Positions 1 to 64,000 of a stretch of DNA of 64,000 bases are shown here, piece by piece. The position numbers and the translations under genes are program-made. The stretch is from Tetraselmis striata. Taxonomy: Eukaryota; Chlorophyta; Chlorodendrophyceae; Chlorodendrales; Chlorodendraceae. The notes beneath the pieces were generated by a model, which was not told the DNA's origin, searched no databases, and was given only the letters and a program-made list of their open reading frames with translations. The number at the start of each line of letters is the position of its first letter. Positions within the stretch are counted from its first letter, which is position 1. The stretch spans positions 94,553 to 158,552 of the forward strand of contig VCJN01003541.1 in NCBI GenBank assembly GCA_006384855.1, given 5' to 3'.

Positions 1-15
1 GGGGGGGGGGCTCAC

Positions 16-299
16 CTGCTGGCCAGGACGGCGGTGTGGATGTCCACCGCCAGGATCAGCAGCTGCATGCAGTTGGTGCGGTTGTACCACGCCTCCCGCG
101 CCAGGCCGAGCGCCTGGATGAGCTGCGCCGCTAGCCGCTCCTGCGGCTCCGGCAGCTCCATCGCGCACACCACCACCGCGGGCTGCCCATCCTGCAGACT
201 GAGGATGGCCCCGGAGCCCGCGGCGAGGTCGTTGCGGATGGGGCTGCCAAACAGCTGCACGGAGTGCCGGCGCACCCGCGACCCGGAGGATTCCGCCAT
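16..299 (-). CDS. Unrecognised protein, partial (exon running off the window)
   Basis: Seen: an open minus-strand frame of about 94 codons beginning MAESSGSRVRRHSVQLFG and ending in a good donor (CAG|GTGAG, phase 2) at 15-14. The donor is followed at once by a C-run on the gene strand (the G10 at 1-10), the same layout as at the donors of the well-supported genes here. The ATG at 299-297 could be the start, but a pyrimidine tract and CTACAG lie directly upstream, so 299 may instead lie just inside an internal exon. The exon has the high third-position GC typical of the real exons in this window. The peptide is mixed hydrophobic/charged with no motif I recognise. Upstream on the same strand (about 600-530) a short frame containing LRMLAWTDAYLTG stays open but cannot be joined with confidence. 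The gene continues beyond the left edge. Confidence 0.5.
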
Positions 300-775
300 T
301 CCCTGTAGGGGGGAACGGCAGGCAAGTGTTGGAAACACAAAAGAATGAGAGCGTCTCGAGGCAAGAAACAGGGGGGAGGAGATGGAGCCAAAGACGCCCT
401 TTGGGTGAACGAGGGGGAGGGGGGACTGGGGGAGGGGGGGGGGGGGCAGGACTGTGGCCACTATGTCCACTATCCGATGGGAGCTGCCCTGCTGAGCACC
501 AGTTAGGTAAGCGTCGGTCCAAGCTAGCATTCGCAGCTTGTCTGGAGTGATTTTAGCCCCGTATTTGAACAGTCTGGCGTAGCACAGGTCGTGCGGATAG
601 AGTGGTGTGTCTGAGAAGGGGGGGGGGGGGGGGGGGGGGGGGTCCCTTGGGCGGGACGGGACTGTGCGGGTGTGCGTGGCATCTGCTACGCTATCGCGCG
701 AGAGGACGCGACGAGGATTTGCCTATCGAGTTGGAAAGACGAGGACCCGCGCGGCGGGGTTTGGCGGAGCGACCG

Positions 776-806
<31 letters not shown>

Positions 807-1420
807 AAAAAATGAGCCGACGACGCAGTAAAATTCGACGTTAAAAAGTAAAAAGCCTCACCCTGCGCGGGGTTTCTCGACTGCCCTGCTGAATTCCGCA
901 CGCGCCACTGCCCCTCCCCTGCGGATATGGGGCGTGTAGCCACGCTGGTGTGTGTGTGTGGTGGCTTGGGTCGAAGAGGGCTATGCTGACAGGAAAATCG
1001 GGTGGCCTGGCGAGAAGTGTCAGTGGCGGCAGGCCGGGGAGGGCGAGACGGGGGAGGGCGCGTACGTCGGGGAGTGAGCCGCCGCCGGTGGGGTGGGCCT
1101 GTGACGCAAGAACGCCGAAAGCCCCGCCTCCGCGTTCACACAAGGGGCCGCCAGCCCTGCCCCGCGGCGCGCCTGAAGAAACCCACGGTGTGCCAGCGCC
1201 CCCTGCCTTCACGCTCCGCACGGCAGCTACGAGTATGTACCAGTAGGTCGGCGGCAGCTGCCGGGCGGCAGCGTTGGACTGTGGGTGAGCGATCCTCCTT
1301 GTGTTGAATCCCTGATGATTCTGTAGTTGTCACGACTCGTTTGCCGCCGTTGCTTCCCGTGTGTGAGGTTTGGCTACACGGGCGGCGTCTGGGAAGCGTT
1401 ATGAGCTCCATGAGCGGGGT
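300..1420. other. Low-complexity spacer with long G and C homopolymers
   Basis: GC-rich sequence with a G-run near 617-642 and a C-run near 776-803. Open frames on both strands are products of GC bias and homopolymers (polyGly/polyPro); none looks like a protein. Confidence 0.6.
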
Positions 1421-2655
1421 ACCAGTAGCTCAGCTCTTCCTTAATCTTTTTTCGAATTAAGTCATCTTTATCTAAGGCGGATTATTATTTCATCAGGCGT
1501 ATAATAATAATAACAATAATAAGGTTCCAGTCGTGCTAGCAGTCCTGTCTTCACGGGGGCGGAGTTAAAAGTATCACTGTACCGTACCAGTACAGCCGTC
1601 CGATATAAGTATACTCGCATTTCAATATGGCGAGCCGTCCGATGAAAATCAATGCCAGCGGTCGATGTACCGTCCCTATCCTATACCCATGATTCTGCTG
1701 CTAGCTCATGTAATTATCCTATACCCATGTCCTGTGCACACATACATAAAGATTATTGAGTGCTGATGGCAGAATCCGGAACCAGTGGACGGAAAATTAT
1801 GCCGTGTGAAGTTCATCGTAGCGACCACGGTGATGGTAGTAGTACGCGAGCACATATCATGTAATATCAATACGTGCTGTACGTTGTTTGCCGTTGCTTT
1901 CCATTGTAGTAATTAATATCCGGCAGATGACTAATCATTTTCTCGTTGTTTTACCCACTGCCCGTATTATTGCCGTACCATCATATCTATATACGCGCTC
2001 ATTACACAACTCCCGTACTCGTCGTACAGTAGGGTACATGGTATGGATATGCGGGGTTACGGGCCGCCACCGGGATGAGGCGGGTACGATGACGTTCGCT
2101 CGTCTGCTTGGCCGCAGCGGTACCAGGGTAAGGATTCATAACCCCTGGTGGTACGATTGGGGGCGTCGTCTACCGCGACGGTCGTGGGCGCGACCATCCT
2201 CGTGTTTTAGGGTTTAAAAATCCTAAACCTTGTACCGTACCTGGCACGGGCCTCTGCTACGATAAGGATTAATTCTCATCGCATGTATTATCTCTCGCGA
2301 GCCGTCCGATGAAAGTTTTCAGCCCACAACTGTCGGCGGACGCCGGACGGCGGCGCTGTGCAGATTTAGGTGTGTTGATGTTAGGGGAATTCCAGGCCCA
2401 CTGACTTGCAATAATGATTATGTGGAACGGCTTGATTACAGAAGTGGGGTGGGTGCCCCGATTTGGGATTATGTAATCCTTAGTCTCAGCTATTCTCGCG
2501 TCAGGTCATCCTGTTGTGTGTCTTGTTACTGCTGAGTCTCAGGTCTAGCGACTAGTCGCTATTTCTCCTTGAGAGTATATCGCTGGGAGCTTTTAGTAAA
2601 GCACGCATAAAAGATGTAGTTGCTGGTATCCCTAGAATTAGAAAATCAACACAGC
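1421..2655. other. Gene-free stretch
   Basis: Lower GC than the genic parts. Contains an ATA/ATT microsatellite (about 1500-1525) and two copies of the motif GAGCCGTCCGATGAAA (near 1632 and 2290). The CCGTCCGATGAA core recurs in the TIRs of the element at 12035-13413. No coding sequence recognised. Confidence 0.5.
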
Positions 2656-2662
2656 AAGCCGC

Positions 2663-3344
2663 CTAAAAGCGGCCCGCATCCCGCATAAGGCGGGATGGAT
2701 GAGTGATGCGCACACGGTTCAGAGTCCGGGCCACGCGAGCACGTGTGTGTGTGGGTGATCCTCGGACGTGATGTGCAGCTTCAACAACGGGATGACAGAC
2801 GAATCTGCGCCGTCTGATGAGGCAGCGAGCGCGCTCTCGAGCGGCCACCAAGCTCAAGACCCCGAGGAAATCTCTTGCGAGCAAGGCCTCCTGGTGAGCC
2901 CATGTGATGCACCGAGTGCCCCGCGATGAGAGGGCACCCCGATCCGCAGCCAAGCATGCGATACCACGCACTGTGCGGTGCACCCCCTTGCTCACCTCAC
3001 CCACTGTGCCGAAGACCATGCCCGTGTACTCCGACATATCCAGGATGTCTCGAAGAGGACCCTTCTGTCCGGGCTATGTGTTGTGCCACGCCGCATCCCG
3101 CGCAGCCAACCCCCGTTGTATGTCGCCCAACAGGGAGCGCTCAAACCGATCCACAGCCGTGGCCCGGGGCACTGAAGTGTACTTGACCCCGTACCGCATA
3201 GTCTTGAACTCCAGCAGCGTGCGTGGACTTCAAGCTCCGGGGATCATAGCTCCCGGTCACGACGTTGAACGCCGGAAGGGAGAGCTCTGCGTCCGGCACT
3301 AGGTCCTTGAGTTCATCCATGGGTACGGTGTTGCCGAGAGGCAC
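2663..3344 (-). pseudogene. Frameshifted fragment of a probable mobile-element protein
   Basis: Three minus-strand frames read end to end as one protein-like sequence. The first starts at 3344 (MPLGNTVPMDELKDLVPDAE). The second runs through a segment including YGVKYTSVPRATAVDRFERS and LLGDIQRGLAARDAAWH. The third, at 3037, includes YTGMVFGTVGEVSKGVH and AARERARCLIRRRRF. Continuity needs at least two frameshifts, so the copy is dead. From memory this resembles uncharacterised, multicopy proteins of algal genomes, probably transposon-borne; that attribution is inference and no catalytic motif is visible. Confidence 0.4.
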
Positions 3345-4610
3345 TGCCTGCTGGTATCCCTAGGGATACTGTAACAACCCGTAACATCTGCTTGTAATTT
3401 GACGTTTCAACGGGAGGTAGGTAAAGGAGTTATGCCGAAAAATGCGCAGACTTTCGCGTTACGCTGAAAGGGCGGGTACCAGCGGCAAATAAGAGCCACA
3501 AAAAGGGAGGGCGGGCGGGTTGTGCGGGCAGGAGGCCATCACAATACTAAGAGTGTGGTCCCGTCTAGCGGACAATGATGGTTTTATAAGATTTGATGGG
3601 TACTGGGGTGACCATGTTTTCGCTGCGGGCGGCACGCAAATTGCCGCATATTGGCGTCTCAGTGGAAGCACCAATATTGCCCGCGGTTGATTACGAGAGA
3701 CGTAGTGCAGAGGCCGCGGGCAGCCGGCGTCGATACCCGCATACCCTAGGGTGAAGGAAGTGACAAGAAAACCCCAGAACACATCTCTAAACATTTCAAA
3801 GGGAGGTACGTAAGAGAGTTTAGCCACCTCGGTCTTTAGGACTGTGGAGGGGCAGGGCGGCACCCGACAGATAGAGCGGGGGCACTATTGAGGAGGTTGC
3901 GAAGGACCACAGTGGGGAAGCACGGCGTACCGGTACCGGGATATCGCGCGCGAACCATTTTTGTACGAGAGTCCTTCGTACGGGCCGCGCGCGGCGCGTT
4001 TAACACAGAGCAATCTCCCTCGCCCGCCACCCCGAGCTGCACATTTAGCGCGTTCGCCGCCGGTGTGCGGCCATCGCCATCACCCCCCCCCCGGAGTGCG
4101 AACCCTATCCCATGGGTAAACATAATTGGCGGTGGTCGGGCAGGTGGTGCCACCGTGGTCAGCACTGGCTGCGCACTCGGCCGCATCAGGTACGGATGCC
4201 GCCCATTTTCTCCCACTCAGTCACTTACCGGGAGCGGGGGGGGGCGGCCTCATGCTGTTGGTGCAGCCCAACGCCGGAGACGACCAGCGCAGCGCATGTC
4301 CGTACTCCGATGGTCACCCTACCACCTAATCAGACGTCTTAGGAGTTTTCCAGTTTACGTTCACCGACGCATGCTAAGAGTCCTATATATGGCGAGTGAT
4401 ATAACGCTCATGTACTGCGGGCATCTTGGCGGTGCGGGAGTCGATGCCTGGCGGCGGCATCACCTGGCGTCCGAGCCGCCTCCAGACGGCAGGCTAGTGG
4501 CTGGCTCCCCCGAGCGACACGCGTTTCCTGCGACGCCACATAGTAGCAGGCCCACGATGTGAGGCATGCGCTCAGCAGTGGCGGCGTCGGCGGCGCGGGA
4601 AGTGGGAAGT
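3345..4610. other. Gene-free stretch
   Basis: Contains a 224-codon plus frame (3888-4562) rich in Arg/Pro/Ser with no domain, most likely a GC-bias artefact. Nothing else recognised. Confidence 0.45.
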
Positions 4611-4616
4611 CTACTA

Positions 4617-5460
4617 GGGGGTATTCGCGTGAAATTGGAGAGGATATTCGAATGGCTGGAAATACCGCCACGTCGCCACCGGCCTACGTGAGTATGTAAT
4701 CGTTACAGGTGAGTCATCATCGCCCATGCACGGTACCGCCCGCATGCCGCAAGCTGCGGCCCAACACCGCGTCCCACTACCGGTTGCACTTCCAGCCACC
4801 CGGCCGCCGTCGCTGCTTCACACTTGCGCCTGCCGACACGAGCAGGCGGCATCGTGCATCACCATGTGCGCCGGGTCGGCACGGGCCGACAGCATATTGA
4901 TGCTAAGCGTGGGGTGCAGGCGGCCGTCGCCTTGTTTGAGTTCAGCACTCGGAAACCTCCGCTCGCCGCCATCTGCCTGCCGCACGTTATCCGCAGCATC
5001 CGACACTTTCAGCTCATGCGGCGGGTGGCGAGTAGAGCATGTTGGCCACAGGAGTTGAACAACCTAAACCTCGACCTAGAGGAGCAGCGACAAAGCGAGC
5101 GCGTATTCCGGGACACCTACTGCATGAAACCGGAGCATTTCCAAGAGATTCTGGAGGCGTTGGAGGTACCGAGTGTGCTTCGGTACCCCAATCGTGGCGG
5201 GAGGTTTACATGCACGACGGGGTTGCTCGTTCTGCCGGCTCGCCTCGGGATTGCTGGCACCTTGGCTGGACTAGGGAGAAAGCTGCTTATGAACCCGGAC
5301 AGAATTAGTAAGATATCCATCACGATGGTGAGGGGGCTTCACATCCACTCCACGTCCCGCTCCCGGCGGCGCTTCCGTTCTAGCGAGCGACGAGGATACT
5401 GCGGTAGCCTTCGCCCCCTCAGTCGCGGGGACTTCGTATATGCCCGCCATAGTCAGGCGG

Positions 5461-5492
<32 letters not shown>

Positions 5493-5776
5493 CGAATAGG
5501 GTAGTCGCTGCAAGCAAGGATGAGGTGGTGAGTCGGTTTTTGAAACGCGCGAAGGAGGATGCGCGGGCCGTGACAGCGGGACGGGAATCCGCCAGCCCAA
5601 TGTGAAATTACCGGTTGATAACGCCTCTCCAATTTGGTCGCGCCTCTCCGATATCGCGCCAAATTGGAGAGGCCAGCCTCTCCAATTTTGGCGTTCGCGA
5701 GGGTGTACGCGCTTACGTGGCGCGGGGATGTTGACGTGCCACTCCAAAATCCTCTCCAATTTGCCGCGAATACCCC
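4617..5776 (+). mobile_element. Decayed PIF/Harbinger-type DNA transposon
   Basis: Terminal inverted repeats are visible. The left end (4618-4648) begins GGGGTATTCGCGTGAAATTG. The right end (5746-5776), read on the minus strand, begins GGGGTATTCGCGGCAAATTG, and both continue GAGAGGAT. Further copies of CTCTCCAATTT lie just inside the right end (5620-5700). Between them the frame at 4824-5504 resembles the N-terminal part of Harbinger (DDE_4) transposases: FRDTYCMKPEHFQEILEAL, then a GRFTCTTGLLVLPARLG block like the usual LLxLLxRLAxP segment. The DDE part is missing or scrambled and a poly-G tract interrupts it (5466-5492). A 3-bp target duplication could not be resolved. Confidence 0.55.
5030..5330 (+). 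pseudogene. Harbinger transposase remnant
   Basis: The recognisable part of the frame encodes LEEQRQSERVFRDTYCMKPE and then HFQEILEALEVPSVLRYPN, ending near GRKLLMNPDRISKIS. This is the helix-turn-helix-like region that precedes the catalytic domain in PIF/Harbinger transposases. The expected RLAYP motif is degenerate (ARLGIAG) and no DDE triad follows before a stop, so the copy is non-functional. Confidence 0.45.
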
Positions 5777-5816
5777 GTACTGCGATAGTCTCACTCGTTT
5801 CGAGACTTAAATAACA

Positions 5817-6020
5817 AAGGTGGAGTGCCGTGGTGGTGCAAAGACGAAAGGCTTCAACGTTTTGAGAATACAAATATCATTCTTTACAAGGTTGCAACCA
5901 CCCGCTGCTACATATATATGTGTGTGTGTGTGTGTGTATACTATTGTGGGCGTCAACATTGGTCGTCAGAGTGCTCGGTATTTGTCAGTAACAAACAATA
6001 TACTAAGTAATGCCATACCA
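5817..6020 (+). repeat. Interspersed repeat family A, copy 1
   Basis: Shares GGTGGTGCAAAGACGA, AGAATACAAAT, CAAGGTTGC, TATACTATTG/TATACTATGG and ACAATATACTAAGTAATGCC with copies at 6640-6815 and 20150-20440, which lie in the opposite orientation. It carries a (TG)n run at its centre. Non-coding. Confidence 0.6.
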
Positions 6021-6639
6021 TAACGAGACAGACGTTTTGTCGTAAGTTTGACTCTCCACAGCACTTCCCGCGGCAACCCGCACGACATTTCACGATCCGA
6101 ATACGTATACCCGAGTACGAATAATATGCCCGTGCGCGCCCCCATCATGGATTCACGTTTTGCTGACACCATAGGCCTTCAAGGCCAAAACCAGTCGGAT
6201 AGAAAGGCTGTTTAGTCAAAATATATGGCATAAATAGTGTACGTTTTCCTTTACTTGGTCCGACGGAGCCTGTGCCATCGGTGCGAAGTTTATTGTTCGG
6301 GCGGCGCTCAGATCGGTTGTTGCGGAGTCGCTACGGAGATCCCGCCGCGCGCCGCCTGCGTTGCCGTAGCGGTCGCGACCCGCCTACCATCGCCGCATAA
6401 GAGGTACTTCTGGCGCTATGGGCGGTCGCGGTGTCGGTGGTTGACAGTTGTGGGCTTGCAAGAGGCTAGAGCATGGGAATGGGCCGCACGATGTGCGCGC
6501 GTCGCGTTGCCGCAAGTGCACCTACCCTGTACTAACGGCGCGAACCGCATATCGGATCTTGTATTCGGGCAGATTTCGCAATATCGTACGGGTTACCGCG
6601 GGAAGTGTTGTGTCCACGGTGACGCTCTTTGCAGTGAGA
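6021..6639. other. Gene-free stretch
   Basis: A 196-codon plus frame (6237-6827) crosses it and runs into repeat family A. It has no recognisable domain and is treated as spurious. Confidence 0.4.
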
Positions 6640-6815
6640 GTGCTGCTATAGGTCGGCATGGTCTGACTACGACCAGTGCCGACGCCAGCCATAGTACATA
6701 TAGCAGCGGGTGGTGGCAACCTTGTAACCAATATAGAATTTGTGTTTCAAAAAATTGTAGCCTCTCAACTTTGCACCGCCACTGCACACCACCTTTGTTA
6801 AGTTCCCCACAGTCT
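6640..6815 (-). repeat. Interspersed repeat family A, copy 2
   Basis: Reverse orientation relative to copy 1. Shares AGCGGGTGGTGGCAACCTTG, TGCACACCACCTTTGTT and CCCCACA(G/A)TCTCTAAG with the copy at 20150-20440. Confidence 0.65.
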
Positions 6816-6828
6816 CTAAGCATGTGAG

Positions 6829-8696
6829 GCGCCCGCCGCCTGGCAGCGGCCCACCAAGAGCGGAGGATCTTGGGTGCGGAAGGCCCGGCGGCACCACCCC
6901 CACCTCCAAGTGGTGGGCGCTGGTAACCCCTAAGCCCCGTGCTCGGTTGTTTGCGGCAGGGGCCTGAGCGGGGTGGCCGGTTGTGGCGGGTCCTTGGATC
7001 ATGCGACGACCGGGAAGCCCTACGGGGGGCTTTTCATATGTAATACGAGTACTCGTAGTCCCGGTAGCGCGCGCTAGCGCCGCCGGGCACCAACCCCGTG
7101 GTTTAGGGTTTTAAAAAACTACTACGGGGGGCTGCTAAAAACAATTCAAGTACGATCTCGGCCTTGCGTCGGCCTCTCCGAGATCCGCCTACCGGTGGGG
7201 AGGGGGGTATGTACCAGGGTTGTGCTGAGCTCATTCCGGCCGAGTTCATTTAGGACTGAGCTTAATTCAGGGAGTTCGGCTGAATTCCGTTCAGTCTGAA
7301 CTGAACCGCAGTTCAGACTGGACTAGATAACTGAATGAACTGTCCGAGCTGCCCGAACTGAACCGAATCCAGTCCGAACTGCCACTGAACAGCTATTGAA
7401 CTGCGGTCTGAATGTGCCTCTAGAACTAGCTGATCCAATGATTAAAATGCAGCGGCAAAATGTAGGCCAAGAAGAATTGTTATGGAAAGGAAAATATTAC
7501 ATGTGTTGTCGCTAGTGGGCGCGTCGGCCGCCGATCTATTATGTTGTTGGTTGCTCGAATCATCGGGTTGTTGGGGTTCTGGTTCGGGTAGCTGCCCTCG
7601 GGCACGCGAAGAGGCGGTGCTAGGCACGCGAGGGGGGCGCCGCCGCATTGCATTGGGAGTAACGCCGGTGGTTAGCTGCGCGCCGTCATCGTCGTTGGCG
7701 GCATGCAACCAGCTCCTTCTCCGCGATGACGACGTCCTTCTCGACCTCCGACTCGACGACATTGTCCATAACCTCATCGCCGCGTTCATGTGTACTTATG
7801 GGCGGCGACTGCATATCAGGTTGACAGTGGACCTGGTTCAGGTTTGGGTGTTGGAGTGGAAGTGTTGGAGTGGAAGTGTTGTGTGCTTAATAACATCATG
7901 GCGGCTGGTGCACCTTAGATGTTGGAGGGGGTCTGGGGCGTGCGCGGCAAGTTTCTCACCGTAGAACACCTTATCTTCATGTGGAGACGCTGCGGTAGCT
8001 TGTTGGGGTCATACTTGTTGTGTTACGGTGTAGCTCGGAGACCCATGAGTTAGGGGATTTTCGAGGCAGGTCAGTCCGAACTGAATTCAGGTGGTTCAGT
8101 TCGGTTTCGGCCTGAACTCCCGAACTACCCCGAACTGAACTGAGTTCAGCACAACACTGGTACTTACGACTCGGACGGGGGCAGCCTACTCGCGAGATTT
8201 TAGTCGAAATAAAATCATGTTCTCGCACATCGGTACGACCCGCGACCGACATGCAGAAGATGTGGCGCTAGCGCAATACCCCCCCCCCCCTCCCCACACC
8301 CACCCGTATGTGTTCCACATGTGAATCACTCGAATCCCGGCCTAGTACAACGGAGTGTTCGGCGGCGCGCTGCGGCCGACGGACCCGTTCGGAACACCCA
8401 AGAAACCCTCAGCCACCCCGTGAGAACGGGCGAAGGCGGCGAGCGCGAGGAGACGGGAGCCCGGCACTTAGAGGCGGGGCAGGCGTTCGGGGGCGGAGAA
8501 GCCAGGCATGGCAGCGACTCAAGGGCCAGGGGACAGGAGCCTGAATGCCCTGAGGGAGTCGCAGCCATGCAGCGGGAGGAATCAGCTGGCGGCTACCTCG
8601 GACGGGCGGCTACCGCGACGAGGCGCGCTGCGGAGACAAGCGGCACGCGGGCGAGCATGACCGGCATGTTGACCACGGAGCGATGACACCCGGAAT

Positions 8697-8731
<35 letters not shown>

Positions 8732-9241
8732 CCCGCCTTTCCCCCTCCAGTCCCCCTTGGCGATCCTACCGCAAGAGCTCAGGCGGACATCGATAGAGGC
8801 AACATCGACGGACCGCGGCCGAGGCCGGCGGACCGCCGCCACATCGAGCGTGGTGGGGCGACCAGCGCCGCCACTTGCGGGATATTTTCAGCGATGGCGG
8901 CAGGTGGAGCCAAGACGCAGCACGACGACCGAAGATTACGCACGGTGCCGGTGCATTACCGATGCACAGGAAAACCTTTTCGGGGGCGGGGGCGAGTAAT
9001 GCATCGTAATCCTCGTACTGCCAATTAGCGGTAGTCGCTCGTACTGGCGACCGCCCGCAGTTATAACCGGAGAATAACACAGCTAATAATAATGTGATGG
9101 AAGGAGGCGGGAGCTTGAGCTGTAATTACACTATATGTGCTCCGTACTATATATAGGCCCGAAGTAGAGCAACTCAGTCGGGCGCGGTGGAGAGTACGTA
9201 GCAGACTAGCACGTTGTAATGAGTTTCAATTTCAATTTTAA
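6829..9241 (+). repeat. Repeat family B, copy 1, split by a hAT insertion
   Basis: 6829-7214 plus 8168-9241 line up with 14570-16027. Shared landmarks in order are GCGCCCGCCGC; a GGCACCACCCCCACCTCCAA block; TTGGATCATGCGACGACCGG; ACTCGCGAG; GAATCCCGGCCTAGTACAAC; ATGTTGACCACGGAGCGATG; a long G-run (8697-8728); and GACCGCCCGCAGTTAT. The continuity is broken only by the element at 7215-8159, so the insertion is younger than the repeat. Frames inside are short and carry no recognisable domain. Confidence 0.75.
7215..8159. mobile_element. Non-autonomous hAT-type DNA transposon (945 bp)
   Basis: Ends are inverted: the left end is CAGGGTTGTGCTGAGCTCA and the right end, complemented, is CAGTGTTGTGCTGAACTCA. 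It is flanked by 8-bp duplications GTATGTAC (7207-7214) and GTACTTAC (8160-8167), 6/8 identical. The uninterrupted repeat at 14926 preserves the empty site GTATGTAC-GACTCG. An 8-bp target site and CAG...CTG ends are the hAT pattern. Both subterminal regions are packed with GAACTGAA/TTCAGTTC-type hexamers, likely transposase-binding sites (inference). The internal frame 7482-7964 has no transposase similarity. Confidence 0.75.
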
Positions 9242-10077
9242 ACGGGTGAGACTGTCGCACTAGTTTCGGAGTGAGTGTTGCTTCAGATTCTTCAAGTATT
9301 TTACTAGATTCTTCAAGTACCCCTTGTTTTGTTGTCAACAGAGTGACGCGATGAGGCGCAAGTTATCGCGCACGCAACTGGCGGCTCGTGAGCGGGACGC
9401 ATATTCGAAACTTCCCTTCGACAGCGGTGTCGCAACATCTGAGGTTGTGACCTCATGCACTGGAATTGTTGCTGACCGTGACACTATGATGACCATTCAA
9501 CCGAATCATAATAATAATAATACTGCTTCTTTGCACTTTGGAACCTCGACACTTATCGTCGATCTGTGAGGTTGCGACCTTGTGGTTCGTCTGCTGCAAA
9601 CTGAAACCAGGATAACGATGAATCCGGCTAACTTGAAGCTCGACTGTGTGACTATCGATGAAACGGACCGCTTTCTGCAAGAGGCGCAAGTGACGAGTTA
9701 TTACGAGCTGCATAATTATGCCCGTTGGCCGTTTCAGTCGCTGGCCGTTGGCCGGCAGTGCGGTAACGGTGACAAAAAATGATTCCTTTTGTTGGCTTAC
9801 GTCCCGAGGATGATGTAATGGACTAAATACTGGACCTCAACAGACATCTACGATCGAAATTGCTTTGCATCTGAGAAGTAAATGGTTTGATGAGGTACAA
9901 TGAGTAGCATCTACAGCCGTGTATTCTGCAGTCTCAGATAAATGGTCGAATATATATCGACTTGTCATGACTTCAAGACGAACAAGAACTCTGTTGGTGT
10001 TCCTTTGACTATACCGTTTCGGTACGTCGACGGCATTGAAGTACCTTTTGGGAATAAGCTGCCGGCGATTATTTGTT
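9242..10077. other. Gene-free stretch
   Basis: Moderate GC and short frames only. The plus frame 9324-9569 has no recognisable domain. Confidence 0.45.
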
Positions 10078-10238
10078 AGGGTCGAAGGATAGAAGGCGCT
10101 AGCGTAACGCGTATCGCAGCGAATACTGCGATATGATTGGCTGAGAATTTTACGCTCGCCGCTGAATCAATCACCAAACATACCTGAAAGAATAGAAGAC
10201 GCTAGTGCGATTCGTCTGTCACACGTCACGCGGGCCGG

Positions 10239-10294
10239 TGATGATCGGGGGGAGGCAGCGCAGAACGTTCTGCGCTGCCTCCCCCCGATCATCA
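10239..10294. repeat. 56-bp perfect palindrome
   Basis: Two 28-base arms with no spacer, centred between 10266 and 10267 (CAGAAC|GTTCTG). The outer arms read TGATGATCGGGGGGAGGCAG. All 28 pairs match. It has no counterpart in the L2 unit. Confidence 0.9.
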
Positions 10295-11172
10295 GCGGCA
10301 TTTCGAGCCGCACCCGTCCCCAATTGGCCACTGCCCACTGCCACTTGACCCACCCCTGCCGCCACTACCCGCTACCCGCTGATGCATGATATTTGTTATG
10401 TCCTCTCGTGGCACGTAGGATGGTAGTTCCGCTCGCGCTTTGCGGCACCAACGGGGGTCGGCCGATAAGGGTGCCCGCGCCTCCGGTTTCCTAGACGCTT
10501 ATCTCTAGACGCTTTTCCCTAGACGCTTAGGGTCGAAGGATAGAAGACGCTTGCGTAACGCGTGACGCAGCAAATACTGCGATATGATTGGCTCCGAAGT
10601 TTACGCTCTCAGCTAAATCGATCACCCAATTTACCTGAGAGGATAGAAGACGCTCGTGCGACTCCCTGTCACGCGTCACGCGGGCCGGGGGTTCCGTGCT
10701 ACCGCGACCCGGTCAACAGCGGCATTGCGAGCCGAATCCACCCCCGATTGGCCACTGCCCACTGCCACCTGACTCACCCCCGCCGCCGCTACCCGTTACT
10801 CGCTGATACAGGGTAGTCACTATGTCCTCTTGTGGCACAGGGGATGGTAGTTCCGCACGCGCGTAGCGGCACCAACGGCTGTCGGCCGAGAAGGGTGCCC
10901 GCGCCTCCGGTTCCCTAGACGCTGATCCTCGCCCCCTGTCCTCTCAGTTCACCGCCGCCTAGACGCAGCATACGACCCGGCAAACCCGGGGGCGCGCGGC
11001 GAGGGTACTACGGGTGGGGTCATACTGCCCGATCATGGCGGCGGTGGCTGTGGATCTTGCGCATTGTGCGACGCAAAGCCGCGCCGCGGGGTCATACAGG
11101 CGTTACGCGTAACGTTTTTTTTGGGACTTTTTCCATTTCGAATTTTGCCCAAAAAAGTATCCGTTACGGTTT

Positions 11173-11200
11173 GTGACGAGTATTCCGGAATACTCGTCAC
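11173..11200. repeat. 28-bp perfect palindrome, duplicated downstream
   Basis: GTGACGAGTATTCC followed by its exact complement. A second copy with one mismatch lies at 11561-11588 in the R1 unit. Confidence 0.85.
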
Positions 11201-12034
11201 GCCGGGAAGTGACGCTCCGGTGACGCCTTGATCGACGTGGCACGTTCTGGTGCGAGTATTTAGCGTTACGCGTTACGCAAGCGTCTTCTATCCTTCGACC
11301 CTTACCCTCGCCGCCTGTCCTCTCAGCTCACCGCCGCCTCGGCGCAGCATACGACCCGGCAAAACCGGGGCGTGCGGCGGGGATACTACTTGTGGGGTCA
11401 TGCTGCCCGATCCTTTGGCGGCGATGGCGGCGGTGGGTGTGGATCTTGCGCATTGTGCTGCGACGAAAAGCCGCGCCGGGGGTCATACATGCGTTACGCG
11501 TAACGTGTTTGGGGGGTTTTTTCATTTGTTTTCTCCCCAAAAAAGTATCCGTTACGGTTTGTGACGAGTATTCCGGTATACTCGTCACGCCGGGAAGTGA
11601 CACTGCGGTGACGCCTCAATCTGCGTACGTAGCACGTTCTGGTACAAGTATTTAGCGTTACGCGTTACGCAAGCGTCTTCTATCCTTCGCCCCTTAGCGA
11701 TGTCGCTACTCGACATGACTGACGAGATGGGCCGAGTGAAAATATTGCGATCTATACAGTGGTACAAAAAACCCGAGGCGAAGTTCTCCAGTCGTTGCGC
11801 AAGTCTGCACAGCAGCAGCCTAAATCGACAACCATGACATCAACGCTCTCGAGATCTTGCTTCATGGGATACCCGAGATGCTGGGGCAAATCGGTTTAAA
11901 GTTCGACACGCATGTATGACTAATGTATGTCGTGCAGCAGCTTAAGTGTCGACTTCGTCACCGGTGGCCGTCGCATAAAAATGTAATGCTGATCAACGAC
12001 CTGCTACTACGATCGAGTTCGTCATTGCAGGAGC

Positions 12035-13413
12035 AAGGGGTGCGTTGCCAAATATTTTTTTGTTCATCGGACGGCTGCCGATAACACGATGAGACTTCCA
12101 GCGTGGCATTCCGCGCTCGGAATAGCTCCAAGCCCTAGTCCCAGCCCCGAGCTAAGCCTGGGTGTCCAAGCAGGCCCATGAGCTGCCGACGGGCAGCTCC
12201 CGCGGTCGTGGTGACAGCCGGGGGCGCACGGGCGTTGTCATGTCCAGAGCCACGGCGTTGCTTCTAAGCGGGAGGCCTTGGCAAGGCGAAAGGTTTGCAA
12301 AGCCAAGCACCAAAGCTAGCAACTCACTGAAGCAACTCACTTGAGCATGCTTGTACTGTTGCGCCACGAGGTGGCTCTTTGAGACATGGCGGCCATCGAG
12401 AAATAAGATCGTCGCAGCTTACGCTGGAGACGCCGACAACGAGCCGAAGTGACACCCGGCAGTCGTGCACTTTGTACGTGACATGGTTGGTATCCCTATG
12501 TTCTGATATGGTGCAGTTGCCATATCGTCGGTGCGCCGACTCGTGGCATTTCCGCAGCCATCTCACGAGGCCGCCGCTTGTCGTTGGCAACCGCTCCGGT
12601 GCATTCTCCGCGCTCGGTGATGTGTGTTCGCAACGAGGCAACCGACACGTTTAGGTGGCGTTATGTGCTAGAGCAGTGCATTTCGTTGTCGTTGCCCCCG
12701 AGCGCTGCGCCACACTTTTCTGTTTTTAGCGCGCTGCTAGCCGCAGCCGAGCCCCTGAGGCGCTTCTTCCCGTTGGGCATGCCTGAGCAGAGAAACTAGC
12801 GGGCCAGCCACCCCTGCTCGTCAACTACGGCCGCGCGCTGTAGAGTCGCAGTAGCCCTCTATACATCGAGTGTTGCATAGTGAAATACCGCCGACATAGC
12901 CCCGTTTATTGAGCGCCTTTCACTTGAAACGAAATAACATTGCGTTGCAATGGCTCACGGGGCCGGGGATGGTGCACTATGCTCGCAAGTCGAAGGGCTA
13001 CATACCCTGCGTCGTCGTTTTCCCGTGAACTGTTGCGCGCGCCCCACAGACTTAACCGGCGAAGGGAGACATCCACCTCAAGAACGGTGTGTCGCCATGA
13101 AGTGCCGAGGGAATGCGTGCGCAGCCTAGGTTGTAGCGGTACCGCTCGCTAGAGCCCGCCCAGGGACCGATACCTCGCTCGGGTGTGGCAAACCGGAACT
13201 GGGTATATGGCATGCGGTGCTTTGTGATGCCTTTGTGAGCCCCTTGCTCAACGCATCAGGCATGATATATATCGCTGGCTGCGCGCATGCCTGGCTCCCG
13301 CTATGTACCCGTACCCGTCCTGGTTATTGTGTACGAGATCCATTGTGCGAGATCCTCTGTTACGATGTTCCGCCCGTCCGATGAACAGCAGAATATCGGG
13401 CAACGCACCCCTT
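12035..13413. mobile_element. TIR element of unknown superfamily (1.38 kb)
   Basis: The left end reads AAGGGGTGCGTTGCC, then ATATT, then TGTTCATCGGACGG. The right end complemented reads AAGGGGTGCGTTGCC, then ATATT, then TGTTCATCGGACGG. That gives terminal inverted repeats of about 45 bp with a few mismatches and a small length difference. The interior has no recognisable transposase (frames 12379-12654, 12324-12641 and 12940-13152 are unsupported), so it is probably non-autonomous. No clear target duplication. Confidence 0.55.
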
Positions 13414-14569
13414 ACCCCTGGTCCTAGCCGTTCGTAAATCGGCTCAAGTGCATGATCTTCAACGAGAAGCCTGAATTATGTTTACTACTTACTGTGCAAC
13501 AGATGATCGCGGGACGTGACGGAGCGCCGCGACGTTCGCCAAGTATATGCCCCAAGAATATGATGTCATACCGGCAAGATTTCGACAGGATGAGCTAAGC
13601 AACGAGCCGACGAACGTCGAGTGAACGGCGAGCCTGAGTCATCCATCCGGAGCTGCAGAGTTCGGCGCATCGCTCGTTTTGCTAACTAAGGAGAAGCATA
13701 AAGGAGTCGAAGAAGTGTCGACACGCTGATCGACGACCTGTGTTATGGTATTTTCAGTGGCGACCGTTCTCTGGGCGAGTCGCCTCGGCACAACCAAGGT
13801 CAGGACGCACTTTGATCATGATGATGTACCGTCAGATTGTGCTCATGTCCCTTTAATGATGCACCTACATATATCACGTTTACGAATAGTAAGGCAATAT
13901 ATATAGATCCAAAAAGCATACTCGCAACTGCTGCTCGAAAGTGGTCGAGACGTCGTCGAGTAAAATATATCCGTCAAACACTCGCGTCGCAAGGGGCGAT
14001 CGTGGGGCCCGGTTATCATTGCGGGTCCATTACAAAGAGCCCGGTTACTGCAAATATTATAGCAATGTGTTGCACTGCATGCTCCGGCCCGCGCCATCAT
14101 CATTACGACTACTGACTAATCCTTATACGAATGTGATGTAACCGTTGCACACTGACTGCCTTGACAGTTGACACATATGAAACACATACAATACAAGTAA
14201 ACATTGCTACCCCGCATGACGATGATGCGAAATTGCTTCAATTTTGACCGATGATGAGTTTGCGGGTCAACGCGAAATATCAAAGCACTTCGTGCGACGA
14301 TGTAACTGTAATAGTACTGCGGCATACTGACATGATAGTCTATAGCATGTCCAACGTGGAGTCATCGTCCAATGAAAATGCCGCTATGGCTTCAACCGTA
14401 TACACGATAAAACTTGATGCCTCCATCAACATCGTCCGATCACCGATACATAATTGACGGCCACATGTGCAGAGCGAAGGCAATTGATTGTTGCGCGGCT
14501 GCGTGGAAATACTGGATGTTTTGGACTTAAGTGATGTGGATTACAATCGCTAAAACAACCGTGCAGCCG
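13414..14569. other. Gene-free stretch
   Basis: AT-richer than average, with short frames on both strands that lack domains. Confidence 0.45.
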
Positions 14570-16027
14570 GCGCCCGCCGCTAGGCAGCGGCCCATCAGGA
14601 GCGGAGAATCTTGGGTGCGGCAGGCCCGGCGGCACCACCCCCACCTCCAAGTGGTCGGCGCTGGTAACCCCAAAGCCCCGTGCCCGGCTGTTTGCGGCAT
14701 GGGGGCTGAGCGGGGTGGCCGGTTGTGGCGGGTACTTGGATCATGCGACGACCGGGGAGCCCTACGAGGGGCTTTTCATGTAATACTCGTGGTCCCGGTA
14801 GCGCTTGCTGGCGCCGCCGGGCAGCAACCATGTACGGGAGGGGGCTGCTATAAAAAATAATTCATGTACGACCTCGGCCTTGCGGCGGCCTCTCCGAGAT
14901 CCGCCTACGGGTGGGGAGGGGGGTATGTACGACTCGCACGGGGGCAGCCTACTCGCGAGGTTTGTTTGAAATAGAATCGTGTTCTCGCACATCGGTACGA
15001 CCTGCGACCGACCTGCGGAGGATCTAGCGCGCTACCCCCCCCCCCCCCCCCCCCCACCCCTCGTATGTGCTCCACATGTGAATCATTCGAATCCCGGCCT
15101 AGTACAACGGAGTGTTCGGCGGCGCCCTGCGGCCGACGGACCCGTTCGGAACAGCCGGGAAACCCTCAGCCGTCCGCCCGTAGGTGAGAACGGGCGAGGG
15201 CGGCGAGCTCGAGGAGACTGAAGCCCGGCGTTTAAAGGCGGGGCGGGCGTTCAGGGGCGAAGAGGCCGGGCATCCATGGCAGCGACTCAAGGACCAGGGA
15301 ACATGAGCCGGAATGCCCAAAGGAGTCGCAGCCGTGCAGCAGGGGAGCTCAACTGGCGGTCAGCTCGGTCTGACCCTGGACGGGCAGCTACAGCGACGAG
15401 GCGCGATGCGGATACAAGCGGCATGCGGGCGAGCGGGACCGGCATGTTGACCACGGAGCGATGAGACGCGGATGGGGGGGGGGGGGGGGGGGGGTCCAGT
15501 CCCCCTTGGCGATCCTACCGCAAGAGCTCAGGCGGGCGAGATAGAGGCAACATCGACGGACCGCCGCCGAGGTCGGCGGACCGCCACAGCCGGCGTGGTG
15601 GGGCGACCAGTGCCGCCACCTGCGGGATATTTTCAGCGATGGTGGCAGGTGGAGCCAAGACGCAGCACGACGACCGAAGATTGCGCGCGGTGCGTCGTGC
15701 GGTGCTCGGTGCCGGTGCATTACCATTGTACATGAAAACCTTTTCGGGGGCGGGGGCGATTAAGGCATTCGTAATCCCCGTACTGCCAATTAGCGGTAGT
15801 CGCTCGTACTGGCGACCGCCCGCAGTTATCCGAAAATAACATCGCTACTGATAACGTGATGGAAGGAGGCGGGGTTTGGAAACTATAGAGGATGGCCGGT
15901 AGCTTGAGCCGTAATTACACTATGTGTGTTCCCTACTATGGTTAGAGATGGCAGGCCCTGAAAGCAACTCAGTCTGGGCGGTGGAGAGCAGCAGACTAGC
16001 ACGGTGTAATCGATTTCAATTTCAATT
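14570..16027 (+). repeat. Repeat family B, copy 2 (uninterrupted)
   Basis: Direct repeat of 6829-7214 plus 8168-9241 with the same order of landmarks. It holds a C-run near 15037-15055 and a G-run near 15475-15494. It preserves the empty target site of the hAT element at 7215. Its last 140 bp (15888-16027) recur inverted at 16543-16690. Confidence 0.75.
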
Positions 16028-16690
16028 GCACGTGCATCCGACTTGGCCCGAGGTGGCCTGAGTACCGGTAGCGACTGAGTGCCGGCGCTAAGCTCGGCAC
16101 TGCATCCCACTCGCATCGCCAAGTGCCCGGGTCTGCTAAGTGCCCACGACTCGCCAACTCGCTTAGAGCAAGCAAGTGGCGACGGCTGCTGCCCAAGTTG
16201 TTGCCAAAAGTAAGAGCGGCTGAGGGGCTAGTCCTTAGGGTGCTAGAGGTAATGTCGCTCACATCGGCGAGCGGTAGTGTAGCCAATCGCGCGTTCTCTT
16301 ATCACGATGCCCCGACTCATGTGTCGTGCCGTCGCAAAGAGCATGAAGGAGCCTACGGATCACTCGCACTTGTGTTGTTGCTTTTCCACGGATTTGGTTG
16401 CTACTGCGTCCATGAAGGCTCCATGCGTGGAGCACATGCACCACAATGCAAGCACACGATCGACAGTCTCGATCGTTATCGTTGTCACACGAGAGAACTC
16501 GGGGCGGAGCTTGTTGACTACCACCCAAACCACATGCGGCCGTAAATTGAAATTGAAATTGAAAATGATTACAACCGCTAGTCTGCTGCATCCACTGGCT
16601 CAGACTGAGTTGTTCTTAGGGCATGCTATCTCTAACCATGGTAGGGAACACTATAGGTGTAATTACAGCTCAAGCTACCGGCCGTCCTCT
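15888..16690. mobile_element. Fold-back element with inverted ends of about 140 bp
   Basis: 15888-16027 begins AGAGGATGGCCGGTAGCTTG and passes CTATGGTTAGAGAT, CAACTCAGTCTG, GCAGCAGACTAGC and TTTCAATTTCAATT. The complement of 16543-16690 begins AGAGGACGGCCGGTAGCTTG and carries the same landmarks in order. The enclosed frame 16123-16545 (140 codons) has no recognisable domain. The left arm also forms the end of repeat family B, so the fold-back may come from an inverted duplication of that end. Confidence 0.65.
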
Positions 16691-17007
16691 TGTGTGTCCA
16701 AGCCCCTACCTCCTCCACCCTCTAGCGGGCGCTGTAGCTAGGACAGCAACGCCCTCTGCTGCCCTTACCGAAGTCATGCATGTCCGATTCAGAGCTCAGC
16801 AGGTAGGCTTAGGCAGCCAAAGGCGTACCGTCTACATCTACTAAGGTGAGATGGCGGAAGGGAGCTGACCGGAATAGCTAAGTGTTGCTCCGTATTTATC
16901 CACCGCTGAGCCGGCTAGTAGGATTAGTGGGGGCTGCGCTGCCCTAACTCCTTCACTGGAGTAAATAGTATTTGTTATATGTGGCGGGGAAGAACCTGCG
17001 GTGGTAA
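16691..17007. other. Gene-free stretch
   Basis: No repeat or coding sequence recognised. Confidence 0.4.
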
Positions 17008-19893
17008 TCAGCGATTGGGATGTCCCGTGTTTCGGGCGGTGCTGTCATGATTGTGTGATAGCATAGTAGTTGCACAGGTCACAAGGGTTAGTAGTGGCCG
17101 GTGTTCTTGAGTCAGCTGGCATGCTTGTCGTGGCAGTGGATCGCGCGGCCGTTTTTTCTGCGAGCTGCCAGATGGTTGGGCTGCTTCGTCGCCCGTTTCC
17201 ATTCTCTGTCGGAGTCGCGAGTGCCAAAGACGCGGCTTGCTCATGCTGCGGTTGCGGGTGGCGCCGCCTGAGCGGCTGCGACCCATGGGCTTTTTCTTCT
17301 TGTGCTTGGCAGATGCGGCTGCCTTGTCCTTGCCTGCTGGAGAGAGGGGCTGGCGGGGGTGGTGTTCGAGCCGGATCGAGTGGCGCTGGGGGTTACGCAG
17401 TCGATGTGACTCCGCGGTGAGATTGGCGAGTTCGGCCACGAGTGCATGCTGACTGGCTGGGGAGGACAAGGCGAGCAGTTCTGTGGTCTCGGTGGTGAGG
17501 TGCTGAAGCTCAACCAGCCGTAGTTATGTGGTGCCTTCATGTGTGCCTTCGCGGAATGTGAGTTGCGCTGTTGAGCGTTGGGGGGAGTCGAGGGTAACGT
17601 CAGCCACCGTGGTGCCTCCGCTGCTCCGCGCTGGGCGGCGTGCACATCCATGGTGCTGCCGTTCTCCTCGTAGTTCAGTTCAAGCTCGCCCTCGCCTTCC
17701 GCCTGCACTCCGGTCATGGCGGTTGCGGCTGGGGCTGTGGCTGTAGGTGCATGGGCTGGGTGGGCTGCTCCGGGGGCGTGCTCCGTTGCTGTTCGGTTCT
17801 TGTCGATGGCTTCGACGGCATTAGGGATCGCCCCTCGCCTCTGTATCATGTGCTCGAACCCAGGGGCGGAATGTCGTTGACCTGAGGTTTGGCCTGGGCT
17901 GTTGGGGTCGTTGTTAGTGTCAGTTGGGTTGGGCCGGCTGGTGGTGGTGCTTGCGCTTTGCCCGCAGGTCGCCCCTCGGCCGGTACTTGAGCTGGCGCGG
18001 CCTTGATCTTCCCGCTCGATGTCGAGACTGACTTACGCCACTACTACGTTCTGTCAGTTGCGCGGTGCCGCCGATGATGATGTGGTGGTGGGCGGTCAAC
18101 TGTAGGGTGAGAGTGTAGACTGGGCGTCGTTCGGCCGGAGGGTGAGTGATGCTGGAGGGGTCGTTCGAGCCTTCTTACGCATGCCCATCGCTGTGTGTCG
18201 GAGCTAGTTGTGGCCAATGTTATATTGCCGCCGAGTTCTCCCGCCTCCCGGACCGTCTGGCTGAAGGGGTGTATGAGTAGTTCCGAGGGATCGAACTCGG
18301 ACTCCGTGAGGTAGATGACGATGGTGCGGAGGCGTACCGCCCGCAGTAGTGCGACGGGAGAGGTGAGGGCCACTGCCAGGCGTAGGGTGTCCCCGAACTC
18401 CTCGTCCTCTTTGCCGAGGGAGATGGCGCAGAGATTGTCGTCTCCCACGCGCATCAGTTTCGGCCCGGTGTGGTATTGCTGTATCTCGATGCCAGCAACC
18501 ATCATGGTGTCCGTCAGCCACTGGGCGTGCTTCAGCTCCGGGGACGTGTTGATACGCTGGTTGATGGTGGCTGCGATGGCCTCTGCTAGCTGCTCGACCG
18601 TCGGCAGCTCCAGGTTGGCTAGGGGCCCGTGAAGATTGCTCTGGCCGTCAGCACGCATCGGAAGAACTGCTTGGACAGTGATGGGGGCAGCACTCCTTGG
18701 TGTGGGGGTGGGGGGCGAGTCCTCGCGTTCTTCACCGTGTACTACGGCGACCTGGATCACCGCTCGGCCCTGCGTATGGTCGGCAAACGACAGCGCCAGT
18801 ACGGCGTCGCGGCACACATCCTGTAGTAGGCGCGCCGCTTCGGGATCAAGGAGTTCTAGTCGCACCGAGTCGGCCGAGCGGCGGGCCTTCGACACCTCGC
18901 GGACCTCCGGGAGGGCCAATAAGGTGCGGGTCGGGGGGCAGATAATAACGGCGTCGTATGCGTCTGGGTCGGCCTCGTACTCGGCCCATGCTCTCACGCC
19001 GGCGCGTGCCAAGTCGTCCGCTGGCGTTGCCGCCGATTGGTCAACCACCGCTTCGCCAAGTTAGGGTTGGTCGTACGCCGGGAGGAGGCCCTCCGCCAGG
19101 TGCTGCCACATGGCCCCTGAACGAGGGGGAACGGAGCCACACCTTAAGGACCGGTCGCTCGATGTCGTCGAGGTGCGGCGCTCCGAGCAGGCAGGTGGGG
19201 CAGCGACGGTCCTGGCGGTCGAGGATCGCTGTGCCCTCTCCTGTCCATAGGGTCTGCAACACGCTAGCCGCCGTTTCTCGGCGGGCCAGTCGCATGATGA
19301 CGGACCCAGTGGTAGTGGGGAGCATGTTGCCCGTGGATCCGGTTGGGTCAGCGGCGGTGGGATTATTGGGGGGGCGGCGAGTCACCACCCGGACGTTTGT
19401 TGGTAGAATTTGGACTCCGATTTTGGGGCTGACGGTGCGGATCAGATTCGTCACAGTGCGGCCGCGCGACTCTTCGTCCATTGCTTGATGTTGGGCAACC
19501 AGGTCACCGAACAGTAGGTAGGGCCACGTGGGAGGCATCGTCCGTGCCGGCGCGCATGCCGGTTAGGAGCAGGTCGGATGGGCGTTGCAGTACGCGTATG
19601 TGGCGGCGGGTTGTTGTTGGGAGTTGGTTGCCCGCGAATTCTTTTGCAGTTGCGACCGTGCGGATCGTTGGCTGTTGTACTCCGCCGCCCCTCAGCGCGG
19701 CCAAGAAAGTGCCGGCCCCGGCGTCCCGTTGCTCCTCAGATCTGTCGGTGTCCATGGCGGCTGTGGTGGTGTCCTCGTGGAGGTCCTGCTCTTCACGCCA
19801 CTGTGGGCGCAAGCCGGCAGTTGGCCAGGTGGTGGGTCGTCCGGTCGTCGGACCGTCCACCGTTTCGCCGGAGGAACACGCTACCATTACCAA
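17008..19893 (-). pseudogene. Broken chain of minus-strand ORFs, possibly a retroelement ORF1/gag-like region
   Basis: Minus frames follow one another with short overlaps: 19893-19504, 19538-19041, 19048-18044 (334 codons), 17849-17241 and 17469-17008. The overlaps suggest one reading frame broken by indels near 19510, 19045 and 17400. The middle part is a mixed acidic/hydrophobic protein (EYEADPDAYDAVIICPPTR, PTVEQLAEAIAATINQ). The tail is Pro/Ser/Arg-rich with a basic patch (AKHKKKKPMGRSRSGG). This profile, with no enzymatic motif, fits a nucleic-acid-binding ORF1/gag, but I recognise no family. It could also be a degenerate host gene. Confidence 0.4.
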
Positions 19894-20149
19894 TAGGCGC
19901 GCCGGCTCACCCGGATTAAGTACATACGCAGTACTTTGCCCGGTGTTAAGGGCCGGCTGGAAATTGAGAAAGGAGACCGTACCTCTCGCGTCAGTTAGCT
20001 TGTTAGATTATTGTAGCAAATGGTGTTCTGCAAAGCGCCACCGTCCGCCGAACATTTGATGAAGTGCGCATCCGTGCGGCGCGAGGGGCTTAAGGTGGAG
20101 AAGGGAATGGGTGCCTTCACGGTTGTTGCTAAGGTCGCGAGATGGGTCC

Positions 20150-20440
20150 GTATATGTATGCTCGGTATTTGTCGGTACCAATCAAACAATATATACTAAG
20201 TAATGCCATATCATAACGAGGCAGACGATTAGTCTTCTGTTCGACTCTACACAATGACGTTCTTTGCATGTAATCGGCATGGTCTGACTACTAGTGCCGA
20301 CGCCAACCATAGTATATATAGCAGCGGGTGGTGGCAACCTTGTAACCAATTTGTAATTTGTATTCTCAAAACACTGTAGCTTCTCGTCTTTGCACCACCA
20401 CTGCACACCACCTTTGTTTAGATCCCCACAATCTCTAAGC
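20150..20440 (-). repeat. Interspersed repeat family A, copy 3
   Basis: The longest copy. It shares CTCGGTATTTGTC, ATATACTAAGTAATGCCAT, ATAACGAG and AGCGGGTGGTGGCAACCTTG with the copies at 5817 and 6640. Confidence 0.65.
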
Positions 20441-21957
20441 GGGTGAGCTGTCGCAAGTCCTACACCATGTGGGATAGGGAGGGCGCATTTCGTGACTCTC
20501 ATCCCATCGTCTGGCAGCGCGGAAAACACTTCACGGCTTCTACCGACTTCCCACCCACTCCCTCCCTACCCAAGGCTCCCCGCCTAGGTACGCCTCCTCT
20601 CACTCCCCGACAGCTCTCTCACTGATATCTCGCCTCACGCACGCACTGAACCTCTGTGTGTGCACAGAAAATAAGTCCAAGAGGGTCATCACCGAGGAGG
20701 AATCCGACGAGGATATCGAGGACGCGCCGACGCAGACGACACCACACCCATCGCGAAGGCGGCATGCAAGAGGACTCTTCGCATGCCCAAGTAGCTCTTC
20801 TTATGAACTATCTATGTGTCAGATAGAGAACCTCACGACCCTCACGACCTACGTCGGCTAGACCCGGCAACCCCTCAAGCGCCGAGTACAACAGCACCTC
20901 TCCATGCCTCCTCCGAAGATGCGCGACGACATCCTTTACTTCACTACCTCCCGCGATAACTTCACTATATTGCTGTGTCCGCCACCGCACTCTCCCCAAA
21001 ACGCCGACTCTCTCGCAGAGGCTCGCGCCACTTGGTTGAGAATGCAGGGAGAAGCTCTTTATAACGTGTTCGATGGAGCTCCGGGTAGGAACCATTCGCA
21101 CAGCCCGCTACTTCGCAGAATGGCCCAAAAAGCAATTGCAGGGCATCCATTGTAACTACTTTTTCCCCACTTTACTCGCCTTTTCATGATTATTTGTTTC
21201 CCTATGCATCCGATGATTCGCACTCGCATTGAAATACTATGCACACTCACGGAAACATATATATGCAATACAATACAATACACAATATATGCATACACAT
21301 AACATTTCATATTAAATACGTGCTTCCTTTAGACGATAAATACATTCTCAAATGTCTCATTGCAGAAATTTCGAGGCTCTGCCTCATTCACATATCATCA
21401 CTCACAGACTTTAATCGTCCACTTTCCTCTACACATTCCATGCTGCCCTCACTACATGTCCCAATGTAGGCACAAATATTTCAAGTACCTCTCAAACATA
21501 TGCTCATTCGTCACCCAACAAGTTTTCTTTGCAACGTGCGGTGCCAGTACAAAAATCGAGTTATGCTGCCTCATATTTCAGTGTCTGGCTCCACCACCCG
21601 CTGGCACATTTTCCCCTAGCACGGCACCGAACGCCGAAACTCATTATCTTTTACCAAAAAATGTGAATCGATGCATAATAATCGTGTGTTCGATCTGCTG
21701 ATATCAGTGTTGGTACACTATACTGCATACATGTACAATGTAGCTAGGGTATGGCTTAGTACTTTAGAATATGTCATCATTGATGGTCCGTGCTACTAGC
21801 ACAGATCGCGCGCACTAGGCACCGCATCGCATGCCTACATGCGTGCGGTGCCCCAACGGGCTTGGTCACTTCTCTATAGCCAACCAATATGCTGCGCTTC
21901 ATAATCCCTCCATCCCACAATCTCCGGCCCACGCTGGGACCCGCACATGGCGGGTTG
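20441..21957. other. Gene-free stretch, AT-rich in its second half
   Basis: Frames at 20658-20861 and 20904-21155 look weakly protein-like (an acidic EEESDEDIED patch in the first), but no splice model or domain supports a gene. 21150-21780 is AT-rich with short ATACA repeats. Confidence 0.4.
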
Positions 21958-21965
21958 GTAGGGAC

Positions 21966-22246
21966 CAGGGTTGGATTGCAGTATCTATTATTGCACTGCA
22001 GACTGCAGAAACTGCAGCCTGCAGTTTAGCTACTGCACTGCAGATTGCATTACTTCCCGAAAAGGGGTAGCAGTGCAGTTACCCAAAGTGCCCCAAATAT
22101 ATACCCTTCACTGTCCCGCCCTTCCTTGTAATCAACAGTTTTAGTGCTACTACAGCCTGGCTGCACTGCAGCCTGCAGTACTGCAGCATGCACTGCAGCC
22201 TGCCTGCAGCCTGCAGTACTGGAAAGTGGAATGTAGCCGAACCCTG
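21966..22246. mobile_element. Short hAT-type MITE (281 bp) full of CTGCAG motifs
   Basis: Flanked by a perfect 8-bp target duplication GTAGGGAC (21958-21965 and 22247-22254). The element begins CAGGGTT and ends AACCCTG, the same ends as the element at 7215. The interior holds many TGCAG/CTGCAG units on both sides of a unique centre, giving an imperfect long hairpin. Non-coding. Confidence 0.8.
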
Positions 22247-22478
22247 GTAGGGACGTTGCTTACAACAGTTCGGCATCGTCAGTGTCCTCGCCGTCGTTGC
22301 GTGACATGTTATTGTGGTATGAAAAATGATGTTTAATATGAAGTTGTATGAAAGTGGATACTAATATTGACCCCAAATTTATGTGTACTAAAATTTTGAG
22401 TCGACCATCAAACCGCCTCCATAAGTTCACATCACACTACGTGCAAACCCTTCCCCCACCCCGCATAACGCATATCAT

Positions 22479-25400
22479 ACCGCATTACCGAGTTTTCCCG
22501 CCTGGTATAACATAACCGTAGCTCCGGTAGGGTTGGCCCCGATATGGGCAACCGCGCGCCACCGGGTGCAGCCGTCATAGTGACGGGGGTTCGCCCTTGG
22601 ACGGTTGGGTACTTGGCTGAGGGCGCTGGGGCGTCCCTGCGTCGTGTGTGTTGTTGGGGGGACCCGTCGCCACTACCTGCCTTTTGGAGCCGCGTCGATC
22701 GGGCGTTTAATGGCCGGCCCTCGGCCATTCCGAAGATCGATCGTGTGTTGCAGCGGGATGGGCTAGTGCGCTTTGATGTGTATTATACCCAAGGGCAGGG
22801 TGCGCATGTCCGCGAGCGTTTACAACGTTTTGCATGCCGGTGGGGGTGGTACTTGCGGGAACACCGCTCGTACTGGGATCGCCACGCCGCCCGCCCTCCC
22901 CCTCCCTCCCACCCCCTGCCCTTTCCCCTCCCTCCCATGCCCGCCCACCTGTGCGTTGCGACGCTTAATGTGAATGGGTTGTCTTCTAAGGTGGAGGATG
23001 TTGGCGCGTTGCTGATCGAGCGATCTGTAGATGTTCTGCTCATTCAGGAGACCACGGTTAGGGCGACCGATATGCGAGTGCGTTTTAATGGGTACTCTGA
23101 CTACTATTCGTTCGGGGACCGCGTTGCATCGGAACGTGGGTGTTGTGTGTTAGTCCGGTCGCCGTACCGGGCGCGGGCAGTCGGCGCGCCCCACCCATGT
23201 TGGACCTGTGTCCGGGTGGGGGGAGGTTGCAGTGACTCCGCGGCCACTATATTTATCTCGGCCTATTTGCCCACCGGCTCACAGGGGGAACCGTATCGGG
23301 ACCGCCTGCGCGAAGAGTTGGCGCGGCTTCGGACGAGTTATCCGAGGGATATGATCGTGGTGGGGGGGGATTGGAACATGGATGAAAGGGAGTTGACGGC
23401 TCTACTCAGGCGTTGGCGGTGCCTTCCCGGCGGTAAGCCCATGTGGCCGCGGGATGCATCGGCGCGCGAACGGGGTACTTGCCGAAGGGGCAGCTGCCGC
23501 GTTCTCGACCACTTCATCGCATGGCCTCCCACCATAGGCCCTCCCCCCCCTCTCTCGCCCTCGGCATGGGTGGACTACTCTTGGGACACCTCCGATCACT
23601 TCCCTGTCCTGTCTTCTTTCCCCATGGGCGCCATCCGTGAGGATGCCTGTCCACCTCCCCTGCATGAACGCCTGTCTGCAAGGTCCATTCCCAAACCGGC
23701 CCACGGTGACTCTCCCGCTGAATGGCCCAAGCCGTTCCACGATTTTGTCACCGCTAATCCGTTCGCGGTGCTCACCCCTCTAGATGACCCACCTGTAGAC
23801 GGCGGGCCCTCGGGAGGGGGGGGATCCCTAGACACCGGCGCCGACCACTTTATCCAGGCAATATGGTCGGCGGCGCGTGGGGTAGGGGCTGTTACCAAGC
23901 CCAGGCGCCGTGGCCTAGGGCCGCCGCTCCAACGGTCTATCCTAGGTGCGATTAATCGTCGGCGCATGGCCTTTATGGCGTGCCGGGGGACTAGGGGCCC
24001 TCGGGATGCCGCTCTAGCGTCGGCACATTATGCTACTGCACGGCATAGGGTCCGGACACTAGTACGTAATAACCGCCGCCGCCAGAGGGAGCGGGCCGTG
24101 CTAAAAGCGGTTCAGGATTTTAAGAAGGGTGGTGGGAGACGGGAGTTCTGGAAGTGGGCGCGCTCTCTCCGCAAGGGGCAGGGTTCATTCGAGGGCGCGA
24201 ACGACCAGCCAGTACGCGATCCGGTATCGGGGGTACTTCATACCGAGCCGGGCGAAATAAATGCGTGCTGGGCGCGGCACTATCGGGAGCTGCTGCGTGA
24301 CCCCCACCCCCTAGCACAACGGGTTGCGATATACCGTGCGGCGTGGGAACACCGACACGGTACATCCCCACCCATTGCCCCCGCACTAAACGGGATTAAT
24401 GGGCATATAACATGGGAGGAACTAGTCAAGGCTCTTAGGCGTTTAAAAAATAATAAGGCCCAGGGGCAGGATGGGATCACTGCAGAGGCTTTAAAATTGG
24501 CGATATACGCCCCGAATAGCCATTTTGGCAAGGCATTGCTGGCCTTAATTAACGGGATATGGACTAAGAACTATATCCCCCAGCAGTGGCGTAGCTCGGC
24601 CATAGTATCGGTGCCCAAGAAAGGCGACGCGACCGTTATGGACAATTATAGGGGTATTTCGATTATGGGTGCCGCTATGAAACTCCTTATGACCATCATT
24701 TCCCAACGCTTGCAAGACGTCTGCCAAGCTAAAGGGATAATCCGCCGTTGGCAAGCGGGTTTTATGCGGAATGAGGAGGGCCCCATGCAAGTCGCCAGCT
24801 TGTTCGATATCGCGGCTCGTCGCCAAGCGGCAGGTCTACCCACGTACGCGGGTTTTATTGACTTTAGGAAGGCATATGACACCGTACCTCATGAGCTTTT
24901 ATTCCTAAAACTACAAGCCATAGGAGTTTCGGGTCATATGCTTACCTTCATTAAAACTTTATACAGGGATAGTATGGTACGGGTCAAGACAGGGGTGGCC
25001 CCGGGAACACTATCAGACCCCATACCCATAGAGCGTGGCCTCCGACAGGGATGCCCCGCTTCCCCCATCCTATTTAACATATTTATTAACGATATATTCG
25101 ATGGGGTAGAACATCTAGGATGTGATGTACCAGGGTGCACTGACACATTAGCGGCAAGGCAACCACTAAGGGTGCCAGGTCAGTTATACGCGGACGACGC
25201 TGTTGGTATCACAGGCTCGTTCGATAACCTGCATGCCATGTTCGCCCACTTCTCGCAGTGGGCGGAGGATCATTTTATGGGGTTTGGGGTACTTAAGTGT
25301 GGGGTGATGGCATTAGGCCGATATTCCGACGAGACCGCGTTACGCGAACAAGCTGCCCGATGGCAGCTTGGGGGGGAACGGGTACCGGTTGTAAATGAAT

Positions 25401-26821
25401 ATAGGTACTTGGGTACGGTCATTAAGTCAGATTTAGGTATGCAACACATAGTAGACGACCGGGTTAAGAAGGGTAAACGCGCTATTGAGGCGCTCGATTC
25501 GGTATTAGTCGGTGGACGGGACATAATCCCTATTAATGTGCGTGTGTCGGTTTTTAAAACCTGTGTACTGCCGGTTTTAACTTATGGGTGTGAAGTATGG
25601 GGCATGGATAGAACTAGCGGCGCAAATAAATTACAAACTGTACTCAATCAGTGCTTGCGTTGCCTCATTGGGGTAGGTAAAAACTCCCCTGGGGTAGCCA
25701 CTGCACCGATGATGCGGGAATTGGATATTGCGCCCATAGAGGCTACGGCCGCTGCGGCACGGACTCGGGCGTTCCTTAAAGCATCCGACTTGAATACATG
25801 TATAACCCATTTAGTAGATCAGCCAAGTCGGGCGCGCCCTAACACGTGGACGTCGGGGACTGTGCGGTGGTTAGATCGACTAGCTAGGGCGAACGTAGGG
25901 CTAGCTGAGGGGGCGCACCTTCCACTTGAGTGGAGGTCACTAGCCGCGCGCGATGCCGCTAAACTAGTAAAGGCATCGGTGTGGGCGCGTTACGAATCGT
26001 CGGTATCGTTAGCACGCAATAACACCTGGGGTATATATGTCCAGGCGTCCTATGCGTCAAACCCGTTGCCACAGTACGGTGTGGGTGTCCCCGCGGGGGT
26101 TGTGGCCGGGTTGCACATTATGATACAATTACGCACCCGAGTATTTCCCACTGCCCGCCGATTGGCCCGGATTCATGCCATGCCTGAGCGGTTCCTTGAA
26201 CACTGCCCTGCATGTGGCGGAGGTGAATCTGAGACTATCGAACATATGTTGGTGGAGTGCCCGCGGTGGGGGTATCACCGTCATATTTTTGGGTTGTTAG
26301 TTCCGGAGTTCAGGGATTTTATTAGTAGTCAGGTTAGTGCGTCAACGCCTGAGGACTTAACTGCCTTTATTTTGGGCGGGGTCCCCCCCTCCCTTCACGG
26401 CGCCCTGGATTTTACTGGGAATGGGAAATTTTTCCAGCTATGGCGTCGGGCCCTCCCTCACATTGCCTTTTTTGTTGCACATGTATCGCACTCCCGAAAT
26501 GCTTTGCTCCGCGGGTTGGGGCTTGCCCCAACTCGCATTACTCGAATGGGCCGACGCCCAAACGGGTAGGGCGGACCTTTCGTGGTCAGTGCCGGGTATT
26601 TTGATGGCAGTGTTTTAGACGGTGATCCAACAGTGTTGGAAATTCCGTCACTGGCCTCCAATTAGTCTTGCGAAATGCTTCGGCAATTTGCTTGAAGACT
26701 ATAACGGAGCGTCGCCTACCCAGGGCTTTCCGTAACTGGATTGCTGCCTAAACGGCCGTCGTAGAGACGCTGCAAGGGTTTCACTGGTGCCAGTCCTGTC
26801 CCGGGGGCGAAAAAAAAAAAA
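22479..26821 (+). mobile_element. Full-length non-LTR retrotransposon (LINE)
   Basis: Bounded by a perfect 12-bp target-site duplication AACGCATATCAT (22467-22478 and 26822-26833, the last A's shared with the tail) and ending in a 14-A tail. It carries one long ORF (22544-26569) and a 3' UTR of about 240 bp. No separate ORF1 is seen upstream. A 3' UTR relic of the same family lies at about 37868-37975. Confidence 0.85.
22544..26569 (+). CDS. LINE ORF: apurinic endonuclease-like + reverse transcriptase polyprotein (1341 aa)
   Basis: Nicks target DNA and copies the element RNA by target-primed reverse transcription (family knowledge). Domains seen: an N-terminal segment (about 1-115) of unknown type; an endonuclease/exonuclease/phosphatase fold at about 132-360 with LCVATLNVNGL, LLIQETTV, VVGGDWNMD and SDHFPVL, so the expected Asn, Glu, Asp and His residues are present; a reverse transcriptase at about 680-960 with PKKGDATVMDNYRGISI, FIDFRKAYDTVPHELL, RGLRQGCPASPILFNIFIND and YADDAVGI (about 882-889); and a C-terminal zinc-binding segment (about 1221-1240) CPACGGGESETIEHMLVECP. 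The frame is uninterrupted and all visible catalytic motifs are intact, so the copy may be active. The start is the first ATG of the frame after the 5' target duplication. Confidence 0.93.
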   Translation: MGNRAPPGAAVIVTGVRPWTVGYLAEGAGASLRRVCCWGDPSPLPAFWSRVDRAFNGRPSAIPKIDRVLQRDGLVRFDVYYTQGQGAHVRERLQRFACRWGWYLREHRSYWDRHAARPPPPSHPLPFPLPPMPAHLCVATLNVNGLSSKVEDVGALLIERSVDVLLIQETTVRATDMRVRFNGYSDYYSFGDRVASERGCCVLVRSPYRARAVGAPHPCWTCVRVGGGCSDSAATIFISAYLPTGSQGEPYRDRLREELARLRTSYPRDMIVVGGDWNMDERELTALLRRWRCLPGGKPMWPRDASARERGTCRRGSCRVLDHFIAWPPTIGPPPPLSPSAWVDYSWDTSDHFPVLSSFPMGAIREDACPPPLHERLSARSIPKPAHGDSPAEWPKPFHDFVTANPFAVLTPLDDPPVDGGPSGGGGSLDTGADHFIQAIWSAARGVGAVTKPRRRGLGPPLQRSILGAINRRRMAFMACRGTRGPRDAALASAHYATARHRVRTLVRNNRRRQRERAVLKAVQDFKKGGGRREFWKWARSLRKGQGSFEGANDQPVRDPVSGVLHTEPGEINACWARHYRELLRDPHPLAQRVAIYRAAWEHRHGTSPPIAPALNGINGHITWEELVKALRRLKNNKAQGQDGITAEALKLAIYAPNSHFGKALLALINGIWTKNYIPQQWRSSAIVSVPKKGDATVMDNYRGISIMGAAMKLLMTIISQRLQDVCQAKGIIRRWQAGFMRNEEGPMQVASLFDIAARRQAAGLPTYAGFIDFRKAYDTVPHELLFLKLQAIGVSGHMLTFIKTLYRDSMVRVKTGVAPGTLSDPIPIERGLRQGCPASPILFNIFINDIFDGVEHLGCDVPGCTDTLAARQPLRVPGQLYADDAVGITGSFDNLHAMFAHFSQWAEDHFMGFGVLKCGVMALGRYSDETALREQAARWQLGGERVPVVNEYRYLGTVIKSDLGMQHIVDDRVKKGKRAIEALDSVLVGGRDIIPINVRVSVFKTCVLPVLTYGCEVWGMDRTSGANKLQTVLNQCLRCLIGVGKNSPGVATAPMMRELDIAPIEATAAAARTRAFLKASDLNTCITHLVDQPSRARPNTWTSGTVRWLDRLARANVGLAEGAHLPLEWRSLAARDAAKLVKASVWARYESSVSLARNNTWGIYVQASYASNPLPQYGVGVPAGVVAGLHIMIQLRTRVFPTARRLARIHAMPERFLEHCPACGGGESETIEHMLVECPRWGYHRHIFGLLVPEFRDFISSQVSASTPEDLTAFILGGVPPSLHGALDFTGNGKFFQLWRRALPHIAFFVAHVSHSRNALLRGLGLAPTRITRMGRRPNG

Positions 26822-26833
26822 AACGCATATCAT

Positions 26834-27296
26834 CCACATCATATCATCCCTAAAAATCCACCGCATCTCCAAATTTATTCCATTTCGTCAATTCTCACCG
26901 AGGGTCAAGCACTACAGGTAGTTCTCTGTTATTCAGCGTTTTCTGTTCGGGTCACAGGACCCCAGGTTCATTTTAAAGTACACGAGTAAGGATTACATGC
27001 GCTGGTGTGGCCGCGTGCTCGCTGTAGCAGCCCTGCTCTAACTCCATCCATAAAAGATCGTGCCAGTACGGGTACTAAGAATTAAAAGGTCGCGCGTCGT
27101 CCTGGACAGCGCAGCATCACAAGTCGTCCGCCCATCACGAGGGGGCGGGGCCAACCTTCACCTTGCGTCTCTTCTCCCGTTTTCCTCTGGACCTCTCGGT
27201 CCTGTTACAAATAACAGATCTCCTTGCAGGTAGACAGCTCGAAATCGCGGACTCCTGGCGCCAGCAGGCGTGAAACAGCGCACGGACGGACCCGCG
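26834..27296. other. Intergenic region upstream of CSN5
   Basis: No TATA box or other clear promoter signal recognised. The last 160 bp become GC-rich and probably contain the CSN5 5' UTR. Confidence 0.4.
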
Positions 27297-30072
27297 ATGG
27301 CGTCCGCGTCGGAGCAGGCCAAGGCGGCCCAGCGGCGCTGGGAGCTGGAGAACAACGTGCAGGAGATCAGCGAGAGCGACGCGCTGTTCAAGTTCGACGA
27401 CCAGGCCAACGCGCAGATGCAGCAGCAGCGGCCCTGGAGCACGGACCCCCACCACTTTAAGCAGTGCGGACAGCCCTCGTGCCCCCTCCCCCCCCCCCCC
27501 CCCTCCCGCCCAAACCTGCTGCTGGGGGAATTGCCCCCGCGACCTGAGCCCCGCCACCCCCCCCCCCCCGCCCGGCCCAACTCTCCCATCTTTCCGGTGG
27601 ACAGTGTCAAAGTGTCAGCCCTGGCGCTGCTGAAGATGGCCATGCACGCGCGGTCTGGAGGCAACATCGAGGTCCGTCTTCCTGGCGGCCAGAGCGCACC
27701 CTCCCCCCCCCCCCTGGCCCCTCGGGGACAGCAGAGCTGAGGCCGAGAGCCAGAGGGCACAAGATGAGGAAGCTGTGGCGTAGCAGCACTGCATGAAGCC
27801 ATAATAGCGCATAGGCCAGGAAAGCAACGAGCTGGGTATGCAGAGAGAGAGAGAGAGAGGGAGAGGGAGAGAGTCCTCCCGCGTGGAGGTGCCCACCCCC
27901 GCCCTTCCCCCAGCCTCCCCCCCAAAGGTGGTATTGTGCGCAGCGTCCCTACCAACCCGCCATGTGTGGGTTCTGGCGCGAGCCGGGGACTGTGGGAGGG
28001 AGCGTGAAGCATGGAGAGTGGCTGGTTGCAGAGAAGTGACCACGCCCGCCTGGGCGCCGCACGCATCCAGGCAGGCGATGCGGGGCCTAGTGCGCGTGCG
28101 CTGTGCTAGTAGCGCGGGCCATCAATGTTGACATGTGCTAAAGTACTAAGGCCATACCTTAGCTACATTGTACATATGCAGTATAGTGTACCAACACTGA
28201 TGCCAACAGGCAGCAATACATACTCCCGTGGGAGCGCCGCTGCTCATTCAAGCCGCACTGGCCTGGCAGGTGATGGGGATGCTCAACGGGAAGGTGATGG
28301 GCGACACCTTTGTGGTGATGGACACCTTTGCGCTGCCGGTGGAGGGCACGGAGACCCGCGTCAACGCCGCGGCGGAGGCGTACGAGTACATGGTGCAGTT
28401 TGTGGACACCCAGAAGGCCGTCAACCGGAAGGAGAACATCTGCGGCTGGTGCGTCGGGCGTGCATGTATGCGTGTGTCTGGTGGGAGGGGGGAGTCTGGA
28501 TGCCCCGCAGCGGTGCCCGGACGTTGCCCGCACCCTCCACCTCCACCTCCACCTCACTTCCCTCCGCCTTCCGCAACCCGGTGCCCCCCTTCACAGGTAC
28601 CACAGCCACCCTGGCTACGGCTGCTGGCTGTCCGGCATTGACGTCGGCACACAGATGACGAACCAGCAGTACCAGGAGCCCTTCCTGGCGATTGTCATCG
28701 ACCCTCACCGCACCATGGCGGCCGGCAAGGTGGAAATCGGCGCCTTCCGCACCTACCCAGAGGTGTGCCCCTCCCCCCCCCCCCCCCCCCCCCCAAACTC
28801 CCTCTGGCCACCCCAACTTTAGGGCTCCCTATCAGGAGTCTGACGCACGCGCGGGGGCCTGCTGCAGGGCTACAAGCCGCCGGATGAGCCGACGTCAGAG
28901 TACCAGACCATCCCGCTCAACAAGATCGAGGACTTTGGCGTGCACGCCAAGAGCTACTACCCGCTGGACATCAGCTACTTCAAGTCCTCCCTGGACGCGC
29001 ACATGCTGGACCTCCTCTGGAACAAGTATTGGGTCAACACGCTCAGCGCCTCGCCGCTCCTCGGCAACCGCGACTTCCTGGTCGGCCAGATCCAGGATCT
29101 CGGTGAGCATCCCCCCCCCCCCCCCCCCCTCCTCCTGAATTGAATGAAGCTGCAATGGTTATATTGATAGATGGTAGTAGCTCTAAGGGTGCCGACGCAC
29201 GAAGAAGAACGAGAATGTTTGCTGTAGAAATCGGGGTGCCGGCGAACTGTTCTTAACTCCGTGATAAATCCATGTCTGATCCGTGATAAATCCATAGTCT
29301 GATGTTGACCCAAAAAGGGCATGGCACGTTCTCATGAATGCGCGCTTCTACGTGCGTCGGCACTCGTGTGACTCTCCGGGGTTTATTATTTTGTAATCGG
29401 AGGTGGGGGGGTTACACATCACACCACTCCACGTAGGGCTCTTCGCCCGGGCATACAGCTTGCCTGTATTCTTACGCCGGCCTGATGCCAACGATTAAGC
29501 CGACCCGCTCCGTGTGTGCCAGACCCCGGTTGTGATACTCTGTCAGTCGTATTGAGCGATGGGCAATAAACTGCCAGTCTCCGATGTAATGGAACAATGC
29601 TGGGCATTGCCGCCCGTTTGAGATCTCTTCATCACTTGAGATTCGCAAGGAGCCCAGCACGGCTTTCTGCCGGCGGTGAAGGCGCGATGTCATTGACGCG
29701 CTGCACGCCGACCTCCCAGGTGAGAAGCTGGAGCAAGCGGACGCGGCCGTGTCGCACAGCGGGCGGATGGGGGGCTTCCTGACACCGCTGGACAAGAAGG
29801 CTGACGAGAACCAGCTGGGGCGCATCACTTGCGATTCGTCCAAGATGGCGGTGGAGCAGGTTAAGGGGCTGGCGAGCCAGGTGCGGACGGCGGGGGCGCG
29901 GTGGGGCGGCATACGGGGCGAGGTGAGGGGGCGGGGCTATGCGTATGCTGACAGTGCGCGGTGGCTGCTGCGCTTCGTGCGGCTGCAGGTGGTGAAGGAC
30001 ATGCTGTTCAACTACCGCCCGAAGCTGATGGGCAGTGCGTGCGCTGGTGAGGCGGCGCCAATGGAGATGTAG
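27297..30072 (+). CDS. CSN5: COP9 signalosome subunit 5 (CSN5/JAB1), deneddylating metalloprotease
   Basis: Catalytic subunit of the COP9 signalosome, removing NEDD8/RUB1 from cullins. Seven exons with matching phases: 27297-27463, 27605-27671, 28270-28448, 28597-28762, 28868-29102, 29720-29880 and 29989-30072, giving 352 aa, the usual length. Seen: N-terminal [25 protein letters not shown] joined to [19 protein letters not shown]; the MPN+ domain with Glu78 ([13 protein letters not shown]); and the JAMM motif [14 protein letters not shown] (His140, His142, Asp153), all zinc/catalytic residues present. The C-terminal helical part includes [16 protein letters not shown] and the end is FNYRPKLM plus a short tail. 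Introns 3 to 5 carry C-runs close to their donors, and intron 5 holds a small TIR element. It is convergent with the mini-RNase III gene, about 207 bp between the stop codons. Confidence 0.95.
29188..29364. mobile_element. Intronic MITE family C, copy in CSN5 intron 5
   Basis: Begins GGTGCCGACGCACGAAGAAG and ends GTGCGTCGGCAC. The ends are inverted repeats (GTGCCGACGCACG(A/T)AGAAG). Related copies lie in three helicase introns. Confidence 0.6.
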
Positions 30073-30279
30073 GGCGAGGACTGCGTGGGGAGCTGTAGCG
30101 GGGGTGTGTCTGGGGGCGCTGCAGCGGCCTTCCTGGCTTTGCCGGTCGGATGGGGGCACAGGCGGTCTGGCCGCGCGGGGGTAGGGATGCGTCACAAGCA
30201 CCTGGGACTGCCGTGCGATGCTCCAACTGTATGGTCGCATGCGTCTGCGGCCCGGCAGTGTGCTCTGTTACATGCGCCG

Positions 30280-31450
30280 TCAGGCCAAGTAGCCCAAGTG
30301 CTGCATCAGCTCCTGCAGCCTCACCGGCTGCGTCACGTACAGGTAGCCCACCTGCGGCCGTGCGCGCACCAGGAATCAGCCAGGCGGACGGAGGGACATG
30401 CATGGGGGGATGGGACAGGGGGGCGGCGGTGCATTGGGGGGGTGGGGGCGGGCACCAGTGTCTCCAGGCACGTGGCGTTGCGGTACAGCATGCGGCCGTC
30501 GTCTCCCTGCGCGCCGCCGGCCCCCCGGAAGCGCTTGGGGAAATTCTGCAGTTTTGCATTGCGCGCCCAGCGGACGACGTCCAGCTCATCCGGCCGCAGG
30601 AAGCCGCTGTCCATCAGATCCGTGAGGATCTCGCTCTGAGTGGCGGCAAAGGGGGGAGGGGATGAGGGCACGAAGGTTGCGTGGGATGGAGCTGAGGGTG
30701 GGGGAGGGTGGGGAGGGGGGGGGTGGGGGAGTTCAACCTGTGCCTCAGCCCTGCAGGCCCCCTCCACATTGCTGCTGTACACTGTGTTCCGCGTAGGCGG
30801 GTGGAAGAAGAAGCGGCGCATGTACAGCTGCGGGGTGTGGCATACACATCTCACCTCAGCCATCACCACGGCCCACCTCCCGCAGGCACTGTTTCATGTG
30901 AATGTTGCGTGTTGCAGGGTCCGGGGGGGACCAATACCTCCCATACCGCGTCCCCCATGAACGCAAAATGTGTGGCGTTCCACCTCGCCCGACTCGACTT
31001 GCCCTGCAGGTCTGGGGGCGGCGGAAGGCTGGCCTCCGCCATGTCGGGCAGGCTGTCCACGCTGATGGAGCTCAGGGCGCCATCGAACGAGCCTGGTGGC
31101 GGAGCTGCAGGACGGTGTATGCTCAGCCTCAGCGTCCACTCGCCCCTATTACTACACCCCTACCCTCCGGGGCATGTATGAAATTCCCTATAGACCGCAG
31201 TGATGCGCAGAGGTCAGCAGGCGCTCGTACCTGGGGGCGCAGGCCCGCCGTCCGGGCGGCGCAGCTCACACCCGCCCTCACTCGCGCCCTCCACGCCCCC
31301 GGGAGACACTCCTCCCCCCGACCGCAGCACCCAATGCTGGCGCCCCCCGCCACCATTCAGCCCTGGTATTAGGCGACCTAGGGCGTGGGCAGCTCGAGCA
31401 GGGCGGGCGCACGGCCCGACGACGGCCGCCGCAGCGCAGAGCGTCGGCAT
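30280..31450 (-). CDS. Mini-ribonuclease III-like protein, probably organellar
   Basis: Mini-III enzymes are RNase III catalytic domains without a dsRNA-binding domain; the bacterial ones mature 23S rRNA and plant plastid relatives process rRNA and introns (family knowledge). Five phase-consistent exons: 31450-31231, 31092-30938, 30827-30738, 30635-30456 and 30351-30280, 238 aa. The first 70 or so residues (MPTLCAAAAVVGPCARPARA...) look like a transit peptide. The catalytic domain shows ATHFAFMGDAVWE (Asp121, Glu125) spliced to LYMRRFFFHPP, then VVRWARNAKLQNFPKRF, and the YRNATCLETL-VGYLYVT signature (Glu213), ending HLGYLA. No dsRBD follows. Introns after exons 3 and 4 begin with C-rich tracts. 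It overlaps nothing and converges with CSN5. Plastid rather than mitochondrial targeting is a guess. Confidence 0.85.
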
Positions 31451-31646
31451 GCCGCCAAGGACGACTCAGTAGGAAAGCGACAACGCGAAGGCAAGAGGGG
31501 GGCAGTGCCGCGTCGCTGTGTGTGATGCAACGGAGAGTGTGTCGTTATTCGTAGTCAGGTTGAATCCTCGAGACCAGGCCTCGCGGTGAGCGACGGAGAT
31601 GAAGACGAGGAAAACTGCCGTCTTCGGCGCTACCAGTAGCGACATA
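31451..31646. promoter_or_regulatory. Upstream region of the mini-RNase III gene
   Basis: Short spacer between the start codon (31450) and the MITE at 31647. No recognisable core promoter motif. Confidence 0.3.
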
Positions 31647-32292
31647 CAGTGACTATACCGATATAATGAATACCGATATAGTGAACATACCGATATAGTG
31701 AACGGGGGGGGGGGGGGGGACGGATTCTTAACACCGGGAAAAATCCCTATGTATACCCCTATAATAAACTTACCAATATAATAAACTTACCGCTATAGTG
31801 AACGGGGGGGGGGGGGACACAATGCCCCAAACTATACCGATATAGTAAACTTCTCTACATAACGGCAGTGTTGCCGACGCCGAACCCGGCCGTTGGCGTG
31901 TTCCGATAGCCGGTACCGTTCCAGTACGGGCGCAGAGGCCTCTACAGCCACTCGGCGGCGGCGGCGGCGGCGGCACACTGCGGCACATTGCGCCCACCGC
32001 CACTCAACTGCCCCACCGCGTCTGTCGCCATCGCCACCTTAGAAAGCCATGTAAAGTAATCAAGAACTCTTGAAACACAAATCCAGAGTCACATGTTGCC
32101 TTGCATGGGCACAGACTGCTACAGTGAACGGGGTCACCGTTACAATAAACAATAGTACCGATTTAGTAAACCGTTTACTATAGAGGTCGGGTGGGCCTGC
32201 TTATAATGAACACCGATATAGTGAACATACCGATATAGTGAACGGGGGGGGGGGGGGGGGACGCAATGTTTATTATATCGGTATAGTCACTG
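31647..32292. mobile_element. Tc1/mariner (pogo/Tigger-like) MITE, 646 bp
   Basis: Both ends read CAGTGACTATACCGATATAA (right end complemented) and each is flanked by TA (31645-31646 and 32293-32294), the TA target duplication of Tc1/mariner elements. Inside are repeated ACCGATATAGTGAAC units and three G-runs (31706-31719, 31806-31816, 32245-32260), each directly after GTGAAC. No transposase. Confidence 0.8.
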
Positions 32293-32294
32293 TA

Positions 32295-33050
32295 GTGCGT
32301 CCGTCTATTTCGCCGACTTCGGACGACGACAGTGGCGGCTTCGGTGACAGTGGCGGCGAAATGATGTAAGGACTAGCGACTATGTTTTTGGAATAAGGGG
32401 CGGCACGGCCGCGCGCGTTGCGCGTTCTCCGCTTAGCAGGCGGCGTTTTGAATTATTTCACTAATTATTCTACGCCTACCGACAGCAGCTGCGACGACAG
32501 CTGAGCTAGCAGTTGTGGAAGCGTAGCCCTCCAACGGGCAACAGCCGCAAGAGCGACGGAAGAGGACGATCAAGCGACGACACTAGGTCAGGGTGAACTG
32601 GGCCGCGGAGGTTGTAGGGACCTCGGCTATCCCACTACAAATAGAGGGGGGGGGGGGGGGGGGGGGAGTCACAAGGGGGGGGGGGGGGGGATTGTTTAAT
32701 CGCTTGTTGATTCCGGCTATATTTAATCGCTCAGATATCGACCATTCTCCCGTCGTCTCGCCGCTACCCGCCACTCTGGCACCCATTATTACCCCTGCCC
32801 CACCGCGCATCATGGCACCCAGCCCGAATCACTCGGCAGGGCGGGGCGGAGGGGGACGCTCACCTCGGAACCCCAAGCCAACAATGTTGGTAGCCGAGCT
32901 GCGTCGTGTGGGAAAGGACGGACACTTTGCGATTGATTGGTTGTGTCGTCTACTAAGCGTTGCCAAAGTGCACTAGGCCATGTTCGTGAACACCAAGGAT
33001 GGCGGCGGCAAAGAGCTTACTATGCCGGCACGTGATCTTTAGGGCCGAGA
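32295..33050. other. Gene-free stretch
   Basis: Two adjacent G-runs (32647-32666, 32679-32690). The plus frame 32593-32976 is Pro/Gly-rich with no domain; its last third may be the beginning of the retroelement remnant that follows. Confidence 0.4.
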
Positions 33051-33054
33051 GCAA

Positions 33055-36000
33055 ATGATAGTGCTGAACTCAACCGACCAGATTTGCTATACGGCTTTGC
33101 ATGACAACCTTTTGGTGCGTATCTCGGGCAATGCCATGCCGCCGGCCATCTCGGTGAATGGCAAGCGTTGCCCCCACACACGCCGTCTAGTAACGCCCCA
33201 TACTGCGGCAGCCACAAAGTCCACAAGGCCCTTTCTTGTCTACATATTCTGGCATGTTACGAGGACTACTACGGCCGTGTTCCCCGCCGACCGTTTACGG
33301 TTTGCTGCATTTGTGGCAAGACACCCGACATATGAAGATTCATTGATATTCCGGACGAGGTGGTGCGTTGGGAGTACTGCGCTATGGGTGATGTTAAGTC
33401 GTGCTCCGAGAACTTCACGCTCACGGATATGATTGAGTTACAAGAACTTGTGCTCTGTGTGCTATGACACTCGCATATGGAGTGGGTCTTTTACTCGGTC
33501 GAGAGCTGGGCGATGATAACGAGCCAATGGGACCGAATCCGTGTTGCGTCCGGCGGTGCACGAGTCCTTCTTCTGCGACCCGCAGCATATGCCGCCAGCG
33601 CCGGGAGAACCGTCGGCTTCCACTAGCGACGGATGTGGCGATGTTCGATCCGTCTACCGAGTTGGGCGCACGCCGCCGCGTAGAGTGGCGCACGTGGCGG
33701 TTCGGCTGCGTATGCTCTACGGCACGAAATCGGCGCTCGAGAAGGGGCGTGCGCACCCTAGCCTGAAGTTGTCGTGGGACACGATTTTTCGTTATTTGTG
33801 CCACATGCGCGATCACGATTTCCGTCAGCATGTGGACGCTATTTTCGGGCCGGAGTTAGGGCATATCTCTGCAACATGCGATTATGCGTCAACTGCAACT
33901 GCTCGATGCGCGCGTGGCGCCACACTTCCACGACGGCCTACAAGAGGAGCTCAACCCTTTCGCTCGGAGCAACGTCAACGCGCTGTGGATCGAGCCGGAC
34001 GGGTCGGTCACGCGAGGCGGTGGCGGCCAAGGCAGTGGAGCCGGTGGAAGCGGAGGGGCGGGTGGGCCGCCACATTCTCCCCGCAAACAATGCTTCTGAG
34101 CGGCTCCGATCGGCACAACGCACATAAGCATCCCGCTAACGTGCTCGTCACCCGGCCGTGCATTCGTTGCGGGGCCAAGCACGCCTGTGTCCCTCGGTGT
34201 CGGCTTTGATGTTAGTTATTGCCGACTGCTTCGATGAGGAGCAGCGCTATCGATTCCTCTTCACTATGACGGTCTTGGCTGTGACCACGCTAGCGGCAAG
34301 AGGGTGCGACGAGCGGGCATGCGAATGTCGCCGTCCGGAGCTGATCCTGGACCCGGCTTACCAGTAGATGGTTGTTGCACAACTAGCGATAACGCCGGGG
34401 TTGTGCATCATTGACGTTTGTGCACTCTTCCGTGCCGCACAAGGACATGACGCAGCGAATTATTCGCAACGCGGATGTTTGCCGACGTCGCTTTAAGACG
34501 GGTAGTAGCGACACCCATAGGTAATATGTTGAGCTAGGCACGCGAGGGCATGACATGCTTGCCGGCTGTGCGCAGCACGCTATACCAATACGCGTCGCGT
34601 CGGAATGGGCAGCATAGCATGAAGTGAAACCGGGGAATTGCACTCGGTTACTTTACGATATTCATCAGCCCGGGATGCGGGTCAACGTCGAAGCTTTACT
34701 AGCATCAGAGCACGTCCCCGCGGAGTTGAAGGAGGCGCTGCAATATGGGTACGCACAGCGATGGACCGGTCGACCGCCGGAGCTGCGGAAGAATAATTGC
34801 CGATCGTGCCAGGAAGGCGGCGGCGCCGCGGCGGGGACCGAGGTGGATCGGGAGCACGAACATGAGCATGTTGAAGGCCCCTTGCAGTACGTGCCTTTAC
34901 GGTTAGCACGATCGCGTGCATTATAAAACATGACCCGCTCAAGGTTCGGAACATACCGCGAACCTTGAGCGAACCCGAATATCGCGCGACAGGCGTGCGA
35001 GTTAGACCATATCTCCGATACACTCCCGGGCATACAGCCGTTTGATTCGTTTGCGAAGTTTGATCTACCTCGCGGACGCATCTATGTCGGCGGCGCCGAC
35101 TATAATTAGGTGGTTCGAACATCCGGTGACCGACAAGTATTGGATGTTGATATCGGATCGCCATGATGGGAGTCGCGTCGTCACCGGCTTCATTTACAAC
35201 AGTTGTGGGCGCGAGTGATTCGCAATATTTCGCTCGCTAGGGGCTTAAATTATTGTCGCCCGGGTAACCCTGAGTGCGATTACTCGAAGCTGCGCCTGCC
35301 GGGGGCGTACTTACACGATTTTCTGCTTTAACTCTGCCGAACGCTCTCGCGGTGGCAACAACGGCTGATGTTTTATTCCGCGTGCTTTTGGTTATCGACG
35401 TTTACGGCTTCCCAGTGAAGAATGTAATGACCAAGTAGCCGACCACGCGAATATACAACATTGATTGTACCGGCGTGATGATCAATTCTCCGTGGGGCGA
35501 GGTGTCCGTCAACGCATCGGTGGCGACCAAGTGGGCTGCTGCAGTCCAGGATGTCTACGATTTGGCTCTTGCCGCGGGGTCGGTGCCGCGGAGGCGACTG
35601 GCTTTTGTCGTCCGGGAGATGTAGTGGTGCCGCGCCGTTTCACCTCGAGCGCACGCCTATTTGATTAAGTTTTACGCAGCGCGAGACACACTCCTCACCG
35701 GTCCGACGTCGAGCCCGAAACGGAGGGATGGGTGGGGCCCGGACTAGCTTTGTCGCGTTGGCGACCAAGCCATTATGGTGGTTAGATTTGCTACGCCGCG
35801 GCGGGTGTGCGGTGCCGTTTGATCGAGGCGTGCAACCCGAGGATATGGTGCTTGCGCGGCCGTCTCTCTTTGGGGATGCTGGCCCGAGTACGCTCTGGGA
35901 CAATTCGGTCTTACCTTTGCTTCCGGGCGATACGGAATTGTTGCAATTTCTGCACGAGACCCGACTTGAATATGAGGTACCGGGGATGTAGCACCCATTT

Positions 36001-36960
36001 CACGATTTCGAGGTCATTCCTTCGGATGCATCGGGTTTTGCAGGCGGCGCCTGATAACGTTATGAACGGATGCATTATGGCTTTACGCAGCGTCAATTGA
36101 CTCGTACGAATTGGCGGGTCATCGAATATGCGGGAATTGTACATGGTGCCGGACATATTACATCGGGTGGGGGCATGCTTAAGCGGTAAACGCATTTTGT
36201 TCCGACAGGTAAATGAAGCGGCCGTCGGATAACAAGGGCGGATCGACATACCCACACATCAATGTTGCTTTCGTGCCACAAAATGTGCCAGACGTACGAT
36301 CTGCACGTAATGGCACGTCACATTCCGGGTAAAAGCAACGGTATGACGGACGGCCTTTCCCGGTTAAAGAGGCGGATGGACGATCAAGATTGGCAGCTGC
36401 TGGTCGCTATCTACCCGCGTCTCCTCGCCGAGGTCGGACCCTTCGACGTACGTTGATGCATGCTCTGACCCACTTGGCAGTAACGCTTACTACGAAGTCT
36501 TTTCGTCAGCAATTGATTTTTGTTTATGTATATTACGACATCGCTAGCAAAACCAGCATGCTTACTGCAACTCGCCGTTTGCGCTGATGAAAGCGATTCT
36601 CGACCATTATTGGGCCGAGTTTCACGCGGCCACCACCACGCAGGCTACGCTAGTTCTGCCAACGTGGTTCTCTGCACCATAGTAGTGGAAACTGCTCGCT
36701 GGGGCCCGCGTCGTGGGTTTCTTTTGGCGGGGCAAGGCGATGTTCACGCGCCCGGACTTGATGTACCTCGCGACGCGAGAGCAACCGGTTCCGGAACGGC
36801 GCGCAATGACGGCCCTACTGAATGGGCGTCGTGCGAATTCATTTCCATGTTGTGCTCTTGGAGGGCATCGCTTCGCAACACGTCGCCATGCCTCGCTTGT
36901 CCGGCAACCGACACGCGGACTACATCGTTGCGCGAATGGCTTTGAGCGCGACATGTGCGG
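33055..36960 (+). mobile_element. Decayed DIRS-like retroelement
   Basis: A series of broken plus frames reads in the order expected for a DIRS-type element. A gag-like part comes first (33541-34370). A segment like the start of the reverse transcriptase domain follows (34680-34790, MRVNVEALLASEHVPAELKE, ALQYGYAQRW). Then a thumb-like piece (35478-35624, NASVATKWAAAVQDVYDLAL, GSVPRRRLAFVVREM), a connection piece (35728-35991, KPLWWLDLLRRGGCAVPFD), an RNase H end (36262-36456, HIPGKSNGMTDGLSR) and a piece resembling the methyltransferase-like domain carried by many DIRS elements (36588-36760, MKAILDHYWAEFHAATTTQ, ATLVLPTW). There are many stops and frameshifts, the YADD region is not recognisable and I did not find a tyrosine recombinase. 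Class assignment is moderate. Confidence 0.5.
34934..34972. repeat. Short hairpin
   Basis: CGCTCAAGGTTCG and its exact complement CGAACCTTGAGCG separated by about 11 bases, inside the DIRS-like remnant. Confidence 0.7.
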
Positions 36961-37867
36961 GGCGAAGAGACACCGGTGCGCCTGAATGGTTCATATGCAC
37001 AAGTCATCGTGCAGTTTGCTATTTGGAGCAGCATGTCATGCTGCGGAATGGACTCGAATAAGGCAATTGGCGGACATCAACCTGGACTGAGGCACTACAT
37101 CGACTGAGGACTTCCTCTAAGGAGTTCTAGAGGCATCGCTAACCATTTTTCAGCGGTTTTGCATGGCCATAGATGTGTGACCCCTATCCGCATCGGTGGG
37201 ACTGCTGCAAACAATTATTTCACATTCCATTTGCGACTTAACACATCAGCCTACAACGAGAGGAGGAAAAACAACCGCTATTGGTGATTGGCATGTGCGC
37301 CAACATCGGTCGCTGTCATGCGCCGGATGGTCGCCAGTGAACCCATGCCAGGAGGCGGCTGTCCGGGAATTACTAAAGGTGGTGGCAAAGCGGGCGGATG
37401 CACGCATGCCTGGCACATTCCAAGCACATTCCGCAGTCGAATCCGTCCGCAAAGCCCAACCCCTCGAAAAAGAGGAGCATGTAGAATCCGCCGCTGCATG
37501 GCTATATGATGGGTTTGGTTACACGGGGTAGAGTCCGGCAAAGTATACGCACGGCTATATCGTTACGGTGGCCGCGCCGCAACGATCAATATTAAGGCTG
37601 CTCACAAGGCTTATCGACCATCATCATCGCCGGGTCTCGCGGTCGCCGGCAGTCGTGCAGTTTAGTAGGGTTTTAAGAAGCTAATAATCCTTATTACTCG
37701 CAATTTTCTGCTCGGCCTGGGCGAACCAGGCGGGCTGGAGCGGGAATCGGTAATCGTCGGAAATCGGAAGATCCGTCGTCGTCATCGTCGTCCAGTACGA
37801 CCTGGTGCCGGTGTAGCATTCGCTGCGGGTAGTTTTACGGCGGAGGGTTACTAAATATTAGGGTTAG
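36961..37867. other. Gene-free stretch, probably further retroelement debris
   Basis: Frames at 37196-37531 on both strands are unsupported. Near 37853 there is a lone TTAGGGTTAGGGT, too short to be telomeric. Confidence 0.4.
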
Positions 37868-37975
37868 GGTGCCGTCGTAGAGACGCTGCAAGGCGGTTTT
37901 CACCAGCGGTAAGGTAAATTCATTACCCCTGGTTTCACTGGTGCCGGTCCTTTCCCGGGGCGGAAAATTAGGGTT
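37868..37975 (+). mobile_element. LINE 3'-end relic
   Basis: GTGCCGTCGTAGAGACGCTG, GGTTTCACTGGTGCC and TCCCGGGG(G)CG match the 3' UTR of the full-length LINE (26754-26809). The relic has an extra internal segment of about 40 bp and no poly(A), being followed by TTAGGGTT. It is a 5'-truncated copy of the same or a sister family. Confidence 0.7.
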
Positions 37976-38211
37976 AAGGTAAGGATTATCTCGGTATCTC
38001 GGGCGCGGGTCTTGGGTATGTAGCTTATGTGGGACCTGCTGGGTCCTCCTTCCCCTATCACCTGCGCAAATCTCGGTCTCCGGTCGACATTCAGAGCGGA
38101 GTCAGAGAAGGCGCTCGTGACAGCCCGGGGACTAGTGGAGCTCGACGCATACACACACGTGTCTCGAGCAGCTGCCATCCCTTTGTCCTGGGCTGTCCTT
38201 CAGGAAACAGG

Positions 38212-41200
38212 ATGGGCGGCAATAAAGGAGGCAGTAAGGGCGGCAAGGGAGGCCGCGCGGCAGCGGCCACCGCCGCGCATGCCGCCAGTCGGAAAAGGTC
38301 GTCCGCCGTCGAGGTGTCCGCTTCCAATGAGGCGCGCATCCGCGGCCTGCTGGACAAGCTGCAGATGGACGTGGAGCTGGTGGGGGAGAGTTCAGGGCAG
38401 GGGTCGACCAGCTCTGGCGCACCGAGTGCCAAGCAGCTGCAGAGGCGGCTGGAGGAGGTTTACGAGGTGCGGGTGTTAAAGCTCCGCCGGCGCGTCACGA
38501 GCCTTCTATTGATGAGGCGATCGCCAACACCACGCGGCCCACCCCAGGCGATCCCGTGCCTCTGGCGGGGGCTGCTCACCGGGGCTTTTAGCAGCGTCTC
38601 CGCCCAAGGCAACGGCTGCAAGCGTCGCGAAACTCGTGAACGAGCCGACATCCTTACCAGACGGACTGGACAGCTTGCGGCCTGCCCGCTGTTGTGATCA
38701 GCAAATCAGTTTCAGCGTTGTGCCGCCCGGCACCGCCCGGCACTCCCATCGCTGGCTTGAACACGCCTTTTGTGATCTTGGTGTGGGCTGGATCTGATCA
38801 GTGTGCGGGCCGGTGCGGATCGCAGGAGCTGCTGCGGCAGGGGTTCCAGCCGCCCCAGGTGCAGCGCGCGCTGGAGGAGCTGCCGGCGGCGCAGATCAGC
38901 GCGGAGTCGGCGCTGGACTGGCTGTGCTTCCACCTGGACGCCGCGGAGCTGCCGCGGCAATTCGCGGCGGGGCAGACCGCTGGCGGCGCAGCAGGTGGGG
39001 CCTGCTGCCATCGCTCTTCTGCATTGCACCCTCCCTCCCCCCCCCCCCCCCCCCCCCCTGCCTTCATCAGACGGGCAGGACCTGTCTGCACGTCGGCTGA
39101 AGTGTCCGCATCCTCCCCAGCGTCCGGCGGACAGGTTCGCGTGAAGCTCAGGGCGGATGAGACGTCGAGGTCTGCACCAGCCCAGGCGGAGAGCGCCAGC
39201 GCAGTCATGGTAGGGTTGCTTCCTGGGCCTCTCGACCCTGGTGCTTGCAGGGGCGGGCAAGCATGCACGGTGGGGTGAGCCGCCGGAGTGCCGCTTGCAA
39301 CAGGTGGACCGCGGACCGTCGGAGGAGGAGCTGCGGCAGGCGGAGCAGCGCCGCCGGGAGGCGGCCGCAGAGCAGGAGGCGGCGGAGGCGGCGCGGCGCA
39401 AGGCGATCATCATGGCGTACGCGGAGGAGATCAGCGATGGCAGCAGTGGTGGCAGTGAGCCAGATGGCGATGAGGCCATTGAGGACTGGGAGCTGCAGAT
39501 GTGGGCGGACCCGCGGGAGGTGGGCCCGCCCCTCACCCCCTTCCCCTTGCCCCTGCCTTTCCAATCGCCCTCGCCGCCGCCCCTCCTTGACAGTTGCCGC
39601 TTACTACTCCTGCTGACACTGTTAGTTGAGTGCTGTGGTGACTGGTGGGCTGGAAGTGGGATTGCGTTATTTGTAGCAGACAGCGCAGTCTGTTGAAACA
39701 GGCGAGTGGAAGCGGTCGGGGTTTGGGGGGGGGGGGGGGGGAGGGGGGAGAGTAGTGGCGCGCCTCTGCACAATCATCGACACCTAGATACTCCATCAAC
39801 AGTAGCCAAACGCACAATAAAAAGGACATCACAGCTCTACCCATCCGGCAATGCATTCTACCAAAACAAAGGATTGTCGCTGGTTTATGTGCGGTGACTT
39901 CGTACACCGCCATGGCCATCATTGCTGCGGTGCATGGGGGCGCGGAGGCCGGGGCCGGGGGGGGGGGGGCAGGAGGCAGCATCAAGCGTCTCAAATGGCT
40001 CATGTCGGTGCAGTTGCGCAGGGCCACTGTCCTCACCCCCCCCCCCCCCCCCCCCACCCGGCCACTGCCTCCTCGACAAAACGCTGCAGGCAGAGCGCCG
40101 CCGCGCGGAGCGCGCCCACGCAAAGCTCCCGCCTGAAGTGCGGCGCCAGCAGGTTGGGGCGCCTGCCACCAGGCCCCCCATGTGCGCCGTGGTCTGCATG
40201 CCCCCAGCCCCCCTCACCGTTCCCTGACTAGGGTCGCTCCTGAGATACCGCGGCGCCTGCCTGCCTGCCCGCCTGCGCTTGGGCTGCGCTGTTGCGGGTC
40301 GCAGGTTGTGGAGGAGTGGCACAAGGCCCGCCAGGTGGGCCGCCCCCACAGAGCCAAGCCTGGCTGCCGCTCCCATCGACCTCGTATAGCACGGACTCGT
40401 TCACTGCCACAGACCCCTCGCCATCTGCTCCGCGCGGGTGGTCACCACCTCTTGCACGGGCAGCTGCGCTGAGGGGAGGACTGTGCCGAGCCAGGAGGCG
40501 GCGGCGGCCAAGGCGGCGGGCGACAAGTCCCGCCAGCGCGCCGCGGGGCAGCTGATTCGGGACCTGAAGGTGGAGATGGGCGGCCTGGGCCTGACGGAGG
40601 CGGACATGGAGCGGCCCGCGGAGCCGGAGCCCGAGGAGCTGCCCGCCGAGGTGACCCAACCCGCAAAGCGAATGCCCTGCCTGACGCCACAGCCACGCGG
40701 CTCCGGCACCCACACATCAGTACGGCAGCCGCGGTGGGATGCCGCCACGCCCACCCGTGAACACTTCACTCTAGGGCCACGTTTGCAGGCCATGAAGTGT
40801 GGCTTGTCCCGGCATGGCATAACATGCCGCACTCGGCGGGCAAATCATGTTCATGACGCGTCACCTGGCAGCCATGCAACCCTCCCCCTACTCCCCTCGG
40901 AACCATCCCCCCGCCGGGCTCCTCTCTCTGCCGCACGTGTTTTTACACGCTGAAACTGACTCCTCCTGCAGGATCTGTTTGGCGATGATGATGCTGGAGG
41001 CGTGGATGACTGGGAGCAGCACGCCGATGCCCCCGAGGTGCGGCTATGGCATGCTCTGGCCCCGTGAGAACTGCCTTCTCTCCCCTCTCCATGTGGAGGG
41101 GTGGTGGCTGACCGGAGCGGGGCGGCATTGACAGGGCGGCGTGGCGGCGGGCGAGGCGGGCGCAGCGAGTGATGCGGAGGAGGGGGGGAGCTCCCAGGCG

Positions 41201-44200
41201 GCGGGCGTTGCGGCAGCACCTCCAGCACCGGCTGCCGAGCGGCGCACGGAGCCGGCAGAGAAGAAGGAGGAGGGTGGGGCGGAGGAGGAGGAGGAGGAGG
41301 AGGAGGAGGAGGAGGACGACTTTGGGCTGGACCTCTTCGGGGATGACAGCGAGGTTGCGGAGGCTCTGGGCATGTCGGAGGAGGAGATGTACAAGGCGGT
41401 GTCGATGGCGGGGGCGAAGGAGGAGATCACGGACCCGTGGCTGCTGGCACAGGTGCGCTCCCGCCCCCCCACCCCCCCCCCCCCCCCGGCCTGGACTGTC
41501 CTTGTGGGGCGCTTTCGCATGTATGGGCTCACCAGCAAAGACTTTGCTGAGCCACTGTATTATGCATTTGGGCTCGTCGCTGATCATTATGTCATCAAAC
41601 TACTGAAGACACTTCGGAAATGGGGTGGGAAAGTGTACCATCACTGTTAGTAGTTGCTTTGCTCTTGTGGGGATTGCGGGGGCAGGGGGGGGGGGGGGGG
41701 GGCAATGCCTGGACTGCCCTTTGCGGGATGCTGTCCTGCGCAAGAGCCACGGGTGCCGACATTGTTACGGCGCTGAAGTATGAAGTATGTAGAGGTGTCC
41801 TTTCTGAAAAGATCAATCATCGAAGAATCGGAGGGAGGCTACATAAACTACGTGCTGATACTCGGCCGTCTCCAATCGATTGTGGGATCGCTTCTGGAGG
41901 CAAACAAAAGCACACCTGGCACTACAAGCAAACCAGTGCTAATCTGTGCGAGGGGAGGCCTATTGTCCCGCGTGGTTGTGCTGGTGATGCGGCTGCTCCC
42001 GTTCTGGTCTTGTTGGAACGATGCGCACCATACTGTCCCGGGGTGAGTGTAGGCAGCGCACCGCCCTCTAGCAGGGGATCGCACTGGAAAGGGGCCCGGC
42101 GCCCAGCCCCCTTCCTGCGCCGCGTGTAACATCAATGTGCAGGGGGCGGATGTACTGATTCGACTAACCACTCTATTTGGATGGAAGTTCGGCAATTAGA
42201 AATAGAATACAATAGAATATGTTATGATAGTTTGGATTACTGTGAAAGAAACCCGAGAGATACATCTTACTCGTAGTGCGAATCGATTTCGGATAGCACT
42301 AAGTACATTGCTTGAGTTTGCACTGCCCATGTATTTAGGAAAAGTACACGTGCATTGTTTGAAATTAGATAGCGATACAGGGGTGCGGACCGATGCAGAA
42401 CGAAATAGGGCGTTCATTACACTACACTCGCAGCGCGATTACGCGTGGTGGTAGGAGTACTCCTGGTGGTATTCATCAGTACAGGTAGTATCAGGTAGTA
42501 TGTTCAGATTTATTGCAGTAATGTTGCAGACATAAAGGGTTGCGTAATCCATTTTGTCGCGTTACAACATCCTATTACGATGGAGCTTCAGCAGTAATAA
42601 TAATACGAGAGTAAAATGATGATACCAGATTAGAGTTTTGTTAGAAAGAACGCTAGAAGAGTGGCAAAACACAGCGAGGCACCGCCGTTTAGATTTTATG
42701 CTACCTACACGCTAGTCCTTATTATGTAGCTACGAGGACAGTCATCCTTTGGGCCACGTATACCTCTACCGGTGCCGACGCACTTATAATAATCCGTATT
42801 GCAAGCCTCAAATTGGGCATGCCAGTGACCTATAAGAGCATTCGTTGCGCTTCCGCTATGGGTTCGCCTTCGTTAGGGCAGGTTCTCATTCGCGGTGCTC
42901 CCTTTACCGCGTCGGCACCCGTACAGGGGCAGTCATCCTTATGGCCGTGGGCCTCTCTACCCATATGCAGTTACAGGGATGGCATTGTGCTGAAGTGTCT
43001 ATATGTTTCGCCTGTGTGGCTGAACGTACGCGCTGATTACTATATAGACTTCACACGGAGGCTAGCGTTCCTAGCTGATGTAGGTTGTTGGGGGCTCCGA
43101 CATAGACACCCCTCTGCCCTGAACATCCACGACACCCCCCTGCCCTGTTGTGCCAGGGCTACGGCGCAGCGCCGCCGGCCGCCGGGTCGGGCAAGGGCGG
43201 CAAGAAGAAGGCGGGCGCCGCACCGGCGCCGCAGCGGCAGGTGCCCAAGGCGCTGCTGCAGCAGCACTGTCAGCGCCTGGGCTGGCCGGCGCCGCGCTTT
43301 GAGAAGGTGGGCTTCGTGCACGGCGACCGGCTGCGCTACAAGGTGGAGTTGCAGGCGGGCAAGCCGAAGGGCAAGTGGCAGAAGGTACGGCATCGCCCCC
43401 CCCCCCCCCCCCCTCCCAATAAACATATAGAACAGCGCGCGAAATCACTGCAGCGCAACATCTCGCCGCCATTATCACGAATGCGCCGCGGTCTTCTCGC
43501 CGAGCCGCACATGTTGATGCCTCCGTTACTGAGTCGCCCGCAGCTACTCGGCTGTGCTACATCCTGCTTGCCACTGATGGCTTGTCATGATGCCGCCACC
43601 GGCCCGGCGCCGCAGAGCCAGCCGGCCGGCGCGGGCACGTACATGCTGCGGGAGGCGGAGGACGGCTGGGGCACCGTGCAGGAGGCGCAGAACGCCGCGG
43701 CCACCCTCGCGCTGCGCCACCTCATGCCAGGACCAGCCGCTCCACCTCATCCTGCAGCCGCCATACGACGAGCTGATGCGCGCCTGGGCGGAGGTGCCCC
43801 CCCCCCCCCCCCCCCCCCCGCCCGCGCGCCACCCGCTCCGCCACCAAACGCATGGCAAGCAGGTCACAACGCTGCCATCAAGCCTACCATTGCCGCGCCG
43901 GTGCTCCACAGCATGCGCGTGCCCCCGACCCTCGCCAACGAGTTTTCGTCATCGCGTATCCGGCGGTCCCTGTGGCACGAGCATCCGTCTTCTCCCTGCG
44001 CGCGCTGCACCAGCACTGGCGCAACGGTAACACTGTTTTGTGCCCGTGCGGAGCATCCATCAGTGCTGTGTACGAGCACCATTCATGCCCTTTGGGAATC
44101 ACAAGTGCCACAGAAATTACCTAGCGACGTCCCCGCTGATAAGCTCTCCCCGTTTCTCCCTCCCGCTCCCTGCCTCCCTCTCACGATTTGCCTGTTGTGT

Positions 44201-47200
44201 CGCACCTCTCAACGACCCAGGAAGCGAGGGGGGGGGGGGGGGGGGGGGGGATTCGGACTGACTTTCATGCCCAACTGCGCAATACGGCGCGGCAGAACCA
44301 CAAGGAGCGCGTGGCGGAGGCGGCGGAGCAGCAGCAGCGAGACAAGGAGCAGGTCATCAGCATGCTGATGTCGCAAAAGGTGCGCCGCGCCGTCTGTTGG
44401 CACGTACGCGCCGCCACAGGCCGGCTGCCTGCTGCATCCTCGGCATCGCGGCTCCTCACCCGGCCATGCCGGACAATACACCTCCGATATCCGGGAGCAA
44501 ACATAGCGGCCCAGTGGATGCATGACCGGGGTGGGGCCTGCCTGGGTGGGGCGTCGCTCCGACCGGGGGGGGGAAGCTGGCGCTGCGATCAGGGACGCCT
44601 CTGCACTGATTCCGCTAGAGCCGGCTGAGCCCTCAGGCGCTGCTGCCCCCAGGCGCAGGCGGCTGGCGCGGGCGCCGCGACGAGCACGAAAGGCCCATCA
44701 GACGAGGAGGGGGTGGTCACCGGAGAGGAGAGCTGGGAGGACAGCGCCGGCAGCATGGGCGCGCCGCCTCCGGTGCGTCGGCGGCCAGCGCGGCTCCCGT
44801 TGCCACGTCTGTAATATAGCTGGGCGAAGGTTACAGGGGGCTGACACACTGTGGTGCGTGGGGTGATAGAGCGCCCCGCAGATGACGCCTGCGCAGGAGA
44901 GGGAGGGGCGGCAGATGGCGGAAGAGCAGGCCCGGTGCGACCCCCCCCCCCCCCCCCCCCCCCCCTTACCCCCCTTTCCCCTTATATCCCTACCCGCCCC
45001 CACAGCTGCCACGGCAGTGCTCCCGTTGCTCACGGAACTATGGAGACGCATCACTGCCACAACTCGGAGGCGGCACTCTGTATTGCGCTTGCGGCATCCC
45101 TGCGTGCCTCGCCACATGGCAACATTAAAGTTTATACTTTTGAAAGGTTAACACATTTGATGCGGTTACGGAACGGCACCGCCACGATATACCTGGTGGC
45201 GCAAGTCCTCGCAAAAAGCGATGGGCTTGGGCTGAGGGCTGCATTCTGGCCCAGGTGGGACGCCTCGGCGGAAGGGGGGAGCTGGAGGGACAAGCGCGCC
45301 AAGCTACCGGTGAGCCAAATCCGCGGCGCGGTGCTGGAGGCCTTGGCGGGCGGCGACGCAGTCGTCATCAGCGGCGACACCGGATGCGGGAAGACCACCC
45401 AGGTGTACCCGCTGCCCTACATGAGTCCCCCCCTCCCCCCACCCCCTTACCCTCGATCCGCGCCGACACCTCTCAGCCGTCGCATGTTGAGGCCAGGCGG
45501 CAGCACAAGTTCGCCTGTGTTGCCAAGTATTGGCAGCCCCGTAGTGAGACCAATATGGACAACTCAGCAGCCTTGGGTCAATACTGCTGGTCCTCTGATC
45601 GATAGTATGCAAACACGGGCTCTGGTGGCCAGCTGCTGTATGAAGAGGGAACTGATAGTGCTGGTATGCATCTGATTTCCACTGCTATACGTCAAAGCGC
45701 ATGCCGCGTGTGAATACAGAATGGCTGACATCAGTGCGAATGAGTCTATGGTCCCAAGCTGATTGGTGCACGTGAAGGAATCCACTCAGTTGATTTTTCT
45801 CTTTAGTTTCCAGTGCAGCTGCAATGGTGGTTGGCGTTGTGGCGCGGCAATGAGTCGCTGTCTCTGCTGAGGGCCACACCTGCATGGGCGCCCATGCAGC
45901 AGACGAAATGAGATGTGTCGTCGTGGCATCGATCCAGCCCAGCGGCCGCATGTCTGACACCCCCGTCGCCATGTTACCTGACAGGTTCCGCAGTACATCC
46001 TGGAGGCGGAGATCGCCGCGGGCCGCGGCAGCGGCCTGCACGTGGTGTGCACCCAGCCGCGCCGCATCGCGGCGATGTCGGTGGCGGAGCGCGTCGCGGC
46101 GGAGCGCGGGGAGCCGGCGCCAGGCGCGCGCGGCGCGCGCGTGGGGTACCACGTCCGCCTGGACGCCGCCACCACGGCCGCGACGCGCCTCACGTTCTGC
46201 ACCACCGGCATCCTGCTGCGCCGCCTTGCAGGCGACCCAATGCTGGGGTCAGCCACGCATGTCATCGTGGACGAGGTGCACGAGCGCACGCTGCAGGTGC
46301 GCCGCGGCCTGTGCACATGGTGCCCCCATGCAGACGCCCGCTGCCGATGGGCCGTTTGGTGCAGCGCCGTGTTGCTGTGAAGCGCTACTCGTTTCCTTAT
46401 TAGTTCCCTCTATCTTGGATATCTAGATATCTGGATAACGCTTTGCAGCGAACTATAATAGATTGTATACATATGTCTATATGTATATGTATAGATTTAT
46501 GTATATGTATTGCGACCATTTTAGCGATGTTTTGACCCCCATTAAATGGTCGATGGGTCTTTCCCGAGTAATGTATTTGGACCAATTTCACTGGACATTG
46601 CCCCCAAGACGCCCTTGCGGCTTTGTTTGGGTGGGGCCAAGCCATGGCCTGAGAACGTTCCAGATCCGCGTTGGTGGGGTTAAAAGCAGCACCTACCTGA
46701 TTGACCAGCCCCCAGGGTTGACCGCGTCGGGCATGATATGGCATGATATGTTTTTGTGTATATCTATCTGTATCTACATATGCATATCCATATATATTTA
46801 CATTTACGCTTATATTTATTATTATACATGTATACATATATCACTCGGGGCACTATTTGCAGACCCATTTTGTATAAATATATGTATGAATATAAATGTA
46901 AAGATGTATGTATATATGTTTGTTAGAGAGGGGGAAGGAGGAGGGCATGGGTGCTGCTATATTTATTCCAAACTGACCCCGTGCGTCACTCCAGGATATG
47001 CATTCCTCGCCCCTATTGGATTCTTCCCGTGTGATTGCCTGCATGTGTCGCCGATGCAAAGGAAACCGTATGTACACGTGCCATCCCCGGGGCTGTGAAT
47101 GCCAATGGGGGGCATCATTGCATTATTTTGCCGGGCACCGGACAGCATGCCGCTTTCTAGTGACCCCCTTGCATCCCCTGGCGCGACCTGCAGGGTGACT

Positions 47201-50200
47201 TCCTGATGGCACTGCTCAAGCAGCTCATCCGGAAGCGGCGCGCTCGGGGCCAGCCCCTCAAGGTCCCCCCTTGCCCCCCTTGTCCCGGCCAGCTTGTCCC
47301 CATCCCCTCGACGCCCCTCTTAAACTACCATGCAGAACGGCCTCTTGCGTCATTCCAATGAGGCGGCGCACAATGGAGAACTATTCGACACGGTGCCGCC
47401 ACAGACCCGGCCTCCGAATGGATAGGGGTGTAAGTAGTAGGCTGGACATTTGCGCCGCTAGCTCGCTCTCCGGCAGGCTTGACGTTGCTGGTGCCGCTGC
47501 GCATCGGCGATCGGCACGGCGGGGAGGGAGTTGCAGGGGCACGGATGTATGCACGCAGTGGTAATGTACGCATTCCGGGTACCGATGGCTGTGTTCCCGT
47601 CTGGAGCTGTATGGCCTGCTTGTGGCCTCCCGCCAGAGCGCGGCTGACCGGCCGGGCCATGCGCGTCGCACATGCGCCAGGTGGTGCTGATGTCGGCCAC
47701 GCTGGACGCGGGGCTGTTTGCGGGCTACTTTGGCGGCGCGCCGGTGCTGCACGCCGAGGGGCGCACCTTCCCCGTCACGCGCTACTTCCTGGAGGACTGC
47801 TACCAGATGACCAACTACAAGCTGGAGGCGGACTCACCCGCCGCCCTGCGGTGCGCTGCCCTCCCCGCCATTGGCGTCGCCCCCATCCTGCACACCTCTC
47901 CCCCCCTCGGGGTTGGGGCTGGATGTCCCCCAATCCGCCGCCCCTTCCTTGCCAAAGACAACAGCACATCAACGCAAGACTCCGCGCGATCGCGGCGTCC
48001 CCGCTGAGCACGCAGTGCCCCCTCCCTTCCTCTGACCGCCCGGATCCGCAGGGAGGGAGACCGAAAGTGGGACAAGAAGCGACTGGAGAATTCAGTTGGC
48101 GGCGACAAGGCCAGACTGCTGAGGTGCGGCCACCCGCGCCGCTCCGGCCATGCAAGTTGACCGGCCGCTGTGTGGCTGACAGTGCGCCATGGCACCCGGT
48201 TCACCCCGGTCGAGCATGGCTGCATACACCGCCCGCAGAGTGTTGCATTCCTCCGGATGACCTTCTGCTCAGCTCTGACTTGACGCCTCACATCATGTCG
48301 GTCTGTCGATGCGTCGGCAACTCCTCAAGTGTCATATGCGACCTTACTCTTTGACGACCACACCCGTTCTCATCGCCAACCCGGCGGTCGTGGATGAGCA
48401 CTACTCAGCGTGGCAGGTTGTACCGGTAGTATGTTAGGCAGGCTTTGGATCGGCGAGGCAGTTCGAACGAAGGCGGGCGGCCTTACTGGGCATCTATCCG
48501 TCCGGGACGCGGATCATAGACGAGCAGCATCGGGTCCCACATCCCGTATCACATTAACACCAGGGGCTGGCAGGGGTGCCAACCCTTTCACCCACACAAC
48601 CAACTCAAATCCACCGGCCGCCGCCGCAACGCCTCAAAGGCCCCTCTGCGCACATCAGGTCACACAGCCAGAAGCACGGAGCCAGGCAGCGCCCCGCTGC
48701 GGAAGCGCCCAGCCTCGCGCGGCGTCGTCATGCCTCCCTCCCACCTTCGCCCTCTTGACCATGTAGGGGCACGGCACCGGATCCATTCGAATCGCTTTGC
48801 TGTACATATCCGGCATAGGGTATAGATACTATGTTTACCTCTACGGTTTTAGGTGTTTCTAACCCTAAACTTTAACATATGAAAGAACCAGATCCTTCCA
48901 ACCGTGAGAGCATCGCAATCGCAATTTCCATGAGTGGGGAGCAAGGGGCATTACTCGAACTAGTTCCGATGCCAGCTCCGAGCGTCGCATTGCACTGCGG
49001 GCATCATGCGAGCCCTGGGTGGGGTGCTGGAGCATCCCATGTGCCACCTGGTCAATCATCTGGCGCACGTCTCGCGCCATTGGGCTGCCATTGGGCGCCT
49101 CCCGCGCCCCTCCCTCCGCTGCCGCCATGCCTCTCCTTGAAGCAGCTGGCAGGTGCACTCTGGCCAGCGCGCTGCGGGAGGTAGGGGAGCGTCTGGCGGC
49201 GGCACGCCGTCGCGTGGCTGCGCTGAGCGGCGTGACGGCGCCCCCCCAACGCAGGTCCGGCTGGGGCGACGACGCGGGCGACGCGCCGCTGAACCGCGAC
49301 TACGACCCCGAGCGCTACGCCCACCTGCCGGACTACGTGCGCCGCAACCTGGGCCGCGTGAACGAACAGCGCATTGACTTTGAGCTGCTGGAGGAGCTGA
49401 TCGGCCACATCGACGAGGCGTTTGAGGAGGGCGCCATCCTGGTGTTTTTGCCCGGTGAGCTCGGTGTGCGTTGTTGTGTGTGTGTGGGCAGGGGGGGGGG
49501 GGGGGGGCATGATGTCCGGAGCCCCCATCCCGCGCGTCTCCCCACCGTTCCCTGTTCCTTACGCTTAGCAAAGCCCATCATGCCGTACTTATACTTGTAC
49601 TTGGCTATACATATTGTGTATATTATGTATTATTGTGTATATTATGGTATGTGTGTGTATATATATGCATATATTATGCGTATATTATGTATATATGTAT
49701 TGTGTGCTATTACGTATTTATGTATATATATACATATATATATGCAAAGGGCTTAGCTGCTTAACTGGGATGCCGTGATGCTCTCCAACCATCTCCAGGT
49801 CCATGTAAGGTTTCCCTCTCTCCCTCTTTCTCCCCCCCCCCCCCCCCCCCTCTCTCTCTCTCTCATATATGCATATACACATATATATACATGTATGGTA
49901 GGAGGGCTCTGTCTGTACCCCATGGACACAATACAACCGCGCTCTCAACCCACATAATGCTCCAGAATGGCGCTCACCCGGCGCTCACCCGGCAAGCTCG
50001 AGCGCTGCAGCTCGCCCAGCTGCAATGACCTCTTTGCCGGCGCTGATCTCCCGCCAATCCCCCCCCCCGTCGCAGGCATGGGCGAGATCAGCGGCATGTA
50101 CGAGCGGCTGTCCGCGTCGCACCGCTTTGGCTCGCAGCGGGGCGCCTGGGTGCTGCCGCTGCACTCCACCGTGTCGCCGGAGGACCAGCGCAAGGCGTTC

Positions 50201-53200
50201 CAGCAGCCGCCGCCGGGTGAGCCCCCCTCCCCCCCTCTCCTCCCCCGCCTGGCGTCCACCCAGTCGCCTGATGGGAAGCCACGCCGGTGGCGCGGACATC
50301 GCTCTAGTCGCCGCCACCTCGCCGGAAGGCTCTCTGACTGCAGCTGAATTCGAAAATCGGGACAGGAACCGTATCGAAAATCGCCCAAACTGAACTCAGA
50401 CCTGAGAATCAACCTCTTGCGTCATACTCGCTGACTCAATCGACACAGATACTGTATGTCGTATCACTTATCTGGGGGGGGGGGGGGGGGGGGATTGTGA
50501 GTGAGTAAAGGTCGAATTCTGGGTGAATTCCTAAGTTCAGGCCTGAATTCAGCTGACTTTTGGCATATTTCCAGAATTCAGTTGTGAATTTTGCTGAATT
50601 CTGGTTTAGTTTATGACTTAAGGCCCGAAACTACGCGGAATTCCGTCCGGGTTTCTGAATTTGGTTCCGCCGATCCTGAAACGCCCCAGCATCACACCTC
50701 CGCGCGACCCTGGCAGCACCACGCCCAGCTCCATCCATCCATCCATCCTGCCATGCCAACACTCGAGCGCAGCGGCCGCCTTACACGCCGACCCCCCCCC
50801 TCCCGCCCACCCCCCCCCCCCCAGCCGCCTTGCTTCGCTACCTCTACTCGCCGCCCCCCGCGCCGCCCTCTTGCTCCGCGCACTCCTCGCACTCCCCGCC
50901 CGCGGGCGCGGCCGCCTCCACCAGGCTGACGCGCTTGGCGAGGCCGCCCTCCGCGCGCAGCGTCCCCTCCAGGCTCAGCAGCTCCCAGCGGCCGGGGCCC
51001 AGCGTGTTGTACAGCAGCGTGCTGCGCCACCCCTGCGGCCGCGTGGCGCGCACCCACACCTGCCAGCCCCGCCACCGCCACCGTCAGCACGTGGCGGGGC
51101 AGGGCCAAGGGGGGGGGGGGGGGGGGGGGCAGGAGCAGGGGAGCTATTATTCATGTATTGCACATAATATATATAGACATATGTATGTATTTATATACAT
51201 ATACTGAATATAAATGACAGTGGCTACTATCTGTATGCGAATAATCCTTTGTACGCTATTCTTACTTCTTTCTTTTAACTTGGGGGGGGGGGGGGGGGGG
51301 GGAATAGGGGGAGGTTTGATTGGGGGCTCCAGCAGCAGCAGCAGCGCGCACCTCCGTGCTGGCGGAGGGCCCCGCCACCTGGAAGGTCGCCACAGCCAGC
51401 TGCCCCGAGCGCAGCAACTTGAGGGTGGAGTCGTACCTGCGGCCCCGGGGCGACGGTTGAGCTTACTTGGGGGTTACCTGGGTGGTCGGCAGAAGGGGCA
51501 GCAGGGGGGGGGGGGGGGGGCTTGTGCTCGTGGCGCTCACCAGGGGCCCGTCCTCATGGGCGCCTCGGGCTCGGTCCGGCACACGAACTCGCGCACCTTG
51601 TCGCTCTCGTCGATCCGCTCCATCGCCATCCTGCGCGCCCGAGGGGCGGGGGGGGGGGGAGGGGGGTCCAGCGAGCTCAGGCGTCGGGCTGGCGTCTCTC
51701 GGCATAGTCGCGGGGCTGGGGTACAATATGGTAAAAGGAATTCTCGATGGTTGTGTGACCCCCCAGGACTATGGTGCGGGGACTCGGGGATGTTCCCTGT
51801 GTTTACACATGTGCATATCCTTGAGGCGCCTGTGGGGCAGAGGGAAACGCCTCCGCCGTATGTAGACGGCCGCGCGGGGCGCAGGGAGGATGGTGTGTGC
51901 CGTGGGTGGCAGCGAGGGAGGGGGGTGGAGTGGCGAGGGCGGGAGCCGACCGGCGCAGGATGGCGAAGGTGATGGCGTCGTTGGCGGCGTCCGCCAGGCA
52001 GTAGCCGAAGGCGGCCGACAGCGCGGCGCCGCCCGCTATCCGCGCGCCGCGCGCTGCGCCACCCATATTACAAGTACCAGTACGAGTATTCGGCGGGTTG
52101 CCCCCGCGGAAGAGCCTCTTCGCTGAGCACCGGGCAGTCTGCGTGCTCTTACGACCCGGGCACCGCTGGTGAGATGGCGTGATGCTGACTAGCAGTGTTG
52201 CGGTGTGTGGTGGGGCTGCTGAGCCGTCGATCGCGAGGAGCCCAAGGTGCAGGTACCAGGTACAGGTACCCGTGACGCCGCAGGTCCCGGCGATTGGGCG
52301 CAGCATAGCACGCCACGTATAGCAGCGATGAGTACCCAGATACATGTTGCCCAGGCGGTCGGCACGCCGGTCGACCTTCCATATCTACGATGTGCGCGCG
52401 GCCGAGCCACAAACCCCAGCGGTTGCGCAATCGGCGCTGCTGACCGTAGTAGGATACTCTATATATGACGTATTGTTTCCGTATGTATATCGCCTGTATC
52501 TTGATTATAATTTCCTGGGCCTAGAGCCACTTCGCCTGTTGCGCCGCTCACGACGAGCCACCGCCAGCCACCCTGTAGCTGTCCCTCCTCGCCCCGATGG
52601 ACCTCGGCTGCACGACGGGCGGCCGCAACCTGTCACCGCAACCCTACGGCAACCGCGTGTTTGGGATAGCATTAGCGCAAGCGACAACAGACAACTCTCG
52701 ACTTGCGCGTCGGCGCTGCTCGCCGGTCCCTCGTCGGCAACCCCCACCAGCCCGCGCCTTCCCCCACCGGGCCCATCAGAACGCCAGTAGTAGCGACCCT
52801 ATATACCTGTACCAGTAGCCTCGTTGGGGCAGCTCAGGCACTTGCGGGAGCCGACTCGACAGAATCGGCCGAACCAGTGGTCGATATTCAGACGGTTCAG
52901 CGCCGGACCTACGCCTCGGGTGTCGAGTGATCGAGTGTCGGCGTCACGCCCCACGCGGACTCCCGACGGCCTCTCCCCCACAGCAGAGGGCGGGTCCTAA
53001 CCAGCAGCTGTCCCTGCCTCATCCTTCGAGCTATGAGCGCACGGGACCTAAGTGCGACCGCCCGACGGTAACACTTATGGGTCTGTGAGATAGGCAGCCG
53101 GGTCTTCCAACTTGGAGCTCGTGACGAGCCTCGGCCGTGGACACTGCACCTCGAGCCCTACGTGGTGGTAACTCGGCGCAGCTATCCCACCCAGCTGTCG

Positions 53201-56117
53201 TCGGCAACTTCACGTCGCGCAGAGCAGTGGCTACCGTCGAGCCCTAAGGTCGACCTAAGGTATTCACTCGTTGTCGCCAAAGCTGGCCATCTCTGTCGCC
53301 GTTGCCAGCAGGTGTTCAAACAGCCGCAGCCCGTGAACGGCAAGCTTGAGAGGGCAGAGCCACCTTGGCCACCGCATGTACCCATCAGACAGGGACCCCT
53401 TCCCGCCCAGGGCCGCCAGTCGCTGACCCGTCACAGGAGGGCACAGTCGAGCCAGCCAGCTAGCCACCCTCACAGCAGACACCACCCTTACTCAGGTGTC
53501 ATTGGCAGCCGCAGGAAGGGGGTCATCATCCTCAAAGCGAGAGGTGGGACTGCCAGCAGGATACGCACCCTTCCCCTTGGGGCCCGCTAGATGGCTACTC
53601 CCAAGCAGCGGGGGGATACCGAAGGTGCCAGCACGTCTGGCAGGCAGGCAGCCGCTGCTTCTGATGGCACCTGCAGCGCGACAGCCGCGGTGCAGCCGAT
53701 GCCGGGCTTTGGCAGGCAGCCACCTCCCGGCGCGCCAGGGCCCCCACCCGCAGCGGGCGACGACGGCGACGGCACCGGCGACATGGAGGAGCTGATCGAC
53801 AGCTACGGCTACACCTGGCTGCACGGCTTTCTGTTTGCGTTCCTGGCGCTCGCTGGATTGGCGCCAGCCAAGGAGATGGTGACGCTGAGCCTGCTGGGCC
53901 CTGCGCTGGCCTGTCACTTTGGTCTGCCGTTGGGCGCGGAGGGTGCGCTGCAGGCGGCGGCCTTCGGGGGGGCGCTGCTTGCGGGGCCGTTCTACGGATA
54001 CCTCGCGGACGCCGCGGGGCGCAAGCCCACCATCGCGCTCGCCTGCCTGGCCATCGCGCTGCCCAGCGCCGCCACCGCGCTGGCGCCCAGCTTCCCCGCC
54101 GCCGTCGCGCTGCGCTTCCTTGTCGGCCTGGGGCTGCCGTTCGACCCGGTGATGTTCACGTACTACCTCGAGTTTCTGCCAGACGGGTCGCGCGGCAGCC
54201 AGGTCGTCGCGCTCACGCTGGCCTGGGCTGCTGGCCTCGCGCTGGAGGCAGGCGTCGCCTGGGCCGCGTTCACGCTGACGCCCGACTGGCGCGCCTTTGC
54301 GCTTGCCTCCGCAGCCCCCTCCATACTGGCCGCCCTGCTGGCGCCGCTGCTGCCCGAGTCGCCGTTCTTCCTGGCCGACAGAGGTCGATCGGCCGCCGCC
54401 CACTCCGTCGTGTCGCGACTGGCGGCAGCGGCGGGCGCGGAGCCGCCGCCACCGCCGCCGCCCGACGAGGCGGCCAGTGACAGCAGTCGGCCGAGTGGCC
54501 CCGGCTGCTGCGCCTCCGCCGTTGGGCTGCCGCTGCGGGGCGTCGGCGAGGTATTGGCCGCACTGTGCAGCCGCTGCGGTCGCGCCTGGAAGACGATCGG
54601 CTTGACGATATTTACAGCGGGCCTCGCGGCAGCCACGATCGGGCTGGTGGAGCTCAGCGTGCTGCTGCATGCGGTACCCCCGCTCGGATCCTCGACCACC
54701 GGAGGAGCGCAAGGCGCTGTAGGGTTGGATGCCGCTGTCGTCGCGGGGATGCCCTCGCCGCTGTACGGGTTTGTCGGACGGACCGACGCCGGCAGCGCGG
54801 CGCTCTGCGACCCAGCCGGCGGCCTGTCGCTCGGCCCCCGCGGCTGGGAGCAGCTGCTGCTGGCCAATCTGAGCGCAATGTGGGGCGTGCTCCTGGCGTG
54901 TGGGGTTATCGACTGCCTCGGTCGGCGCGCCAGCCTCGGCGTGATGCTGGCGGTCAGTGCGCTCGCCGCCAGCGCGATGCTAATCCCGGGGCTCAGCCTA
55001 CCTGCCGCCAACGCCTTCCTCGTGCTCGCCCGCACGGCCGCCCACGGCGGCTACCCTATCCTCGCCGTGTACGTGGGCGACCTCTACGCCGGCCACCTCC
55101 GCGGCTTTGGGGAATCGCTCGCCGAGACGTCGACCAGCCTGTCGTACATGCTGGCGCCGCTCGCCGTCGACCTGCTCACCTCGCAGCTCGGACTCGCCGC
55201 CGCCGTTATCGCAGTCGCAGGCGCGCTTTGGCTGGGCCTCGTGGCGCTGCTGCTGACACCTGGCCAGCCCTCGGCAGAGGAGATTGAGGAAGAGGGTGCC
55301 GCCGACAATGCAGCCGCTGGCGACACGACAGCGAATTGACATCCGCTCGCCACATCTCAGTCCTTTAGTTCGGCATACTGAATCATTCGGCTTCGTCCGT
55401 TGCTGCACCTTTCAGTCTCCAATTTGAGCATGGACCCCTTCCTTGTAGTTCAGCGCCCCTACAACTATTACGACAAACTGCCAGGGGGCAGAGGGCCTCG
55501 GGTGGGGGAGGGGGTGGGGGACTCATTTGACGGCTTCCCTTTCAGTGCCACTTTTAACGGCCACAGAGCAACGCGCCACGTCAACATCAGTATCCACCAA
55601 ACGCAATATCAACACGCAGCTTGCAATTGGTGAGGCATGGCTGGCTGAATAACCATACACATGGACCCGCCTGTGCTAAACAGATTTGCAATATTGGAAA
55701 CTGCTACACGGAATTATACTGTATCAACTGCGACTAGTGTGCTCAAAACCGCCACTCGATATATATGATGGACAATCGGAATGAATGAGTAGTATTAAAG
55801 GGATAAAAGGCTTGAGCTTCTTACACAACTGGAATGCGGTAATGCCCTCTAACCACCAACAGGTCCATCTCAGGTTCCTCTCTCTCTCTCTCTCTCTCTC
55901 TCTATTATAAGGGATCCCTATTATAAATAAAGTGCGGGATTGTGAAAGCGCTGGAGGTTGAAGTTGGGTGTTGTGGTGGTGGTTGGGGAGAGGGGGGGAA
56001 GGAGGCTCTCACCTGTTCGCCTGAAGTGATTTCGCTGGCTACTTCACTTTGATCAATCAGGCAGGATGCAAATCTGTCGTCATATTGAACGTTCTCCTCC
56101 TCCTTCATCCTATCACC

Positions 56118-56171
<54 letters not shown>

Positions 56172-59100
56172 CACACACACACACACACATGTAGTTACTT
56201 ACTTTGTAAATATGTATTGTAAGTCTTAATGAACGCTGTAACAGCATTCATCATCAGCTTGCCGCCAAAAGCCAGTGCACGGTGAATGCTCCGCCTTGGT
56301 ACATGCATACGGGTGCCGGCGCACCTATATGAGCCTTTATCATAAGCCTCAAATCGGGCTTGCATGCAACCCATATGGAAATCCGTGAAAGTGTCACTAT
56401 AGTTTCGTCTGCATTCGGTCGCTGGCAGGCAGGGCAGCTTCTTATTCGCATTCTTCGTATACCCATGCCAGCTGATTGTGCAGAGTGTGCAGTCCAGCGC
56501 ATTGCTTGTTTCCGGCATGAAACGCCGCCCCATCCGCTGCCACCGAACCCCCACTCAGGCGTACGCAAGATCGTGCTGGCCACCAACATCGCGGAGACGA
56601 GCCTCACCATCGAGGACGTGGTCTACGTGGTGGACACCGGCAAGCTGAAGGAGCGCCGCTACGACGCCGCGCGCGGAATGTCGCTGCTGGTGGAAGACTT
56701 TGTGTCGCGGGTGAGCACTCCGGCCGATGAATGGCGTCAAACTTTCACCTTTTTCGCTTCACTGACTGCTCTGCAATTCGTTCACACCCGCCTTCACGAT
56801 TGTCCTTCTGGAGCGCTATACGGCGCACTGCGCATTGGGTGTGATGGCATCAGCCCGCTGCCACAGCATGTGTGGATTTCATTAAGCGTTATTATACAGC
56901 AGTCGGCAATACAGCAGAATACAGGGATCACACCCCTAAAATGACACCTCGGACTCCCTCCCCCCTAACAACCGGTATCGTTAGACCGACAGGGGTGCCG
57001 TCAATGTACTGCAGCTAGTGACGTCTCCCGCCAAGGCCTCTGGTGTTGACTGGCATTCAGTTCTTAACCCCCCCCCCCCCCCCCTTACCCCTTTGGTGTG
57101 CCTTTCCCTTTCCTTTAGGCTGCATCCAAGCAGCGCGCGGGCCGCGCCGGCCGCGTGCGCCCGGGCTTCTGCTTCTCCCTCTTCACCAAGCACCGCCACG
57201 ACGAGAAGATGCGCGGCTTTCAGGTGCCGGAGATGCTGCGAGTGCCGCTGGAGGAGATGGTGCTGCAGATCCACCTGCTGCAGCTGGGCAAGGCTGCCGC
57301 GTTCCTGGCCACGGTGCTGGAGCCGCCGCCGCCGCGGTCGGTGGAGGCGGCGGTGAGCGTGCTGCAGGCGGTGGGCGCACTGACGGAGCAGGGCGAGGAG
57401 CTGACTCCGCTGGGTGGGGCACTCGCCTTCCTTGTCTAACCCGCTCTGCTGCCTTGCTACGAATATTACAACCATCACCATCGCACTGGCATGCGTTGAA
57501 TATATATATCTGTATCTACTATGCACATATATATTCTTGAATAAATGAATATTTAGATATGCATGTGTCACAAACACACCCATAATACTTATGATATATG
57601 TTCTAAGTATTGTGTGTGTGGTAAGGGGGGGGGGGTTAAATACTCTAAATATGTACATAGAGAAAGAGAGAGGGGAGGGGGAGAGAAAAACAAAGTGACA
57701 ACGCCGTGCGCAACATGGGCGAAGGACTGCATGTATCACCATTGTAGTATTTACCAAACCTCAGTCACGTGCATGTAGTAGAACCCTTCACCGGTAGAAG
57801 ACACAGAACCACACGGACGCAACTTTGATCGCATATTCTCGATGTACATTTAACAGTTATTACGTATGCAGCACTGCCAGAGCTCTGCGCTCAGCTGCGG
57901 GGTTTGTGGCCCCAAATTGTCCACAAGAGGCTTATATGTGCGCCTTTGGCATGGACATTGGCGACACGGGCTCAGGCTCGAAATCGTCTGTCGTTCGATT
58001 GCTTGATGCTGTCTCGACGGTGCGATTCCTCCGATGCAGGGCACCACATCGCGCAGCTGCCGGTGGACGCGCGTGTCGGCAAGCTGCTGCTCATCGGAAC
58101 CGCGCTGGGCTGCCTGGCGCCGGTGCTCACCATCGCGGCGTGTCTCTCCTACAAGTCGCCGTTCCAGTCGAGCTACGACCAACAGGATGCGATGGAGAAG
58201 GCGCGAGCGGGACTGGCGGCCGCTGGCACGTGCCCCCCCCCCCCCCCTCCTCTCTTCTGGCACACACTACTCTCTCACCCAACCGCCCTCGTAGGCTGCC
58301 AGTCCCTGACATTAAGCCGGCCTGCTCATGGCCGACTGGACCGCTTAAAGGCTGGCGACCAGTCGAGCCTTGTCGTCGGCCAGTGGTCGACGTCACTGTC
58401 TGGCCGACGTCTCGGCCGGTCAGATACTGGTCGATAACGAGTTTAATTGACCTCGGCCATCGTCGAATGTCGAGTCGACATTTTGACCCTCATGTCTTCA
58501 ACATTCTGTCCTCTGGGAAAGCCCCACGTCGATGCCGACAGAGGACTCGTTGTGTCGACTCGATTGCGGCTTTAGCTGCACCTTGCAGCAGCTTCACCTG
58601 CAACTAGCTGCAACTTACTGCACCCGCGGCGCGATCTGCCGCCCGATAACCTGTCCGCGACACCACTGATAATGGGCTGTGTCGCCGGACGCAGGCTCGG
58701 GCACCATCGCGGCCGGCGAGCAGTCCGACCACCTCGTGATGGTCGCAGCGTACGAGGGCTGGGCGGCCGCATTCGCCAAATCGGGGGCGGGCGCGGCGCG
58801 CGAGTATGCGCGCCGGAACTTTCTGAGCTACCAGACGCTTCAGATGCTGGGCGACATGCGTGCGCAGTTTGCGGCCATGATGGCGGAGATTGGATTTCTG
58901 GAGGCGCCTAAGGGAGCCCGCCGCGGCTCGTCCGCGAGTAAAGGCAACTGCTGGGTAACTTCCATCCCTCCCCATCCTTGCGTAATGCCGTGTCGGTGTG
59001 ACAGTGGTGCGACACAGTGAACAACAGGCGCCGGATGGTTCTCATGTTTTGCAATTCGTCGTCGGTCGCGAAGCGCTACCTGATCATTGCACTCCAGCGT

Positions 59101-61272
59101 TAAATAGCGATGTGGTCGACATATGTACGCGGGCCACATTCCGCCCATATGGAGGGATACATATCGGGGCTATCGGCTGTAGCGGGTACTTCTGCGACTC
59201 GCGACGGCGCGACGTCAACGCACATGAATTATAAAGCATTTCTCAGCTGCACCGTCTTACATGGTTTCGGAGCAGCAGGAACTGTACATGCTCCGAAACC
59301 AAAATAATCGTCGCTATTTCTTATTAATGTTATCATTTTAATTATATGCTGCCACTTTATTTATTCAAACTACGAGCAGTCGAAACTCGCCCCAGATATA
59401 CTATCCCACAATACTCTCCCTAAACTCCTGACCGCGAGCAAATCCATTGCGGTATGCGACATGCAATCTGGCAGCCCAAGGAGCGCCTCCAGCGGGTAGT
59501 GGGGCGCGTCTGATATGGCGCCTCCATCATGCCGGCAGGCGGACGACCCAGCGGCCGGCTGGAACATGTACCGCGGCCTGGCGCCTGTGGTGAAGGCGGC
59601 GCTCACGGCGGCGCTGTACCCGCATGTGGCGGTGATGGACGAGTCGGCCGGCAGCTCGCGGCGCCCCTCGTGGCAGGACGGCGGGCAGGAGGTGGCGCTG
59701 CACCCGCAGTCCGTCAACCACATGCTGGACGCCTCCGCCTTCCTGCGCCCGTACGTGGTCTACCTTGAGAAGGTGCGCCCACCCGCCCGCCACGCCACAC
59801 ACCACCCAACAGGAGCAGTGCAGTACTGGAAAGAGTGTGCCATCCGAGCGCTGACGTGCCTGTGGGCGGCCGCAGATGCGCACCACCCGCGTGTTCCTGC
59901 GCGACGTGAGCGTGGTCAGCCCCATGGCGCTGCTGCTGTTTGGGGGAGAGCTGCAGGTCCCCCCCCGCCCCCCCCCCCCAGCCAACCTCCACCGCCACGT
60001 TTTCGTGGCTACCTACATGCCATCAACCATGCTCCGATCTTGCCATCCTATCACTAAGCTAATGGAGCATAATACTGCGTTTGTATAAGGTGGTGATTGG
60101 CGGCGGTAATGTGTCCACTTTAGTCATCAGCAACCGATGGAGAAGTCGGCTCTTGCCCTTGCTCAAAAGGGTGGTTCATTGCAGAGAGGGCCGGCAGCGT
60201 GTCGGGGTCGACGTCGGTACCGGGGTACCCCTCATAGGAGGCGCCGTCCGTGTCACACACACGACATGGCTGTGGTGGACCGTCTGGCGTCGCTGATGCA
60301 GGGACACACACATCAACATCAATGTCGGGGTCGACGTCGGTACCGGGGTACCCCTCATAGGAGGCGCCGTCCGTGTCACGCACACGACATGGCTGTGGTG
60401 GACCGTCTGGCGTCGCTGATGCAGGGACACACACATCAACATCAATGTCGGGGTCGACGTCGGTACCGGGGTACCCCTCATAGGAGGCGCCGTCCGTGTC
60501 ACGCACACGACATGGCTGTGGTGGACCGTCTGGCGTCGCTGATGCAGGGACACACACGTCAACGCGTTGAGGGCTTTTGTGGTTCGAAGCAAATACCGAT
60601 GCAAATGCGGCCACTCACCTCGCGCATCAACGGGTGTATGTGGCTAGGGGTGCTGACGCACTCATAAGAACCCCTATTATAGGCCCTCGGGTTGGGTTTG
60701 CGTGTAACCTATAAGAATGTTCGCGATCGTTCCGCCATAGGTTGATCTGCGTTTGACTTCTGGCAGGCAGGGTACTTCTCGTTCGCAGGTTTCTAAGTAC
60801 CGCATCGGCGCCCACACACTAGTACACTCTTAGCGGCTTTTATTAGCGGATTTTAATGAGTCGCTGAATCCTTACTAGGGGTGGACTTGTTGGTACTCGC
60901 CCTTTTGTAGTTCACACGAGCAGACGCGTGCAGATGCGACGTGGCTGCGATCCTGCGCGTCATCGTAGCTGAGACGTCCCCCGTCTGATGTTCTCGCGTT
61001 CTCACACCTGGTGACTCCTCCGCGGCCGGCTGCCCCGCGTTGCGCAGGTGTCGCACGAGGGCGGCTATGTGCAGATGGGCGGCTGGATCCGGGTGCGCGC
61101 CAGCGCGCAGACGGCGGTGCTGGTGAAGAAGGCGCGCGGCGCGCTGCAGGCCATGCTGCAGAAGCACATCGGCCGCGCGCGCGGCGACCGCTCCGCCACG
61201 GACGCGGAGGTGCGCTCCGCCATCGTGACGCTGCTGGTGGACGAGGAGAAGGAGCGCCTGCGCAGCGCCTAG
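38212..61272 (+). CDS. DHX29/DExH7-type DExH-box ATP-dependent RNA helicase
   Basis: Animal DHX29 unwinds structured 5' UTRs on the 40S subunit; the plant relatives are less known. 28 exons, about 1536 aa: 38212-38466, 38826-38994, 39079-39209, 39304-39519, 40090-40152, 40305-40334, 40495-40650, 40972-41037, 41135-41452, 43157-43384, 43616-43793, 44296-44379, 44653-44772, 44882-44934, 45255-45402, 45985-46296, 47194-47262, 47681-47850, 48052-48123, 49255-49454, 50076-50216, 56559-56710, 57119-57413, 58040-58225, 58695-58954, 59539-59772, 59876-59956, 61048-61272. Seen: a UBA-like segment ([19 protein letters not shown]); acidic linkers; a dsRBD-like region ([20 protein letters not shown]); motifs [53 protein letters not shown] and QRAGRAGRV; winged-helix/ratchet [19 protein letters not shown]; and an OB fold ending EEKERLRSA. 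All junctions agree in phase except a +1 base inside exon 11, and intron 24 is GC-AG. Confidence 0.9.
41453..43156 (+). other. Helicase intron 9 (1.7 kb)
   Basis: Begins with a C-run at about 41465 and holds a G-run near 41687-41702, an AT-rich block (42180-42780) and a family C TIR element. No exon-like sequence found. Confidence 0.6.
42771..42919. mobile_element. Intronic MITE family C, copy in helicase intron 9
   Basis: Begins GGTGCCGACGCAC and ends GCGTCGGCACC. Shares CCTATAAGAGCATTCG-like and GGCAGG(T/G)TCTCATTCGC-like segments with the copies near 56312 and 60649. Confidence 0.6.
46297..47193 (+). other. Helicase intron 16 with AT-rich microsatellite
   Basis: 46450-46920 is dominated by TATATGTA/TATCTATA-type repeats. 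No coding exon recognised. Confidence 0.6.
50844..52066 (-). CDS. TIM21/COA1-like single-span membrane protein, nested antisense in the helicase gene
   Basis: Four exons with agreeing phases: 52066-51951, 51630-51541, 51436-51352 and 51059-50844, 168 aa. Seen: an N-terminal hydrophobic segment (about 9-34, [20 protein letters not shown]), a short helix with [15 protein letters not shown], then a beta-rich part [47 protein letters not shown] and [14 protein letters not shown]. It ends in an acidic Glu/Gly/Cys tail ([12 protein letters not shown]). One membrane span followed by a domain whose strands carry a conserved GP and a Trp/Leu-rich last hairpin is the layout of the TIM21/COA1 (DUF1783-like) superfamily of mitochondrial import or respiratory-assembly proteins. 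That assignment is from pattern only. Gene structure is more certain than function. Introns have C-runs on the gene strand, as in the other genes. Confidence 0.65.
53591..55339 (+). CDS. Major facilitator superfamily transporter, SV2/SVOP-like, intronless and nested in the helicase intron
   Basis: A single 582-codon frame. An in-frame TAG lies directly before the ATG (53588-53590), fixing the upstream limit. The N-terminus (about 70 residues) is Gly/Pro/Ala-rich and cytosolic. About 12 hydrophobic segments follow. MFS signature A is present as [12 protein letters not shown] after the second segment, and [14 protein letters not shown] marks the central loop as in the sugar-porter/SV2/SVOP group. 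A Pro/Ser-rich loop (about 290-310) separates the halves, and the C-terminal tail is acidic ([15 protein letters not shown]). Substrate cannot be told from sequence; organic ions or small metabolites are typical of the group. The lack of introns, where neighbours average one per about 150 bp of coding sequence, suggests retroposition (inference). Confidence 0.88.
   Translation: MATPKQRGDTEGASTSGRQAAAASDGTCSATAAVQPMPGFGRQPPPGAPGPPPAAGDDGDGTGDMEELIDSYGYTWLHGFLFAFLALAGLAPAKEMVTLSLLGPALACHFGLPLGAEGALQAAAFGGALLAGPFYGYLADAAGRKPTIALACLAIALPSAATALAPSFPAAVALRFLVGLGLPFDPVMFTYYLEFLPDGSRGSQVVALTLAWAAGLALEAGVAWAAFTLTPDWRAFALASAAPSILAALLAPLLPESPFFLADRGRSAAAHSVVSRLAAAAGAEPPPPPPPDEAASDSSRPSGPGCCASAVGLPLRGVGEVLAALCSRCGRAWKTIGLTIFTAGLAAATIGLVELSVLLHAVPPLGSSTTGGAQGAVGLDAAVVAGMPSPLYGFVGRTDAGSAALCDPAGGLSLGPRGWEQLLLANLSAMWGVLLACGVIDCLGRRASLGVMLAVSALAASAMLIPGLSLPAANAFLVLARTAAHGGYPILAVYVGDLYAGHLRGFGESLAETSTSLSYMLAPLAVDLLTSQLGLAAAVIAVAGALWLGLVALLLTPGQPSAEEIEEEGAADNAAAGDTTAN
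55872..56188. repeat. (CT)n and (CA)n microsatellites
   Basis: CT runs at 55880-55902 and 56122-56168, followed by CA repeats to 56188, in helicase intron 21. Confidence 0.85.
56312..56480. mobile_element. Intronic MITE family C, degenerate copy in helicase intron 21
   Basis: Begins GGTGCCGGCGCAC. Shares AAGCCTCAAAT(C/T)GGGC with the copy at 42771 and CTGGCAGGCAGGG with the copy at 60649. The right end is eroded. Confidence 0.45.
58226..58694 (+). other. Helicase intron 24, probable GC-AG intron
   Basis: The phase of the next exon (GC TCG GGC) requires a cut after GCCGCTG at 58225, giving a GC donor (GCACGT). The nearby GT (58230) is in the wrong phase. The intron carries a C-run after the donor and many GGCCGAC/TGGTCGA motifs (58290-58450). 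Confidence 0.5.
59257..59302. repeat. Intronic hairpin
   Basis: GGTTTCGGAGCA and its exact complement TGCTCCGAAACC separated by about 14 bases, in helicase intron 25. Confidence 0.7.
60201..60569. repeat. Minisatellite, three copies of a 123-bp unit
   Basis: Units start at 60201, 60324 and 60447, nearly identical, each with GTCGGGGTCGACGTCGGTAC, CGACATGGCTGTGGTGGACC and GATGCAGGGACACACAC. The third unit diverges at its end. The unit is 41 codons long, so frames stay open on both strands, but it lies within helicase intron 27 and shows no exon signals. Confidence 0.9.
60649..60812. mobile_element. Intronic MITE family C, copy in helicase intron 27
   Basis: Begins GGTGCTGACGCACTCATAAG and ends CGCATCGGCGCC. 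Shares CCTATAAGAATGTTCG-like and TCGTTCGCAGG-like segments with the other copies. Confidence 0.5.
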
Positions 61273-61823
61273 CCCGCCCGCGCCCGACTTCGCGACACCC
61301 CACTGTTTTAGTCGGCGTGCCGCCGCCCTGACGAGAAAGCCGCGCTGGCGATGGTGGCGGATCGTTCGGCAATGGCATCGGGGGCGCTGCCCACGTGCGC
61401 GCATGTCAGAACCGCTGCAATCAAGGCGACACGTCTGTCTGTCATGCACATCCGATACTCGCCGCGCCGCGGGAAGAGGACGCGCCCCCCCTGACAGGAG
61501 AGAGAGGCGCTGGCAGTGCGGTGATTGCAGCAGATTGTGGATTCATTGGATTGCTAAGAGGAGAGCACTGCCCGTGTGGGCACATGTCGGCGCACTATCA
61601 ACTGGAATCAATACGAGTCATTTATTATATCGGCTTTTCAAAGTGACATTAAGGTACACGGTTTTAGGGTTTTTGATGATTTGGGGTTTTTCAATCCGCG
61701 AATTAAAAACTTGATTTCATCTAATGTTCCTTGGTTTAAATGGGTCATGGGTTCAAATGTAATTTCCTTGGTTCTTACTCGCCGGCACCCATACTTGATG
61801 CTGCATTACTACATGTCTGTTCA

Positions 61824-61856
<33 letters not shown>

Positions 61857-62069
61857 GGACTCGGAGACTGGGGATCGGCTCATACAGCAGATGCCAAACC
61901 GAGCTGCACAAGCTGTCAACACCACGGGTCAGCTGGGTGCCCGTCAAGCCCACTTTGCAGGGATGAGTGCACATGGAGAGCCAAAAAGGCAGCGAGCCAT
62001 CACGCCCGCGCGTGTCTGAGACTAAAGTTAAAGCTGCATGATGGTTCCCTGCGTTGGGAAGGGCAGCGA
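61273..62069. other. Convergent intergenic region between the helicase and SelU-like genes
   Basis: Contains an AT-richer block (61610-61790) and a G-run (61826-61852). A possible 3' processing signal for the helicase was not identified. No gene recognised. Confidence 0.5.
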
Positions 62070-62172
62070 GGGGCCCAGGGCGCTGCGGGGGAGGGTGGTC
62101 AGCGGTGGCCGGCTCCGCTCGTCGGCGGTTTGCCTCGCCACGCGTCATTTTCCCCTCCACACGCGCGCCCCA
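62070..62172 (-). ncRNA. Candidate SECIS element in the 3' UTR of the SelU-like gene
   Basis: On the minus strand, starting about 70 nt after the stop codon, the sequence has the kink-turn core ATGA (62148-62145) and TGA (62101-62099), an AAA bulge 13 nt after ATGA, and supporting helices. The lower helix is GGAGGG with CCCTCC, plus GGGCGC with GCGCCC further out. Helix II is GCG/CGC, TGGC/GCCA and GGC/GCC. Above the AAA bulge is a mini-stem CCGC/GCGG closing a six-base loop (CGACGA). The mini-stem above the adenosines is the form-2 SECIS layout. Its function would be Sec insertion at the in-frame TGA of the gene just upstream. Folding was done by hand. Confidence 0.7.
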
Positions 62173-62219
62173 CCGCCCGACATGCACAGCCACGCCCGCC
62201 CGGCACTGCCCGGCAGGGC

Positions 62220-63585
62220 CTACGCCAGGTCCGTGATGGCCATGCTCAGCACGTCGTCCAGGTCCGCGTGCGCGCCGGTGGACTTGTCGTAGTGCGAGTA
62301 CAGGCACTCCTCGCCCTGGAAGATGAGCAGCCCGCCTGTGGGGGCGCAGCGGCCGGGAAGGACGCTGTGAGCATGCGCGAGGCGGACGCAGCAGCGCCGC
62401 CAGGCGGTGTCGCAGGTCTGTTTGGTGTTTTTAACTGGTATCTAGGCCGCGCCAAGACAGTGCCCCCCTCCCCCTCCTTGCTCTCCCAATGCTGGGTGGC
62501 ATTCCCTGGTACCTTGCTGCAGGCCCTGCTCCAGCTTGGGCGGGATCCAGGGCTTCCAGCGCGGCAGGATCTGCTTGAGGTCCTGCGCGCCGTCCTTCAG
62601 CAGGCGCTGGTTGATGCTCAGCGGCGTGTCCGCGGTGAAGAAGGTGCGGCCCAGGCCGCGGTAGAAGCCCATCGCGTCGTACGTCACGTTGTCGGGGTCC
62701 GCGAAGATGTGCTGCGCGCCCAGCCCCGTCTCCTCCGCAAACATGCGGCCGCGCTCCGCGGTGCCGATCGAGATGAACACCAGTTTCACGCCCGCCTCCT
62801 CCAGCCTCGGCAAAACTTCTCTTGAGAGCTGCTGCGCCAGCTCCCTGGGGCCGCGGCGGGGGTTAGTAGGGGGGCAAGGGTGAGCGAATCCCTGCAGCCG
62901 CCACGCAATGCTCCCCTGAAGCTCGAAGCAGGTCATCATGTGAACTGGCGAGCAGGCCCTGCTCAGCGGATGGGGGCGCTCACCAACAGAAGAATCAGCC
63001 GAAGCTTCGGCCGAACACGAGCAACGCGCGCTCGTCCTCCTCCCACAGCGCGGTGGTCTGCACGCTGGTGCCGTCCACGGCGCGCAGGATGGTGGTGCCG
63101 CTCAGCCGCTCGTACGGGCTCTTCTCATCGCTGCCCAGCCACGGCACAGCCACGCGCAGCAGGTCAGTGGGCTGGGGGAGGGGGCCGAGTCGGGCTGTAC
63201 TCGTAATTGTGGGGTGCTCGGGTTCACTGGGAGGTTTGGGGGCTTCACGGTAAGCTGGATTTAATTCAAGAGCCGAGACCTAATCAGACACCTTCGGCGG
63301 GGTTGACAAGAAGCGGACCGGCGGAGCACCTGCCAGGGCCCTCGTCAGCAGGCACACGGGCGCGAGGCGTGAGCCGGCTACCGGTCCGCAGGTGCTTTGC
63401 CACGCGCTGCGGGCGCGGCGACAAAAGAGCGCGGCCCACGGGGCTGACGAGAGTGGAGCTGCGCGCGGAACGAGCGACGGGGCGGGGGCGCACGCCGACA
63501 CGGCTAGCGCCCGGCGGCGGTGCAGACCGCGCGGCGGTGGCGTGCGCGGCGGCAAACATAGCAACGGGTGCTCAGTTGTCCCCAC
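62220..63585 (-). CDS. Selenoprotein U-like (SelU/PRXL2C/AAED1) thioredoxin-fold protein with in-frame TGA (Sec)
   Basis: An AhpC/TSA-related redox protein family, in algae and plants often plastid-targeted. Exons with agreeing phases: 63585-63292, 63171-62984, 62844-62513 and 62335-62220, 309 aa if TGA is read. Seen: a long transit-like N-terminus, then WLGSDEKSPYERLSG, EEDERALLVFGRSFG, the codon TGA at 62997-62995, then FFCWELAQQLSREVLPRLEE, AGVKLVFISIG, HIFADPDNVTYDAMGFYRGL, GRTFFTADTP and LQQGGLLIFQGEECLYSHYD, ending DDVLSMAITDLA. TGA falls at the family's redox Cys, making U157-F-F-C160. Homology continues in frame after it and spans two further introns, so it is not a real stop. A SECIS candidate follows the gene. 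Exon 1 is less certain: a second overlapping frame (starting MFAAAHATAARS at 63559) is also transit-like but is out of phase with exon 2. Confidence 0.88.
62995..62997 (-). promoter_or_regulatory. Probable UGA-selenocysteine recoding site
   Basis: The codon sequence GGC TGA TTC TTC TGT TG|G is followed immediately by a GTGAGC donor, so this TGA lies 11 nt upstream of an exon end. Translation as Sec restores the UxxC redox motif of the family. Confidence 0.8.
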
Positions 63586-63589
63586 CCGC

Positions 63590-64000
63590 AGACCCCTGCC
63601 GGTAAAGTGTGGCGACTTAGGCGGTATGTTGGTCTTATTTAGATGCCGAGTGCTCCCTTGCTGATGGCAATTTGGCTGGTGGGGTCGCGCAGCAGCTGTT
63701 GGTGCAAACAGCGCGACGATCCACTACCTGTACCAGAACCGAATTCACACCAGAACCGAGCGCGCGCCTCGAGGACCTGCTGGTGGAGCGCAGCTTGCTG
63801 CTGGCAGCTGCCGAGCGCGCCAATAATTCGCCAATAATAAATATTATGTTAAAAGTAAACTTCGCCAGCACGGGACATATTAGCGTACCCTGTAGCGCTA
63901 ATACTCCCGAGGGCTGTGATCACCGGTGTTTGTGATCCCGATCACGGACACATAGGCGGTGATCGTTCTCTAGACCCGTATCCGAGCCTAATAATAGGCC
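63590..64000. other. Upstream region of the SelU-like gene
   Basis: No core promoter motif recognised. A plus frame at 63672-63838 with the protein-like stretch SARLEDLLVERSLLLAAAER could be a relic or an exon of a gene extending beyond the window, but has no clear splice signals. Confidence 0.3.

Follow-up and report, generated by a model that had tools for sequence, protein, structure and literature searches.

In a Tetraselmis-like green alga, a nuclear gene carries a TGA triplet (positions 62997-62995, minus strand) that is very probably read as selenocysteine (Sec); the gene would thus encode the Sec form of selenoprotein U (SelU). At the level of sequence this reading is supported by the open frame, the family match, the position of the TGA at a redox cysteine, a SECIS-like hairpin, genes for tRNA-Sec and eEFSec, and further selenoprotein genes in the same assembly. 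These sequences make it very probable that several genes in this genome use selenocysteine.

Gene structure and reading frame

The stretch of DNA that was analysed, here called the window, comprises 64,000 nucleotides (C2848:94553-158552). The SelU gene is located on its minus strand, near the end of the contig, which terminates at position 158552. The gene was divided into the following features.

63292..63559, minus strand: putative exon 1, starting with ATG 63559; obtained by frame enumeration, 3' end provisional
62984..63171, minus strand: exon 2, 5' border 63171 or 63194; ends ...FGRSFG-TGA-FFC-W, donor GTGAGC
62995..62997, minus strand: predicted Sec codon TGA, first position of the UxxC (CxxC) motif
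62513..62844, minus strand: exon 3, ELAQQL...QGLQQ; the preceding intron ends CCCCAG, the next intron starts GTACCA
62220..62335, minus strand: exon 4, TAG stop at 62222-62220; the database protein P0001 spans the exon 3-exon 4 join unbroken

The TGA lies in frame within exon 2, exactly where the sequence-only reading had placed it, 11 bases 5' of the exon 2 donor. The joined reading runs ...LLVFGRSFG-TGA-FFCW / ELAQQL...QGLQQ / GGLLIF...ITDLA-TAG, and both introns have GT/AG borders. At the splice between exons 2 and 3, TTCTGTTG/GTGAGC...CCCCAG/GGAGCTG, the phase is kept and the join gives C-W-E-L-A, in agreement with the proposal that the parts before and after the TGA belong to one protein. 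With exons 2-4 joined, the reading frame passes through the TGA and continues to the C-terminus of the family; the TGA, a standard stop codon, is the sole stop within this frame. The joined 211 aa matched AhpC-TSA_2 (PF13911) with an E-value of 4.1e-20 and 72.7 bits (cut-off 27) and just reached the cut-off of AhpC-TSA.

The four-exon model that had been proposed was confirmed in part: exons 2, 3 and 4 join in frame, but the junction between exons 1 and 2 fits many donor/acceptor pairs, all of which keep the frame from ATG 63559. Similarly, the claim that a standard pipeline would cut the product at 156 aa fits donor 63292 with acceptor 63194, which places 155 aa ahead of the TGA; the pyrimidine-rich acceptor 63171, judged by eye, is at least as plausible as 63194. 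The N-terminal extension encoded by exon 1 is rich in Arg, Ser and Ala and, by eye, resembles an organelle transit peptide.

Elsewhere in the window, a 123-base unit occurs in three tandem copies that are 99% alike (60200-60563), and a tRNA-Phe (GAA) is encoded on the minus strand at 10248-10338.

Relatives and a second genomic copy

A single database search, whose method detects only proteins of comparable length with short words in common with the query, yielded 101 relatives, named among others peroxiredoxin-like 2C, seleno protein U and AAED1. At the column of the TGA, 24 of these carry Cys, including Coccomyxa, Monoraphidium (named seleno protein U), land-plant AAED1 and most of the named land plants, two carry Trp (P0029 and P0037) and one, from the land plant Dillenia, has a gap. 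Both the CxxC motif expected for the family at this point and the Cys form expected for land plants were thus recovered. In the remaining 74 relatives the alignment begins downstream of the site. Seventeen of these 74 (17 of all 101) start with MFC exactly one residue past the TGA site, presumably where gene callers took the Sec codon as a stop, as judged from the protein sequences rather than from the relatives' DNA. In nine of the 74, 4 to 41 unaligned residues precede the first aligned residue, so that an alignment beginning after the site need not reflect a start codon there. The same truncation that standard pipelines would impose on the Tetraselmis gene by ending it at the TGA, and that is corrected in our gene model, therefore seems to affect many database relatives.

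The closest relative, P0001, shows 99% identity over 62% of the query. At one site it shares a Ser with a second genomic copy of the gene, where the window has Pro. Since P0001 spans the exon 3-exon 4 join and shares this Ser, it probably derives from a spliced transcript of the second copy or of a close relative.

This second copy, on C1994, is collinear and diverged, with 94.9% and 96.5% identity over pieces of 3.6 and 2.4 kb; it is the other haplotype or arose by a recent duplication. It keeps both the TGA and the donor GTGAGC after it. The sequence-only reading had named TGC or TGT at this codon as one result that would speak against Sec; because the second copy likewise has TGA, a base-call error is unlikely, though the copy does not amount to independent reads of the window locus. 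Substitutions between the copies, counted without gap columns, numbered 2/268 in exon 1, 4/211 in exon 2 (counted from 63194), 1/332 in exon 3, 0/116 in exon 4 and 15/413 in the introns. Exons 3-4 taken together (1/448) thus vary less than the introns (p 1.5e-4), which argues for selection on the frame downstream of the TGA. The SECIS region was unchanged (0/76), compared with 19/222 across the remainder of the aligned 3' UTR (p 0.005). Both p-values are from Fisher tests, which assume independent sites.

These data bear on whether the TGA could be a true stop and the locus a decaying Cys-type gene or pseudogene. Nothing direct speaks for this apart from the fact that the sole in-frame stop is a standard stop codon. 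However, the TGA falls precisely on the redox-Cys column and is kept in both copies, the frame behind it changes less than the introns, a SECIS-like hairpin is present downstream, and a database protein, P0001, continues across the exon 3-exon 4 join. Decay of the gene is therefore very improbable. We give an equally small chance to a main product from which the TGA is spliced out, leaving a Sec-less and probably inactive isoform. The distance of only 11 bases between the TGA and the exon 2 donor would be in line with such an isoform, as would P0095, a relative listed without the CxxC; yet both copies conserve the GTGAGC donor that follows the TGA, and skipping would cost the protein its active site.

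A SECIS-like hairpin and the selenocysteine machinery

Recoding of the TGA as Sec would require a SECIS element in the transcript, and a candidate is present downstream of the coding region.

62086..62161, minus strand: predicted SECIS element, type II form; identified by pattern and fold, unchanged between the copies

The hairpin begins at base 72 past the stop codon, in the 3' UTR. It contains ATGA (62148-62145), 13 bases, an unpaired AAA (62131-62129), a mini-stem and the quartet-closing TGA (62101-62099), above a lower helix of GGAGGG/CCCTCC. A scan modelled on the published pattern, as given in PMC2375036, found no match on the plus strand of the window and one on the minus strand, the SelU hairpin. 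The scan rules were set after the element had been seen, hence the odds within the window are flattering. When the 320-base 3' UTR was shuffled, 5 of 3000 sequences matched. Applied unchanged to both strands of 38 loci (143,467 bases), the scan matched only eight SelU loci, which are overlapping stretches from both copies, and three loci for glutathione peroxidase-type (GPX) genes, L028, L029 and L037, all of which have TGA at the Sec position. Searches against Rfam gave no SECIS, either over the entire window at gathering score or, with E-values allowed up to 10, over its last 3 kb. The 91-nt fold is only modestly stable relative to shuffled sequences (z -1.61; 12 of 200 shuffles as good).

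Further genes with TGA at a Sec position were found in the assembly. Ten GPX loci were fetched, and the Sec position of the NVAS motif is occupied by TGA in six and by Cys in four.

L028 (C872), L029 (C1507): GPX with NVASA-TGA-GAT; SECIS-like hairpin downstream
L033 (C988), L034 (C2403), L035 (C1236): GPX; NVAS motif with TGA in the Sec position
L037 (C1792): GPX; NVAS motif with TGA in the Sec position; SECIS-like hairpin downstream
L030, L031, L032, L036: GPX with Cys; L031 and L032 are one gene
L038 (C2071:28534-28713): SelW-like frame YCGG-TGA-GF (CxxU)

The SECIS scan found no hairpin at the TGA-bearing GPX loci L033, L034 and L035, and none in the 1.5 kb downstream of the SelW-like frame. 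Taken together, the SelU hairpin and the GPX and SelW genes in which TGA occupies the known Sec position support the view that this genome keeps the Sec form.

That the genome also keeps the Sec machinery was examined in part, and two components, tRNA-Sec and eEFSec, were found. Two tRNA-Sec genes with anticodon TCA scored above the Rfam family cut-off. This family reaches an E-value of 0.001 in 14 of 14 control genomes, and the call is therefore based on cut-off and anticodon. The other four of the six matches are weak and correspond to tRNA-Ser and tRNA-Leu. The elongation factor eEFSec is encoded on C994. Its gene appeared as a weak row (41.9 bits) in a selB-family search and was picked out by eye; compared with PDB proteins it scored 111.5 bits against eEFSec and 53.4 against the next family, archaeal SelB, confirming the assignment. 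In the selB-family search of the assembly no match reached the family cut-off; the family reaches an E-value of 0.001 in 14 of 14 control genomes.

Apart from L020, which was read on one strand and given no assignment, the best selB-family matches were ruled out as eEFSec by reading their translations. L018 is plastid tufA, backed by a database match to a Tetraselmis protein. From their sequences we take L019 to be bacterial tuf/fusA, L021 cysNC, L022 infB and L023 typA, while C1986 is presumably eIF2-gamma and C604 presumably EF-1A. L013, a 36% match, was examined by reading alone. Five contig pairs carried selB-family matches of equal score (C604/C2644, C653/C2172, C2156/C696, C1127/C869, C1707/C2637), which points either to haplotypes left uncollapsed or to a recent duplication.

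Plastid tufA on C1177 is identical over its length (100%) to a protein of an unclassified Tetraselmis (class Chlorodendrophyceae). The plastid contig and the window presumably come from the same cell, although bacterial-looking contigs are also present in the assembly (C1131, C1807, C1804 and C145, with tuf/fusA, cysNC, infB and typA, named by eye). The culture was hence probably not axenic.

Decoding of the TGA as another residue such as Trp, through a changed code or ordinary readthrough, would agree with the Trp at this site in P0029 and P0037 and is the least credible alternative, given that in-match TGA is rare and located at Sec positions (rows with in-match TGA: 0 of 30 in the selB family, 2 of 11 for GPX, 1 of 1 for SelW), that tRNA-Sec and eEFSec are present, and that the two Trp residues are most simply explained as the way a gene caller writes TGA. 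One further row of the 11 in the GPX search has TAA, and the exon 2 rows of the genome search show two TGA triplets because the match extends into the intron (GG TGA GC).

Under the Sec reading, tRNA-Sec(UCA) would be brought by eEFSec to the UGA at 62997-62995, and Sec delivery would be guided by the 3'-UTR hairpin, which follows the UGA by about 530 nt in the mRNA. The product would fall within the AhpC/TSA thioredoxin-fold family, in its PRXL2/AAED1-like part, and would be a small oxidoreductase whose UxxC active site is of the selenenylsulfide/thiol type. Through its N-terminal extension SelU may be sent to the plastid or the mitochondrion.

Comparison with known selenoproteins and Cys homologues

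A Sec branch of SelU in algae, assumed by the sequence-only reading, is documented: PMC7539508 reports that, of 36 algal genomes, more than half have Sec-containing SELENOU, and PMC2375036 lists SelU in two Ostreococcus species and in Thalassiosira. As far as the two papers describe them, the algal proteins are likewise thioredoxin-fold redox proteins with a Sec codon, and lineage is the only apparent difference from the Tetraselmis gene. The main text of PMC7539508 does not mention Tetraselmis, and among the papers listed by a literature search on Tetraselmis selenoproteins none concerns this gene, as judged by title or abstract start. Since SelU is already known in algae, the kind of gene is known and only the lineage may be new. 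A Sec-form SelU in a green alga is expected biology, and the result is solid.

The Cys homologues differ at the decisive residue. Land-plant thioredoxin-like protein AAED1, chloroplastic (34-39% identity) and the probable peroxiredoxin-like 2C of Coccomyxa (45-48% identity) belong to the same family and have the motif in the same column, but carry Cys where the Tetraselmis SelU is predicted to have Sec. It is conceivable, if somewhat doubtful, that this nuclear gene encodes a selenoprotein imported into the plastid as the Sec counterpart of the land-plant Cys protein AAED1, chloroplastic, and that no SelU has been described before for the Chlorodendrophyceae. More distant is prostamide/prostaglandin F synthase (PDB 9us9), a Cys form matched by sequence with an E-value of 1.8e-6; its CxxC aligns with UFFC, and there is no sign of a shared substrate. 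Within the same assembly, the Sec-type GPX and SelW genes belong to other protein families but likewise have TGA at the known Sec position, and at three of the Sec-type GPX loci the scan that matched the SelU hairpin also matched one.
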